From Antedon mediterranea (lineage: Eukaryota > Echinodermata > Crinoidea > Comatulida > Antedonidae), in assembly GCF_964355755.1 (NCBI RefSeq), contig NC_092674.1, positions 22,160,001 to 22,224,000 of the forward strand: a stretch of DNA of 64,000 bases, in the 5' to 3' direction. The position numbers and the translations under genes were made by a program. Shown piece after piece: positions 1 through 64,000 of this stretch. The number at the start of each line of letters is the position of its first letter. Positions within the stretch are counted from its first letter, which is position 1. Under the pieces are notes generated by a model, which did not search any database, was not told the DNA's origin, and saw nothing but the letters and a program-made list of their open reading frames with translations.

Positions 1-205
1 CCAGGGTGCTAATTTTAGTTGACTACATGAATCATCGTGTCTATTTATTCGTTTCTGTAAACGACAATGTATTATAGTCCTGCGGTACGTACATTTGAAA
101 TCGCCAGTTTTGTTACGCTGAAATTACTGTATATTCGAGAACCATCTGTGGGCACGACCTAGATGGTACGCGAGCGAAGCGAGCGTACCATCTAGTAATT
201 AAAAG
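1..205. repeat. Dispersed repeat with terminal hairpin, copy 1
   Basis: This stretch recurs in inverted orientation at 27755-27896. Shared landmarks are the GTACGTACCGCAGG region, the block around ACATTGTCGTTTACAGAAAC, and the block around TGGTTCTCGAATA. At 159-195 it carries a perfect 13-bp inverted repeat (CTAGATGGTACGC / GCGTACCATCTAG) around an 11-nt loop. No coding potential is seen. The class of element is unknown, and the left end may lie outside the window. Confidence 0.7.
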
Positions 206-315
206 CCAAAAAAACGTTTTGGACAAACGAGCTAGATTTATAGATAAACTACGAATAATGAATGATGAAGTAAGTTCAAATACTTTTTGCATAAAGAATG
301 TTGTACGCTACATAC

Positions 316-1092
316 CCGGCAGCTTTGTTGCCAAAGTCTTTAGTCCATCTAAAAAGAAGGTAGCAACATGCTTGTAATAATGTTATGATAAACTATAGGC
401 TTATTTATATATTAAAATTGTTAATATACGCATGAGCAGCAAATAGCAAAATTGATTTAAATAATAGATAAAGTTGAATTAGCCCATATTGGTAACTCGA
501 TTATTTTACATCAGGAGAAAAAAAAGTGTTGTATAGGCCTACCTGTTATCTTTTTGTCTGCTTTTCCGCAAAGAAGGTTAGCAAACTCCACCAACTGTCC
601 TCTCGTTTGTAAGAATTCCTCTTTTTCCAGATATAAAACGACGTCCCAAATATCTTTTATTGTCTCTTCATATTTTGATAGGTCATGATAGGCCCGTGCC
701 TCACGGTAATCATCATCTGTAGTGTTCTTAAGTCCTTTATAAAAGGCATGCCGATACGGTAATACAGAGGCGCCATCTTTCAAGCATTGTGTTTTATTCT
801 CTGCTTCAGCGGCGTAATCAGTCAATAATTGTTTAGCCTTTTTAGATTTTGTCAGTTCAGCAATGTCCATAAATATTTTCAACTTGGTAGATGAAACAGA
901 ATCTTGCCGTTCCATTTCATTAAAAATATCTAGTGGCTTCACATTCTCCTTGGAAAGAACATCGATTTCTTCAACAGCACCAGACACAAGAAATATTAAC
1001 TCCTTCATAAAGCGCCCTGTGAACAATTTACCGAATTCTTTTTTAAGATGCTTGTATTTTTTATTATCACCAGATGTAGCCTTAGAAGCCAT
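316..1092 (-). CDS. DED-domain protein, 5' coding exons (partial, runs off left edge)
   Basis: Minus-strand gene, third member of the local DED family. Coding exon 1 is 1092-543 (ATG at 1092, 183 codons plus one base) and ends at a CAG|gtaggc donor. The next exon, 348-316, is exactly 33 nt with a ctttttag acceptor and a gtatg donor. It enters and leaves in phase 1 and reads D-GLKTLATKLP. The start is chosen because a tttgttag acceptor ends 4 nt upstream of this ATG, as in the two paralogues; the longer in-frame extension would be intron. Residues about 12-95 look like a death effector domain (FGKLFTG, PLDIFNEM, TKSKKAKQLL). A second helical region (YEETIKDIWDVVLYLE, TRGQLVEFANLL) follows. Further exons, possibly including a TIR domain, would lie left of the window. 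DED assignment is by fold-level resemblance; function is unknown. Confidence 0.75.
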
Positions 1093-1096
1093 AGTT

Positions 1097-1619
1097 CTAA
1101 CAAAGAAATACAATAGATATATATATATAAATCTTAAGCACAGAATAACAATATTAACAATAGCAACCAATTAACATAAAATAATACTTCCATCTATTAT
1201 ACGAATACTAAAACTAGTGCAAATAGGAGGGCGAAAAGTATTTTATCTTCAATAAGATTACAACAATAATAAATGTTGTATTCTCTCTTAGATTAATAAA
1301 TCTGAGATACCCAAACGTCATTGCGTTGGAAGTTCACCAAACTCAACAAACTACTGAAATGTGTCTTTTTTGCCGCCAAATTACACAGACGAACGGTAAC
1401 GGTAAACAGAAAACCGCGTAGCTTGTCCAACGTAGAATCTGTATCTATCCAAAGCGGAAATCGACGGTCCGCTTCACGTTGTGTAAATAGGCATAAGGAA
1501 TGACATAGATTATATATATTTTTATATATTTTATATAGTTTATTATGGTATGATGATTTATCAAATGATATGTTTTCAGTTGTAGTATTAATTTATTTTG
1601 AAATTGAGATTCTTTACAC
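1097..1619. other. Non-coding stretch upstream of the left DED exon
   Basis: AT-rich DNA holding the presumed 5'UTR intron of the left DED gene (acceptor at 1097). From about 1535 it holds sequence that recurs near 4335-4400 (tttattatggta...tttatca...gtagtattaatttatt), probably LINE-derived. I see no supported gene. Confidence 0.4.
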
Positions 1620-1812
1620 TTTGATATTAACAAGACTAATGCTAATATGTTTCCCATTATAGATAAACCTACTCGTATAAAAACTAACTCATCTACCATA
1701 ATTGATCATATTATTTACTCAAACACCGTTAATCCCAGTTTTAAGTCCGAAATCTTGTTTTGTGATTTAACGGACCATCTTCCTATTTTTTTGCATTTCG
1801 TCCAAAGATAAA
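1620..1812 (+). pseudogene. LINE endonuclease fragment
   Basis: A frame open from about 1620 to the stop at 1810 reads DINKTNANMFPIIDKPTR, then SSTIIDHIIYSN and CDLTDHLPIF. This is the C-terminal part of the apurinic-type endonuclease of CR1/Jockey-like non-LTR retrotransposons (the family pattern is F-P-L-I-N-K-P-T-R, then T-L-I-D-H-I, then S-D-H-F-P). The reading breaks by frameshifts and stops after 1812. It is a dead fragment. Confidence 0.7.
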
Positions 1813-2344
1813 CCACTCACAAATAGCCTGCCTAAGTATATATATAAAAGATCAATTATTGACAACTCTATGAGTTCTTTATTAACAGAGATTTCATCTA
1901 CTGATTGGACTGAGATAACATCTATAAATGATGTTGACTGAGCTTATAATTTAATTAGTTCATACAGAGCATAAAATCTCCTAAACTTTAAATGCTGCCA
2001 TCTACAATTTTAGTAACTCTATTGCAATGAAATTTGACTCATTAGCATAATTTTCTTTGTTCTATACAAAAAATCACGCTTAGAAAGCTGTAAAATCAAT
2101 TCTGATTGGTCTAACAGAGAAGCAGCTTTTTTTCTATGAAATCCCTAAGCCAATAGGCCTATACCTGGCTAAGCCTCTCCTGTCAGCCAATCAGTGTAGA
2201 TATTGTTGGATGGTAATTGAAATGGACATTAAAGATACACCATGGATGTGTCCATAAGAAGAAGCTATTAAAGCCCAAAACAACATTCCATATGGATATG
2301 AAGAAGCTCTTGTTGTTTTTTAAAATGTTCACAAAAGTATTATA

Positions 2345-3065
2345 AAAACTGATGAAAAAGTTATTGCTGTATCGATTTACTCCTATTTTGTAAACATGCT
2401 CGGCTGGGGAATAGATGATGCCCTGAAACATACAAACGCAATTGTTGACAGAGATGTCAAGACAATAAGAAGATGGCGAGACAAATTGTATTCAAATAAT
2501 GGTAAATATTAATATTTATTTTTTCGTATATTATTTTTTATGCTGTAATTCAATAGTGTGAAAACCATGAATTTCAAAATAATTCTGTACCGGTATATTA
2601 TTTGCGTTGCAGTATTATATATATATTTTTTTGTTTTTATAGGAAATGTTGAAGAATCGCAAACTGGAAAGTATGAGCGACAGTTTATATTTAATGGTGA
2701 AGATCTGAGATATAAAGCGCTGAAATTCATCCGTGACAATGCTTGCACTCAAAGGCCAGCCGAATATGAGAGTAGCAGATTTCAGAAAATGGATCAACAC
2801 TGAGCTTTTGACATCAACTCACTTGCCACCTTTGTTTCCCAAATCAATTTTAATTGAAACAGCTAGCTCGAGTTTGGTTACAGCAATTAGGATTTTCATA
2901 TACAGATAAAAAAAAATGGGGACTTACACCGATGGACATGAAAGAGAAGATGTTCGAGAATGCCGAAAAACATTTATAGATCAAATTTCAGATTTGGAAA
3001 CCAAACACCTACCGCCCCCTAAATGTAATGTAATACAGTGGAAGTACTTTCCATTTTACATGCTT
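2345..3065 (+). pseudogene. Decayed transposase-like gene with a retained intron
   Basis: Pieces of one protein can be read across frameshifts. They are VNMLGWGIDDALKHTNAIVD and VKTIRRWRDKLY (to about 2501), then an intron-like gap gtaaat...tttatag (2502-2641), then GKYERQFIFNGEDLRYKALK and FIRDNACT. After a frameshift near 2750 come NMRVADFRKWINTELL and THLPPLFPKSI. After further shifts come LQQLGFSYTDKKK and GTYTDGHEREDVRECRKTF. The order and the Y-x-D-G-H-E-R-x-D-V signature recall a family of eukaryotic DDE-type transposases; I recognise the pattern but cannot name the superfamily with certainty. At least three frameshifts make it non-functional. Confidence 0.55.
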
Positions 3066-3244
3066 TCTACAAAGAATTTTCTTTAGCCATGTGATTTAAG
3101 TGTTTTAACTTGAGTAGAAAAACCTGGCATATTAATGCCACAATGCCACCCTCAACTATTTTACCAATTAATGTTTTTATTTTTATTTTTCCATTCCATT
3201 TTGACAACACTTTTAGGCACATCAATTGTAGATGTATTGTATAT

Positions 3245-3880
3245 TAATAATAATTAATTAATAATGGTGCTAAAGCTAAACTTTTTAAAACTGTGACTTT
3301 TCCAAAAAGTGTAAGATTCCTTGCTTTCCAAGGGTTTAATACTTTTTCAAGGTTTGTTAATTTTTTAACCCAGTTTAATTCTTTAAATAATTCATTATCA
3401 TATCCTAAGTATATTCATAAGATTTTTATAGGATCAGTAACCCATTATATATTAAATGGGTTATCTATTTTTACCAGTCCACATGGCACTAGTTTTGTTC
3501 TTGTTTAATATGTTATAATCTATGGTTAGCAGAGTAATAGGACGCCAATTTTCTAGTAGACTTTTATCCCCTTTCTTGTATAACAGATTAATAACTTATT
3601 TCGCTATTTAAATAGCATTCATTAAAAACATCACATATTAAATATTTGAGATCTTCACAAAAACAGTTAAACCATCATACCCTGGGGCTTTATTCAATTT
3701 CATATGTTGTAATGCTTCCCTGCATTTATGCACTGTGATTAAGCCTTCACAGCTTGTTTTTTCTTCATTTGTTAAACTATTTACATTTGAATGATCTAGG
3801 TAGTCACTTATTTTTGTTTGGGAGATTCCCTTATTAGCATATAGTTTGTTAAAGAATCTTATTTCTTCACATATCATTTC
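3245..3880 (-). pseudogene. L1/Tx1-like LINE reverse transcriptase fragment
   Basis: The minus strand from 3877 encodes IRFFNKLYANKG, ITVHKCREALQHMKLNKAPG and YDGLT, the N-terminal part of an L1-clade reverse transcriptase (the NKAPGxDGL motif). Towards 3250, after stops and an internal deletion, pieces like NLEKVLNPWKARNLTLFGKV and LKSLALAPLL match the post-RT segment of the same clade. Several stops and frameshifts show a dead copy. Confidence 0.65.
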
Positions 3881-5140
3881 CTTTGGTTTTTCAATAATTT
3901 ACCTTTATTTTTTTAATACTTTTTATATGCTTTTTTGATTCATTACTTTTTCTAAACCTAATAATTAATTTATGCTACGCTCACCCTCCTTCTACTTGAG
4001 ATGTTATTCAAAAATACATTATGACGGTTTTGAGTGATCTGTTACACAGAATTCAGCTCCAATATACAGAATAGCTGTATATTTAACACTACTATATCCT
4101 CGAATATGGTCATTATTTTATTTATTTATTAAGAATCAAGATGCACACCTCACAAAACTTAAAAAACTACTAAAAATCCATCCAAATTTACATAGACGAG
4201 CACTATTGTTTGTTTCATTTGTTTTTATATCGTTTAGTTTTAAGTGGTAGTTGTATATTTGTTTCGTTTAAAATATAAAATCTGTTTATTTTGGTGTGAA
4301 GAATTCTTACATCATTTCCAAATTTATTTTTCTAAAATAGTTTATTATGGTAGGATGTTTTATCAAAGGATGTTGCCATTGTAGTATTAATTTATTTATA
4401 TTTGTGATATTAATATCTTTTTTAGAATCCATAGGTAGTTTTGGAACCCGATAGTGAAACTCTAAAGTACTACAGTAGTTTGTGCAGTGATAGCGACAAG
4501 AATGTTTCCCTTAACAAATATAGAAGCAGGATTATTGATTTTTACATTTGGATTTTGAACTTTGAACTCACTCACACATACACTTTCCATTGTCTTTCGT
4601 TACCACGAATATGACTAATGTTAGAAATAACAAAACAGAAAAATGTAATTAAAAGTGTCGGTTGTTTTTTAGTTTAGTTTATCTATCGCCAACTGTACAA
4701 GATGAATATTTTTTTCTGTAATGCCATAGTTCATGTAAATACAATTTCAATCAGAAGTATTATGTACAGAATCAATTAAAAACAAAGTAATCTGATGCTG
4801 AGTTTGAAACACGGATTGAGATCGCAAAATCAATATATTTAAAAGTAATATGAATAATTATATAACATTATATCGGTATCGGTTTCATAAGAGTACTTGT
4901 ATACTTTAAGATTCTAAGGTTTCTCAGAACCTGTTTCGTAGTAGTTATCAATTTATGTTTCGGGTTTTTTTTTTATAATTTATGTGAGCCACATTTGTAG
5001 TGCCCTTCTCACCAACCCATGTCTCCATTAAACCACAATGAATTGCGATATTTTCAATCTATTAATTCTTTTCTTACTGTTGATGCACCCGCATAGTGAC
5101 GCAGTCAAACTGAAACAGCCACAAGAAATGGGCCGTTTTT
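3881..5140. other. AT-rich intergenic stretch
   Basis: No supported gene. Sequence near 4335-4400 is a diverged copy of the 1541-1610 block. Long A/T runs are present. Nothing else is recognised. Confidence 0.4.
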
Positions 5141-5144
5141 ATTT

Positions 5145-5990
5145 TGAACCTTTCAGATATGGTGTCTTATTTTGTGAACAAACAATGTAAATATATGGAT
5201 TAAATTACTAACATTGATAACAATTATATTCAATTTTGGGCCTACCTTCGTTCTTCGTTCAGAAACAACTACAGTATTCCCTTTGTAAGAATGTAGTCTA
5301 CTCCGTGACGATTACAGATTGTTTGGTACTGCTACTCTAATTTTACCATACAAACAAAAGGAGAAAAAAACGGAAAAACTTACATACAGGGAACTAAAAT
5401 TTATGGACTTAGAAACAGGAATTAACAAAGTTTATATACCATTTCCACCTTATAATTTACAATCGTCGATTGAATACGCATGCGCACCTGGAGTTCATGT
5501 CACAGAATGCATTTTGGGTAATACTGACAACGCCCGAATTGTCATTGCAAAAATATAAAGTTCATGGTGTGTTTTGTTTGTTTTTTTAACAAAGAGGTCC
5601 AACCTTAACCAAAATGCTAAATGATTTCTATCTACATCCACCACATCACTAAAAACGGTAACTGCTTCTGAGATAATATAAAATAATTAATTATTACCGT
5701 CTTTTAGGCCTAGGCCTTTTCTAACTGCGACACTAATGAGTCTCTTTCAGGCGACTTTGACTGCCGACTTGCATCGTCTTCCCAAGCATTAGCTTGTCGG
5801 GGAAACGGCTAAATTTGGAAATTAGCGTTGTCGAGAAAAAAAAAGAATTCACGCAACTTGCCAATGAGTACGCAGATTTTTCTTTCGTCGTAAAAACAAA
5901 ATTTAACGTTACTGAACACCCTCAAAACAAAATGGGAAACACATATAAAGACAAACAAACAACGACAAAGCTATCATGAAACTGGTGGGA
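5145..5990. repeat. Segmental duplicate A, copy 1
   Basis: Closely matches 11515-12425 over its whole length in direct orientation. Shared landmarks are GTAGTCTACTCCGTGACGAT, ACGCATGCGCACCTGGAGTT and the AAGCATTAGCTTGTCGG region. The second copy carries an extra segment of roughly 80 bp around 11710-11780, which is absent here. Short open frames occur (5319-5558; 5794-5979, which lacks an ATG). I regard the block as non-coding repeat. Confidence 0.75.
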
Positions 5991-6138
5991 TGCGATTAAA
6001 TAATAGTACTTTACATTTTTTTTAATTCCCCTGTATACGGAGTTAACGGAGTTAACATTACAGAGAAATTCTCGCGTCTTGCTAGTAACAGAAACAGGCC
6101 CAAAAGGAGGTAATAGTAATAACATCAAATTAAATTGT

Positions 6139-6560
6139 TAAATGTATATCGACTACAACAATTCCCAACAACTTGTGTCAATTTGAAGGTTTTAATTTCC
6201 TTCAAATGCCTATATTCAATCTTGTAAAATTATTTGCTGCCGATTTAAATGTACAATCAGGCCTACATTAACTATATCACGAACAACTAATACAATCTTA
6301 TTTTTATTACTTTACCTTTTTATTTGTAAAACAACAAATGTGTCGTTGGTAAGTACGTATTTTCCTACCTCGTAGTTTATAATAATAGGCCCAAGTGATG
6401 ATAATGAATAAATCGCACCATAATATGCAACAATGGAGAGAACTCAATAAAGCGTGAATGCATGAATTACGTTGAATAACTTTCCGGCCTGTATTGTGAT
6501 GCCCCATTTTATGATCGTAAACCATATACTTTCAGTTCTATATTATTATTGAATTAAAGT
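6139..6560. repeat. Segmental duplicate B, copy 1
   Basis: Matches 8345-8735 in direct orientation. Shared landmarks are the ATCGACTACAAC block, TTTACCTTTTTATTTGTAAA, and the GAATTACGTTGAAT...TTCCGGCCTGTATTGTGATG block. No coding potential is supported. GGCCTA-type differences between the two copies are noted in the findings. Confidence 0.7.
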
Positions 6561-6662
6561 AGTGTATTAACATAATGTACTAGAAACGGCTTTACTATAA
6601 TGTATGTGATTGTCTCATTATAATACCTACAACAAACAAAATAAACGTAATGGGCGTTGTTT

Positions 6663-6893
6663 TCATTTTATAAAAATTGTCTTCATTAATGCCCCTTACT
6701 ATATTTTACGATGGTCCCTAAACATATCTCAATAATAGTCCACAGACTTAGCTATGTATATTTATTATGTGAATTGTGTTTTACGACAAAGGGCACAACT
6801 CATTGTGCCAATCTAGTCTGCGCCTCTGAATAGGCTCAGTGTACATATAGATATCAGACCAATCTTTAAATTATACTGTTCAGGGATGGCATT
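6663..6893. repeat. Segmental duplicate C, copy 1
   Basis: Nearly identical to 14423-14647 in direct orientation (landmarks: ATTGTCTTCATTAATGCCCC, GTCTGCGCCTCTGAATAGGC). Together with block A this suggests that one larger unit (about 5.1-6.9 kb) was duplicated to 11.5-14.65 kb, with a foldback element later splitting the second copy. Confidence 0.75.
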
Positions 6894-6899
6894 CATTAC

Positions 6900-8340
6900 T
6901 TTTTTAACACTTTTTCAATTCACCATATCATCCAGTTTAACTTCCCTCCCTCACCCCCATCATCTTTAGTTGCTATTTTTTTATCAGCAATATACAGTAG
7001 GATTCAAATCGAAACCGTTTCTAACACCTCATCCTGAATATTAAGCTCAATTTTTAAACGGTTTTCGTTCATGGTAATGCTGGCGAATACTGACTACGCG
7101 CAATTGTGACAGCAATTTGTGTAATTGCTAATTATCAAGAAATCGTTGGGGTTATAGAGCATAAAACACTTCGTTCCGTCAGGAAAGAGTGAAATTACAC
7201 CTCTTCCCAGGTTCCGTTAATAATAATAGGCCTAATAGTATAACAGGAAGCAATGGGGGGAATTGACAAAGCCATAATTGTGTATGCATCGATAATAACG
7301 TTGAATGAAAACATAAAAGTTTCATATAAAATTGTTTGTAACCGGTAGGTAGCTGCTCTGGCTAGAATCAAATCACAATCAAAATGAATAGTTATACTGT
7401 AGTGTATTCTCTATCGCTACGTCCAGATGCATTATAAATTATTTTTTAAAGTTTAATCTGTACATAATTAGTTCCTTTTATTTAATTTTGATTACTTTTT
7501 GTATACTTATCGTAGTTTTTTAAATGTTGTTTTGTTTTGTTGGACGCTCCGTTTGGCACGTGTGTCACCGATATAAATGTGTTGTTTATTATTATTACCA
7601 AATGCTGTACGTTGGTAATTCCGTTGACGTTCAAATTCAAATGTGCAGTTAAAGCGACTAGCTATCTTTTCATTCATTTATTTGTTTGATCACAATCAAT
7701 TTCAATAACAATAATTATCAACAAAACAACAAATAAAAAAAAGATCACAAGCAATACGCAAGAATGGGAGTTAAATGGTATACAATTTACATTAAAAGTA
7801 GAATAACATGGGATTAATATACTGTATACAGTTCACGCTTGATGTTAAATTGTTGTCTGTTTAGTATCATTTAGTTATGGTAGGCCCACTTTATTTGAAA
7901 AAAAAAATTAACTATACCAATGTATCAATATATCAGACAAGTATCAGAACAAAACGCACTAATATTATAAATAGGCTAAAAAACAAACAAATTGTAAGAG
8001 ACGCCAGACCTTATAACAATTATAAACCCTGCATGTTTTGGATATTTTGATAGAAACAGAGTTCTACAGGGTGGACTCTATCATTACTTTATTATAAAAA
8101 GTGCACTGGTTGTTCTACTGGTGATAAGATCCGTGTATAGGCATATTTATGCAACTAGCAACTGTTATTAGTGTGATATTTTATATCTAGTTATTAGTTC
8201 ACATTCTAGTATTTCATAACATTGTGATATTGCGTCTTTTTAGTAGGCCTAGGCCTATATTGAAGCAGAAACGGGATCAAAAAGGTAACCAATAAAATCA
8301 TTTTTAATTTTTAAATGAGGAGGTAATGGTAGAGACTAAC
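6900..8340. other. Intergenic stretch, no gene seen
   Basis: AT-rich with short simple runs and several TAGGCCTA palindromes (for example near 7210 and 8245). I see no exon, RNA gene or named element. Confidence 0.35.
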
Positions 8341-8344
8341 AAAA

Positions 8345-8735
8345 AGTGTATCGACTACAACGATCCCCAACAACATGTCAATTTGAATGTTTTAATTTCC
8401 AAATGCCTACTTTCAATCTTCTGATTTAAATGTACAATTACAGTAAACATATCACGAATACGGTAAATAATAACATCTTATTTGGGTTACTTTACCTTTT
8501 TATTTGTAAAAGATCAAGTGTGGTTGATAAATATGTGTTTTCCTTCCTCGTAGTTTACATATGAAATACAATCATGGAGAAAACTCAATAAATGTTGTAT
8601 GCATGATGAATTACGTTGAATGGCTTTTCCGGCCTGTATTGTGATGCTCCCTTTTATTATACGTAGGCCTATCCTATACCATACTTTCAGTTTTCTGTAT
8701 TTTTTAATTAAAGTAGTATAGTAATATAACTTATA
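8345..8735. repeat. Segmental duplicate B, copy 2
   Basis: Second copy of the 6139-6560 block. It carries an extra GGCCTA-containing insertion after CGTA near 8665 compared with copy 1. Confidence 0.65.
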
Positions 8736-8759
8736 CGATATAACAGGTCTTGTTTTCAT

Positions 8760-9548
8760 TTGTGCTTAGATACATGGCTTTAGTCTCAGCTAATAATAAT
8801 AATATGCTTTGCGTTTACGAAAATGTAATGACATTTGAAATTCTAAACCTAATTTTTTACCGAATGTTCTACATCCCTACATAATTATTTAGATTACAAT
8901 TTCGAAAAAAAGACATTGGTTGATTTTGCCGTTAAATTACAGATTATCGTTTTGTTCAAATACATTTAATTTTACATGACAATATATTAAAACCATTTAT
9001 GAATTTATTTCACTAACAATATTTTTCCGATAATAAATTTACAAATATTGTGTTTTTCCAACACCCTAAAATTTAGCAATTTTGAACTAAATTTGAAAAG
9101 TAGGGCGCCCTCTCCGAGTCAAAATTTGACACGATTTGTCGACTGGCTTTCCCACTAATGATTGATTAATAGGATAAGAAAACATCCAATTTGTGTTAAA
9201 TATTAGTTTTTATTGGGTTTTATAGGTACGTTCTATAATTGGTCAATATAAAAATTTGACCCTTAATCATAAAAGGATTTTTTTTCATAAAGTGATTGAG
9301 TAGATATAATTATAAAAATGTAATAAAAGACTAAATTGTGCTTCAATAAATTTGTTATAATACATATTACATAATATATTGTTGTAATTGGTCAATTGAC
9401 CCTTTATATCTTAAAAACGCTTTCTATCCTGATCGATTTCCTTTCATATTCGTAATCTACGGAAAATTCTGGTCTAGAAAAGTTGGATGACAATTTTTCC
9501 CCATTCGGGTGGTAATTCCCCCTCCTACCACCGGACTATATCTCCGTC
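8760..9548. other. Intergenic stretch, no gene seen
   Basis: AT-rich, without supported exons. A few ggtcaat...ttgacc short repeats occur at 9240-9265 and 9390-9402. Nothing else is recognised. Confidence 0.35.
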
Positions 9549-9894
9549 TTTAAAAATGTATTGTCCCCCTAAAAAATTAATTCTTAAATTGTTGTTTGTT
9601 GAATATGCCATTTTAATGTCACCAAATAGTTATCCACTTTGACCAAAAATTTGATAGAAATAAAAAACATTTCCCTACAAAATGTAATTTAAAGCCAAAC
9701 ATTCCAATTGGCTGCCAGCCAATGGGTTTTTGGTTGAATTTAACCATTTATTATGTAATTTTATAAGTGAAAACATTTCCATTTTTTTTTCTACAGAAAT
9801 GATTAACTTTATTAAAGCTACAAAATAATCTATTAAAAGTCTGATTTTATTAATCTTTATTTGTTTATGTTTTTGGGGGGAAATACATCTTTAA
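9549..9894. mobile_element. TTAA-flanked MITE (family 1), best copy
   Basis: The left end reads TTAA-AAATGTATTGTCCCCC. The right end reads GGGGGGAAATACATCT-TTAA, an imperfect inverted copy. TTAA at both ends is the target-site signature of piggyBac-type transposons. Diverged copies or ends sit at about 13495-13640, 17683-17900 and 29750-29865. There is no coding capacity. Confidence 0.6.
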
Positions 9895-10154
9895 CGAGTA
9901 AGTTTTCTAATACCTAATGCATGGATTAATGAATAGAAGGATACGTATCGACGGTGACATCAAACGATTTTCCATCGCGCTAGCCTATACTGAAGCACTG
10001 CTGCCAATCAAAGAAACAAGATCTTTGGATTCCCGGTCTCTAACCGCGGCCCTTTATCTGATTTTTCTATTGACATGTATGCGTCGATGATTAATTGACA
10101 ACAAGATAATTTTATTTCAATAGCACACAAAGGTAGGTCTATAACAGGTACGGT

Positions 10155-11205
10155 GCCATGTTAATTTGCGAATCCCTCTACACAACACAAGAAATACCAA
10201 CCCTCTTCCCATCCCAGACAAATTCCGGATGTCACCATGGGCCCATTACTCCCAAAAACCCACAACCCCTCTGTGACGGTTTTCAAATGAAATTTAAGAC
10301 ATTCCAGTAGGCCTCCAATTCCGGTTATTTTGATACTCCATCCCATGAACACCTCCAAATATTTCAAGTTTAATTTCTTCCCAGTACAATTCTGGTCGTT
10401 TTGAACACCACACTATAACCACCAGCCCCAGGCTATCATAAAAATTTATTTCAATTATTAATACCGATAATTAACAGGTTTGTACTCTATTTGATTTTAT
10501 GACCTTGAAAATGACCTTAAACTTGTAAGTTGATGAACTCTTCGGCAAATGTTAATGATATAACATCAAGAGCCTCACGTAGACTATTTTCACTATGTAT
10601 CCTGAAAAGGTCTAGTGCACCAGTCAGTGACCTGGTTACAGTATTTACATCATATATCAGACCTGTGCTGGAATATGCCTGCCAGGTTTGGCATTCATCA
10701 TTAACTGTTCAGCAATCTAATTTAATAGAAAAAATTCAAAAACGGGCTTTGCGCATAATTTTGAGCCCACATTATGTTAGCTATGAATTAGCCTTAGAGC
10801 AAGTAGGTTTGCCTTCTTTAAAGTCCCGTAGAGAACAGATTCTTCTCAAGTTTGGCAAGAGTCTTTTAGAATCTACCAAATTTAGAAATATGTTACCAGC
10901 ATATAAATCTGATAGGCATTCAAGATCGTTAAGGAGCAATACTAGTTCAAAGTTGGATTCTTGCAGATGTCGCACTGAAAGATATAGGCGGTCTACTATT
11001 CCACACTTAGCACGAATCCTTTAAGTTTAATGTTTAGTTTAGATCTTCTTTGATGTATTTTATTACTCAGTTGATTGTAATCCAACCTTTTCAGCTCTTG
11101 CTGCTGGTTGGAATTTGATGTTTTTATACCTTAATAAATAAATATGCCAATAAAATGATCCAATAATGGTTACATTTGTTTTAATTAGCGTATATATTGG
11201 CCTAC
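10155..11205. repeat. Dispersed repeat R, copy 1, split by a LINE insertion
   Basis: The reverse complement of 52680-53165 matches this region on both sides of a LINE fragment. The left part is 10155-10535, including the GACCTTGAAAATGACCTT block. The right part resumes at about 11142 (ATATGCCAATAA...GATCCAATAATGGTTACATT). The uninterrupted copy at 52.7 kb serves as the empty site. Confidence 0.75.
10536..11141 (+). pseudogene. 5'-truncated LINE: C-terminal reverse transcriptase region
   Basis: An open frame ending at the stop at 11022 encodes YIRPVLEYACQVWHSSLT, LIEKIQKRALRIIL and LEQVGLPSLKSRREQILLKF. These are the thumb and C-terminal region conserved in CR1/Jockey-type LINEs. The nominal ATG at 10530 comes from flanking repeat sequence, so the element proper starts around 10536. 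The 3' end is an (AATA)-rich tail at 11131-11141 with no obvious poly(A). It is a dead-on-arrival copy inserted in repeat R. Confidence 0.75.
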
Positions 11206-11514
11206 CTACTACAGTATTACCAGGGAGTTGCTGGTATTACTATTCAAGAAGATTGTTTTTAGAGAGGGAAGTGGGGTGGGTGTTATAACATTTTCAGGCA
11301 AAGGTAGATTTTTAGAAATTATTGTTGGAATATCTGAAAAGTAAATAAAAAATCAGAAACATACAAAAAATACCCCAAAAATGTGTTTTATTTTCCAAAT
11401 AAATGAAGTCCAAATATTAATATTCTTTAACTCTATTATTTTCTAACTGTAGCTGCATCCATAAGATAGTAACGTTGAACTGTAACTAACAACAACAAGA
11501 ATTTTAAGGGAGAA
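11206..11514. other. Short intergenic stretch
   Basis: AT-rich spacer between repeat R and segmental duplicate A copy 2. Nothing is recognised. Confidence 0.3.
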
Positions 11515-12430
11515 GGGCCTTTTTTTTGGACCTTTCATATTTGGTGTAAATTATTTGGTGATTACAAACAATGTAAACATATGGATTAAATTACTAACAT
11601 TATTAACAATTATATTCAATTTTAGGCCTACCTTCGTTCTTGTTTAGAAACAACTACAGTATTTCTTTTGTAAGAATGTAGTCTACTCCGTGACGATTAC
11701 AGATTGTCTGTGAAACGACAAAGATAAATATGCATGTGATTTGTGATTTTTGACAAAAAACGGAATATATACGAGTTTAGTATTGCTACTCTAATTTCAC
11801 CATACAAACGAAAGGAAAAAAAAACGGAAAAACTTACACACAGTGAACTCAAATTTACGGACTTACGGAAACAGGAATTAACAAGGTTTATATACCATTT
11901 CCACCTTACAATCTACAATCGTCGATTGTATACGCATGCGCACCTGGAGTTCATGTCACAGAATGCATTTTGGGTAATACTGACAACGCTCGAATTGTCA
12001 TTGCAAAAATATAAAGTTCATGGTGTGTTTTGTTTGTTTTTTTAACAAAGAGGTCTAACCTTAAAAAAATTGCCACATCACAAAAATACGGTAACTGCCT
12101 CTGAGATAATACAGTAATTCAATACTGGACGTCATTCTAGTTCTTTACTAACTGCGACACTAATGAGTCTTTTTCAGGCGACTTTGGCCACACCCATGTA
12201 CCGTCTTCTCAAGCATTAGCTTGTCGGGAAAACGGCTAAATTTTGAAATTAACGTTGTCGAAAAAAAAAAAGAATTCACCCACCTTGCCAATGAGAATGC
12301 ACATTTTTCTTTTGTCGTCAGAACAAAATTTAACGTTACTGAGCACATCAAAACAAAATGGGAAACAAACAACGACAGAGCTATCATGAAACTGAAATTA
12401 TAAACTACTTGGATGCGATTAAATAATAGT
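11515..12430. repeat. Segmental duplicate A, copy 2
   Basis: Second copy of the 5145-5990 block, carrying about 80 bp (around 11710-11780) not present in copy 1. Near 12430 it reads AGTA-GGCCTA-TTTT where copy 1 has AGTA-CTTT. Confidence 0.75.
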
Positions 12431-12494
12431 AGGCCTATTTTAAATTTTTTTTTTAAATTACTCTGTATAAGTCTTCTCAGCCAGTGGAAAACAT

Positions 12495-13865
12495 AAATGT
12501 AAAATAATTCTATTTATGATCACTAACTTTGTAATTTATTAACATCACTAGCATTTGTTATAATATTAAAATGTGTTATATTTGCTGATTTTAAGCACCT
12601 CAATTTTATCAGAATTATGTGTATTTAATATAAAGTTTTATTTTTTTTGATATAAAGAAAATTTAATTATAAGATTATTTTCAAATTATTATGGCTATAA
12701 GCAAAAAAGTGTATTTTTATGTGTGAACAGCGCCCTCAATCTTCATTTTTTCCCTCAAAATACCACATTTCAAAAACTTAGCTGGTTGTAACTTTTTAAA
12801 AGATTTGTTGTCAGTGACGTGTAAACTTGCATACCCTCTACCATATACTAAGTAAGTTTCTGAGATAAATGAAAAATATTTGTATAGCTTGATATTTTCC
12901 TTGAGGTTATTATATGGTGCACGCTGAAAAATATTTTGATTTTGTGCTAAAAAAATCCATCTTTTTGGTTCAGTACAAACAATCTTGTACAGACATTCTT
13001 ACACAAACGGCATGTTTTATTGGAAAGATAATCATAATATCTATCCAATAAAATATGAACTTTGTGAATTAGTATCTGCTAGATAGCTTTTATTAAACCA
13101 AAAAGATGGAATTTTAGTTCAAAATTAAAATATTTTTTGGTGTGTATCATGTAATAACCTCAACAAAATTATCAAGCTATCGGAATATTTTTCTAATTTT
13201 TTTTCAGAAACTGATCTAGTACGTTATAAAAGTGGTATGTAAATTACAGGTTACTGTAAATAATCTTTAAAACAAAGTTATAACCTTTTAAGTTTATGAA
13301 ACCACATAAAAATGTGGTATTTTTGGGGAAAAATGAAGATTGAGGGCTCTGTTCACACAAGTAAAAATACACTTTTGTCTGTATTTAATTAAGTTTTAGC
13401 CATAGTAATTTGAAAATGGTCTTATTTGATAGATAATTAAATTTTCTTTATGTCAAAAAAATAAAACTTTATATTAAATACACATAATTCTGATAAATTT
13501 AAAGATGTATTGTCCCTTGAAACACAAAAAATTAAAGTCAAGATATTGTAAATTTGAATTGGCCATATCAAAGTAATATTAAAGTTATTCACTTTAAGTC
13601 GAAAATTCGAGCCAACAACATCAAGTTTACGTAATTAACAGGTAAATTAGTTTGATTACATTTAGCCATAGTAATTTGAAAATGGTCTTATTTGATAGAT
13701 AATAAATTTTCTTTATGTCAAAAAAATAAAACTTTATATTAAATACACATAATTCTGAAGTGCTTAAAATCAGCAAATATAACACATGTTAATACTATAA
13801 CAAAGGCTGGTGATGTTAATAAATTACAAAGTTAGTGATCATAAATCAAATTCTTTTACATTTCT
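12495..13865. mobile_element. Foldback element with long inverted arms
   Basis: Left-arm blocks at 12495-12760 reappear inverted on the right: GATCACTAACTTTGTAATTT near 12518 against its complement near 13840, AGCGCCCTCAATCTTCATTT near 12729 against its complement near 13332, and the AAAGTTTTATTTTTTT block. The inner sequence around 12960 and 13100 (CCATCTTTTTGGTT / AACCAAAAAGATGG) also pairs. The right arm contains a direct repeat (13397-13492 and 13663-13760) that flanks an inserted fragment of the TTAA MITE family (13495-13640). It is non-coding. Confidence 0.7.
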
Positions 13866-14422
13866 ATAAAATGTTGTTATTATACAACATATAAATGTAA
13901 ATTTTTCGAACAATTTCACAAAAACAACCCTTTTACGGCCAATAGTTTTTTAGATTATAGAAATGTGTACTACCAGTACAGGTCAAAGGTCAATCAAAAT
14001 ATTTTGGGTCATTTTCTTTAAAAGGTTCTTATTAGACTGAATAGAAACATATACCTTCAGATTAATTTGAGCCCTATTTAAAGTTTCTTCAACTGTTAGT
14101 TACGGAGTTATATGATATGTAGGTCAAAGGTTAAAAATGCCAAAAATCATACTTCCAGCCATTTTTGGACAAATATTTCAATTAGAACGAATATTAATAT
14201 GCATCTTCCAAATAAGTTGACTCTAAAATTATTTCATTTAATCTAAGCGTTGCAAAGATATGACCATTTTGTTTTCAATGGGTCAAAACATTCAAATTGA
14301 GGTCAGAGGTCAAAGATGAATTTTAGAAATTTGACAACATGGGTTTTTATAACCAACATTATTCAAATATTCATAAAACACAATGTTTACACTTTCTCCA
14401 TGATCTGCACACGAAGGCACTA
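13866..14422. repeat. Repeat-derived stretch with AGGTCA half-sites
   Basis: Non-coding. It has several AGGTCA-type motifs, including a perfect direct repeat with 1-nt spacing (AGGTCAAAGGTCA, 13980-13992). Similar text occurs in the element at 52.5-52.8 kb, so it is probably transposon-derived. Confidence 0.4.
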
Positions 14423-14650
14423 TTTTATAAAAATTGTCTTCATTAATGCCCCTTACTATATTTTACGATGGTCCCTAAACATATCTCAATAATAGTCCAC
14501 AGTCTTAGCTATAATATGTGAATTGTGTTTTTACGACAAAGGGCACAACTCATTGGGCCCATCTCGTCTGCGCCTCTGAATAGGCTCAGTGTACATACAT
14601 ATGGATATCAGACCAATCTTTAAATTTCTACCGTTCAGGGATGGCATTCC
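14423..14650. repeat. Segmental duplicate C, copy 2
   Basis: Near-identical to 6663-6893. The two copies differ by small indels (for example in the GCTATGTATATTTATTATGTG part). Confidence 0.75.
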
Positions 14651-15569
14651 GGCAAATAATTCAAGATTTAATTTTTTATATCACTTATTTTCCAATTTAT
14701 AATTTCTGTTACAGTATTAATGCTATTGTTAAAATAGTAAGATTACGATTACACTACAACAAATGGAAATTGTGGTGGCTACAATCAGATTTGATATACA
14801 ATCATAATAAACCATTGGGCCTCTTATTTTCCTATGCGTCACATTGCAAGTTTCTTAAAGTTGATTGTGTATAACTAATAACTCTTAGCCCATTCAAACT
14901 AATTAAGTTTCCCAATCACATAATATCATTAATCATCAGTTGACAATATTGATATCTAATGTTCAAATGTTACTAAATAAATACCACAGGGATAAATAAA
15001 GTCACATCACAACTATGATATTTAATGTTTATAAAAGTTATCACATTCTTTGATCAGCAGTTATTATATATTTTATTTTTTATAATTCTAGAGTACAATG
15101 TATAAGTAATAATGTAATAATAATACTTTATTTAATTAAATTAATTATAACTATAAAAATAATTTAAAAATAAAACTATCTTGTGTAGGCCTGTGTGATA
15201 CAAAGTAGGCCTAGCTAAAATTATATCCCAAAAGCTATATACAAATTATTGTTAAAAATTATAATCAGTACACACAGATACACAAATGTACATCAAACTA
15301 TTACTGTATAGTGAACCACTACACAACAAAAACATTCACAATCTACTTATTTCTATAGATTATTTAAGATTTATATCTAATTACCGTTAACAATAATAAT
15401 GAAAAACAATTTAACGCAATTATTATTTGTTTATGGATGATTTCACAAAATTCAGCGAAAGTGTGAATACAATTTGTAATCCGTGAATTAAATTTATTTT
15501 ACTAGCGATAAATACACTTTAAAGTTTGAATTTTTATTAAATAGATTAGGCCTATTAATGAAAGTTTGG
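14651..15569. other. AT-rich 3' flank of the DED-TIR gene
   Basis: No gene is supported. One open frame (14641-14874) shows no recognisable motif. The stretch lies downstream of the minus-strand TIR gene's polyadenylation signal. Confidence 0.35.
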
Positions 15570-15587
15570 AAATTAACATAAACTGTC

Positions 15588-15593
15588 TTTATT
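15588..15593 (-). terminator. Polyadenylation signal of the DED-TIR gene
   Basis: AATAAA on the minus strand, about 180 nt after the stop codon at 15771. It is the first canonical hexamer downstream. Confidence 0.55.
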
Positions 15594-15770
15594 CCATACT
15601 GTACTGTCATGCACATACATTGATAATTCGTTGCCAATTCGTTTGAACGGATCGCTAATTCATTTTAAGGATGTAAAGCATTGGATTGCAAAGTCGTTTA
15701 CATACTAAGTCGTTGTTCAATTGTTTCTTGTTCTAATCATCTCATAGGCATTACCAATGTCGCTTCCAGG

Positions 15771-18700
15771 TTATTCTTTCGGTGTTCTACGTTGCAAGAA
15801 TTGTATAATTCTATCTACACTTGCCGGTTGATATTCATGACTCCATCTGTAAGATAGGGGGAAAGCGGATAAAATAGAAATTATAACTGAGATAGCATTA
15901 AAGCAAATGAACTACTGAATAAATGAACTTACTTAACAGCATTGTATTTGGTGATTCCTCTCATGTCTTCTGGTAGTGCCTCCATCTTTGGCCATTTGAA
16001 ATCAGGAGAAGTAACAGGAACAATGTTACAGTTAGTTTCCATGGCTGTTACTACCTCCTACAACAAATCATAAATGAGATTATGAATGTCTTTTTAAAAA
16101 AATGATTTTTTTGTACTGATTGTATCGATGAACACCATCAGCATCAAATTGACACATAGCGTTGGAAGTGCAGGCCCATGTTGTGTAATGTAATTTGAAA
16201 GGACGAAACAAAGCACACAGTACAGGATAGCAATAAAAAGCTTGAATAAAACTTTTATAATCAGTAAATGTATTTTCGCATAAGGATTTTTATTTGTTGT
16301 GCCAAAAAACCGATTATATGGAAAATCACACAAGACATAACTACAATACATTTAAGCCTCAATATTTGTTCTTTTGTCAAAATTGGCAAAGGATATGCAT
16401 ACCTTGTGAATCCAATCGTTCTGATCATTGTCACCCATACATCTATCCAATGCATTAATTGACAGAACAATGATAAAGTTGCGTGCACTCCGAATACTAG
16501 TTAGAAGGTTTGTGTCGAATCTGCCTGCCCCTAAATTTTCTACATCCATGAAAACGGTGAAGCCTTTGTCTTTCATCTTTTCTTTAAGAAGACTACATAA
16601 GAGAGAACAATTTATGTAATATAAAACATTGTACAGTATTATAGATATAAAAATGAATACGTCGTTGTTGTTGCAAACAACCAACTTTGTTCATGTCTGT
16701 CTACACTATCAAACAAATGTGATGTACCTATATATGGACATGATGATGTCATATCACTACCATATTTGAGCATATCACTACCATATTTGGCCATATCACA
16801 CTGTTTTTGTCAAATTAGTTTGATAGTTTAGACAGATCTTAAGATTACGACGGATACTCCTTTGATGATCCTTATGATTAAGAAAGTGCAGCAGGTTTAT
16901 TTATTGTAAAAACGATATGAATTAAGTCATTTCTGTGTACAGAAATTCAGATCATAATTGCAAAATATTAAACATTTAATACCTTGCTAACCCTGATCCA
17001 TTGGATCGTCTATAGCTGATGAAGACATCAAGAGTCTTTTGTGGGTTTCCATCTTCCATGTCTTGTGGTAAAGGCTGTTCGTCTAGTTTTATTAATAAAA
17101 CAATATCTATGATGATGGTGTTTTTTTAAATTGCAAAATTAAATTCTCATCCGCCAGAATATCTATAGATTCTTTCAAGTGACAACATGCCACAATAGTA
17201 TTGGTACGGAGGATTTTTCAAAACAAGAAGTAGTTTTATATAATTATTTGTATCTCTGTTGAAATCTTTCCATAAACCAATTACATTATTATTAACAATG
17301 CTAATGGTATCCATAGTAACAAGAAATGTGAATAATGATGTTAAAGGTCACCTGGTCCAGACGAGATGCCTTGCTGTATCGGAACCAAGTCTACCAGTTT
17401 GTCTAGAAATATACGAATAAACTATACGTTGATAATCTATCCATAATAAAAGGTAATTAGTTATCCGCACTCGGCGGATAACTACGTGTTGTTACTTATT
17501 TGCCTTAGCAAGTATCATAGAAACATTACTAAGAGGAATTATATCCTAATATAATATCATATTAATGTCAGATAACAAATTAAATTACATAAATAACACA
17601 TTAATTGTTACTACTACCGTTATTATATGACTGTAACAAAATCGTATACTTGAATTTTATAATCCAACCAACCAAAACAATTAAATATATATTATCCCCT
17701 GAAAATAACATTTTTGGTTGAATATGCCATTTTAATTTTAATGTCAAATAGTCACATAATATTTATTATTCACTTTGACCAAAAAAAAAAATGGATCGAA
17801 AAAAAAAATTACTTTAAAAAATTATAAGTTACAGCCACAAATACAACAATTTTTTCCAGTCAATAGGGGGTTTGGTTGAAATTGAAAATCATTTTTGCTT
17901 GTTAAAACTGAAAATGGCACATTCGAATTCAATTAGTTTTATTGGTTTATTTGACTTGATTTGAATATTAATATTACGTCTTCATTATCATTTCATTTTA
18001 TTTTCAAAGAACCTATTTCTTCAAACACAAGTGTATCATTAATATTATCATGGCAATTAATAATGGTTATTTTTATAATAATGTATTATTTGTATCCTTT
18101 TCTTTCAAAATCGTCGATTTGTTTACGTTTCATTATTTGAAGCATATTATTTTGGTGTCTAATAATACATTATGCAATATTATAATATATTTGATTATTA
18201 GCAATTATTTATAGTATAATTATAATACATATTGATAAAGTACCGTAAGCATAACCAGACTTGACTACTTACCTCTTCCTTCACATTCACCTAAAAAACA
18301 AACCAAAACTGGTGTTAACATGCTTATACCTGCTATTACGAATAGCACTAGTTTTATTAGATAAACAGCCTTAAACAGTAAAACTCTGTCTACACTTATT
18401 TCAGATTCATGTTCACACAACAACTATAAAAAAACATTTTGTTAATTGGAAAGTAAAGTAGCAATAAATTTACAATTGCATGAAAGGAAATCGTAATATT
18501 GTTAGTTTTATAGTAAACGAGTTTCAACGTTTTTCCGATAGGAAATGTACATACTTTTTCCATGTATTACCAACTTTGCCAACCCATCTAAAATGTAAAA
18601 AAAAATATACAAAAGAAAAATTACTGTAGTGTTTTATGTGTAAAGACGTCGAATATTGACTGTATCGCCCCATACGACAATATTTGCCTAGTGTAAAGAC

Positions 18701-21407
18701 GTCGAATATTGACTGCATCGCCCCATACGACAATATTTGCCTAGTGTAGTATCACAAGGTAGTGTGTATAACATGCGGTGCTTCCATAGTGAATTGAAAA
18801 AAAGGTCATGAAACACCACAAAAGTATTGAAGATAATCAATGAGTATGTTTTTAAATGCTTGTACGTAAATGTGTTCTTTTATCATGCTTTCTCCATGCT
18901 TATTATTAACAGTGTTTAAACTGTAATTGTTCTGTAATCCGAATTCCATGTTATTTATAATGATTTAAATTTGCTAGAATTATGTGGCGAATGGAATGTC
19001 TATTTTTTTTTTACCATAATTATTTTTAATGAGGGTAATCCATCCAGCAATTTCTGATCATTAGATACCCTCAGAGGTTCAAGATGCTCTACATAAACAA
19101 AGCCTTTTTACAAGTCTTTGGGAGTGGAGTTGTTTTGTCCTTCTGACATATGACGGGACTTGAGCCCAGGGTTGGCATTTATCAATATTTGCTTATATTT
19201 TTGCTTAAGGTGAAATATTTAAGAAGTGCTTAAGCAAATAACTTAATCTTATTATCAAACCCGCAGAAAAATTGTTACTTTGCACATGCGCTAAATTAAA
19301 CTCTAGAGGGCAGCAAATTATGTCTTAAGACGAAAAATGCTTGCTTACGTTTGCGTATTAACTTTTTTCTCTTACCGATGGCGGCGCTATAACATTTTAT
19401 GTCGGTATTTTCACTCCCAACAAGAGAGGGCGCATTCTGGCTTTTATTACTTAAAATAGAGAAAGAGCAGAACAGTCGGAAATACATACGAAAATCATTC
19501 GCTCTAAACTTAAACAAAGAATATATATCACAAGAATGAGTATTCCGCGATTTTCCCTGTAACAGTAATATTGTCCATGTGGTAGGGCGCCGCCATAAGT
19601 GTGGATGTATCTGGGATGTATACAACTTTTTGTGACGGTTTCAATAATCAAAGGCTAGACCACCGGTAGTATTTTCATGATAAAAAATGTTATCAACTAC
19701 ATGCCAACATCATGTTAAATACTATTTGGATATTTAATTGTTCGTTTTATGCAATTTATTTAGTAAAAACTGCCGTATAAACAGTTTGCTTTATCAACCG
19801 GGCGCTACGATAGCGTGACCGGGCGTGTTGGTGTTTACGCGTTTTCACGAAGGATTGTTTAATAATATTCCTATATTTAACTTGTTTCTGGTAAAACAAA
19901 TAAATGTTAATAACATTTAACATTTTGTCCTATTAATAACATGTATTTTATACTAATTTATATCATAAAAACAATACTTAATTTACCGGGCGTAGAGTAG
20001 TACCCGGCAATGGTAAAGAATAGGCCGTGCTGAGTAACGATTCATTGATTTTTGGTGTTGCTGCGTTAGGCCTTTTTTGTGAACTAACTTAGCATGTTAG
20101 TAAATAATTGTCTGTAAAAGTGAATGTACACTAGTTTGTTAATAAATATGTATTATAAAATAGTTTACAATTGCAAAAACTATTATCATAATTCTATTTA
20201 ATGTGACATGTATAATATCTATTAAATCAAGTCTTATTTAGTATGTATACATCCGCCCTTATGAGGGCGGGCATCACTCACTGGAGCTCTCTGTTACAAA
20301 TTTCTCATGCAAAAATCGCGGAATACTCATTCTTGTGATATATATTCTTTGACTTAAATCAAATCAACATTTATTTATTTTTATCAATGACAGCGACCCT
20401 TGGCAGCCGATACAGTTTTCTAAAAGTTAGTCAATTGGGTAGTAGTAGTACCTATCCCGAAAATATTAGTTTTGCTCGTCCAATTTCTAGGCCATCTTTA
20501 TGAAGATCGATATCATTATTTTAGCGTCCGTAGTACAGCGGAAAACGCACTAGCGTAGCCTTTCCGAATGTTCAATGTTTCCGGCCTAGCGCGCTCGCGT
20601 TGTCAAAAAAGAATGTTTCTGTTGCAGAAATGAGATAAGACGAAATTTTTCATCTTAAGGCAGGGTGTTATTCGTCTTAGATTTAAGACAAAATTAAGCA
20701 AATTTTTTTGCTTAGATATATTGATAAATCTGACTTAGGCAAAATCAAGGATTTAAGGCAAAGTTAAGACCATTTTTTGGCTAAGCAAGTTTGATCAATC
20801 CGGCACTCTTGGAGTGGTAACCACCAATCCCCAACTCCACTACATTGGCCTATATTAGATTATTCAATGTTTTCTTACTTGTTAGTATGTTTTCTGCTCC
20901 TTTATTAAGAAGAGAAGCAAATTTTATGAGCTGATCTCGAGTTTGTAATTCGTTTTTCACTTCTTGTAAGTAGGCTACTAAGTCCCACATATCTTGAATT
21001 GTTCTCTTCTGATGACCTAAACGATAAAAGGCTAGTGCCACATCAACATTTCTGATCCCCGTGCTCTTTATTGCCAAATAGAATGGAATTCTATAGGGTT
21101 TTAAACCGGTCCCACTTTTTAAATACTGATCGGGAAAATTAGACAGCAATTCCCGGAGCTTTACCAATCTTGTAACTTGAGCTATTTCATCCAACATTTT
21201 CAAATGAGTAGGTGAGATAAGAGGTTTGTTATTTTCATCTAAAGTATCTTCTAAATGATTTAAGTAACCATGTGGAGTTGTACTTGAGTCAATCTGATCA
21301 AGATAGTCAAACAATAAAAATTTCAGCAGGCTCTGGTATTGCCCATCAAAACATTGTCCGAACTTGTGTACGAACGTTGGATAATCCATTTTGTTAGCGT
21401 CAGCCAT
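15771..21407 (-). CDS. DED plus SARM1-type TIR domain protein (373 aa, eight coding exons)
   Basis: Coding exons on the minus strand are 21407-20879, 18587-18555, 18290-18273, 17402-17352, 17082-16983, 16592-16403, 16057-15933 and 15846-15771. All have GT-AG borders and the sum is 1122 nt, with frame kept to a TAA stop. A ttttag acceptor lies 4 nt before the ATG, so a 5'UTR intron is likely. Residues about 12-92 resemble a death effector domain (LLKFLLFDYL, TRLVKLRELLSNF). Residues 104-172 form a second helical region of no family I know. Residues 177-211 are a linker made of three small phase-1 exons. Residues 229-373 are a TIR domain of SARM1 type: DVFISYRR at 229-236, FMDVENLGAG, SARNFIIVLSINALDRCM, W304-I-H-K-E308, and WSHEYQ near the end. 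Known SARM1 TIRs cleave NAD+ with the equivalent glutamate, so NADase activity is inferred. The likely role is immune or cell-death signalling. Confidence 0.85.
16693..16840. mobile_element. MITE family 2, copy 1 (intron of the DED-TIR gene)
   Basis: Ends read GTCTGTCTACACTATCAAA and its inverted complement TTTGATAGTTTAGACAGAT. The inside has the CCATATATGGACA-like and CATATCACTACCATATTTG blocks shared with copies at 41478-41622 and 43343-43476. The 24-bp CATATCACTACCATATTTG unit is doubled here. Confidence 0.65.
17456..17490. repeat. Hairpin repeat (GTTATCCGC type)
   Basis: GTTATCCGC and GCGGATAAC form 9-bp perfect arms around a short loop. The same arm sequences bound the element at 60561-62110. 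The copy lies in the intron between the 17402 and 18273 exons of the DED-TIR gene. Confidence 0.55.
17683..17900. mobile_element. TTAA MITE family 1, diverged copy
   Basis: Begins TTAA-ATATATATTATCCCC. It shares GTTGAATATGCCATTTTAA and CACTTTGACCAAAAA with the copy at 9549-9894. It is intronic and non-coding. Confidence 0.5.
18638..18743. repeat. Tandem duplication of a 53-bp unit
   Basis: Two adjacent 53-bp units (18638-18690, 18691-18743) differ at one base. Each contains GACGTCGAATATTGACTG and CCCCATACGACAATATTTGC. They lie directly upstream of the first small exon (18587) of the DED-TIR gene, inside its first intron. Confidence 0.85.
19172..20806. mobile_element. Foldback element in intron 1 of the DED-TIR gene
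   Basis: Outer ends pair as GGCATTTATCAATATTTGCTT against the complement of AGCAAGTTTGATCAATCCGG. Inner arms 19518-19566 and 20303-20352 are near-perfect inverted copies (TATATATCACAAGAATGAGT, ATTCCGCGATTTT). The interior has repeated ACCGGGCG motifs (19798-19990) and a CCGCCCT-TATG-AGGGCGG hairpin (20252-20269). No coding region is seen. Confidence 0.6.
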
Positions 21408-21412
21408 TTTTC

Positions 21413-24400
21413 TAAAAGAAAACCAAAATGTATTTAAAATTAAAATGAATGGATACGGATAGTGTTAAGTGATTTTAGGGTAAATCTAGGAAAATCTTTA
21501 AAAAAGTATTTTGTCACGGTTGTGTTTGTAAAATCAATATGTAGAAAATCACATAATTTGTAATTTGTTGTATAATACTTTTGTTGTCGTTCATTTATGA
21601 TGTAGGCTAATTACGACATAGTGAACGGAATCAACACGACTAAGGCTGGACCTGGCCGTTGTGTAAGGTATATGTAAGTGTAGTATTAAATCTTTCAGAA
21701 ACCCTTGTAGGCCTAGAAGGAACTCATTTTCATCATCTGTCTTTCTTTTATTTATCAAAAATAAAACAGGTAATCAGCCTAACACCTAATCAAGTTCAGT
21801 CCATTGAATGATAGGCTACATAATTTTAAGAATACACATAAAACATTTATTTCCCAAGCAGAACGGCCCACTGTGTCGCGGAAGTTTCAAAAGATGTTTA
21901 AACTAAATAATGTATTAATTATACCAATTAGGATGGTATTAATATTTGAATAAACGCCAACACCTCCCCAATAAAACATCACTTAAAATAATTATCGCCC
22001 CTCAACCCACCCTTCCATATTTATGCACACAATTATATTGCATTATATTAATTTATAACACATTGTAGTAGAATTCATCGGACTGTTATCTACAATTTAC
22101 CAACCTTTTTAATTTTTTTTTTTTCACTTTTCATATTTTATTTGATAATAAATGTTACTAGATTATTAAAACTAAAAAAATTAAACGTATCCCTAGAATA
22201 AGCACCTTTCATATTAACTCATCATCACTGTGAAACATATTAGGTTTAGTTTTATATCAAGCATTTCAATAATGGTAACCGACCGAAAACATCCAGGCCA
22301 GAACGCCATTTTAAATCCTTTTACCCGTGTCATTATCATTTCGAGAACCATCGTCTACACTTCCTAGAGCCTATATAACATAATTATGCATGTGGGCTTA
22401 CGTGTGCCCAGTTGGCCTTACTCTGGATATAAAGGTGTGGCTGATATCTATTTAAACACTACTAAATAATATAAAATGTTACCTTCTTTTCTCTTTCTAA
22501 ACACAATTATTTCGTTGGTAGTGTTCCAATAAAGGTCAACTGTCTTCTGTACGTCACATTTTACAATAACAATGGTTGAAGCGGAAATAAATAAATCGTT
22601 TTGATGCATCAAATAACGATGAATGAATAGAATAAATAAAGAATTATATATGAAATTCGAACTTTAACCCTTGATTGCTCTCTCTAAAAATTGCCATACA
22701 CACCGGTACACATCGAATGAATAAATATTCCAAATAAGTTGAACATTTAGGCCTACATTCTTGTAATACGGCGTTTTAAGGAAATGCGTAGACCTACGTC
22801 GATAATCCATGGCGTTATGGTCATGTCAGACACATCATAGGCCTTTTTAACGGTCGAGGTTTATACATTTTTTTAATGTATTTTTCTGGTATTTTATTTG
22901 AAGAATACGTATAATATTACACCAAATAATTATGTTATACAGTACCTACTTTCGATCTTTATTTTCATTTTATTTCATTTAAAAAAAAGTAGGTATCAAC
23001 AATCACATTGAAAGCATATTTCAGAACTTGTCACTTTTGTGTATCTATTCCTATCTATTGTTCTGTTTTGGTGAAATTCCAAATGTAATTGTTTCTCGCG
23101 TAAAAATGTATTTAAGGAGAAATAACTTATTTATCCATGGTGCGACTAAACATTTTTGTTATTACATTTTTTTTACTACATTGCTTATTAACATTATAGA
23201 AAAATGTATGGGCGATATTTGAACACCATTTTTAATCACGGGCTTTCTCGATATTAGGAGGAATATCTTACAGTGGATCTCCTCAAATTGTCCGTCCATG
23301 AGATGCTACAATTCTTATATTGCAAAAAGTTTGATTCATAATATCGCAATGAGGTTGCCTTAGTACCAAATATATCCCCTATTTCCGCTTGTAGCAACAA
23401 AACATGTCTATCATGCTTACTTTTTATTGTTATGAATTATGATCAGAGCTGTGACTAGATCTCAATTTTACTACGTATAATCACAATTTAAAAGGTTCCA
23501 ATTTTATAGTCGTCAAAAATGCAATAGGCCTACATAACAGAATACTGTTACATAAAACATGTGTATAGACTGAGACTTGTATCATGACTGTTATGGGATA
23601 AGATATTTTTTATATAGCAATAAGTACATACATTATAAAATTATATGGGATATTGAAGTGAAATGTACACAGTACAGTATGTATGAATAATATATACAAT
23701 ATTATGAAGATGGATATATGTAGTGAACTCCAGTAAGTGGCGAGTTCAATTGCAATTTAGGTCCTGTACCAATTCCGATAACGCAAATAGGCCTATATCT
23801 TTGTTTATAATTATTAATATTTATTTTCAGAAATTCGAATGAATAATCTCAACCAAAACATGAGATGATATAATATTATGTTCGGCTTCCATGGTACAAT
23901 GGCGGAAGTGTAGGCCTAGGTGGGTATATCAATAGAAGTAGGCCTACTAAAAAGCAAATAATTTTCTTTTGTGCACAGCCTGGTTGTAGCTGTAGGCTAA
24001 ATCAAACTTTATTATTTCGTTACAAAGCGTACATATTGTTGTAGCTTTACAATCTTTAAGGCTATTTAGGGTAAGCTAAAATAAATTTCAAAATGTTAAG
24101 TTTAAAAAACGGTTTAGTAATTACATTGAAGACAGCATTATTTTAACAGATACTACAGTACAACCTAATGCATAAAATTATACTTGATTGTAATGCAAAC
24201 AGTTTTGGGAAGTTTATACTATTTTTCTAAGCATCTTAATCTTCAATTTATATACATAGTTAAAACAATTTAAATCTGACGATTAGGCCTACATTAAAAA
24301 CATTGTTGTAAATGTACGATTTACACATTTTCTTATTGAGATTTATTTAAATTAGTAATAGGTAGCCTACAGCCGAAAGTAAGTAGGCCTATTAACCGGT

Positions 24401-24975
24401 ATATACTTCCCATATACATTTCTTAAACAGGCTTATTCCAAACTCGTGTAACTACAGTATAACTTTTAATAGTATAACAAAGTTCACAAAGCTCATACAT
24501 TTTAACGTACATATATGCCTACTATATCGTACCTACTACCACTTATAGTTACAAACTAAAACAAAACCAAAATATAACTCTGTTGACGTCACTGTCATTC
24601 CTAACCCATACTGACCTCGAATCTGTTGATTGTATAACATACTTAGGTCATGTGATTTGTACTGAATAGTGATAATATGATAACAGTATCAAACGCTGTG
24701 CATCATAGCTAATACATTATGCAGGACATATTAGCAATGTATTTGAAAATATACCCAATAGACTGAAATAACACATTTAAATACACATTATGTAAGTTTT
24801 ATTAGTCGTGTGCAATGCGACTCTATAGCTCACTATGTTGGTCGGTTGGTAAACACTCAAATTTACACACGTGGCTGCAGCCATGTATATGGCCTTGTTT
24901 CATGTGCGCAAGCAAATTAACAGTGGTTTCATCAAAATAAAGTTTTTAAATAATGACCGTAGACTTGAATCTTAC
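21413..24975. other. Intergenic or 5'-intron region of the DED-TIR gene
   Basis: Presumably contains the 5'UTR intron and promoter of the DED-TIR gene, but I cannot place the first exon. Many TAGGCCTA palindromes occur (21708, 22748, 23525, 23787, 23912, 23937, 24284, 24383). At 24825-24910 lies a repeat that recurs at 29880-29960. No protein-coding exon is supported. Confidence 0.4.
24825..24910. repeat. Dispersed repeat with GGTC/GGTT run, copy 1
   Basis: Shares GGTCGGTTGGT, GTAAACACT and CTGCAGCCATGTATATGGCC with 29880-29960. It is non-coding. Confidence 0.6.
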
Positions 24976-27219
24976 CATGGGAGACACATCGGCAATACTT
25001 GCATCCTCCGATTGCGCTTAACTTTCCATCGGTGATTCTTCATCTGAAGTAAAATTAAAACTTATAATTATGAATGCAATTATAAAAATGCATATCATAT
25101 GAGACTAAAGACAGAGAGAACAGAGATGTTGCATGATCATTTCTGCAACATGAATTAATCTCACGGAATGATGCAGTATCATTACGAATAGAGTTTCGCT
25201 ATTATAAATCACAATCAAATGTTTAATATCTTCATTATCATTGTTATTATTTTCTTTAATTTGTTATCACATTTCAGAGTATGACCACCATCGTCATTCT
25301 AAATAATAATTAATATAATCATAATGACTACTATATTTTGTTATCATCTTCATTGTAGCCTTTCTGATATCCCTTAGTAGTCCGTTTAACTTGTATGAGG
25401 ACTATTAAACGTTGATTTTACATCGTAGTTATTCTTCTGATTGTAATAATTAAAAAAATGTATACATAATTCTACTTATACGTCTATATGCCATACCTGT
25501 GAGGTTTAAGTGCTGCACCAATGCTAAAATATAAAAACAAATAGAAAGTTTATTCTTATAACCTTAGTCCAAATGTCTGTAATGAGTTGCTTTACAAATA
25601 TGCTTTTATAAGTCTGTTTCCTTATTTCTTATTCTAAATTTTATGAAAATTAGCAAGGAGGGAACATTAGGTTGCCTTAATATTGTTTGTATCTATATGA
25701 CTAAAATGTAAAAAAAAATCCTATTTTGTTAGTGTTGAGATATCGAATTTGGCAAGAAGTCTATAATAAATCCATAGGCCTATTCAATTGTTTACTATTT
25801 ATAATCTTACCTGGTTGTACCATAACCAAATCTACCAGTTTATCTAAAATAAAAACGCAATTAGCAGTTAATGGTTTCTCGACATGTTTAATCAAATAAT
25901 AGATTACGTATTCGCATTTTTAAATCACTGTGGTACGGAACAAACAATGTTGGTCTTCCAACTTTAGCATTCGATGGTGGCATTCCATGTGTATACAGTT
26001 AAACTTCAAACAAGTCTAAGGAAAGTTTGAATTCCTAAATTAATGTCTACATGAAGAACATCTACGTTTGTAAATTATGTGCAAAACACGATACTTGGTC
26101 TACTGCACCTACCTGTCTTCCGACGAACATTGTCAAAAGTTCTATCTAGATTTTAAAAAACAATACAAAGGTTCATTTAATGAAATTGTGTTTACATTTA
26201 ACGGTGTCATGTTTGCACATTTGTTATGAGATAATAATATTTTACAGATTTGTATAAAAGGGTGCTGCAATGTTTGCACAAAATTTTGTTATCTCTGCAC
26301 ATTTGAGCAAAATTAGGTGCTAAAATGTAACTTTGTGCTCATTTCAAGGCTCATTGTATAGTTGACAGTTTTTGTGATTTTTTCAATTCGATTATACTTT
26401 TATTTCGGATTCACGTCATAGAATATAGGCCTACTCTACATACCTTCATTTGTAGTTACTAAAACACTGAGTGCATCTGGAAAGAAAATAAAACAACAAA
26501 ACAATTATAATAAATATTTTAACTGCAGTTTAATTGGCTATTTAGTTATGTATGTATTTACATTAAATCAAAAATGTAAAATGCACTAGTGATAACTATT
26601 ATTTTTAGTATTCAGTTATGCTGTATTAGATTATGAAAGAAGTACAATAGTTTATTACTCTTTGTCATAACATATACCTGTTATTGTTGCTTTTGCTCTT
26701 CCGCAAAGGTGATCAGCAAATGTATTCAGTTGTTCTCGAGTGGCTAAATCTTTCTCTTTTTCCAGATACAGCACTATGTCCCAGATATCTTTTATATATG
26801 GTATCTTCATATTTTGTCAGGTCATGATAGGCACGTGCATTAAGGAAATCATCAGGTGTTGTGTCCGTCAAAGCTTTATAGAGTGAATGACGATACGGCA
26901 GTACACCTCTGCCATTTGCCAGATACCAATCATTTTCTTCGGCGTACTTCTTGAGTAAATTCGTTGCCATTTTACATTCTGTCAGTCTAGCAATGTCCAT
27001 GAACATCTTTAATTCATCTGGTGCCACAAAACCTTTCCATGCCAATTCGTTGAAAAAATCTAAAGGCCTTACCTTCTCCTTGGTAAGGGTATCGATATTT
27101 ACAGTGCCAGTTAACAGAAATTTTAACTTTTTCATATTGGTCCCCGTAAAATATTTGCCGAATGCATTTATAAGCTTCATATATTTTGGATCATCGGGAT
27201 ACATGTTAACAACAGACAT
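24976..27219 (-). pseudogene. DED-domain gene copy with frameshift (paralogue of the DED-TIR gene)
   Basis: First coding exon 27219-26678, with a ttatag acceptor 1 nt before the ATG as in the paralogues. A DED-like region is read at residues about 12-92 (MKKLKFLLTG, PLDFFNELAW, TECKMATNLLKKY). At 26791-26800 an extra TATA relative to the paralogues shifts the frame. Past it, the other frame restores DIWD-like and TREQL-like text up to the CAG|gtatat donor. Four small phase-1 exons follow: 26476-26444, 26145-26113 and 25843-25811 (33 nt each) and 25523-25497 (27 nt). They read D-ALSVLVTTNE, D-RTFDNVRRKT, D-KLVDLVMVQP and A-LVQHLNLT. A 68-nt exon, 25043-24976, gives DEESPMES and then TAA. No TIR exons belong clearly to this copy. 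It could be a pseudogene, a short DED-only gene with a sequencing indel, or an alternative 5' end. Confidence 0.65.
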
Positions 27220-27220
27220 T

Positions 27221-27754
27221 CTATAACGAATAATAATAATAATAACAATAAAAAAAACTTCTTTAATTAAACTAGATTAAGAGACATGTGATATCTTCAA
27301 CAATCGACGAAAACAGTCACCATTATTGTTTATGTATACGTGTTTGATTCTGAAACATAATATTTTTTATTTTTTAGTCTGCATACATTAATATACATGC
27401 GTTATCAATATTAAAATGCATTATTCGTTATCTTTATGTGTTGAATAAAATAGACAACGCGCTTTATATTATAAATAAATATTATAAATTGTGACTATTT
27501 ATAATATTCGATCACAATGGCATATGCAATGATTGTTGATTTTATTTTATTTTGCAACATTAGGTTTTAGCTCGAACCTTCAGTAATTTGCTCAAACGTT
27601 TCCGGTCTGTTTAATGTGTGAGATCAGCCATGTTGAGTTTCACAATGCCTTCCATAATGTATTCAACATTTCATTTCTTTATTCTGACATAAAATCATAG
27701 GATAAAAACACAATAAAGTACCGAGACGGCAAACTTATTTCCATTGTGGTCCTA
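27221..27754. other. Upstream region of DED copy at 27 kb
   Basis: AT-rich. It should hold the 5'UTR intron of the 27219 gene (acceptor at 27221). No other feature is recognised. Confidence 0.35.
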
Positions 27755-27896
27755 AACTAGATGGTACGCTCGTGTTCACAAATGGTTCTCGAATACAGAG
27801 TAATTTCAGCGTAACAAAACTGTTTATTTTATGTACGTACCGCAGGCCTATACATTGTCGTTTACAGAAACGAATAAATAGACGATGATTTATGAA
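27755..27896. repeat. Dispersed hairpin repeat, inverted copy 2
   Basis: Reverse-complement match to 1-205. Compared with that copy it has lost about 25 bp that include one hairpin arm, so only ACTAGATGGTACGCTCG remains of the hairpin. Confidence 0.7.
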
Positions 27897-28604
27897 TCCA
27901 AATTTTTGGATTTAAACAAACCCAATTTATGTTTTGTATATAACATTAGGGTTTAGGAATGGGGAACAATTTTTAAATATATTCTTTACCCCTCAGTAAC
28001 GAAATATGTCTTCATGTTTTATAGGCCTATATAAATACAGTAAAACATTTGCGATTTAATACTTTGTATTTTTACTTTGATTGAAATAGTAAAGTACATG
28101 TAACGATACACCACTACGACGTTTATTTTTTTTTTTACAATAGGTACACACAAAATAGGTCTACGGGAAATTTATATCTCTAGACGGACGATAATATTTA
28201 TAAAGCCTATGTGTTTGGATAGTTTAATCGAACCAGAACTTGTTATACAGAATGTGTCATTATTTATAACACACTGCACTGGATATTCTATTTACACGGG
28301 GCGATCATTGGTGTTTATTTATGCTACAATGGGTTTAGTAGCAGCATAGGCTTATTTGCAGCCTATAATTTCGAAAAATATAAACTAAATTATATATACA
28401 TATAAATTTATTCGATTGAATTGAAGATAGTTGACAATAGGTAAAACTAGAGAATATATTCATTGCCATGAGTGAACTTTGATCGAACCGACTATCAATC
28501 TACCTTTCCACAATCGGGTGCGTACCTGGGTATTCCTAGATATCAAATTCAATCTCAAGGTCATCGCTCACGAATTGCATTCTGTCTGATACTGACTACC
28601 AGCG
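27897..28604. other. Intergenic stretch, no gene seen
   Basis: AT-rich. I find no exon or named repeat. Confidence 0.3.
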
Positions 28605-28795
28605 AAAATGCACTAGTGATAACTATTATTTAGTATTCAGTTATTCTGTAGGCCTATTAGATTATGAAAGAAGAAGTACAATAGTTCATTACTCTTTTTC
28701 AGGTCAAAACATACCTGTTATTGTTGATTTTGCTCTTCCGCAAAGGTAATCAGAAAATGTAGGCCCTATTCAGTTGTTCTCGGGTGGATAAGAGG
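28605..28795 (-). pseudogene. Truncated duplicate of the DED exon 3' end and its intron
   Basis: Matches 26580-26750 in direct orientation. It contains the last part of the DED first exon (the reverse complement of TGCTCTTCCGCAAAGG and CAGTTGTTCTCG), its CAG|gt donor (plus-strand ACCTG at about 28711) and about 100 bp of the following intron. Both ends break abruptly. It holds two extra GGCC(C)TA insertions relative to the source copy. Confidence 0.8.
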
Positions 28796-29239
28796 GTGCG
28801 AACACATTTAATTCAATGTGATCTCTATATCTTCTTCAAAATAACGAGGTAGAAAACAACAAAACGTGAGGCTTGCCCAATGGCAATTTAGTCCTATCAT
28901 AGAGAATATCAATATGGACCTATAGGCCAAATTTCCTTTAAAATTGTGTACATTATTACAATTGGCGGTTTAAAATATAGCCTACAGTAACTACATTTCT
29001 TTAATATTACCTTTTTGTGTAGAACAACCACTATTTTCGTTAAGAAGAAGGAGTTCCAATTCGATCGCGGTTCACGGAGTAACAAACCATAAACACTGCT
29101 GTCACCTCACGGTAAAATGTAGACTTGCCTCAAGTCTGTAGTTATTTCGAGGCTTTCGATGTTTGTCTGAACCTGAAATCGGGCCTGAAATACAGACTTG
29201 TAAGACGCGAATAGAACTTAATCGATTAATCGAGACCGC

Positions 29240-29390
29240 AAACATCAGAATGATAAGAATGACGTAGGATGGCTATATAGGGCGGGCCGCATGTAAATAA
29301 TGGATTTCGAATCAACCAATGATTAAACGGATGTCATTTTCGGCTTTCGTACGTAAGCAAATTGACCAATCAACAGCGATGGATTATTTA
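29240..29390 (-). promoter_or_regulatory. Candidate core promoter of the 27-kb DED gene
   Basis: On the minus strand a GC box (CCCGCCC) lies next to TATATAG (about 29273-29279). Two CCAAT motifs lie upstream (about 29320 and 29364). A moderately CpG-containing stretch runs downstream towards 29040. The spacing fits a TATA promoter for a 5'UTR exon some 2 kb upstream of the first coding exon at 27220. No transcript evidence is available. Confidence 0.3.
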
Positions 29391-29749
29391 AACTGTCGAA
29401 TAATAAAAACAAATATAAAACAAAAATAAGGTAGGCCTACTATTAAGCATAGTAAAATATTATTATTAAATATTTAGATTGATTATGAACAGTGTTTTTA
29501 AATGTAACTAAAAATACAGAAAGTTTTATTTTATAGGGAGATCATTCCATATATAGTTTAGGTCCGGCTATTGAAACACAAATTTGATTTCTTGTTAATC
29601 TTGTAAAAGGAACATAACATTTGTTGTTCTCAAATTATATTCATTGCTTAAATTACTTTTACATAACATTTCAAACATTATAAAAAGGAAGTTTATTAGT
29701 TAATAAATTTAGCCTAAACATATAAAATAGTAACTTCATTTAAGCTGCA

Positions 29750-29865
29750 TATTTAATTGGGGTTTTTTCGGATTTTTTTTTCTATGGAAGTAATTAACTT
29801 TATTAAAACTACTTCTTTTTAATCTTCATTTCGTGTATTTAGAGGACAATATATCTTAATATAGG
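29750..29865. mobile_element. TTAA MITE family 1, right-end fragment
   Basis: Shares AATTAACTTTATTAAA and the terminal GGACAATATATC-TTAA with the 9549-9894 element. The left part is not recognisable. Confidence 0.45.
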
Positions 29866-29879
29866 TTTTTACATTATTT

Positions 29880-29960
29880 ACAGCTCACTTTGTCGGTCGG
29901 TTGGTTGGTCGGTCGGTCGGTAAACACTAACTGCAGCCATGTATATGGCCTTGTTTTTTG
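29880..29960. repeat. Dispersed repeat with GGTC/GGTT run, copy 2
   Basis: Second copy of 24825-24910, with an expanded GGTCGGTTGGTTGGTCGGTC tetranucleotide run. Confidence 0.6.
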
Positions 29961-30955
29961 TAAGTTTTAAAATCTTCTACTAGCGTTTTACTGTTAATTG
30001 TGTAATCAGTTACAATAGTTTGATGTTGTTGTTTTTTTTTTAATCTTTATTAATTTAGATTGGTATTTAGGGAAGAGTGAAATTGTAATATAATTATTAT
30101 ATAATATTTTTTATGTTAAATAATATGTTAAATATTAAGTGAGGTTGTTTTTTCTTTTTACTTATGTATACTTATAGACTTTTAAATATTGTTTAAATAG
30201 TTTAAACAGAAATGTTAACCCGGACACAGGAAGTATGCGAAACAATAAATAGGGGAATATGGGTCATAATACGGGTACTCATAATATAATGACAACAAAA
30301 AGAAAAGGAAGTGATTGGTGGGTTTGCTGTTGTTTTTTCATTCTATTTTTTTTATTTTATGCAATTTTATGGTGATTTTAATAATATTCAGTATACGAGC
30401 GATTTAGAATTTCTTTTGTGCCTGTTATTAAGTTATATGTGTAATACAAATACTCAATTTTACCATCTCTATTCGTTTTTGAAACACCTAAATGTATTTG
30501 TTCTTGGTTGCGCAAGTGGCAGTACAAAACTCTCAATTCCGATTTTTTTCTAGGTATAGGCTATGTCCGTCATTGTGTAAATGAAGAGGTTGAACCAACC
30601 ACCCAATAAGATATTTAAGCTCTTAAAAAAACAAAAACCAACTGTAGACAATTTTTTAAAATAGTAGGCCTACCTAAAAGCTATAGTTTTTTTTACAATT
30701 AATGCATAGCAAACTCGACCGTAATTTGTTGTTAATCTTTTAAACCACCGGGAATGTAACAAAACAGGTCTACTAAATTCAGGTCAAGACAAACTGCCAA
30801 CTTTAACCTTTTATATTAAAATAAAACAAATAGTGGAAAGTGTTTATGTTGCAGAAAACGAGGCGTATGATAATGATGATTTAATTTTACTTTGGCGTTC
30901 CATAGACGTAATTGTAGGAGGAAGGATTGATTATTTTGACGAAAACCGCGCTGAA
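29961..30955. other. Intergenic region upstream of U2SURP
   Basis: AT-rich. The open frame at 30311-30553 has low-complexity hydrophobic content and no recognisable motif. I see no supported gene. It is probably the 5' flank of U2SURP. Confidence 0.35.
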
Positions 30956-30961
30956 AATGTT

Positions 30962-30973
30962 TAACGCATGCGC
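30962..30973 (+). promoter_or_regulatory. NRF1-like motif in the U2SURP promoter
   Basis: TAACGCATGCGC resembles the GCGCATGCGC recognition site of NRF1, about 40 nt before the initiator ATG. This is typical of housekeeping promoters without a TATA box. Motif-level evidence only. Confidence 0.3.
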
Positions 30974-31011
30974 CCTCTAACTACGTTCAGTTATAACGAC
31001 GCAGCTCTAAA

Positions 31012-45121
<14,110 letters not shown>

Positions 45122-45192
45122 AGATTCCAGATTTAGTTGAGTAACGAAATGAAAACTTTGGATATAAGTTGTGTTTACATTTCAACATAGCA

Positions 45193-45198
45193 AATAAA
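45193..45198 (+). terminator. U2SURP: Proximal U2SURP polyadenylation signal
   Basis: AATAAA 72 nt after the stop codon. It would give a very short 3'UTR. A second signal lies at 46013, so alternative 3' ends are possible. Confidence 0.45.
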
Positions 45199-46012
45199 CA
45201 AGTTAATATTGGTTCGTGTTAATGCAAACCTGAAATGCTATAATTTGTACTTATAGAGTCTGTGTACTATTTAACACTAGTATTCATTTGCGTACATCTC
45301 GTGATTGCGGGCAGATGGCACGCCAGCTTTAGGTACTTTTCAACCAATTGATATTGTTTGTGTTAAACGTGACATTTACAAAATATTGTTATTTGTACTT
45401 TTGATTTGTGTGACCTAGACACAAGTTTGGTCAAGGTTAATTAATTGTGTTGAGAAATTGAGACGTGACTAACTGAACATCAATGCGCAGATCCTAATAC
45501 TTGCAAATCGAAAGATCCATTTGATGAACATTTTCAATTTAATTTTGGTTACCATGTCTTCTGAGAAAATCTTATCTTTATATCTTACCCTATTCAATTG
45601 TAACAGCGCTAAAAATAACACTAAGAGCATTGAATTATTGGTAATTTCAGTATTGGCCTAAATTTATTTTGTAGATGTCTTTGATGTCGGCCAAAGGTTA
45701 TTAAGGTCAGGTGCTTATGTCATCAATGCTAATGTTCCTTTCATATTATATTCTTTGCTCCTTCATTTGCAAATAATAATTGAGGATTCTCTATTTTAAG
45801 TAAATTACTGTACTCTGAGTTTAAGATTTAGAAGTTTTTTTAACCCAATAATTTTTGCAACGTTGTATAATATTATACAGGTATTTTTCTTTGGTTAAGT
45901 TTAATCCCGGCGGCATTTTAGCAAAATGATTCTTTTATGGAAAAAATTCAGATCCAGTTACCTTTAACTGTATTGTACGAAAACTGTCTGGTATTATTCT
46001 CAAGATTTGATA

Positions 46013-46018
46013 AATAAA
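46013..46018 (+). terminator. U2SURP: Distal U2SURP polyadenylation signal
   Basis: AATAAA followed within 25 nt by a TGTG/TTTGTTTATTG-rich element (46030-46050). This suits the 3' end of U2SURP, leaving about 350 bp before the RNASEH2B start codon. Confidence 0.5.
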
Positions 46019-46363
46019 TGTGAATAATTGTACTGTGCTTTTGTTTATTGTTTATTTTTAATAAATGTTTCAGTACAGGGATATAAAACATGAAATTAAT
46101 ATAATATTAAAAAAAAAAAGGAAACGGAAAGAAAAAGAGCAAAATCTGATCTTGTTTTGTATTTGAGTAAGGCCTTGATTTAAGCCAAAAGAATGTTTCT
46201 ATTTCATTTGTGAAGTTTGGCCATGTTTTCAAAATCCGTTCTGGACCGTATATTTTTCGCAATTTCAAAGATCCACATGAAAAATCCGCGCGAAAAAAAA
46301 AATCACATCGCTAGGCCTAATGTAGCGTTTCTGTAAAGAAGTTTAAAACAAGTAACTTGTAAA

Positions 46364-49300
46364 ATGAGTACTAATGTAGATTCTAACAAAGATAATGTTT
46401 CACAGTGGGTTGCATTTTTTCCAAGTAGGTACTATATATTTATTGCATTGATTGTTTGCTAGGCTAGGTTAGATAGGCCTACTAGGCCTGCCCTAGATTG
46501 AAGAAGCATGCGGTCTGCAGAGAGGAGAAGGCCTAGGCTAAGCCTAGCTAGCCTATTGTTGGGACGTTTCGCCCCAGACAAGTGATGTTTTGGTCCGGGA
46601 CGATTCGGTCCATTACAGGGTCGGTTAACAATGATTCTGTATACATTTATACATAAATTAGCCTCCTCAATAACACTAGGCCTAGCTAGGGCCTATGCAG
46701 TTTATTATAATATACTCTAGGCTAGGCCCTAGGCCTAGTATAGGTAATTAATAGGCCTATAGCCTAGGCTTGGGGGTCAGGCTAGGTAGGCTCCCTACTC
46801 TAGTCTTAGTTAGGCTAGGCCTAGTAGTACTAAACAGCTCTCCTAGTAATAATAATACAGAAGGGCCCACTAGCTAGCAACTTGTCTCATAGATTCGACA
46901 TTAGTATACAGTATAGTATTGTATTTCTTTGTATTTGATATTTTATTATCTGATAATCAATATTTAATGATGTTGGTTGACCAGCTCACTCAGATCAGAG
47001 AGGCAAAATTTGGACGGAAAGATTAGTTAGGCGAAACAGATGATAGAAAAAGGGCGCTAGTTCGGTTTCGCACCTGTCGTTTATTTCGACTCAAAATTGG
47101 TTAAGTAACTTTATTGTGAGTACCACACCTTAGAATTAGGCCTCAAAAATACTTTTACAAAGGAGATCACACAAAAGTAACAAATAAATCGTTTAAATTG
47201 ATGAATTTACAGACGTGGTTCCCGCACATCGGTTCGTGAATTTCGCATATTCCATGTTCAATGTTGTTATGGAGCGCCAAAAGAGCAATCATAATAAAGG
47301 GCTAAAAACTCGGTAAATTGCATATATTTAATGCATTTATTGGTGAAAATTACGTTAAATTTAAAATCATATTTTGTCAATGTCAATGCAACAATAACAT
47401 TACTGTTGATACTGTACATGGTTTTCGCAGGAACTTTTAGAAATGAAAGTCGACAAATTCATCATCATATTACATGTACTGTAGGGGTATACCTGATCTA
47501 AATAATATTCCTCTTAGTCTTACTCTTAGGCCTAGGGTTGGTTGCTATTTGAAAACAGCAAATTGCATCACTGGTACCAAGCCACTGATGATGGCGAGGA
47601 AGTACGTGCTCTCCTATTGGATTTTAGCAAAGCGTATGATATGATTGACCAGCACATTTTAATTAGAAAGTTAAAGAACATAGGTATCGACGAAGTTCTT
47701 GTAGCATGGATTCAAGCTTTTCTTGCAGATAGAAAACACAGAGTGAAATTGAAGAATGTCTTCTCACCGTGGCTAAAACCAAACGGAGGAATCCCACAAG
47801 GATCATGGCTTGGTCCAATTCTGTTTGTTGCCTTCATTGATGACCTCCAGGTCGATCTGCCGCTTATGAAATATATGGACGATACCACCTTTTACCAAAG
47901 ATATAATAAGAACTCCGAGTGCAAAATTCAAGATAGTATGAACAGTATATTTAAATGGTGCGAAGAAAATGGTATGAAACTGAATGAGAAAAAATCGGTT
48001 GAACTGCGCATTACATGTAAGAGAACACCAACTGAGTTTGACCCAATCACTGTGAATGGATCTGAAGTCAAGTGTGTTGAGCATGCAAAGTTACTAGGTG
48101 TCAATCTTGACCGTAAATTGTCGTGGCAGACGCATGTTGACTGTTTAACCAAGCGCGTTGTACCAAGGTTGTTTTTTCTTAAGCAACTCAAGAGGTCTGG
48201 CCTAGATAGACTGGAACTGCTCCGATACTATCAGTATCAAGCAGTGATACGACCAGTTCTCGAATATGCCTGTGCTGTTTGGTCCCCGAGTTTATCCAAA
48301 GCACAATCTGACCAAATCGAACATGTCCAAAGAAGAGCGTGTAACTGTAACATAATATGCCCCGATGGTACCTCGTATGCTGATACCCGCAGATACCTTA
48401 ACATCATCACTCTATCTGAACGCCACGAGAAGTTGTCAAGAAAATTCTTTGATAAAATGAAAAAAGAAGATCATATATTACACTCTCTCTTACCTAAACC
48501 TCCCACACACAACCATCAGCTCCGACGCGTTAGATCGTTCACCCTCCCCAAAGTCTGGACACAACTCACAAAAAACTTCATTACTTTCCACGGAGTTTTC
48601 AATGATTGGTGAATGATCAGTAACTGAGTTATGATAAGCAAATTGTGAACCTCTATTGGTTTGTGTTACTGGATGTACTGTACTATGATGGCCATTGAAA
48701 GACTGATTTGTGGACTATGATATATTTTAGTATTACTTGTTTGGACTGTGTTATACTATGTGTTTACATATTTACTATTATATTTATGTCAACTTCATCA
48801 CTGCTTACTTGATGCAATAAAGGAAATAAATAAATAAATAAATAAAATTATTAGCAGTAAAATGTTACAGCATTTTTATTGACAAAATTAAATTGTATTT
48901 CAATAATAAAGAATAATTAAAAGAAGTTGCATTCCACTGAGTTTTTAACCATCTATTGTTGTTGCTCTTTTGGCGCTCCATAGAAACGAAAATATTGAAC
49001 TTCGAGTATGCTAAATTCGCGAACGGTATGCGAGAAACATGTCTGTAAAATCATCAATTAAATTATTTATTTGTTACTTTTTATGTGATTCTTCTTTATA
49101 AAAGTACTTATGAGGCCCAATTTTAAGGTGTGGTATTCACAATAAGTTGCTTAACAATTTGGAGTCAAAAGGAAGTCGAAATAAAAACAGGTGCAAAACG
49201 AAACTAGCGCCAGAAAAAGAGTGTTCCGGACCATGGAGTTATAAATTAGATACCTCCATAAGGGAGTGTGGCGCAGTGTGTTGGACTACTGATCGTGAGA

Positions 49301-52300
49301 TCGCGGTTTGAATCCAACTCTGCCCATTGCTTGTATCCTTAGGCAAGATACTTTATACTTATACTCTCTCCACGCAGGTGTATAAATGGGTACACGGTTA
49401 GATCAAGACTCAACTTTGCGCTGATTACTAGCTGCATTATGGGAGTTTGTTTCCATACATGTTTAATGCAAAAAAATGACCGGGGTAATAACTAATAATG
49501 TTAGCGCTTAGAGGTTTCACATTAGGTGCTATATAAATCCAGGATATTATTAGAATATTATTATTATTCCATGTTCCAGACAACACAGACAGGCCTCTGC
49601 TTGGTTGACTATATTTTTGTTTAGTTATTGAGTACATACTTTTCTTTTTTCAACCAAATTTGTTGTCAAAGAGTCATTAAAATGGCTTAAAAATATTTGT
49701 GTTTTTAAATTATTTGTACCTAAATTGTTCTTAAATCTAACATAGTTTAATTTTATTTTTGACACTTTTAGAATGTGAGCTAACAACAGAAAATGATGAA
49801 TGTGAACGGCCTGTGTTTATTAAACTAAGACATCCAAAAACTGGTAAATTTATATTTGTTATTGTACAATAATCATTTTGCAATCTGTCTTTCAGATATA
49901 AATTTATAACTTGAAAAAAATACAGATGTTACAACAATATCTGGGAAATATGTTCTATTTAAAAATTGCTTCTTTCCAATGAGATGTACTTATTATTGTT
50001 CTTAGACTACTGTATATCTTTCATTTTATGTTTGCTTATACAGTAATATAATTTAGTGTTCCCAAAATAATTATCTCAGTAAATTTAGTAACTGGGAAGG
50101 TCACTTTAATTTCCTGTAGTAATTATAATCCTATTCAATTTTAACTGTTAAATTTCATTTCAGATAAATGTGCTATGTATCTAGTTGGCAATGATGGATA
50201 CAGGATATATGAGGTTTTTGCAAACAAAGAGAAATGTAGTTCATGGTTTATAGGAGAAACTGTTCAAAAAGGTAAATCAGTACACTCTTTGTGTTATTCA
50301 TGGTTTTCTAAACTTTGATTACATGTTAAAGCCCCATTCCCTACGTTTTTTAGATCTAATTTAAGATCACAAACTATATTTAATGTAAAAATAATACTAT
50401 ATGGTCTTATTGCGATAAATTTTTTCGTCTTTAAACGGTTAAAAATGTGAAAAATAAATCGATTCTAATAATTATAGAGGCCCGCTATAAATCCCAAAAT
50501 GCATTGCGCGCGGTTTGATATTTTTGTTTTTCACCTGTAATTCGCCCACTTTTCGATCGATCGTGAAGCCAAAACAAACGGAAGACTCCTAACTTTTCAG
50601 CGAAAATACCGGGTTTTCCCCAATTTGTATCAACGGAGTCTGGCAAAAATAGAAAGACAATTAATGCAGCAACTATACAACGTCAGGCTAGGTATATAGC
50701 TAGCGTACGATGTTCGTACGTTATCGATGTTTACCAGCTAGGCCTACAAAACTAAGCCTAGCTAGGCTAGGCCTAAGACCGTCCACGAGAGGTCGATCGC
50801 CGCGAGCTACTTAGGTAGTGCATTGTTTCTCACTTTTTATCATAATTTACCATAAAACGTACATTTAAGACAAGGAATGACATGGTTTAATGTTTTTAAA
50901 GTGATATATGTATTATTTTCCAAAAAACGTCCAAAATTGCAGGGAAGGGGTCTTTAAGGGAGAAAGTGGCAATCTATTCAAGAGATCTGATGTGCAGTAA
51001 ATTATTCAATTGAAAGTATAATATGTTGATTGGGAAATGGCAGCACCTATTCAATTAAAGAGTTGTAAAGAGTTTGATTGGGAAAAGGCAGCATGTATTC
51101 AATTAATCAGTTTTAAAGAGTTTGATTGAGAAATGGCAGCACATATTCAATTAAAGAGTTGTAAAGAGTTTGATTGGGAAATGGCAGCACCTATTCAATT
51201 AATCAGTTTTAAAGAGTTTGATTGAGAAATGGCAGCACATATTCAATTAATGAGTTGTAAAGAGTTTGATTGGGAAAAGGCAGCATGTATTTAATACACG
51301 TATACAAGGTTAATGAAAAGGCTGAGAAATAATACATTAAGAGATGATGTAAGAAATTTATTTGGAGTGGTCAGCAAGTATTCAAGAGATTTATGAGGTT
51401 GGTTGTGAGAGAGCAGCAGGTATTCAGGTGTAAATAAGAGATTGATTGCTCAAGAGGGCTGCAGAAATTTAATTATTAGATTTGTAAGAGTTTTGAGAGG
51501 CAATAAATTAAATACAAGTTTGGTTGTTAGATGGAACGTGTATCTATAAGGTTTCAAAACATTATTTTTTTCAGATGGAAGTTTACAGATATTGACCCCT
51601 GTGGATCCTCTCTTTTTAGTTCTGCCATACCTTATGAAATCTGCTACGGTAAGATGTGTCTTGTAATAAATAATCGTGATACCATACTTAGTTTAAAGTA
51701 TTTAAATATATGATACGATAATTTGTACATTATGATCATTACAGAAGTTTTTCAAATTTATAAATAATAATATAGTTCATTCTTATATAGTGCATATAAG
51801 CAAGCTCTCAATGCGCAGCACATTATAAGCACTTTTAACAATCGGCAAATTGTCCCAAATTGATTAAAATAAAAATGAGAGGGAAACAGATTACAAAGAA
51901 CTAAAAAGGTGGATTTTTGAAAAGGTTTTTTAAAACTTTGATAGAAGGTGAATTTTGAATGGAATGCGAAGATTGTTCCACAGTTTAGGAACAACTTTAT
52001 TCATGTCTTTATTATCTTGGCATATATACAACAAGTAATCAATTTGGCCAAAAAAAGTACTTGGAGTCTATAGTAGTACTAGTAAGTAGTCCATAACAAA
52101 TTTTTTTCAAATCTTTTATTTTTTAGAATGGAATGTTCATGACTATAGACCAAATAATTTCAGATGCTGATTACCCACAATGCAACAGACTTGTAAAATG
52201 TTGTGAAAAATGCGACATGAGCCAAGTTTCAGACACTAAAGGTAAGATTATTTTAATATTAGTCATCACTCACCACTAAGAAATGAGTTGAGACAGAGTT

Positions 52301-55300
52301 AAAAAGGGACTAGCAAAATATGCAAGAGAAAACATTCACATGCCTTAAACCATGCTACTCTGATAATTTTAAACTACAAAGAAAATAAAAAAAAAACATA
52401 AACAAGTATAAAAAGAAAAATCTTCAAATCAAATTAAAAATTGTATTCTCTATCCATGAATTTGAAAAGCATTATTTACGGTTTTAGTAGGGCGGCCAAT
52501 GTGAGCTTTTTCATCATGGGGGGCATTTTCTGTTAATAGCAGGCAACCATGTGGAATATATCCCTTATGGGATGACAAAAAAGATAGGGGTGGATGCCGC
52601 TCTCAAATTTCAGGTCAAAGGTCATTTTCAAGGTTATAAGGTCAAATATGGTAAAATAGAGGTTTAAGCTGTTTTCAACAACATATAAGCTAATTAAAAG
52701 AAATGTAACCATTATTGGATCATTATTGACATATTGCTGCAGATGGTGAAGTTCATCAATTTTTGAACTTACAAGTTTAAAGGTCATTTTCAAGGTCATA
52801 AGGTCAAATAGAGCACAGACACTGTTAATTATCGGTATTAATAATTGAAATAAATATAATTTTCATGATAGCCTTGGGCTGATGGTTATAGTGTGGTATC
52901 AAAAAGATCAGAATTGTACTGGGAAGATTTTAAAATTTTTGAGTCACTCTTGGAAGGTGTTCAAGGAATGGAGAGGATGAGTCCTAGAGTATCAAAATAA
53001 CCGAAATTGGAGGCCTACTGGAATGTCTTAAATTTCATTTAAAAACGGTCACAGAGGGTTTGTGGGTTGGGAGTAATGGGCGGCATGGGCACATGCCAAT
53101 ATTCGAAGTTTTTCTGGGATGGAAGGAGGTAACGCTCTGTGGTGGGTATTTCTTCAAGCACTGATATATAATGCCTACTGGCCATGTGGGTAACGGCAAA
53201 CGATTGAATCACAACCACATATGCATGCTTTCTGTAACAACTTCATCTGGCTCTTTAGTTTACATACACATGTAACAAGTTCCAAACTGACAACTGGGTT
53301 AGGGGCTTCCAAACAACCCGATTCATTTAGGCCACAACCTGATCTCTGCCTGATAGTTGGCTCGTATGTTTAGGTTCTATGATGTCTGTATTCACCATAG
53401 GTGAGTTTTTTTAATTTTAAGTGTTTCCCGAAGTAGAAATACAGGTACTTAAATATTTATTGAATGAGTGAAGTGAAATACTTAATATTTAAGGGAAATA
53501 TATATCACTAGTGTTAATGGTATATGGTCACTGAGTCTAGATGGAGGTAGCACCAAAGTGTAGTCTGTAGTCTATACAGTTATCTGCTGAAGAGTACCAT
53601 ATATTTGGCAATATTAAACTTTAGTGTACACTGTACGTGGAAAGTCTTAATCTTAATCAATTCCATTTACAAGGAGTGGATGCGTTACAAATGATTTCCA
53701 GTATGACCTCTTCCCATAATCAGCAAATAATGATGTGCTGCAATGGCATGGAAGCTGGTTAGATTATTCTTAATAGGTTTTCAACCACTTTATTGTTCAC
53801 TATACCAGACATCGTCCATACTTTTGAAGGCTACTGTTACAAAGTGCATATCATTAATTAACATCAACTTTCATGTATAATTGCAAGCTCTTTGTTATTG
53901 ACATAAAGAATGTCTAAAAACTGTGTGATATTTGTTCTCCTCCAAACCGATGAGTGTGGCCCAAAACACATACGGAAGTACAGATTAGTACATTGGGACT
54001 ATCCTTTCAATCGTGTCACTGCTTTTATCCACCCCTTTCTAATGTAATGATCAAATACAACAAAATGACGAAATATCTAGGTAACTTGCATAAATACTTG
54101 CATAGTCACCAAATGTTTACAGCCATGTTTACTGCATCCTATAGTGCATGACCATCATGTTTTTACTGTAAGTTTTCTTCTGGAACATCTGTGGGTATTT
54201 CAACGCCATCCATCAAGATGTGAAGTCATATTTGGTTAAAGATATTAAAATTGGGTTATGATCATACTCCAATGGTTCATCAGCAGATTTTCTGTCAGTT
54301 ATATACTTTATCGAAACAGTTGCCTTATAGAAATCCGCAAAGGTTTAGAGCGATGCTTTCTCAGTGGCTCATGTAGTTCTAAGTTCTACTGTTTTTCTTT
54401 TTTTCAATAAGTTGTTACTTTAAATATAAGATCTTCCTTATCATCTGTCAGTTCGAAAGAATATTGTGTATTATGTGTGATTCGTGATCAGTCTGACCAT
54501 GTCATGCAGAACCTATCAATGAAGTACAGCGTTTCTTGTTATACCAATGATTCTATTTTGAATTGATCAATCATCCACTCAGTGTTTAGAATATTGGTTC
54601 TGATAGTAAATTTGTTTACCCTTTTGACCTAATTTCTACAACGAATCCAATCGGTTTTTAAATGTGTTGGTGGTTTCAGAAATGACGACTTTGGTTGGCA
54701 AACTATTAAAATATATAATTACTAATTGTGAAAAAGTGGATCTCCTATCAGTCCTTTGTGAAATTTAGGTTTAAAAAGTCTAAGCTGATGTCCTTGTGTA
54801 TTTCTGCTTAGATTGCATCTTATTTGAAGGAAGTCTTCCTTGGCTACACCCTCGAAATCTTTTGAAAATTTTCAATCAAGTCACCATGAATTCGTCTGTC
54901 ATACAGGGGTGTTCGGCCAAGCCAACTTTAAACGGTCTTCATATGAATAAGAATGGGTAGCTGGAATTTGATTTGTCGCATGACGCTGTCCTCTTCAAGT
55001 GCATTTACTTTTTGGGAGAAATGGATTTCATACCTGGACACAGTACGTAACGTAATGTTTGTAAATAACGTTAAAACCGTCTTTATCCATGTGTATAAAG
55101 GACTTCTTAATTACTTAAGGAGTTTTATATTTGTTATCACCGTCAGCCATGATAGCATAGATGCGAAGGCCTCAAGAAGAAGTCCCCAATTACCACTCCT
55201 TCCAACCTTGATAAAGTCCAATAGTCAGGGTTTTTGAAAACAAAGACTCGATACCCAGGTTTCTCTTTGGAGATTTCTTGAAACAACAAACTTCAATAAA

Positions 55301-57234
55301 AACTTGTATCATTGAAATAATGAAAAAAATGTTTAAATAATTACATTATAGGGGGTCTCTGACCCAAACAAAAACATCTCGACATTAGGTTATATTAGGT
55401 CTCTGTTTTCGAAATTTTTCTAAAAACAAATTTCTAAATATTATTACATTATTATAGGTAATATTATTAATTTTTCTAAAAACAAATTTCTAAATATTAC
55501 TGTATTACATTATTATAGGTAATATTAATATTATAGTAAAAGACCAATCTTTTGGCACATATGGCGTTTCATACATATAACACTTGACCTATTTTTTCCG
55601 ACAAAAATCAAAACGATGACTGGTGGACAACATAAAAAAGACAAATTTACAACAGACTGGGAAAAGCCTATTAAAAAACTGTGTGTACTTTACAGAAATA
55701 TGTGAAAATAACATTTTGAGAAAATGACACTTTTATATCTAATTTCCTATGTTTTTATGTGTAAAATTAAATGTTTATCTCATAATTACTATAATATGAA
55801 GCATCAGTTGATCTTCAGATATACCTTTTTTGGATAGATCTGATGATGTAGATGATTTTCCGTGAATAAAAAAAAATCCTATATTTTGACCTTGTTTGAC
55901 CTCTTGACCACATAAACTGACCTTAAAACCCAAAACTGAAGATGGCATCCACCCCTATCGTTTTTGTCACCCCACAAAGGATACATTCAACATGGTTGCC
56001 TGCTATTAACAAAAAATGCCCCCCAAACTTTTTATAGAGGACTTTTGTGTATTTGGCCTCTCTACTATTTCCTATTGTCAAAAATATGTTTCTTAATTGG
56101 ATAATAATTTAAGTATATAGTTTTTAATCGTCATCATCATCATCATCATCATCATCAGATTGTTGTCTGTAAAAGTCGATCGAGGATCAATTTGTGTTTG
56201 CCATCTTAATGTTTGCTGCCATCAATTTTACTTAAAGCTTTATAATTGTATTTATTGTCGGCTTTTTAATGGGCTTGTTTCATTATGATATTAATGTATG
56301 ATAATTTGTCTTTCCTTTTCTTAACTTAACTTTTCATAGGAAGTGAAGATTTCCAAGCTTACCGATACAATGAAGAAAAGACAATCACATGGCTCTCAGC
56401 GAAAGTAAAACAGGTCGAAATAAAACTAGATGAAAAACGTATCCATGTCACCAGTGGTGCTAAATCCGCATCATTCGTACGGAATAGCAAAGAAAATGCT
56501 ATTGAAAGAGGTATATTATTTTATTTTTCCTAATTTATAAATAATAAAATGCTCATGCTGGTCCCTCTCCTCTTCATGGTACGGTAGGTGACGCTGCACT
56601 GCAGCTCTCATGGGTCTGCAGACGATCTAATCCAAATCTCAATTTGAGGATGAATATTATCGTACAAATACAAATAAAAATCCAAATTTACAAAATCCAA
56701 AGTACAAAAACAGAGATAAATGTCAAGTAAAAACAAAACAGGTCACTAAACACATGCTAGTTTTGACAAATTAAAACAGACTTAAAACAAAACTTTAAAA
56801 TATCAAAAAGTAGATTAATAAATAAAAATTTGCTAGCTAATGAGCTAGATTTAAAACATAGGAATTGAGCAGACAAGAGGCAGAGTTACTATACTATTGG
56901 ACTATAGTAAGATTGGAAAAATGTAATGTCGCCAGCCTTCTGCATGTCAAGTGTGTGATTATTCCTATAGGTCAACTTCTAATACTGACGTCTGCAGCCT
57001 TCAGTAACTTATTCTGTAACCTATCAATTTCATTTTATAGCAAGCAGATCATTGACTTGAGTTTTCTGTTTTCTATCCAGATCACTGAGTTAAACTGGTT
57101 TAAAGTTAAATTAATAATAATCAATATTATTGAACTAATTTATATTTTTCAGAGCAGTACACAAAATATGCTGTTGGTCTTGTTCGTGATTATCTAAACA
57201 TATCATTAGCAGAGAAGTTAACCACACATTTTGG
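46364..57234 (+). CDS. RNASEH2B: Ribonuclease H2 subunit B (5' seven coding exons; 3' end not found)
   Basis: Non-catalytic subunit B of the nuclear RNase H2 complex, which removes ribonucleotides and RNA-DNA hybrids. Coding exons are 46364-46424, 49772-49843, 50164-50271, 51575-51648, 52127-52241, 56340-56510 and 57153-57234. Frames join cleanly and give 227 residues plus two bases. Matches to the human family are SSWFIGETVQ (human HSWFINQSVQ), LQILTPVDPLFLVLPYLMKS, IDQIISDADYPQC, RYNEEKTITWLSAKV and YTKYAVGLVRDYL. Exon 1 (MSTNVDSNKDNVSQWVAFFP) is less conserved. It is chosen because its donor at 46425 gives the correct phase. The human protein has about 312 residues, so a basic tail and PIP box of roughly 80 residues are missing and probably lie past 64000. 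Intron 1 and intron 5 are enlarged by transposons. Confidence 0.92.
47053..49211. mobile_element. Long-inverted-repeat element with 8-bp target duplication, carrying a LINE
   Basis: Arms of about 240 bp (47053-47293 and, inverted, 48955-49211) begin GGCGCTAGTT and are roughly 80% alike by eye (landmarks GGAGCGCCAAAAGAGCAA, ATTTATTTGTTACTTTT). AGAAAAAG flanks both sides (47045-47052, 49212-49219), an 8-bp duplication as made by hAT- or P-type elements. The interior is a 5'-truncated LINE (47535-48846) plus AT-rich spacer. It lies in RNASEH2B intron 1. Confidence 0.75.
47542..48612 (+). CDS. 5'-truncated LINE reverse transcriptase ORF
   Basis: An uninterrupted frame of 356 codons without a true ATG at its start. 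It encodes reverse transcriptase palm and thumb motifs: ALLLDFSKAYDMID, GGIPQGSWLGPILFVAFIDD, KYMDDTT (the usual A of YADD is M here), EENGMKLNEKKS, AKLLGVNLDRKLSWQTHV and VIRPVLEYACAVWSPSL. The family looks like CR1/L2-type LINEs. The endonuclease and RT fingers are missing through 5' truncation. The 3' end has an (AATA)n tail at 48825-48846. Lack of internal stops suggests a fairly recent insertion. It is nested in the inverted-repeat element and read in the same direction as RNASEH2B. Confidence 0.85.
   Translation: MLFENSKLHHWYQATDDGEEVRALLLDFSKAYDMIDQHILIRKLKNIGIDEVLVAWIQAFLADRKHRVKLKNVFSPWLKPNGGIPQGSWLGPILFVAFIDDLQVDLPLMKYMDDTTFYQRYNKNSECKIQDSMNSIFKWCEENGMKLNEKKSVELRITCKRTPTEFDPITVNGSEVKCVEHAKLLGVNLDRKLSWQTHVDCLTKRVVPRLFFLKQLKRSGLDRLELLRYYQYQAVIRPVLEYACAVWSPSLSKAQSDQIEHVQRRACNCNIICPDGTSYADTRRYLNIITLSERHEKLSRKFFDKMKKEDHILHSLLPKPPTHNHQLRRVRSFTLPKVWTQLTKNFITFHGVFNDW
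49252..49565 (+). mobile_element. tRNA-derived SINE
   Basis: An A-box-like GTGGCGCAGTGTGTTGG (49268 on) and a B-box-like GGTTTGAATCC (about 49304) at tRNA spacing form an internal Pol III promoter. A tRNA-unrelated body follows (CTTGTATCCTTAGGCAAG, CTATATAAATCCAG) and the tail is ATT-rich. It lies immediately after the 8-bp duplication of the neighbouring element. Confidence 0.75.
50330..50953. mobile_element. TTAA-flanked non-autonomous element (family 3)
   Basis: Bounded by TTAA (50326-50329 and 50954-50957). Ends AGCCCCATTCCCTACG and CAGGGAAGGGGTCT are imperfect inverted repeats. The interior is CpG-containing and includes a ZNF143-like motif (50484-50510). It lies in RNASEH2B intron 3. 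No transposase is seen. Confidence 0.6.
51026..51291. repeat. 48-bp minisatellite, about 5.5 units
   Basis: Units begin TTGATTGGGAAATGGCAGCA and end TAAAGAG. Two subtypes alternate (AATTAAAGAGTTGT and AATTAATCAGTTTT). Flanking sequence from about 50965 and up to 51490 holds strongly diverged units (GGCAGC, TATTCAAGAGAT), so an older array once extended further. It lies in RNASEH2B intron 3. Confidence 0.9.
52680..53165. repeat. Dispersed repeat R, copy 2 (uninterrupted)
   Basis: Reverse-complement match to 10155-10535 and 11142-11205. It preserves the sequence that the LINE at 10.5 kb split. Confidence 0.75.
54615..55260 (-). pseudogene. Degenerate LINE reverse transcriptase C-terminus
   Basis: Minus-strand pieces such as RYEIHFSQKVNALEE, MKTV followed after a shift by SWLG, NTQGHQLRLFKPKFHKG and FLKPPTHLKTDWIR follow the order of LINE RT C-termini (family: NALEKVQRRATK, then R-L-x-x-L-G-L, then TRGHxxKLxKxRxxxD, then FKxxLDKxW). 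Several stops and frameshifts occur. It is older than the LINE at 47.5 kb. Confidence 0.55.
56130..56158. repeat. (ATC)n microsatellite
   Basis: About eight CAT/ATC triplets just before RNASEH2B exon 6. Confidence 0.9.
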
Positions 57235-58259
57235 GTATGTACTATATTAGTAGCTAGCATTGCTGTTAGGAGGACTGGCATTTATCAATCTTGTTGCTTA
57301 AGACAAGAAGTTGTTCAATGAAAATTATATTTAATTTGAATTTTAATCTTAATATCTGTTTTACATTTTAACTTGCAGAAATGCTCACATTTAAGACTGC
57401 TTGTATTTGCAGGCGCGAATTTAGGTGGGGACTAAACAGGCTCCAGCCCCACTAAAATTGAACAGCCATCCCTTTTACCTATTTTTAAAAAATAAAAGGA
57501 CTACATATTGAACGCAAATCAAAACAAAACACCGTCGACTCTGTATAAAGAACCATCAAACAATCAACGGTTTCCACACAGAACACTGCATCTCTAACAT
57601 ATGAAAAAAAATGTTATGTCACTGTGTTTACCGGAAGAAAATGTTTGATCATTTTGGTGATTGCTTGCGATACATGGCAGTGTCATTTCCTGGCCAGCTA
57701 GACTAGTGGGATCAATGTGCCATTTATCATGTTTTTTTGTGCAAGAGTACCATTTCCGACCATCTAGGGGTGTCATTGCTTCCATGGCGAGGCATGTGGC
57801 TCAAAATACTTGTGTGTCTCCCCTATTTCTAAATCCTGGATTTGCTCCTGATTTGTACACTACCAGTATGATCAGGCCAAACTTGTTATGTTTGCCATGA
57901 ATCACATCAACTGAGAAACAGGGGTCAGAACAAAAAACTAGTTAGCTGATCATGTTATTGTTAATGACTGAATATATATTTCTTGCTGTAAAACTACTAT
58001 GCTCTACATGCCTGACATTATATTTTGATGGCTCCAGGTTATTCTGCAAGTCCTGCATTTTCTTTACACTCTTACACATTAAAACATCTATTGCAAAACA
58101 ATTTAGTCAGACAATTGTTAATTTTGCTTGGTGAAAGCTGTACTGTAGTATATTGTTTAAATTCATCTTATAATCATAACAATATACCATATGTTACCAT
58201 GACAAACAACTTAATCCCGATTTTACACACTCTAAACACTTGCTAATAATAGCGTTAAT
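57235..58259. other. RNASEH2B intron 7 region, no exon found
   Basis: AT-rich. I looked for an exon completing the GG codon after 57234 and found none with a basic tail or PIP box. Frames at 57661-57900 and 57594-57785 have no recognised motif. Confidence 0.35.
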
Positions 58260-58621
58260 GGTGGACTCATCACAAATTCTGTACATTAAAAATAAATTAC
58301 ATAGATATAAACAATATCACATCGACATATATTATGGCTCTAATAAATTGAAAAATAGACAAACAAAAATTGTACATCTAATTTCCATAGTTACGCTAGT
58401 TTTATGATCATATTCCCCTCATGCTTGGTTAAAAATTAATTAATGACAGAATTAAGTATCTTAATCATTATCTCTGATCATAAGACATACTTAATTATTA
58501 TAGCTCTAATACATTGAAAAATGGGCAAACTGTACACCTAATTTCCATAGTTACGCTAGTTTAATAATCATCCGATCATGGATAATTAATTATCTTCCTT
58601 TTAATTATGTAGTAAAGAATA

Positions 58622-58658
<37 letters not shown>

Positions 58659-58985
58659 AAGAATTATTCTTCTACTCCATGTTTTAATATATTTTCTGAA
58701 TGTTATGACATTATATATAAAAACAAGACAATAGTCCTAATCATAAAATTACATAGATATAAACAATAACATATTGACATAATTATTATAGCTCTTACAT
58801 AGAAAAATGGTATGTCTGTTAAACACCTAGTTTCCATAGTTACGCTAGTTTTATAATCATCATCACATCACGCTTGGTTATAAATTAATGAATGATGGAA
58901 TTAATTATCTTCTTTTAATATATTTTCTAAATGTTATTACATTATATTAAAAACAAGACAATAGTACCTGATCATAAATACATAT
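58260..58985. repeat. Three degenerate tandem copies with TTTCCATAGTTACGCTAGTT core
   Basis: The core occurs at about 58382, 58542 and 58832, preceded each time by CATTGAAAAATgg/AGACAAAC-like text and followed by ATAATCATC...AATTAATTATCTT. Units are unequal, roughly 160-290 bp. A long (ATT)n run at 58621-58660 separates units two and three. Confidence 0.7.
58621..58660. repeat. (ATT)n microsatellite
   Basis: About twelve ATT triplets. Confidence 0.95.
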
Positions 58986-60560
58986 CTTTAGTTAACAATA
59001 GTTTTAACGACAGGAGTATATTAAATGTTCCAAACAATAGACCTGGTCATAAATATACCTTAATATGGTTTCTAAATTGTAATGCTTCACATATTAAAAA
59101 CAAATTAGGCCTGTCATATTCTACTTCCATGCATTTTCTATAATAATGATACTTATATGTAGGCAGCCCTTGTCTGTTTTATATTCTCAACTTTGTCTGG
59201 TATAACAGTCTTCTTTTATGAAAAGTTTCTAAATATTTATTAGTTTCTAAATGTTTTCATATTAACAGGTATCACGTGTGTTTAGTTCTGAAAAGAACTG
59301 CTGAGTTGCTTGATGTTTCGATCAATGTATTTTGATAGTCCTCAGGAGTGAGAAAACATGTGATGTACTACAAATTTTATACAAACATACATATTGATTT
59401 CGCCATGCAAAGCTTCAAACAATATAAGTAATATCAGATTTAACCTACATATTGATGGTAAAAAAACACGAAAAACCCTTAAACTCTGTTGCTATAATAA
59501 AATTATTTTCGCAGTGTCTTTAATGCAACACAACCAGTCTTGATACTCTTTAAAGAATAGACTATACATGGTCTTTGTTTCACTGTCCTTGAAGTTGTGG
59601 TTGTCTATTTTCTTTATAACAATGGGATTTTTTCTCTAAATTGAAGTAATGGCTGGTTTAAACACGTGTAAGTGCACTAATGTAAAGATCGATCTAATCA
59701 GTATTCTAGAAGTAATCAAATGACAGGAAAATCATTTTGTTTTGTCTTTTTTCATGTATTCATAGAGATATTATAGTGAACTATAATATCTCTATGATTC
59801 ATTGCAGTTGTCAGGCAACAAATGAGTACTTATAGATTTTGTTTTTTGGGCATTGATATGTTTCGTGTTTTAGTTTTACCAAGACATACTCATACTGTTT
59901 TATTTCAAAAACGAACTTAATACATTAAAGAATTAAATCTTTTGTTTTCTGATATTGATTGCAATCAGTGTTTTATTAAACATTATTTTAACAATTTTCT
60001 CTATTCTCTCTATCAGACTGTGTACTGTAGTTGTACATTGTTGTATTTGCAAATGAGATAAGTTTATAATCATATGTTACTAAACTGACTTAAGTCTAAT
60101 TTACTGTGTGTTTGGTAAAATTATGTCAGAGTGGACCAACAGTGTGACATCGGACATTGCAAAAGTTACATAATACCTGTTCTATCATTCCTCTTATTTT
60201 ATTTATCACCTTTATTACTAAATAATGTGTTTTGTCTCTCGTACATCTACATTTTAACGTCTCTATTGGTTACCAGTAAAACAGCTTATCTATTAATACA
60301 AAGATGTTTTTTTATCCAAATCCAAGTTTTTCCCCACAATACATTTCTCGCATTAATTAATGTAATGTAATGTAATTAAATGTAACTTGTAGTCGTATAC
60401 TTAACATCCACCACTCTCTAATTATCCACCATTTTGGTTGAAGTTGTGTTGAGAGGAGAGAATTGGCCATTTATAATTGTAAAACTCATTTTGTTGTGAT
60501 TCCCTAAAACCTATAACCCCTTATATATTTTTCTTGGTTTTCATTTATGTTTTATTTATT
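58986..60560. other. AT-rich stretch, no gene seen
   Basis: No supported exon. It contains a perfect 16-bp hairpin at 59761-59796. Near 59285-59350 a CTGAGGACT...TCGAAACATC motif on the minus strand recalls retroelement 3' ends but is too weak to name. Confidence 0.35.
59761..59796. repeat. Perfect 16-bp inverted repeat with 4-nt loop
   Basis: Arms CATAGAGATATTATAG (59761-59776) and CTATAATATCTCTATG (59781-59796) are exact complements around TGAA. Confidence 0.95.
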
Positions 60561-62110
60561 AGTTATCCGCTTGATATACCAAGCGGATAACTCCTTGTTA
60601 TTGTATGAGATCAACATTTCTTTTCTGTATTATTCTTCTTTCCTTCCTTCCTTTTTGTGAGTCGCGTTTCTCTAAAATGTGTAAACATAACATTTCATAA
60701 CTTTGACAACATATGGGCATTTACGTGAAGTTGTGCACCTCCTATTTTTGAATGACGTCATAGTTGCGCAACGTGACTTACGCGCAATTTTATGAATTTC
60801 AATGATTGATCATAGATTAAAAACCAAAAGTCATTTAGTATTGACACTTTGACAAAATTTAAGTCATATCAGGGGCAAACTTTCTACGGATTAAAAATGG
60901 CATGTTTCACAAGAAGTTACGCGCGCACGCGCATTTAAAATTTCAAAATGCGCAAAATTAATTTCTAATCAACTTTTTACGCGTTTCACGTAGCGTGGTG
61001 CGGCGCGCACGTAGCGATAAAAACATATTTTTTTCTCTTGAATTATATTTTTCAAGCCTTTCCTAGTAATTTGAAAACAATTTAGACCTTTTCCAGTTTA
61101 AATAACGCCATACGAACACGTTGAATTAGACAATTTGTGCGCGTTTTTTATGAAAAAGCTTAAAAAATCATCAAAATAATGTCTTTTTTTAAACAGTCAT
61201 AGTTTCTAAATTAAACCGTGAACCGTTTATTTTTATTACAAAATCTAGAAGTTGATGAGTTGCAGATATCGGATCATGCATCGATAAGGCTAAAAAAACA
61301 TTGTGACGTAATCGTATGGCCACACGAATGTAAAATATAGGATTTTTGTCTGTTTCGTTATTGCTCATCACATTCAATGGAGCGCATCACGCTTATCTGT
61401 ATTCCTTTTTCTCCTATATTTATATATTGTCTAGGTCAATCAACTTTCTTTAGCATGAGATAAAAATATTTTAATTTTTATAACGTCATCATGCCTAAAA
61501 ATTTTAATTACGTGGGTCATTAATTTCATCTTTACAGTAAATTTTAATCTGTAATAGCTCGTAAGAATAAAATGTGATAATCACGATTAAAACATTTTCT
61601 GGAAGCTATAGGATTGTAGATACGAATTCATGTAAACATTTTGCCAATCGGATGTTGTGACGTCATCATATTGCCAGTTGAATAAAAAAAGTCGTATTTT
61701 CATATTTTGCGTAATAGTTCATCACATTTAAAAGGGTGCGCATCTATATTATTTTACGTATTCAAATTTCTTCTACACGTTAATATGTTGTTCCTGAGAT
61801 AATTTCCTTCTGAAATTGCTATTTAAGTGTTTCATTTTGATACCGTCGCCATGTTAAAAATTGGAATAAATGGCGGGTCCCGTAATTTCACCTATTCTAC
61901 ACTGTATGTAATATGTATACAGATTATACTGTTTGCATGTATACTATATGACACAAAATTGACAGAATTCAGCACTAACAGCATATCATATTCTTCAGTT
62001 CTTGTCATAATGCCATAATCTTTATCTGTGTGCAATATTCCAACGTATGACGTGCACGTGGCGTTTGTCGTTGTGCGGATAACTAACTCGTCAAAGTGAC
62101 GAGTTTCATG
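60561..62110. mobile_element. Non-coding element bounded by hairpins
   Basis: The left end holds GTTATCCGC / GCGGATAAC arms around TTGATATACCAA, which itself pairs. The right end has GTGCGGATAACTAACTCGTC followed by AAGTGACGAGTT, a second hairpin. The body has no open frames of note but repeats a pattern at about 60754, 61303 and 61658: TGACGT(C/A)AT, then a CATCACATT...GCGCAT block about 70-90 bp later in the last two. This suggests degenerate internal repeats of roughly 350 bp. A lone hairpin of the same family is at 17456-17490. Confidence 0.5.
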
Positions 62111-62164
62111 TCTAGTTTAATCTTGTCTTTGCACTGAATTACACTTACAATGCTAAATCATTGA

Positions 62165-63670
62165 TTTCCAAAGTGGCTAGGCTCGCACTGGCCGATCGCC
62201 AAGTCGCCATGGGCGAAAACGTTTCCAGATTGGCGAAAAATAAAACGGCTACTTTAGCCATTTTGGCGATGTCATAATGATAAAATAGATAATCAAATAA
62301 TCATTTTGGCGAAAGCATAAAGTCCAACTAAAAGGTCCATTTGTCGATCTCCAAGGATTTATTTTGTTCGTTATCACGTTTTTACTTCAAGCTCCATTTT
62401 TCGTCAACTTGTTTCGTTGTACCAGGCGTCTCTTTGTTATTTCAATATGATGGAGATAGCAGGTGTAGACTGCATAGAGAGACAGACGTTACACGACACA
62501 TGGATGATGAAGTCTACCCAAACTATCACGTGTTGTGCGCTGCACAAACGATTACGATAGCCGACGGTCGGCTAATTACCGGGATTGTCTATTTTTCGAT
62601 AGGGGTGTACTTTTCCGATTAAAAAGAAACATTATAGTATCTTCGATGAATGACGTCTTAATCTTATCGAAATCAACAATTTATGCGTTATGCATTTTAG
62701 ACTCTTCCAATTTAATGTAGTTTAATATTTTACCCGTAATAAACTTCCCTCGTGCGTCAGTAGAGTAAACAAAACAACATGCGGGAAATGGTAGAGTCTA
62801 ACGGGGATTTAGCTAAACACACACGTGCATTATTTCCACAGCTGAGCGGGGCCGGCCGCCGGCTTCTGTGTTGTTGTGTAAATAAATAATCGGGACGACG
62901 GTATATAAACAGGGAGTTGTAAAATACAACTCCCTGGTATAAATTTCTCGCCCTGACAGAAACGCTTCGGCGCAGCCTTGAGGGATGGAAAGACGTGTAC
63001 TCTGTGCTTTGGCTTATATTATCTTAGGTTCAACAACGATACGAGGGAATTAAATTTTCCTCAATATTTTTAGCATACGACATACCGTCGTACATAATTT
63101 TGTAGGCCGGCGGGGCGGTACTGCACTTTCGCACCTCTTGAGCATACCCAATTTAACTTTAACCCGCTGCGCGGCGGTGACGCTGAGTGACCGTGAAGTC
63201 TAGGACACGATTTTTGCCTGGAAGCCATCACACAAACATGACCAGCCAAGCGTAAAAAACAAAAGTAACATAGCGTTCAGGGGATTTCAGAAAATGTTTC
63301 TATTGATAACTGTATGAATGCTGTATGATTAAAAACAATTTGAACAATTGTTTTGATCATGTAAAAAAATACAAAAAAAATATTTTTTTCAATCATACAG
63401 TGATTTAGGCATGGTTTTTTATCTCAATGCCTTACAAAAATGTTCAGGGAACAGTGTATAGACCTGTTGACATAGATAAATTGACTAAAATGTTTTTACC
63501 ACTATATTTCAAAAATTTTTAATTTTGGCTATAAACCGATTCATTTGGCTAAATAAAAAAATTTGACTTTAGCCATTTTGGCTATAGATAAACTGATTTG
63601 ACTAAAAAAAATATTTTGACTTTCGCCAAATGGCTAAACAAAATAAAATTTTAGTGCTACCCCAGAGTGG
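62165..63670. mobile_element. Possible element with TTGGCGA/TTTAGCCA-rich ends
   Basis: Both ends are rich in alternating GGCGA, TTAGCCATTTTGGC and TTTCGCCAAATGGCTA motifs (62195-62310 and 63530-63650). The outer parts can be read as weak inverted copies. Between them lies GC-richer DNA with CpGs, including the hairpin at 62911-62937, and short frames without recognised motifs (62341-62622). Unity of the element is a guess. Confidence 0.3.
62911..62937. repeat. Perfect 12-bp hairpin (CAGGGAGTTGTA)
   Basis: CAGGGAGTTGTA, AAA loop, TACAACTCCCTG. It is followed by a CpG-containing stretch starting GTATAAATTTCTCGCC. Confidence 0.9.
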
Positions 63671-64000
63671 TTCAGTAGAGAACAATAACAATATAAGAAA
63701 AATATTTTAAAGACAACAAACAAAGTAATTTACATTAGTAAAAGGTTTATCTACAGAACATACAGTATATATAAAAATTAAACCTTAATCAGTAATATTT
63801 TGGATTGAAAGTAAAATTCATCAAACAAAGTCTGTTTAACAGTATTTTCGAGAGAGTTTTCTAAGAAGTCCTGGAATCAAATGGTGTTAATACAGGTTAT
63901 TAGTTAGCGATGAGGAGAATGATTAATCCATACTTTGGGAGCAAGCATGGGTTGCATTCCATAGTGCTTCAAGAATTGTTATTGGTGTTTATAAATTAAA
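63671..64000. other. Right window edge, no gene seen
   Basis: AT-rich. Nothing is recognised. Confidence 0.3.

Follow-up and report, generated by a model that had tools for sequence, protein, structure and literature searches.

A predicted gene of the crinoid Antedon mediterranea joining a caspase-8-type DED to a SARM1-type TIR domain

The window analyzed here is a stretch of 64,000 nucleotides of the Antedon mediterranea genome. Seven exons on its minus strand, between positions 21407 and 15771, join in frame into a predicted protein of 367 residues; all introns have GT–AG borders, and the chain contains no inner stop codons. An earlier note on this DNA had proposed that a DED and a SARM1-type TIR domain are encoded here by one gene. 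The analysis described below confirms this observation at the level of sequence, with good support coming from the matches of the TIR part, a profile of the DED family, and a linker exon. The exons are as follows.

20879–21407, minus strand: exon 1, 529 nt, phase 1 donor; carries the ATG and a probable tandem DED, linked to caspase-8 by its family profile
18555–18587, minus strand: exon 2 (GLAKLVIHGK), 33 nt, phase 1-1; no more than probable, resembling GLKTLVIQK of the related locus L003
17352–17402, minus strand: exon 3, 51 nt, phase 1-1 (KLVDLVPIQQGISSGP); linker exon common to neighboring DED-caspase genes
16983–17082, minus strand: exon 4, TIR exon T1 (DVFISYRR); matches the SARM1 TIR exon on contig C3 and starts further in
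16403–16592, minus strand: exon 5, TIR exon T2 (BB loop, SARNFIIVLS, WIHK)
15933–16057, minus strand: exon 6, TIR exon T3, whose first codon is the catalytic Glu
15771–15846, minus strand: exon 7, TIR exon T4 (WSHEYQ) and the stop codon
18273–18290, minus strand: optional 18-nt exon of an alternative eight-exon chain, in frame and with GT–AG borders; unsupported, without a convincing counterpart in relatives

The chain proposed previously had eight exons and 373 residues. It was reproduced in frame, and its catalytic Glu was indeed found at position 308 (position 302 in the 367-residue chain), but the additional 18-nt exon did not hold up: its best scores in four related loci, namely L002, L003, L004, and a DED copy near 26 kb in the window (the 26-kb copy), were 14 to 17, compared with 36 for the exon against itself. 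We prefer the seven-exon chain, noting that the reading frame alone leaves the middle exons unfixed and that several in-frame sets are possible. A further candidate exon, 18423–18330, was rejected, as it had no convincing counterpart in the same four relatives. The motifs DVFISYRR, SARNFIIVLS, WIHKE, and KWSHEYQ are present where the earlier note had placed them, in four exons with GT–AG borders. At the other end of the gene, a 3′ splice site (AG) lies 4 nt before the ATG of exon 1 in the target as well as in L002, L003, and L004, and the phase-1 donor after the DED has the same place in all four.

Intron 1 harbors an 837-bp MITE-like element (window positions 19515–20351), whose terminal inverted repeats are perfect over 40 nt, and, at 18638–18743, two head-to-tail copies of a 53-nt unit that are 98% identical. 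A search of the window with Rfam at gathering scores gave no match.

When compared with the PDB, the target TIR matched SARM1 with an E value of 1e-50, and all 19 distinct sequences with E ≤ 0.01 were SARM1 or TIR-1, which agrees with the previous assignment of this domain to the SARM1 class rather than to the Toll/MyD88 TIRs. In Pfam, TIR_2 passed the cut-off and TIR stayed under it. Across the 354 Mb of the whole genome, only seven SARM1-like TIR exon matches were found, four being those of the target on contig C5 and three residing on contig C3. The target TIR is 62.3% identical to the C3 TIR (99/159 aligned positions) and 53.6% identical to human SARM1 (81/151), while the C3 TIR and human SARM1 share 66.2% (100/151). 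As read by eye, the three introns inside the TIR have the same places in the C5 and C3 genes, which points to a genomic copy and not a retrocopy; the first TIR exon starts further in on C5 than on C3, and both are phase 1. In a phylogenetic tree, the target, the C3 TIR, and that of human SARM1 formed a group apart from 16 of the 69 TIR_2 matches listed for this genome (support 100/100). Within this group, C3 paired with human at 93/77; the bootstrap had not settled, so that the order among the three SARM1-type TIRs is not secure. Comparison of the target and C3 TIRs over 142 codons gave dN and dS values of 0.20 and 0.68 (NG86), 0.20 and 0.41 (LWL85), and 0.21 and 0.69 (YN00), corresponding to dN/dS ratios of 0.30 by NG86 and 0.50 by LWL85. 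Identities at codon positions 1, 2, and 3 were 81.7, 80.3, and 68.3%, the third position being the least conserved.

The gene on C3 has an ARM exon, with SARM1 and TIR-1 as its top PDB matches (best E value, 2e-86), which is the single ARM match genome-wide, and two SAM exons (Pfam SAM_2; SARM1 and TIR-1 in the PDB). With these ARM and SAM exons, it can be taken as the ordinary SARM1 of Antedon mediterranea. Queries made from its ARM and SAM parts gave only chance-level matches in the window (best E value, 0.13).

The domain search suggested with the earlier note had a split outcome: the TIR half matched SARM1 and TIR_2, and the DED exon taken alone had no Pfam match and, using phmmer against the PDB, zero matches at E ≤ 10; its identity became apparent through a profile of its family. 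This family has at least 150 matches in the genome, the target included (150 of 236 candidates scored), and Pfam DED has at least 90 genome matches at E ≤ 0.001 (150 of 360 candidates scored), some of which come from other DED genes. Of 32 family members that were aligned, 28 matched Pfam DED (PF01335) at E ≤ 0.1 and four, including the target, did not; no death-domain family was among the Pfam matches listed for the family. The 32-member profile retrieved caspase-8 from the PDB at 5e-7, and all 13 sequences with E ≤ 0.01 were caspase-8 or cFLIP. Aligned at full length with the tandem DED of caspase-8, the profile covered 153 columns, and none of 100 shuffles did as well.

To what extent exon 1 holds two DEDs can be judged from the two halves of the profile. 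The first half matched both DED1 and DED2 of caspase-8, with 0/100 shuffles as good in each case. The second half matched DED2 weakly (1/100 shuffles; hhalign probability, 10.5) and did not match DED1 (43/100 shuffles). These results indicate that a first DED in exon 1 is secure and that a second, diverged DED in tandem is probable. AlphaFold models of the DED exon were all-helical but poor, both with three window rows and the target first (pLDDT 51.8) and with four window rows and the exon at 541–1092 first (pLDDT 43.9). The latter exon and the one at 26676–27195 are the other members of the family in the window, and their DED matches are under the Pfam cut-off.

As to the relatives of the DED half, a tree of the 32 members grouped the target with L002, L003, and L004 (100/99), all four loci being located in a region of about 142 kb of C5. 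In two of them, the DED ORF is followed downstream by a caspase ORF on the same strand, at a distance of 5.5 kb in L003 (E value, 1.2e-44) and of 6.5 kb in L004 (6.5e-45). Based on this order of ORFs and on a common linker exon, we infer that DED and caspase form one gene in both loci. The linker exon is represented in the target by exon 3 (KLVDLVPIQQG), which is phase 1-1, free of stops, and located only about 270 nt upstream of T1. Its counterparts after the DED are KLFDLIPVHE in L003, KLVDLLPAKK in L004, and KLVDLVMVQPGKIIN in the 26-kb copy, and shuffled peptides scored as well in 3, 1, and 2 of 2000 trials, respectively; in the 4.65 kb of L002 that were examined, there was no match (1009/2000). 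Being common to the DED-caspase neighbors and close to T1, this exon ties the two halves into one gene. Exon 2 is similar to a peptide in L003 (79/2000 shuffles as good) and not significantly to L004, L002, or the 26-kb copy (964, 936, and 1214 of 2000), and it is for this reason considered only probable. The caspase sequences of L003 and L004 had no match in the 64-kb window at E ≤ 0.05.

The 26-kb copy itself (window positions 26676–27195, minus strand) is frameshifted near 26796 and perhaps decaying, with the linker KLVDLVMVQPG kept downstream. More broadly, many of the at least 150 family matches are on C4 (approximately 16–19.7 Mb and 30–36 Mb), with others on C9, C10, C5, and C3. The pattern suggests a lineage expansion in which some members are followed by caspase or NACHT ORFs: in ten DED flanks, caspase was found in at least two (L003 and L004) and NACHT in at least one (L011). 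L011 is probably a DED-NACHT gene: its DED exon is followed, after about 1.3 kb and on the same strand, by a 948-residue ORF at 1177–4020 (minus strand; NACHT E value, 3.5e-19). Other flanks contain different neighbors. In L009, a DED exon is followed after about 1.4 kb by a MAM-domain ORF on the same strand (442–2751, plus strand; E value, 1.2e-14), and a further pair of DED-like ORFs was seen by eye at 4208–4728; L005 has a second DED-like ORF nearby. In L002, which corresponds to the window copy at 541–1092, the DED exon is followed by a 579-residue ORF at 1627–3363 (minus strand; DUF1759 E value, 4e-11), which we take to be a retroelement gag; another ORF of 230 residues at 173–862 had no Pfam match above the cut-off. 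No other same-strand DED-then-TIR pair within approximately 20 kb was seen by eye among the matches listed, a search that split TIR exons can escape, as those of the target did.

Whether the TIR could act as an NADase was assessed by comparing its active site with that of human SARM1. At 19 of 21 hand-picked TIR positions the target equals the human protein, and the human residues that are kept include Y568, R569, R570, D594, E596, G601, F603, W638, H640, E642, and W662. The two changes are both in the BB loop, K597N and E599G in human numbering. SARM1 orthologs belong to the group 24 TIRs, in which, according to a passage of PMC7075850, position 2 of the BB loop is R or K and counts as important for catalysis. 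The BB loop of the target, ENLGAG, fits the E(R/K)LEAG of group 24 at four of six positions, whereas its EE loop, HEYQ, and its WIHKE motif agree with the HD/EYQ and with the Trp, His, and catalytic Glu of WxHKE given for that group (PMC7075850). The variant K597E of SARM1 is cited in a part of PMC9381744 as a weaker dominant negative, and that paper also gives human variants that reduce activity, including ones at positions S572, I593, and I643. At these three positions, the target has N, M, and V, which differ from the residues tested in that source; the C3 SARM1 also differs from human at 572 and 643. With its catalytic Glu kept and two BB-loop positions changed, the target TIR is likely, though not assured, to have NADase activity.

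The anatomy of the gene and the kinship of both halves can be read from the DNA itself, and neither an ARM, a SAM, nor a caspase domain is detectable in the window. The explanation we favor, with slightly better than even confidence, is an exon-shuffled gene, that is, a duplicated DED-caspase gene carrying SARM1 TIR exons instead of caspase exons, in which DED assembly would trigger NAD+ cleavage. In a duplicate of a caspase-8-like DED-caspase gene, the DED exon and one or more linker exons would have been retained, and the last four exons of the genome's own SARM1, encoding the TIR, would have replaced the caspase exons as a genomic copy, with a phase-1 intron as the joint; the shuffling would have happened within one lineage. 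One transcript would then span the DED and TIR exons, and the DEDs of its product may come together with one another or join DED proteins of the caspase-8/FADD kind. TIR crowding in such an assembly would turn on NAD+ cleavage, taking the place of the SAM ring of SARM1. As there is no ARM domain, there would be no NMN/NAD+ gate, and the trigger would be a DED signal similar to that of death receptors or NLRs.

This mechanism, of which the earlier note had given the outline, fits known biochemistry and is weakened by the two BB-loop changes. Forced dimerization activates NAD+ cleavage by SARM1 TIRs, and in SARM1 itself the SAM ring crowds the TIRs and the ARM keeps them apart, as stated in passages of PMC7688312. 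An induced phase transition raises SARM1 activity in vitro by more than 2000-fold (PMC8266388, in the passage concerned), and passages of PMC12133306 deal with tandem-DED filaments of caspase-8 and with TIR NADases alike as signaling driven by assembly. Since SARM1 TIRs need crowding and tandem DEDs form filaments, a DED module could supply the crowding. The further-reaching proposal, that a caspase-8-like initiator has swapped its protease for the NADase of SARM1 and that DED assemblies kill by NAD+ depletion, we put forward tentatively, at a little under even chances. If this is true, the output of SARM1 would be obtained without its metabolic sensor, and caspase inhibitors would not stop cell death by this route.

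Because of the changed BB-loop and variant positions, an inhibitor or adaptor role is a serious rival and the main one, albeit one that we consider unlikely overall. In that case, the fusion would be real and its TIR weak or dead, and the product would serve as a brake or an adaptor in the manner of cFLIP, capping DED assemblies or poisoning SARM1 via TIR–TIR contacts. cFLIP consists of a tandem DED and an inactive caspase-like domain, and its DEDs are among the matches of our DED profile. A loss of activity would also be consistent with K597N, E599G, and the differences at 572, 593, and 643, with the citation of K597E as dominant-negative in SARM1 (a part of PMC9381744), and with a similarity to human SARM1 that is lower for the target than for the C3 TIR. 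On the other hand, the target keeps the catalytic E642 and 18 more of the 21 positions checked, and the dN/dS ratio of approximately 0.3 to 0.5 relative to C3 opposes free decay, a ratio that does not separate an enzyme from an inhibitor.

The remaining explanations question the gene rather than its activity. One of them, which we regard as improbable, assumes two overlapping genes without a fusion, one being DED-only or DED-linker and the other TIR-only, the latter with a possible Met start in MEDGNPQKTLDVF. Several features would allow this: the reading frame of exon 1 can continue to a stop nine codons past its donor, T1 has this in-frame Met before the TIR core, and exons 1 and 2 are separated by 2.3 kb and the inserted element. 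Yet the promoter of a TIR-only gene would need to sit within the DED gene, and both the shared placement of the phase-1 donor in the target and three relatives and the stop-free, phase 1-1 linker exon of DED-caspase type just ahead of T1 argue for a continuous chain. A decaying pseudogene or an unexpressed chimera is, in our judgment, very improbable, given seven open exons without inner stops, GT–AG introns throughout, and a TIR in which the third codon positions are the least conserved and dN/dS is 0.30 (NG86) or 0.50 (LWL85); for such a decay it can be said that lineage-specific duplicates frequently die and that the adjacent DED copy at 26676–27195 is frameshifted.

If the preferred reading of an exon-shuffled gene with DED-triggered NAD+ cleavage is correct, a SARM1 TIR under the control of a caspase-8-type DED would show that NAD+ depletion can be rewired to apoptotic signaling, and the protein would provide a natural test of whether any crowding device can activate a SARM1 TIR. 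If made and active, it would couple two separate cell-death machineries in a single protein. The donor gene, the recipient kin, and the linker exon can all be seen in the same genome, and the locus would also document how a protease was swapped for an NADase by exon shuffling. The earlier note knew of no characterized protein with such a layout, and the open-licence literature, as covered by titles, abstract openings, and text passages, likewise gave no DED/SARM1-TIR protein; for DED-TIR there was no paper, and for TIR-DED only an unrelated one. Neither of these two strings occurs in the text of PMC2575513, figures and supplements aside, and the word DED is absent from the main text of PMC7075850. 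The parts of the predicted protein are thus known ones, in a pairing that we did not find described.

Compared with SARM1/TIR-1, an NAD+ hydrolase with the layout ARM-SAM-SAM-TIR, the target has a TIR that is 53.6% identical to human and 62.3% identical to C3, with TIR introns in common with the latter and with the catalytic Glu, HEYQ, and WxHKE in place. It differs in its DED in front, in that neither ARM nor SAM was detected in the window, in the two BB-loop changes, and in that a full SARM1 exists separately on C3. SARM1-type TIRs occur with SAM and/or ARM, typically as one gene per genome, according to a passage of PMC7075850. The likeness to caspase-8, other DED-caspase genes, and cFLIP comprises the DED exon, the placement of the 5′ splice site, and the linker exon, with L003 and L004 as close kin; unlike caspase-8, the target has no detected caspase domain and carries a TIR in its place. 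MyD88 likewise combines a death-fold domain and a TIR in one protein, but it has a death domain where the target has a caspase-8-type DED, and the target TIR is of the SARM1 class. A death fold and a TIR also occur together in the CARD-TIR MyD88-like proteins of Placozoa (described in a passage of PMC6321704), from which the target likewise differs in its caspase-8-type DED and its TIR of the SARM1 class. Finally, the direct-connector genes of amphioxus include DED-NACHT and TIR-SAM combinations, as noted in the text of PMC2575513; the former resembles the target in joining a DED to another immune module, and L011 in the present genome also has a DED followed by a NACHT.
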